Below, in pieces: positions 1 through 10,244 of a stretch of 10,244 bases of DNA. The notes under the pieces were generated by a model that did no database searches, was not told the origin of the DNA, and saw only the letters and a program-made list of their open reading frames with translations. The DNA lies in the NCBI GenBank assembly GCA_014523625.1, contig JAATVP010000195.1, positions 1-10,244 on the forward strand. Direction: 5' to 3'. The position numbers and the translations under genes were made by a program. The stretch is from Nitrososphaerales archaeon TH5896 (GTDB lineage Archaea > Thermoproteota > Nitrososphaeria > Nitrososphaerales > Nitrososphaeraceae). Every line of letters begins with the position of its first letter. Positions within the stretch are counted from its first letter, which is position 1.

Positions 1-1
1 T

Positions 2-141
2 GTGATCTACTCAAATGTCAACCCTTATGATATTATCGTTGTTGCTGACAGTCTGCTGGCGGTCGTGCTTGTAACAATACTTCGTGTCGACTATCAAAAA
101 ATTGGTAGTCAAAAAGTAAACTCGATTATGGAACCAATAGG
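2..141 (+). other. Possible 3' end of a left-truncated gene (uncertain)
   Basis: The plus strand is open in one frame from the left edge. Its first 46 or so residues, with a hydrophobic stretch containing ADSLLAVVLVTILR, look more protein-like than what follows. The frame does not stop until base 316, and the last 58 residues are a serine-rich antisense image of the minus-strand gene ending at 142. The other two plus frames stop within the first 30 bases. Either a real gene enters from the left and overlaps its convergent neighbour tail to tail, or the open frame is chance. I cannot name a family. The upstream sequence would settle it. Confidence 0.2.
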
Positions 142-894
142 CTATTCTGATTTTAACCTAGCAAGTTCTTCAACTGCTTCATCTAATTCCTTTAGAACGC
201 TACGTCGAAATCGGGTAAATCTAACATCATCAACCAGCAAACTCAGCATTTTATCTTCTTCATGGTTCAATTGGTCCGTATGTTTAGGATTTCTACCTTT
301 AGAAATGGCCATGTAGCGGGAACACATTCGCGTCAACCTTATTCCTAAACAAAATGCGAATGCATTCAGTTCTAATTCAAGTATTTTCAAATACCTCTCT
401 CTATCTTCCGAAATCTTTGAGGATCTAATGGTCTCTATAGTGCGTTTTGAGGTAACACAGCATCTATGCAAGTAATCGGAGATTAAGATTTCAGCTTGTG
501 GACTCAAATTTTTGACGGTGTCCTCTTCCAAGTATTGAAATAACAACAGTTGCAATATAATATTTTCACAGTATTTTGAGAGTAAAATGCCAGAAAAAAC
601 CTGATTCTCGCTCAGAATGTAAAATAGTCCGCACGTTGTTAATGCGTAGTTTCGGCCGCCCCTTCTAAATCTACCTCCATGAATCACCTCTACTAGATTG
701 CTATCGACAAGGGTAGAAAGTAGCTTTTCGTCCTCAGAACTAAATGGTAGATGCCTTTTGAGCCATAAATACGAATGTATCCCTTCATTCTTATTATAAA
801 GCTCCATGAGCCTTAGAAACGAAGCTTTTTCCGAACCCTTCAACTCAGCCGGAGTACAATTGATCAATTGGGATATGTACTCAGCGTAACTCAT
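142..894 (-). CDS. Hypothetical protein with possible winged-helix N-terminal half
   Basis: This 250-residue protein has no signal peptide or clear membrane segment. I do not recognise a named family. Residues about 25-95 read as alternating helices ending in a basic, glycine-rich turn (GGRFRRGGRNYALTTCG), which resembles a winged helix with its wing, so a DNA-binding or regulatory role is possible but only inferred. The second half is helical and charged, with a Cys pair at about 140 (HRCCVTSKR) and a Glu/Lys-rich last helix. The ATG at 894 is chosen because a strong TATA-like element lies about 33 bases upstream (922-932) in the short gap behind the zinc-finger gene. The two minus-strand genes are therefore neighbours on one strand with separate promoters. 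The 3' end may face a convergent gene at the window edge. Confidence 0.8.
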   Translation of the reverse strand: MSYAEYISQLINCTPAELKGSEKASFLRLMELYNKNEGIHSYLWLKRHLPFSSEDEKLLSTLVDSNLVEVIHGGRFRRGGRNYALTTCGLFYILSENQVFSGILLSKYCENIILQLLLFQYLEEDTVKNLSPQAEILISDYLHRCCVTSKRTIETIRSSKISEDRERYLKILELELNAFAFCLGIRLTRMCSRYMAISKGRNPKHTDQLNHEEDKMLSLLVDDVRFTRFRRSVLKELDEAVEELARLKSE

Positions 895-921
895 GTTACC
901 GGAACGTATACAACTCAGGTT

Positions 922-932
922 GTTATATATAG
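922..932 (-). promoter_or_regulatory. Box A (TATA) of the winged-helix-like gene
   Basis: On the minus strand the sequence reads CTATATATAAC, a near-ideal archaeal TATA box. It is centred about 33 bases upstream of the ATG at 894, which predicts a leader of only a few bases. Confidence 0.6.
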
Positions 933-960
933 CGATCTTATGACCTCTATATGCAAAAAT

Positions 961-1173
961 CTAATATGCATGAATTTGAGATTTATGCAATTTGAGCTTT
1001 CGGAAGGTCGAGAATGTGCCGTCGCATTTGTCGCATCTCCACTGATTCGCTCTCGCATCTTCATATCGAATATGGTTGTCTGATTCGGTGTTATACATGC
1101 CTAACTGTATATCGTAATTTATTGGATTGTAGTTGATCCTATATTTTAGCTTGGCCAGATTCACCCGCAACAT
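961..1173 (-). CDS. Small single C2H2 zinc-finger protein
   Basis: This is a 70-residue protein whose C-terminal third is a classical C2H2 finger. Cys47, Cys50, His63 and His68 give C-x2-C-x12-H-x4-H, with Phe54 and Leu60 in the usual core positions. The N-terminal 45 residues are Asn- and Tyr-rich with no motif I recognise. One-finger mini-proteins are common in Nitrososphaeria genomes and are assumed to bind nucleic acid or protein; the partner is unknown. The start at 1173 is favoured by a TATA-like element at 1192-1199, about 24 bases upstream. An internal ATG at 1098 would still encode the whole finger in 45 residues. The gene ends 66 bases before the start of the next minus-strand gene, which has its own box A. 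Confidence 0.72.
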   Translation of the reverse strand: MLRVNLAKLKYRINYNPINYDIQLGMYNTESDNHIRYEDARANQWRCDKCDGTFSTFRKLKLHKSQIHAY

Positions 1174-1739
1174 TGAATGCGTAAATATTCAAGATTTAAG
1201 GATGGTAGTTAACTTAATGGTTACATTTGCAAAATGTAATTTAGCATAACAAATGTTCATCCAAAACAAAATAGGCCATCGGAATAATCCCTAACATACT
1301 GAACTGAAAATTAGATTTCATTATTAAATTCTTAATAGAATGATCTGGAATGGTCTAAGATAATTGTAAAGAGGAACATACGAATTTGAGAAGTAACTAT
1401 TTTGTATTAATCTCGAAACCGTCTAGGCTTTTACATTGTCTTTAAACCGATATGATACTTTGGTGATCTCGACAAGCACAAGCTGTAAAATGATTTCTCA
1501 TTATGGCTGGAAAAAAAGAATGTTTTTTCGGGGCGGAAGGATTTGAATGTCATCTTGGATTAAGCAATTTCTTCATAGTTAAGCAAGCTTCTAAAAATTG
1601 AAGCCACTATAGATTACAATACTTCTATTTATTAATTGAAGTCGGACGCCAATATTTGCTATGTGATCAAATCTCTAGGTCGGATTTTTCGCAACTTCTC
1701 GAAATCCAGATATTACTGTGACTTTGAAAGATCTGTCAT
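1174..1739. other. Long gap without a convincing gene
   Basis: About 570 AT-rich bases. I see no RNA gene, CRISPR repeat or transposon end here. The only open frame I would mention is a 32-codon plus-strand ORF at 1503-1601 that begins MAGKKECFFGAEGFECH. It lacks a well-placed TATA box and is too short to call. The right end holds the promoter of the 99-residue gene. The left end, near 1192-1199, holds the probable promoter of the zinc-finger gene, so the gap lies between divergent transcription units. Confidence 0.5.
1708..1715 (+). promoter_or_regulatory. Box A of the 99-residue orphan gene
   Basis: The element AGATATTA is centred about 28 bases upstream of the ATG at 1740. That is the spacing expected for a leaderless archaeal transcript, and it supports the gene as real. 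Confidence 0.4.
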
Positions 1740-2039
1740 ATGGAAGATGGGACTTCTTCGACTCAGAATACTGTTCCTTTCCCGACACTGACCATCCTGT
1801 ACTTGCCAATGGAGGCTGAGACCATTGTGGCGGAGATTGGTCAGAAGTACAATAACATGACCGCGGAAGATTGCACCGGCTTTTTTGCAGGGGGATCAGA
1901 GAGGCGATTCAAGAAGGTGACCATTTGGAGTCAAGGAATTGATAGCCTCTGGTTCAATGCAATCGTGGCTAGAGTTAAAGAGCTATCTGATCTGACCAAG
2001 ATACCTATCGTGTCAGGTGGTATAATGTATTGCATATAA
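1740..2039 (+). CDS. Hypothetical small alpha/beta protein
   Basis: This 99-residue protein is of unknown family. It shows no signal peptide, metal motif or membrane segment. The pattern suggests a small alpha/beta fold: strand TLTILYLP, helix around AETIVAEIGQKYN, strand KKVTIWSQ, an amphipathic helix around WFNAIVARVKELS, and a last strand IPIVSGG. Codon use is balanced and richer in GC than the surrounding gap, and a TATA-like element sits at leaderless distance, so I believe it is expressed. It stands alone, with a 130-base gap before aspartate kinase on the same strand and no operon partner. Base composition differs a little from the AT-rich flanks, which could reflect coding constraint only. 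Confidence 0.6.
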   Translation: MEDGTSSTQNTVPFPTLTILYLPMEAETIVAEIGQKYNNMTAEDCTGFFAGGSERRFKKVTIWSQGIDSLWFNAIVARVKELSDLTKIPIVSGGIMYCI

Positions 2040-2131
2040 CTAGAAGCTTGCTTAAGTACCGTCCAAGATCTCACTAATACGCTGAAAGTGGATAGACTGA
2101 AATAGGTCAGACTCAACCAATTCATGATAGC

Positions 2132-2140
2132 AAATATATG
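2132..2140 (+). promoter_or_regulatory. Box A of the aspartate kinase gene
   Basis: AAATATATG is centred about 38 bases before the TTG start at 2174, so a leader of roughly 10-15 bases is expected. No Shine-Dalgarno sequence is visible in it. Confidence 0.4.
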
Positions 2141-2173
2141 GATTGACATGTAGCATTTTTACGATTACATGAT

Positions 2174-3598
2174 TTGGTTGGAGTTGTTGTAGCGAAATTC
2201 GGAGGAAGCGCACTTGGCGTGCACGGATCATTACTTCCTTCAGTTATTGAGCGGATAAGGCAACTTAAGAAAGAATCAAAAATAGTTGCCGTATTTTCTG
2301 CACCCATCATTGAATACGCTGAAAAGAATGTTTCGATGACTGATGTAGCATTAAGTAAAGGCAAGAGTTTTGCCTCTTCACGACCAGTCGATTTAGGAGT
2401 ACTTAGAGGTGTATACGACGATTTATCATCGAATTATCTTAGCGCAACTTACAGACAGGAATTCGTAGAACTATTAAACTCCTTTTTTCATGAGGTGACT
2501 ATATCTCTTAAACAAGCTGCAGAAAACAGGCGCTTTGTAGATGTCGTCAGATCAAGGACATTGGCCTATAGTGGCGAAATTCCTATGTCTTATCTAATGG
2601 ATTATGTCCTAAAGAGCAATGGGTTTAAATCTAAACATGTTAGCATAACGCAATGGCCAATTATCACCGATGATAATTTTGAAGGAGCAAATTTCAGCTT
2701 TGAAGAGTCCAAGAAAAGAATTTCTTATTTGTCAGATCTGATCGAAGATAACGAAGTTGTTACCATGGGAGGTTTCATAGGAAAGACATCTGATGGGCTT
2801 GAAACTACATATGAACGAGGCGGCTCTGATAGGACTGCTGCAGATATTGCTATCCTGCTTCATGACAAATACGACGTCAGATTAGATTTTGAGAAGGACA
2901 GTGCCGTGCAAAGTGCCGACCCTAAAGTAGTCAAGAATGAACTACACTACGTTACCCATTTATCTTACAATGAAGCTAGGCTCGCAGGTATGTTTGGAAT
3001 GAAGATTCTTGACCCAGTGGCGATAAAAGAAATCGATGACAACAATTTAGATATCCCAATTACTGTAACCGATATGTCATATCCTTCACGCTGCACGGTC
3101 ATAAAAAGGACATTGCCAAATGATGGGGACGAGAACCTAATCAAGATCGTTACCGGTAAAAAGAACTGTGCTATTGTAAGAATGGATTCAATGTCTGCTT
3201 CACATTTATTGGCAATGCTTGAGAAGGTGAGAGAGTATCACGAATTTGTGAAACTATCTCCTTACAGAATCGATGACCTTGAAATATCAAGAATACTTTT
3301 CTTGGATGCAGAATTCATTAGAAGGAATGAGCGGTACTTCAGAGCTTACAGCTCAAAGGTGGATATAATATATCAAAGAGGTGTAGTTACAATGATCGGG
3401 GACAATATGTGGAAGAGTCCTCGAATTGCATCTTTGGCAAGTAGCACTGTGGGTGAACATGGTATTAACATTCTCAATTTAGACGCGCAAGAAGAGACGT
3501 CAAGAATACTAATAGTTGTAGAAGATTCAGGGAACAGCGTCGATAGCGCGATTAGTGCAATACATTCTCAACGACCTAAGTTTCATGCAATGTTATGA
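2174..3598 (+). CDS. Aspartate kinase (aspartokinase) with tandem ACT domains, diverged
   Basis: Predicted to phosphorylate L-aspartate with ATP, the first step towards Lys, Thr and Met, in the cytoplasm. It has 474 residues, the usual length for the monofunctional enzyme. The amino-acid kinase domain begins with KFGGS (Lys8 to Ser12), continues with SGE at 133-135 and GFIGKTSDG then ERGGSD at 214-219. Two ACT domains follow, about 325-390 and 401-470, the usual site of feedback control. The segment normally reading like TDVDGVYTADP is LDFEKDSAVQSADP (237-250) and the usual GAKVLHP is GMKILDP, so the nucleotide-binding loop is altered. The enzyme may be active with changed kinetics or may be a regulatory paralogue; I cannot tell. 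The start is a TTG: no ATG is in frame nearby, and the protein begins normally for the family just before VVVAKFGG. Confidence 0.88.
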   Translation: MVGVVVAKFGGSALGVHGSLLPSVIERIRQLKKESKIVAVFSAPIIEYAEKNVSMTDVALSKGKSFASSRPVDLGVLRGVYDDLSSNYLSATYRQEFVELLNSFFHEVTISLKQAAENRRFVDVVRSRTLAYSGEIPMSYLMDYVLKSNGFKSKHVSITQWPIITDDNFEGANFSFEESKKRISYLSDLIEDNEVVTMGGFIGKTSDGLETTYERGGSDRTAADIAILLHDKYDVRLDFEKDSAVQSADPKVVKNELHYVTHLSYNEARLAGMFGMKILDPVAIKEIDDNNLDIPITVTDMSYPSRCTVIKRTLPNDGDENLIKIVTGKKNCAIVRMDSMSASHLLAMLEKVREYHEFVKLSPYRIDDLEISRILFLDAEFIRRNERYFRAYSSKVDIIYQRGVVTMIGDNMWKSPRIASLASSTVGEHGINILNLDAQEETSRILIVVEDSGNSVDSAISAIHSQRPKFHAML

Positions 3599-3988
3599 AA
3601 TAAAACCGTAGCTCCAAGACGTTGCAATCATGTCTTCTAAGAACAAGAAAGTGTAAAGATCGTGCCCCAAAGTTCATATCCTTACAATGATCTCCAATTT
3701 GATCAATATACAATGCAAACGGAAACAGGGTCTATCATCTGGTACAGTCTGTGAGTCTTCTATTCATATGGGTTAGGCTAAATATGGAGAAGAGAAAAAA
3801 TTGTACTCCTTTAATGTATTATACTGTAAGCACAATAGAGCGTCCATCAAATTAGCTAGTGCTAGGCCTTGTGATCTTGTCATGAAGACAAATCCAGTGA
3901 ATCTTTGGGCCATCCCAAGTAAAATCTCGGCCAATCAGCAGGAATGCGGCTTTATAACGGCTAATATGAAATCGGTAGCAAGATCAGA
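3599..3988. other. Gap of 390 bases with only a promoter near its right end
   Basis: I see no convincing gene or structured RNA here. A 64-codon TTG-started frame at 3801-3995 has no family resemblance and overlaps the next start codon, so I treat it as chance. The right end carries a TATA-like element for the membrane-protein gene. Confidence 0.5.
3951..3958 (+). promoter_or_regulatory. Box A of the CPBP-like gene
   Basis: TTTATAAC is centred about 35 bases upstream of the ATG at 3989, predicting a leader shorter than about 10 bases. Confidence 0.5.
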
Positions 3989-4600
3989 ATGCTAGGCCAA
4001 TACGCAAACGACTTGAATCCATTACGATGGTTATCTAAATTTCATCGAACATCGATCCAATATTTGTTATTAATGTTCGGATTTTATCATTCCTTAGGTC
4101 TTATCGCTGCCCTTGCTGGTACATTTTTGATACAAACGACTATTCCCGGATATGTCGAGCCCAATATCCCTCGATATTTTGATTCTGTAGTATTGGCTGG
4201 CCCTATTGAAGAGACATTATTTTTTGGTATCCCCTTGTACGGGTTAGCAAATGGAAACGCAGCACTAATCGGAGGCATGGTTTGGATTTTTCTTCATCTC
4301 ATTAACACCGAAGATTTATCCATTTTGAGTCTAGCTTACATCAATTGGTTATTTGTAATCCCTTCATTTTTTTTCAGTTTTCGGGTATGGATTTCTGGTA
4401 AGGGTTGGTTTGCAGTGGTATCGCATTCGGTTTGGAATTGCTTTTTCTTTCTTGCTGGGTGCTATGCTGGCGAATACAAGTGCATGCCATATGAAAATCC
4501 AAGTACACTATTAGGCGGCGCTTTTCTCGCCGCGTTGCTTGTCCTAATGACCTATTGGTTATATCAGAAGAGGAATTACTTACTTGAAAGGAAGATATAA
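3989..4600 (+). CDS. CPBP-family-like intramembrane protein (CAAX protease/bacteriocin-processing fold), degenerate motif
   Basis: This 203-residue integral membrane protein has about six hydrophobic segments (roughly 25-48, 66-84, 90-105, 112-131, 140-157, 173-191). It carries the CPBP (Abi) signature order: a Glu pair Glu74-Glu75 in GPIEETLFFG, a His103 in WIFLH, and His146-x3-Asn150 in SHSVWN. In the family these residues line an intramembrane glutamate-protease site. Two positions deviate: the Arg of EExxxR is Phe79, and the FxxxH motif reads WxxxH. The catalytic Glu and His residues remain, so activity is possible but uncertain. The substrate is unknown. There is no operon partner; the gene stands between a sparse gap and the tRNA gene. 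The ATG start lies at suitable distance from a TATA box and leaves a short cytoplasmic N-terminus. Confidence 0.75.
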   Translation: MLGQYANDLNPLRWLSKFHRTSIQYLLLMFGFYHSLGLIAALAGTFLIQTTIPGYVEPNIPRYFDSVVLAGPIEETLFFGIPLYGLANGNAALIGGMVWIFLHLINTEDLSILSLAYINWLFVIPSFFFSFRVWISGKGWFAVVSHSVWNCFFFLAGCYAGEYKCMPYENPSTLLGGAFLAALLVLMTYWLYQKRNYLLERKI

Positions 4601-4714
4601 GGCAACATTTTCTGAGCACCTTCGAGTGTCAAGTCGAATATTTGCTTTACACGGTAAGTGGCTAACATACGATTATGGCAATGGATTCAATTACACCCGA
4701 GCGAGCGTTACAGT

Positions 4715-4722
4715 CAAATATT
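4715..4722 (+). promoter_or_regulatory. Candidate box A of the tRNA-Gln gene
   Basis: AAATATTA lies about 35 bases before the first base of the mature tRNA. This would put transcription start some 8 bases upstream of it. Weak on sequence alone. Confidence 0.35.
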
Positions 4723-4763
4723 AGTCCTGGTTTATTGATCCATACAGCTCGGAAGCCCGGTCG

Positions 4764-4787
4764 AGCACGTCATAAACGTGTGCCGAA
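4764..4787 (+). other. tRNA intron 1 (24 nt, position 10/11)
   Basis: The bulge-helix-bulge here uses central helix CGGT (4758-4761) with GCCG (4782-4785), a 5' three-base bulge CGA (4762-4764) and a 3' bulge AAT (4786-4788). Its inner hairpin is GCACGT/ACGTGT with loop CATAA. Cutting after the second base of each bulge joins G10 to T11 and restores the D stem. Confidence 0.75.
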
Positions 4788-4799
4788 TCTAGTGGCCAA

Positions 4800-4816
4800 A
4801 CTTACTTGAGGGCTAG
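4800..4816 (+). other. tRNA intron 2 (17 nt, position 21/22, D loop)
   Basis: Central helix GGCC (4794-4797) pairs with GGCT (4811-4814). The 5' bulge is AAA (4798-4800), the 3' bulge AGG (4815-4817), and the inner hairpin is CTT/GAG with loop ACTT. Cutting after base two of each bulge leaves D loop AGTGGCCAA followed by GGAT. Confidence 0.75.
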
Positions 4817-4832
4817 GGATTTCAGGCTCTGG

Positions 4833-4848
4833 ATCTAAAAGAAAAGAA
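4833..4848 (+). other. tRNA intron 3 (16 nt, canonical position 37/38)
   Basis: The outer helix is the anticodon stem. The central helix CTCT (4827-4830) pairs with AAAG (4843-4846) with one C-A mismatch. The bulges are GGA (4831-4833) and AAA (4847-4849), and the inner hairpin is TCT/AGA with loop AAA. Removal leaves the seven-base anticodon loop CTCTGGA. Confidence 0.78.
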
Positions 4849-4891
4849 ACCTGAGGACAGCAGTTCGAATCTGCTCCGGGCTACTCTTCAG

Positions 4892-6493
4892 TTACTGTAT
4901 TCTGGGTCCCGCATTAATGATATCTATCGGCATATTGCCAAATTTCTCGAAGTTTTTGACGAACAAGGAAGCAAGTCTCTTGGCAGATTCCAAATACTTT
5001 TGTTTGTCAGACCACGTGTTGATAGGATCAAGGATATAATCTGGCACTCCAGGACATGAGATTGGAATCTCCACATTGAATATTTCATGTCGCCTGTAAG
5101 AAACTTTTTCCAAATCACCATTGACTGCAGCCTTCACCATGGATCTAGTCTGCTGTAGGTTCATCCTACGTCCAACCCCGTATGGTCCCCCCACCCAACC
5201 CGTGTTTATCAAATAAACCTTCGAATTATGTTTGCTAATTCTTTCCCCAAGCATATTAGCATACTCTCTTGGCTTCAACAGCATGAACGGCGCACCAAAG
5301 CAATGAGAAAAAGTCTCTTGTGGTTCTGTGATGCCCCTCTCTGTGCCAGCCAACTTACTAGTGTAGCCGGACATAAAATGATACATAGCGTGCTCTTTTG
5401 ACAATCTTCCGATCGGAGGCAGTACTCCGAATGCATCTGCGGCAAGGAAAATAATGACATCGGGATGGTTCCCAATACTTGGTAAAACGGCATTTGGAAT
5501 GAATTCAATCGGGTAAGCAACCCGAGTGTTTTCTGTTAGCGACTCATCATCAAAATCTGGTTCTCGACTTTGGTCAAGGATAACGTTCTCCATAACAGAA
5601 CCAAATCTTATTGCATTCCAAATTTGAGGTTCATTTGATCTTTGCAGGTTTATACATTTTGCGTAACAACCACCTTCAAAGTTGAAGATGCCGTTCTTCG
5701 ACCACCCGTGTTCATCGTCTCCAATGAGACGTCTCTCTGGATCTGCAGAAAGTGTCGTTTTGCCAGTGCCTGACAAACCAAAGAAAAGAGCTGTCCTTCC
5801 ATCATTACCAATGTTCGCGGAGCAATGCATAGGAAAAATATCTTTGAGAGGAAGCAGATAATTCATTACGGAAAACATCGATTTTTTTATTTCTCCCGCG
5901 TAGGACGTTGAGCCAATCAATACAAGGCGCTTCGTGAGATTGAGGATAATAAAGGTCTCGCTTTTTGTCCCGTCTACTTCTGGGCAAGCCTTGACATCAT
6001 TTATAGATAAAATAGTAAATGATGGATTGTGACCCACAAGTTCTGAAGCGCTTGGGCGTATGAAAATCTGCATCGCAAAGAGATTCTGCCACGCATTATC
6101 TGTTATTGTCCTAATCGAAAGCCTGCTCTCTTTCTCTGCTCCAACGTATCCATCGAATACAAAGGCTTCTTTTCCTTCTAGTGATCTTTTCATCCTACTG
6201 AAAATTATGTCAAATTTCTCAGGGGATAATGGGTGATTAATTTTTCCCCAATCAACATCATCATGTGTCAAGTCGTCATCTACAATATAACGGTCATCAG
6301 GTGATCGGCCCGTAAACTTGCCAGTTTTGACGGAAAGTGCCCCATTTGTAGAAAGTTCTCCCTCGCGCCTATGAATGGCAGCTTCAATTAATGACGGGGG
6401 AGGTAAGTTTCTGTGCAGCTTAGAAAAATTGAAACCCGCTTCTTGCAATTGAACAGTACATCTAAGGTCTGCTAATGATGAGCTGTCATTCAT
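4892..6493 (-). CDS. pckA: Phosphoenolpyruvate carboxykinase (ATP)
   Basis: Converts oxaloacetate plus ATP to phosphoenolpyruvate, CO2 and ADP, the entry to gluconeogenesis, in the cytoplasm. The 533 residues match the family length. Visible sites are Arg63 in TGRSPDDRY, Tyr198 and Lys204 in STSYAGEIKKS, His223 in PMHCSAN, P-loop GLSGTGKTT with Lys245, the metal-binding pair Asp259-Asp260 in RRLIGDDEHGW, and Arg324 in ENTRVAYP. Spacing between these sites follows the E. coli enzyme with a constant offset from Tyr198 onward, so the active site is intact. The P-loop and overall pattern are those of the ATP class, not the GTP class. The ATG at 6493 has a TATA element about 31 bases upstream. The gene is divergent from the J-domain gene and shares a control region with it that contains a dyad. 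In an autotrophic archaeon it would connect C4 acids to hexose synthesis. Confidence 0.97.
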   Translation of the reverse strand: MNDSSSLADLRCTVQLQEAGFNFSKLHRNLPPPSLIEAAIHRREGELSTNGALSVKTGKFTGRSPDDRYIVDDDLTHDDVDWGKINHPLSPEKFDIIFSRMKRSLEGKEAFVFDGYVGAEKESRLSIRTITDNAWQNLFAMQIFIRPSASELVGHNPSFTILSINDVKACPEVDGTKSETFIILNLTKRLVLIGSTSYAGEIKKSMFSVMNYLLPLKDIFPMHCSANIGNDGRTALFFGLSGTGKTTLSADPERRLIGDDEHGWSKNGIFNFEGGCYAKCINLQRSNEPQIWNAIRFGSVMENVILDQSREPDFDDESLTENTRVAYPIEFIPNAVLPSIGNHPDVIIFLAADAFGVLPPIGRLSKEHAMYHFMSGYTSKLAGTERGITEPQETFSHCFGAPFMLLKPREYANMLGERISKHNSKVYLINTGWVGGPYGVGRRMNLQQTRSMVKAAVNGDLEKVSYRRHEIFNVEIPISCPGVPDYILDPINTWSDKQKYLESAKRLASLFVKNFEKFGNMPIDIINAGPRIQ

Positions 6494-6517
6494 CGATTCG
6501 TTCTATGCGAGTTTTTG

Positions 6518-6529
6518 CATATTTATTTG
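6518..6529 (-). promoter_or_regulatory. Box A of pckA
   Basis: The minus strand reads CAAATAAATATG, centred about 31 bases upstream of the pckA ATG. The predicted leader is very short. Confidence 0.5.
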
Positions 6530-6540
6530 ATTACCTCGAA

Positions 6541-6565
6541 TAGTAGGGTCAGATTCTTCCTACTA
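6541..6565. promoter_or_regulatory. Dyad in the pckA/J-domain divergent control region
   Basis: TAGTAGG (6541-6547) and CCTACTA (6559-6565) form a perfect seven-base inverted repeat with an 11-base spacer. It begins 12 bases upstream of the pckA box A, a fitting place for an activator or repressor. The binding protein is unknown. Confidence 0.35.
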
Positions 6566-6639
6566 CGAAAAAAGAGTGCAAAGAACGATCGAGGAGCAGG
6601 TTCCTGGCAAAACCATCAAGAACTGGTCTTCACAAGAAT

Positions 6640-6650
6640 GATTATTTATG
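6640..6650 (+). promoter_or_regulatory. Box A that sets the J-domain gene start
   Basis: GATTATTTATG is centred about 28 bases before the GTG at 6673 but only about 10 bases before the upstream GTG at 6655. It therefore favours a leaderless start at 6673. Confidence 0.45.
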
Positions 6651-6672
6651 GGGTGTGTCTGATCATTTAATC

Positions 6673-7095
6673 GTGTCCGATTACTACGAAATACTGAACC
6701 TTCATCAATCGGCATCCCAAGAAGATATTAAACGATCCTTTAGGCAGCTCGCGTTAAGGCATCATCCAGATAAGAATCGAAACTCGGAAGATTCCAAAAG
6801 GAAATTCATGGAAGTGGTGGAAGCGTACGAAATTTTATCTGATGACCAATCACGAAAAGAATATGATCGAACTTACAGGTATAAGGATTTTAACATCAGT
6901 CGAGAATGGACACCTCCTGCTGATTGGCAGCAGGTCTATAGTTATGAGCATCTGAAGAGGGAATACGATCGATCCCACCTGGCGGGAGGTATGTGGGATA
7001 TCAGTGACAGTGCTAGTGGAAGTTTGTGGAAGGCTACATTGTTCTTATTTGTTGGCCTGCTTGGGTTGGTTGCATTCATATTGTTGATCAGATAA
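6673..7095 (+). CDS. J-domain protein with C-terminal membrane anchor
   Basis: This 140-residue co-chaperone-like protein begins with a complete J domain (about residues 2-65). It opens SDYYEILNL and carries the HPD tripeptide at 31-33, which stimulates Hsp70 ATPase. There is no Gly/Phe region, zinc-finger domain or C-terminal substrate domain, so it is not full DnaJ. After a Trp/Tyr-rich linker it ends in one hydrophobic helix (about 118-138) and a terminal Arg, which implies a tail-anchored protein with the J domain in the cytoplasm. The protein could recruit DnaK to the membrane; this is inference. The frame opens at a GTG at 6655, but the GTG at 6673 fits both the TATA spacing and the usual family N-terminus. 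It is transcribed divergently from pckA. Confidence 0.87.
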   Translation: MSDYYEILNLHQSASQEDIKRSFRQLALRHHPDKNRNSEDSKRKFMEVVEAYEILSDDQSRKEYDRTYRYKDFNISREWTPPADWQQVYSYEHLKREYDRSHLAGGMWDISDSASGSLWKATLFLFVGLLGLVAFILLIR

Positions 7096-7142
7096 GACGT
7101 CAATAGTATTCGAGGATCTATATTGTAAGGATATGATTGTGC

Positions 7143-7171
7143 GGTAGCATTTGTTTGGAAAATACGCTACC
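7143..7171. repeat. Hairpin-forming inverted repeat
   Basis: GGTAGC (7143-7148) pairs with GCTACC (7166-7171). The stem continues as ATTT with AAAT after a two-base bulge (7164-7165) and closes on a seven-base loop. It lies downstream of the J-domain gene and upstream of the subunit F promoter. It could be a processed 3' end, a protein site or part of a small RNA. No T-run follows, so it is not a bacterial-type terminator. Confidence 0.45.
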
Positions 7172-7228
7172 TCAATCTTGGTGTTCTACTAGCTCTTGAT
7201 GATCGATTGGTAAACTCAGCCACAGAAG

Positions 7229-7237
7229 GAATAAAAG
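7229..7237 (+). promoter_or_regulatory. Box A that sets the ATP synthase F start
   Basis: GAATAAAAG is centred about 25 bases before the TTG at 7258. It lies inside the longer frame that opens at 7207, which argues for the shorter protein. Confidence 0.45.
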
Positions 7238-7257
7238 GGGACCTTAGCAGAGTCTTG

Positions 7258-7563
7258 TTGATCAAGTTGAGAGTTGTTGCTGTAGGTAGTAGGGTCTTTG
7301 TTACCAGCTTTCAGTTGGCGGGTGTTGAAGGCATCAAAGCAAATTCTGCGGAGGACGTACTGAACGAGATTGGCAGGATTAGTAATAGCGACGATGTCGG
7401 ACTGATTCTTGTTAGTGATGACTTTGGCAAGCAGATTCGATATCAATTAACTGAATTGCGATCTAAAAAGCCGATTCCATTAGTATTTGAGCTTCCATCA
7501 CCCGGAAGCACCAAGGAAACGGTCGATTACCGCGCTTTACTCAAACAGATTCTTGGCGTATAA
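7258..7563 (+). CDS. atpF: A/V-type ATP synthase subunit F
   Basis: Subunit F is the small regulatory subunit of the central stalk, which binds subunit D and takes part in rotary coupling. The protein has 101 residues from this start, the usual family length. The Rossmann-like fold is visible: strand LRVVAVGS, the VTSFQLAGVEG segment typical of the family, helix AEDVLNEIGRI, strand DVGLILVSDD, and a C-terminal part with the conserved PIPLVFELPSPGS stretch. A frame open back to TTG 7207 would add 17 residues with no family match. The TTG at 7258 is preferred because of family length and TATA spacing. No other ATP synthase subunit gene is nearby, so the gene is separated from its complex. It is convergent with the methyltransferase gene, with 33 bases between their stop codons. 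Confidence 0.87.
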   Translation: MIKLRVVAVGSRVFVTSFQLAGVEGIKANSAEDVLNEIGRISNSDDVGLILVSDDFGKQIRYQLTELRSKKPIPLVFELPSPGSTKETVDYRALLKQILGV

Positions 7564-7596
7564 TGGGAATTTGGAATGCACTTCTACGCACCTATT

Positions 7597-8382
7597 TTAG
7601 TGCCCGTCACTTGTATTCTGGAGAGCTTTTCTCCCAAATATGAGATACGTGGTATGACCTATCATCCTCATCGCCGGCCGTGTCTTTCCTGTCCTGGCTT
7701 CGATGTTCCTTATCATCAATTCGATGGAATCAATGAATACAAAACCAAACTCGGTTAGAGCCGAGGACATTTTTTCTAATTGATTCATTGTAGGGCAAAT
7801 TGCTACGAGGGTTCCACTCGGTCTCAGCGATTCATAAGTCTTCTCCAGCATTGTCCAAGGATCTCCAATATCAATGACAACTAAGTCTACTCTGCCGCAG
7901 TTTGCCTCTTGGAACTGAGTATGATCATAAAAAGTTACAAAATCAGACAGATTTGCTTTCTTGATGTTTTTTTTGGCAATGGCGGTAAATTTTGTGTTCA
8001 CGTCAAAAGTATAAACATGCCCGGAAGGTCTAACGATGCTTGCTAAGTAAGTCGTTAGTCCGCCGCTACCGGTGCCAACTTCCATAACTCGCGAACCACT
8101 CGAGAGACCACACCGTATCCCGATATATGCTAGATCCTTGGGGTACACAATTTGAGTTAACCTTTCTGATTTCATCACGAAATCATACACCAATGGCTCC
8201 AGTAGAATTACCTTCTTTCCCTTAGAAGACAAGAGATGTGAACCAAATTCAGATCCCACTGCTTCTCCTATTTCGATCACGCCTAAATGGGTGTGGAACT
8301 TCTTTCCAGTATTTGCCTCTACCAACCAAGTTTTTTGAAGAGAGTGGTAAAGAAGTACGTATGATCCTTCTTCAATTATCAT
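7597..8382 (-). CDS. trmI: tRNA (adenine-N1)-methyltransferase, TrmI type (m1A57/58)
   Basis: Transfers a methyl group from S-adenosylmethionine to N1 of A58 (and A57 in many archaeal tRNAs) in the T loop. It acts as a tetramer in known relatives. The 261 residues fit the family. The N-terminal 75 residues form the small beta domain. The Rossmann methyltransferase domain carries motif I EVGTGSG (101-107), the acidic residue of motif II at Asp127, and motif IV IDIGDPW (170-176), a variant of the common DLPDPW. The C-terminus RPAMRMIGHTTYL (235-247) is the family signature. The ATG start has a TATA element about 27 bases upstream. The tRNA-Gln in this window has G57 and A58, so only A58 would be a target there. 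Confidence 0.93.
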   Translation of the reverse strand: MIIEEGSYVLLYHSLQKTWLVEANTGKKFHTHLGVIEIGEAVGSEFGSHLLSSKGKKVILLEPLVYDFVMKSERLTQIVYPKDLAYIGIRCGLSSGSRVMEVGTGSGGLTTYLASIVRPSGHVYTFDVNTKFTAIAKKNIKKANLSDFVTFYDHTQFQEANCGRVDLVVIDIGDPWTMLEKTYESLRPSGTLVAICPTMNQLEKMSSALTEFGFVFIDSIELMIRNIEARTGKTRPAMRMIGHTTYLIFGRKALQNTSDGH

Positions 8383-8405
8383 GATTAAACCATGTTGTAC
8401 CGATG

Positions 8406-8413
8406 ATAAAAAT
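8406..8413 (-). promoter_or_regulatory. Box A of trmI
   Basis: The minus strand reads ATTTTTAT, centred about 27 bases upstream of the ATG at 8382. This indicates a leaderless transcript. Confidence 0.45.
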
Positions 8414-8531
8414 TAATCTCGTGTACTGAACCATTCTACCTGTCTGCTAATCAGTGAGGATAATATTAAAAGTGAGATATACATTGCAATTGTTTGGATT
8501 GCAGTACTGCCATAGTATATGTGTGAAAAGT

Positions 8532-8660
8532 CGCTTTAAGGATTCATGCATGGCCTTATTCGATTCGCACACTTTCTCACTAATACTACCACACACTCAT
8601 TATTCCTACTGCTTCGTCGAGGTCGAATAGTAATCCATGATTAAAATGCGCTTTAAGGAT
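8532..8660 (+). repeat. Two direct copies of a 12-base motif
   Basis: CGCTTTAAGGAT occurs exactly at 8532-8543 and again at 8649-8660, 117 bases apart, in the non-coding gap before queC. An exact 12-base direct repeat in about 450 bases is unlikely by chance and may mark a regulator site. Neither copy sits at TATA distance from a recognised gene. Confidence 0.45.
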
Positions 8661-8802
8661 ACAATTTACTATACACTTTCAAAGTGCTCGAAAAGAGGTT
8701 TGACGATAATTGTCCGTTGGCAGCAGTTCCTTTCATCAGCAGCACTTCTTGAGTAGGTTAAAATTCGGTGGAGTAAAATTGAGGCATTGAGGAGGAAACG
8801 TC

Positions 8803-8810
8803 CATAATAT
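8803..8810 (+). promoter_or_regulatory. Box A of queC
   Basis: CATAATAT is centred about 24 bases upstream of the ATG at 8830. It would sit on top of an alternative TTG start at 8812, so the ATG is preferred. A purine-rich GAGGAGGAAA lies just upstream and may act as the B recognition element rather than a ribosome site. Confidence 0.5.
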
Positions 8811-8829
8811 CTTGTGTGATATTCAGAAT

Positions 8830-9537
8830 ATGGGTTTAACGAAGGCAGTTTGCATACTTAGCGGTGGATTAGATTCCGTTGTTTCGGCATTTTATATTAG
8901 GCAAATTTGGAACATTGTACCATGTACGATTACTTTTCATTATGGGCAAAGGTCGACAGAGGAGATGAGGAGAGCACGACTATTTTCTACCTTATTGGGA
9001 TCTGAAGTTCATAAAGAGATTGATATATCATTTATGAAGGATCTCTATGGCGACGAAAACACGCTTACCGGAAGAAAATCCCGTATTCCGGGAAGATTTC
9101 ACCAGTCAATCGTCGTGCCACATAGAAACTCGGTTTTTTTGACGATAGGCGCAGCTTGGGCTGCTAGCCTAAAAATTGGTGTTTTAGTGTATGGAGCCCA
9201 TGCTGACGACCATAATTACCCAGACTGCCGACCAAAGTTCGTTAGCTCTGTTGAAAATATGTTAAAAGAATCTGACTTTGATGCCATCGACCTTGGCTTA
9301 CGAAAACGGATCGAAATCTGGTGTCCAGCGAAAGAGAATATCCACAAGAATGAGCTGGTCAAAATTGGGTACGATCTTCTGGGAAATAAGATCTTCGATA
9401 CTTGGAGTTGTTATTCGGACGGATCCCGAAATAGTATAAATGAACCAGCACACTGTGGCACTTGCGAGTCATGCGTCAACCGAAAATCAAGTTTTAAAGA
9501 AGCAAATATTCTAGATAGGACAATATATGCCTCGTGA
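8830..9537 (+). CDS. queC: 7-cyano-7-deazaguanine (preQ0) synthase
   Basis: QueC converts 7-carboxy-7-deazaguanine, ammonia and ATP to preQ0, the base that archaeal transglycosylase inserts at G15 of tRNA on the way to archaeosine. The 235 residues match the family. The N-terminal PP-loop SGGLDS (11-16) binds ATP, followed by FHYGQRS (36-42). VPHRNSVFL at 96-104 and GAHADDHNYPDCRP at 122-135 are typical family segments. The zinc site is Cys194, Cys209, Cys212 and Cys215 (C-x14-C-x2-C-x2-C) with the following NRKSSF. The frame opens at TTG 8812, but ATG 8830 fits both the family N-terminus and TATA spacing. folE follows 96 bases later on the same strand with its own TATA box. The two encode non-consecutive steps of one pathway. 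Confidence 0.95.
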   Translation: MGLTKAVCILSGGLDSVVSAFYIRQIWNIVPCTITFHYGQRSTEEMRRARLFSTLLGSEVHKEIDISFMKDLYGDENTLTGRKSRIPGRFHQSIVVPHRNSVFLTIGAAWAASLKIGVLVYGAHADDHNYPDCRPKFVSSVENMLKESDFDAIDLGLRKRIEIWCPAKENIHKNELVKIGYDLLGNKIFDTWSCYSDGSRNSINEPAHCGTCESCVNRKSSFKEANILDRTIYAS

Positions 9538-9603
9538 GCCAGTATTTATTAGCTTGTGATTTCTCGTTGTTTTGGAGGTTAAAATACTTCGTGAAGAGAG
9601 TAA

Positions 9604-9613
9604 GAATAATATC
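9604..9613 (+). promoter_or_regulatory. Box A of folE
   Basis: GAATAATATC is centred about 25 bases upstream of the ATG at 9634. This suggests a leaderless folE transcript separate from queC. Confidence 0.5.
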
Positions 9614-9633
9614 TGAACAAATGTGTACTGGTG

Positions 9634-10244
9634 ATGGAGTCCTATAGTAAGATATTGTTACAGGAAAAGGAGAAGGGTAGAACCCTGAACAAAAAGAAAA
9701 TTGAAAAGATTCTGAGAAAACTGTTGATAGAATTGGGTGAAAATCCCGACAGAGAAGGCCTAATCGGAACGCCAAGGAGGATGGCAGAAGCATTTGAGGA
9801 GATATTTGCCGGTTACACAATGAGTTCCGGACTCGATGTGAGTTTCTCTGAGGAAACCGATGCTATAATAGCTAAAGATATCCAATTTTACAGTATGTGT
9901 GAACATCATATGCTCCCCTTTTATGGCAAAATTCACATAGCATATTTACCCGAAGGCAAGGTATTTGGAATATCTAAACTAACCAGACTAGTAGAAAAAT
10001 ATTCGCGTAGGATGCAAATACAGGAGAGATTAACAAAGCAGATAGCTGACGAAATAACTAAAATGGGTGTCAGAGGAGTCGTGGTCATAGCCGAGGGTGA
10101 GCACTTGTGCATGAAAATGAGAGGAGTTAGAAATCACAGCATTGTTGTCACGATGGCACATCGAGGTCTGATGGAGCAAAAGGAACTTCGAGAAAATATT
10201 CTCGCACTCATTTCCAATTCGAAACCAGGCTTAAGATCTTTCTA
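9634..10244 (+). CDS. folE: GTP cyclohydrolase I (type IA), 3' end at window edge
   Basis: Converts GTP to 7,8-dihydroneopterin triphosphate, the precursor of pterin cofactors and of the QueD-QueE-QueC route to preQ0. The frame is open for 203 codons to the edge, where two bases (TA) of the next codon remain. Because relatives end about here, that codon is probably a stop. The active site is intact: SMCEHHMLPF with zinc ligands Cys89 and His92 and catalytic His91, then GEHLCMKMRGV with Cys159 as the third ligand. GISKLTRLVEKYSRRMQIQERL is replaced here by its parts GISKLTRLVEKYSRR and MQIQERLTKQI, which carry the family signature. This is the bacterial/eukaryotic type rather than the archaeal MptA (FolE2) type. 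The ATG at 9634 is set by the TATA spacing and gives a 30-residue N-terminal extension rich in lysine. Confidence 0.95.
   Translation, partial: MESYSKILLQEKEKGRTLNKKKIEKILRKLLIELGENPDREGLIGTPRRMAEAFEEIFAGYTMSSGLDVSFSEETDAIIAKDIQFYSMCEHHMLPFYGKIHIAYLPEGKVFGISKLTRLVEKYSRRMQIQERLTKQIADEITKMGVRGVVVIAEGEHLCMKMRGVRNHSIVVTMAHRGLMEQKELRENILALISNSKPGLRSF

Follow-up and report, generated by a model that had tools for sequence, protein, structure and literature searches.

The window analyzed here, a stretch of 10,244 nucleotides on contig JAATVP010000195.1 of Nitrososphaerales archaeon TH5896, contains on its forward strand an interrupted gene for tRNA-Gln(CUG) at 4754-4883. The draft genome of the host comprises 2.74 Mb in 277 contigs and is 92% complete; the host is presumably an ammonia oxidizer, judging from its family f1 (Nitrososphaeraceae / Nitrososphaerales records). 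A gene for an ATP-type PEP carboxykinase (PF01293; 4892-6493, minus strand) is convergent with the tRNA gene and ends 8 bases beyond it. The same window also encodes proteins matching a GCD14-type tRNA methyltransferase (7597-8382, minus strand) and QueC (8812-9537, plus strand). The parts of the tRNA gene and of its 5' flank are listed in Table 1.

Table 1. Parts of the tRNA-Gln(CUG) gene and its upstream region, in window coordinates
Feature	Position	Strand	Description
Possible TATA-like element TCAAATATTAG	4714..4724	+	Noted by eye; about 30 nt upstream of the leader copy
Leader copy AGCTCGG	4746..4752	+	Copies the 5' acceptor strand; 7 possible pairs with CCGGGCT, one of them G-U
Exon 1	4754..4763	+	tRNA positions 1-10; 4758-4761 is one strand of the intron-1 helix
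Intron 1	4764..4787	+	24 nt, at 10/11; GCCG 4782-4785 pairs with 4758-4761; from empty sites, helix and predicted fold
Exon 2	4788..4799	+	tRNA positions 11-21
Intron 2	4800..4816	+	17 nt, at 21/22; GGCU pairs with D-loop GGCC
Exon 3	4817..4832	+	tRNA positions 22-37; anticodon CUG at 34-36
Intron 3	4833..4848	+	16 nt, at canonical 37/38; identical product from a 38/39 cut
Exon 4	4849..4883	+	tRNA positions 38-73; T arm, 3' acceptor strand CCGGGCT, A73

Joined, the four exons form a 73-nt cloverleaf with anticodon CUG that ARAGORN calls as tRNA-Gln(ctg), which bears out the coordinates and the exon and intron lengths (24, 17 and 16 for the latter) proposed in an earlier, sequence-only reading. 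The stems are an acceptor AGCCCGG/CCGGGCT, a T arm AGCAG-TTCGAAT-CTGCT and an anticodon stem TCAGG/CCTGA around CTCTGGA. That reading had also expected standard gene finders to miss the gene, as is indeed the case for ARAGORN and Rfam. The unspliced 130 nt yields no ARAGORN call, even when introns as long as 60 are permitted, and across the whole window ARAGORN reports zero tRNA genes and Rfam returns nothing at its gathering score; at a loose threshold, the sole Rfam match in the window is a 23.9-bit tRNA in the wrong register. A split or permuted tRNA gene was considered and is ruled out because the parts stand in normal order inside the 130 bases.

Two of the three introns display the bulge-helix-bulge (BHB) motif with two 3-nt bulges around a four-pair helix. 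In intron 1, C5-G6-G7-U8 of the tRNA pairs with GCCG of the intron (CGGU/GCCG), the bulges are CG^A and AA^U, each cut falls after the second bulge base, and the inner hairpin has six pairs; this is a relaxed form of the motif, in which the outer helix is not seen. Its four-pair helix is intact in 33/33 CUG and 52/53 UUG genes tested. The helix of intron 2, GGCC/GGCU, retains its pairing through change, with GGTC facing GACT in two relatives (L048 and L058) where the others have GGCC and GGCT. Read in the 37/38 register, intron 3 has CUCU/AAAG, with three of four pairs formed and C34 opposite A. It thus lies at the canonical position, lacks the full four-pair helix, and is filed here as a relaxed canonical intron; since the 37/38 and 38/39 cuts lead to the same product, they are indistinguishable by sequence. 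The proposal of a four-pair helix at every junction accordingly holds for introns 1 and 2 and fails for intron 3.

The 130 bases were matched in 54 of the 61 genomes searched, the host included, and this conservation, together with exact empty sites, places the gene far beyond chance. The match in the 92%-complete host draft is single, with no second match to the gene. In relatives that lack intron 1 (L064-L068 and L071), AGCCCGGTCG is followed directly by TCTAG. This empty site, GGTCG|TCTAG, is exactly what excision of 24 nt at 10/11 would leave, so that the borders of intron 1 are fixed and the cut originally assigned to it is correct. By eye, a D-arm intron and an anticodon-loop intron are present in all 48 parsed CUG genes, and 35 of 49 distinct CUG genes (the host's own and L351 included; also by eye, with 10/11 status counted separately) carry all three introns. 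To call the three-intron gene rare is therefore an overstatement for this lineage. Conservation of the gene and its introns across the family, along with the persistent pairing of the intron-2 helix, argues for the interpretation as a three-intron tRNA-Gln(CUG), and comparative sequence analysis supports a functional tRNA of this kind as the best reading of 4754-4883. In four CUG genes (L069, L070, L077 and L080), the D-arm intron is located at 24/25, not 21/22, with the helix CAAG/CTTG; it either moved or was separately gained.

Because bases 5-7 belong to both, the intron-1 motif and the mature acceptor stem are mutually exclusive. The sequence-only reading, accurate on the exons and introns of the gene, overlooked this conflict as well as the leader copy (4746-4752), which stands one base 5' of the tRNA and hence outside the coordinates then considered. 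The second Gln tRNA of the host, tRNA-Gln(UUG) (L028, on contig C246), combines a 10/11 intron with a copy as well, AGCCCGG, one A before the gene. Among the 35 host tRNAs parsed, the copy is limited to these two Gln genes; the 33 others, an incomplete set from the first 100 of 106 T-arm matches, have none.

We defined a copy as at least 6 contiguous pairs (score at least 5.5, with G-U at half weight) with positions 66-75, ending no more than 10 nt from the gene; shuffled leaders give a chance level of 4.4%. Among CUG genes, a copy accompanies 34 of 35 with the 10/11 intron versus 1 of 14 without it. Among the UUG loci listed, the corresponding counts are 56/56 and 6/98, and pooling of the loci listed for both Gln tRNAs yields 90 of 91 against 7 of 112. 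For the relatives alone, the counts are 79/80 versus 1/21 (Fisher p 6.5e-19, kinship ignored). The CUG set consisted of 50 loci, with L035 and L063 unparsed, and the UUG set of 50 loci, with L120 and L121 unparsed; at least 118 named loci were listed (8 unparsed), a part of those existing. Two loci with too short a leader (L127 and L150) and one with an unparsed D arm (L176) were excluded before counting, and seven duplicates were merged. Loci that came later were left uncounted, namely L338 (by eye no 10/11 intron, with little leader) and L343, L344, L345 and L350 (no usable gene); L347 and L348 repeat L125 and L124, L339 was swapped for the longer L351, and L352 lies outside the counts.

In Nitrososphaeraceae and in some further families, both Gln tRNAs show the arrangement; for the UUG tRNA, it ranges from Nitrosocaldus to Nitrosarchaeum. 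The intron-bearing named UUG genes listed include those of Nitrososphaera, Nitrosocosmicus, Nitrosarchaeum and Candidatus Nitrosocaldus schleperae; Thaumarchaeota Centralia_MAG_109 (L225) has neither the 10/11 intron nor the copy. Differences within genomes follow the same association: in families f2, f7 and f12 (two genomes each), intron and copy are present in the UUG gene and both absent from its CUG counterpart in the same genome. Likewise, among the four genomes of genus g12, three (L064-L066) have lost the CUG intron and show decayed leaders, and the fourth (L059) retains intron and copy. In one genome (G049), the acceptor strand is AGCCCCG and the copy is AGCCCCG too, in both Gln genes (L072 and L126).

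The two kinds of copy differ in register, those of CUG genes mostly spanning positions 1-6, frequently with GT opposite A73 and C74, and those of UUG genes spanning 2-7. Within the paired stretches, copies depart from the acceptor strand by C to T (39 cases) and A to G (2 cases), all of which keep the pair, an outcome that the test favors. In four g11 genomes (L051, L052, L056 and L062), the trailer starts with TA and the pairing is lengthened by the leader TATAGCTCG; a fifth (L041) has the trailer CT and the leader GTAGCTCG. In the genus of the window itself, the positions opposite A73 and C74 are unpaired. A strict TATA hexamer falls in the expected bin for 17 of 52 UUG copies and 0 of 33 CUG copies, and this spacing supports transcription of the copy in UUG genes only.

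Several genes deviate from the pattern. One (L043) has a 10/11 intron and no copy, and another (L073) has a weak copy and no such intron; the copies of L036 and L039 are imperfect, with a mismatch or an additional base that breaks them. Two CUG genes of family f4 (L067 and L068) carry a copy, GTAGCCCGG, 18-21 nt upstream, and lack the 10/11 intron. An alternative parse, with the first AGCCCGG as the true 5' end and an intron at 7/8, was rejected since, by eye, the 7/8 cut has no four-pair helix, and these copies are for that reason taken as remnants from genes that lost the intron. One of these two genomes (G039) retains both intron and copy in its UUG gene (L337).

Folding models bear on the conflict between motif and stem. 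Without the leader, forcing the intron-1 motif costs a median of 5.3 (CUG) or 4.3 (UUG) kcal/mol relative to the acceptor stem, and the motif form is favorable in 0/33 CUG and 1/53 UUG precursor models (RNAfold). With the leader, the median for the motif form falls to -0.3 (CUG) and -2.7 (UUG) kcal/mol, yet the motif form lies below zero in no more than 18/33 CUG and 44/53 UUG models. In the predicted fold of the window at 4742-4885, pairing between leader and 3' strand occurs together with the intron-1 motif. From these models, we infer that the leader would pair with the 3' acceptor strand before splicing.

Comparison of the sequences establishes the three introns, the helix between acceptor bases 5-8 and GCCG, and a leader copy that accompanies the 10/11 introns of both Gln tRNAs. 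The leader copy probably holds the precursor together while intron 1 is removed, and the reading that we favor, with a probability of roughly 0.65, is a working three-intron tRNA-Gln(CUG) gene whose intron 1 leaves with the help of this stand-in strand. In the primary transcript, the copy would pair with the 3' acceptor strand, such that a cloverleaf-like body is present while the intron-1 motif holds the real 5' strand. The endonuclease would then cut and the ligase join positions 10 and 11; upon excision of intron 1, the freed 5' strand would displace the copy, and RNase P would next remove the leader. Intron 1 is thus predicted to be out before, or together with, 5' maturation. We consider it reasonably probable that splicing is coupled to strand exchange in this manner, with intron-1 splicing having to precede 5' end processing because the leader replica replaces the strand held by the motif. 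One test went against the simplest form of this model: once intron 1 is removed in silico, the acceptor stem wins over the leader pairing in no more than 9/33 CUG and 10/53 UUG models, and secondary-structure energy alone therefore does not account for strand exchange.

Other readings of the copy were ranked below the stand-in strand. It may be a DNA signal, a start-site signal or a protein-binding site that works without pairing; its core letters are conserved and, in UUG genes, it lies near the likely transcription start. Such a role appears unlikely, given that the copy tracks the 10/11 intron and not the promoter, with none among the 33 other parsed tRNAs of the host, that within one genome the Gln genes diverge in the copy in step with their introns, and that the letters of the copy follow the changed acceptor of G049. 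We regard as slightly less plausible still that the copy is a functionless scar, left by the arrival of intron 1 or by slippage. The near-tandem repeat in UUG genes, GCCCGGA then AGCCCGG, fits such an origin, as do the copies that L067 and L068 retain without an intron; against it stand the CUG copies, which across genera differ from the acceptor (T at position 4) with pairing still possible, and the decay of the copies in the three intron-less g12 genomes.

There is also little probability that the copy acts as a decoy that blocks or times splicing by pairing with CCG of the intron. Copies ending in CGG could do so, but in many CUG copies T or A comes after a final CG, and these could not mimic the full four-pair helix; moreover, bases 1-4 of the copy are kept despite having no partner in the intron, and 34/34 CUG copies pair with the 3' strand at positions 1-4, which the test partly requires. 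Finally, the gene could be decayed or remain unspliced, with CAG read by the UUG tRNA that the genome does possess (L028). Relatives, however, conserve the exon stems along with each of the three introns, and the intron helices keep pairing; we accordingly consider decay very improbable.

As machinery for such processing, the genome encodes two endonuclease proteins of PF01974, one RtcB and an archaeal RNase P RNA. On the basis of these genes, we predict BHB intron removal by the archaeal splicing endonuclease and joining by RtcB. Passages of PMC4090602 assign an alpha2beta2 endonuclease to Thaumarchaeota and link it to noncanonical introns, and the presence of two distinct endonuclease genes is consistent with an enzyme of this type.

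As a three-intron gene, the locus belongs to a known sort, since archaeal tRNAs with two or three introns have been published and the three found here are kept in relatives. According to passages of PMC3218864 and PMC4033280, tRNAs with up to three introns occur mostly in Pyrobaculum and Thermofilum. The likeness to the multi-intron tRNAs of Thermoproteales such as Pyrobaculum extends to three introns per gene, canonical and noncanonical sites, and BHB junctions (parts of PMC3218864, PMC4033280 and PMC8450103); the present case differs in that it concerns Nitrososphaeraceae and their relatives and that intron 1 uses acceptor-stem bases and is accompanied by a leader copy, on which those parts of the papers are silent. 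For some Thaumarchaeota, multiple noncanonical introns are stated in excerpts of PMC8450103, and tRNAscan-SE 2.0 has a Thaumarchaeota intron model. This thaumarchaeal set resembles ours in coming from the same broad lineage and in having noncanonical introns, multiple in some species; in the excerpts of PMC8450103, however, leaders are not mentioned.

Another related system is the split tRNAs of Nanoarchaeum and Caldivirga, where base-pairing of leaders enables the splicing motif (portions of PMC4033280 and PMC4090602). There, the leaders of two transcripts pair at the junction, whereas here a single transcript would use its leader to bind its own 3' acceptor strand at a distance from the junction. 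In Methanopyrus kandleri, archaeal pre-tRNAs with D-loop and canonical introns were followed by RNA-Seq, and the ends mature before the introns leave (portions of PMC3695527); for intron 1, the stand-in model predicts the reverse. Within the portions of the open-licence literature covered, no account of an intron-linked leader copy was found, and PMC11782384, which deals with direct repeats near introns, mentions neither archaeal tRNA nor tRNA-Gln. If the pairing is real, the leader arrangement is a new form of BHB intron removal.

Introns near the acceptor stem face a folding problem, in that motif and finished stem compete for the same bases. Should the leader copy solve this conflict, a tRNA intron would depend on sequence outside the tRNA, and the copy would dictate which comes first, splicing or end maturation, in the reverse of the order reported for Methanopyrus. 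Loss of the intron would also be linked to decay of the leader, offering a way of tracing tRNA intron evolution. For gene finders, the copy is an additional cue.

Interrupted tRNAs are apparently not confined to the Gln genes of the host. The scan of its genome with a T-arm pattern (first 100 of 106 matches) revealed further introns in the D loop and the anticodon loop, and six other tRNAs (L005, L014, L029, L275, L308 and L329) seem to have their D loop interrupted or to carry multiple introns. By eye, the tRNA-Gln(UUG) gene of G039 (L337) is itself interrupted by three introns, at 10/11, 24/25 and 37/38, and a three-intron Gln tRNA therefore exists for both anticodons.
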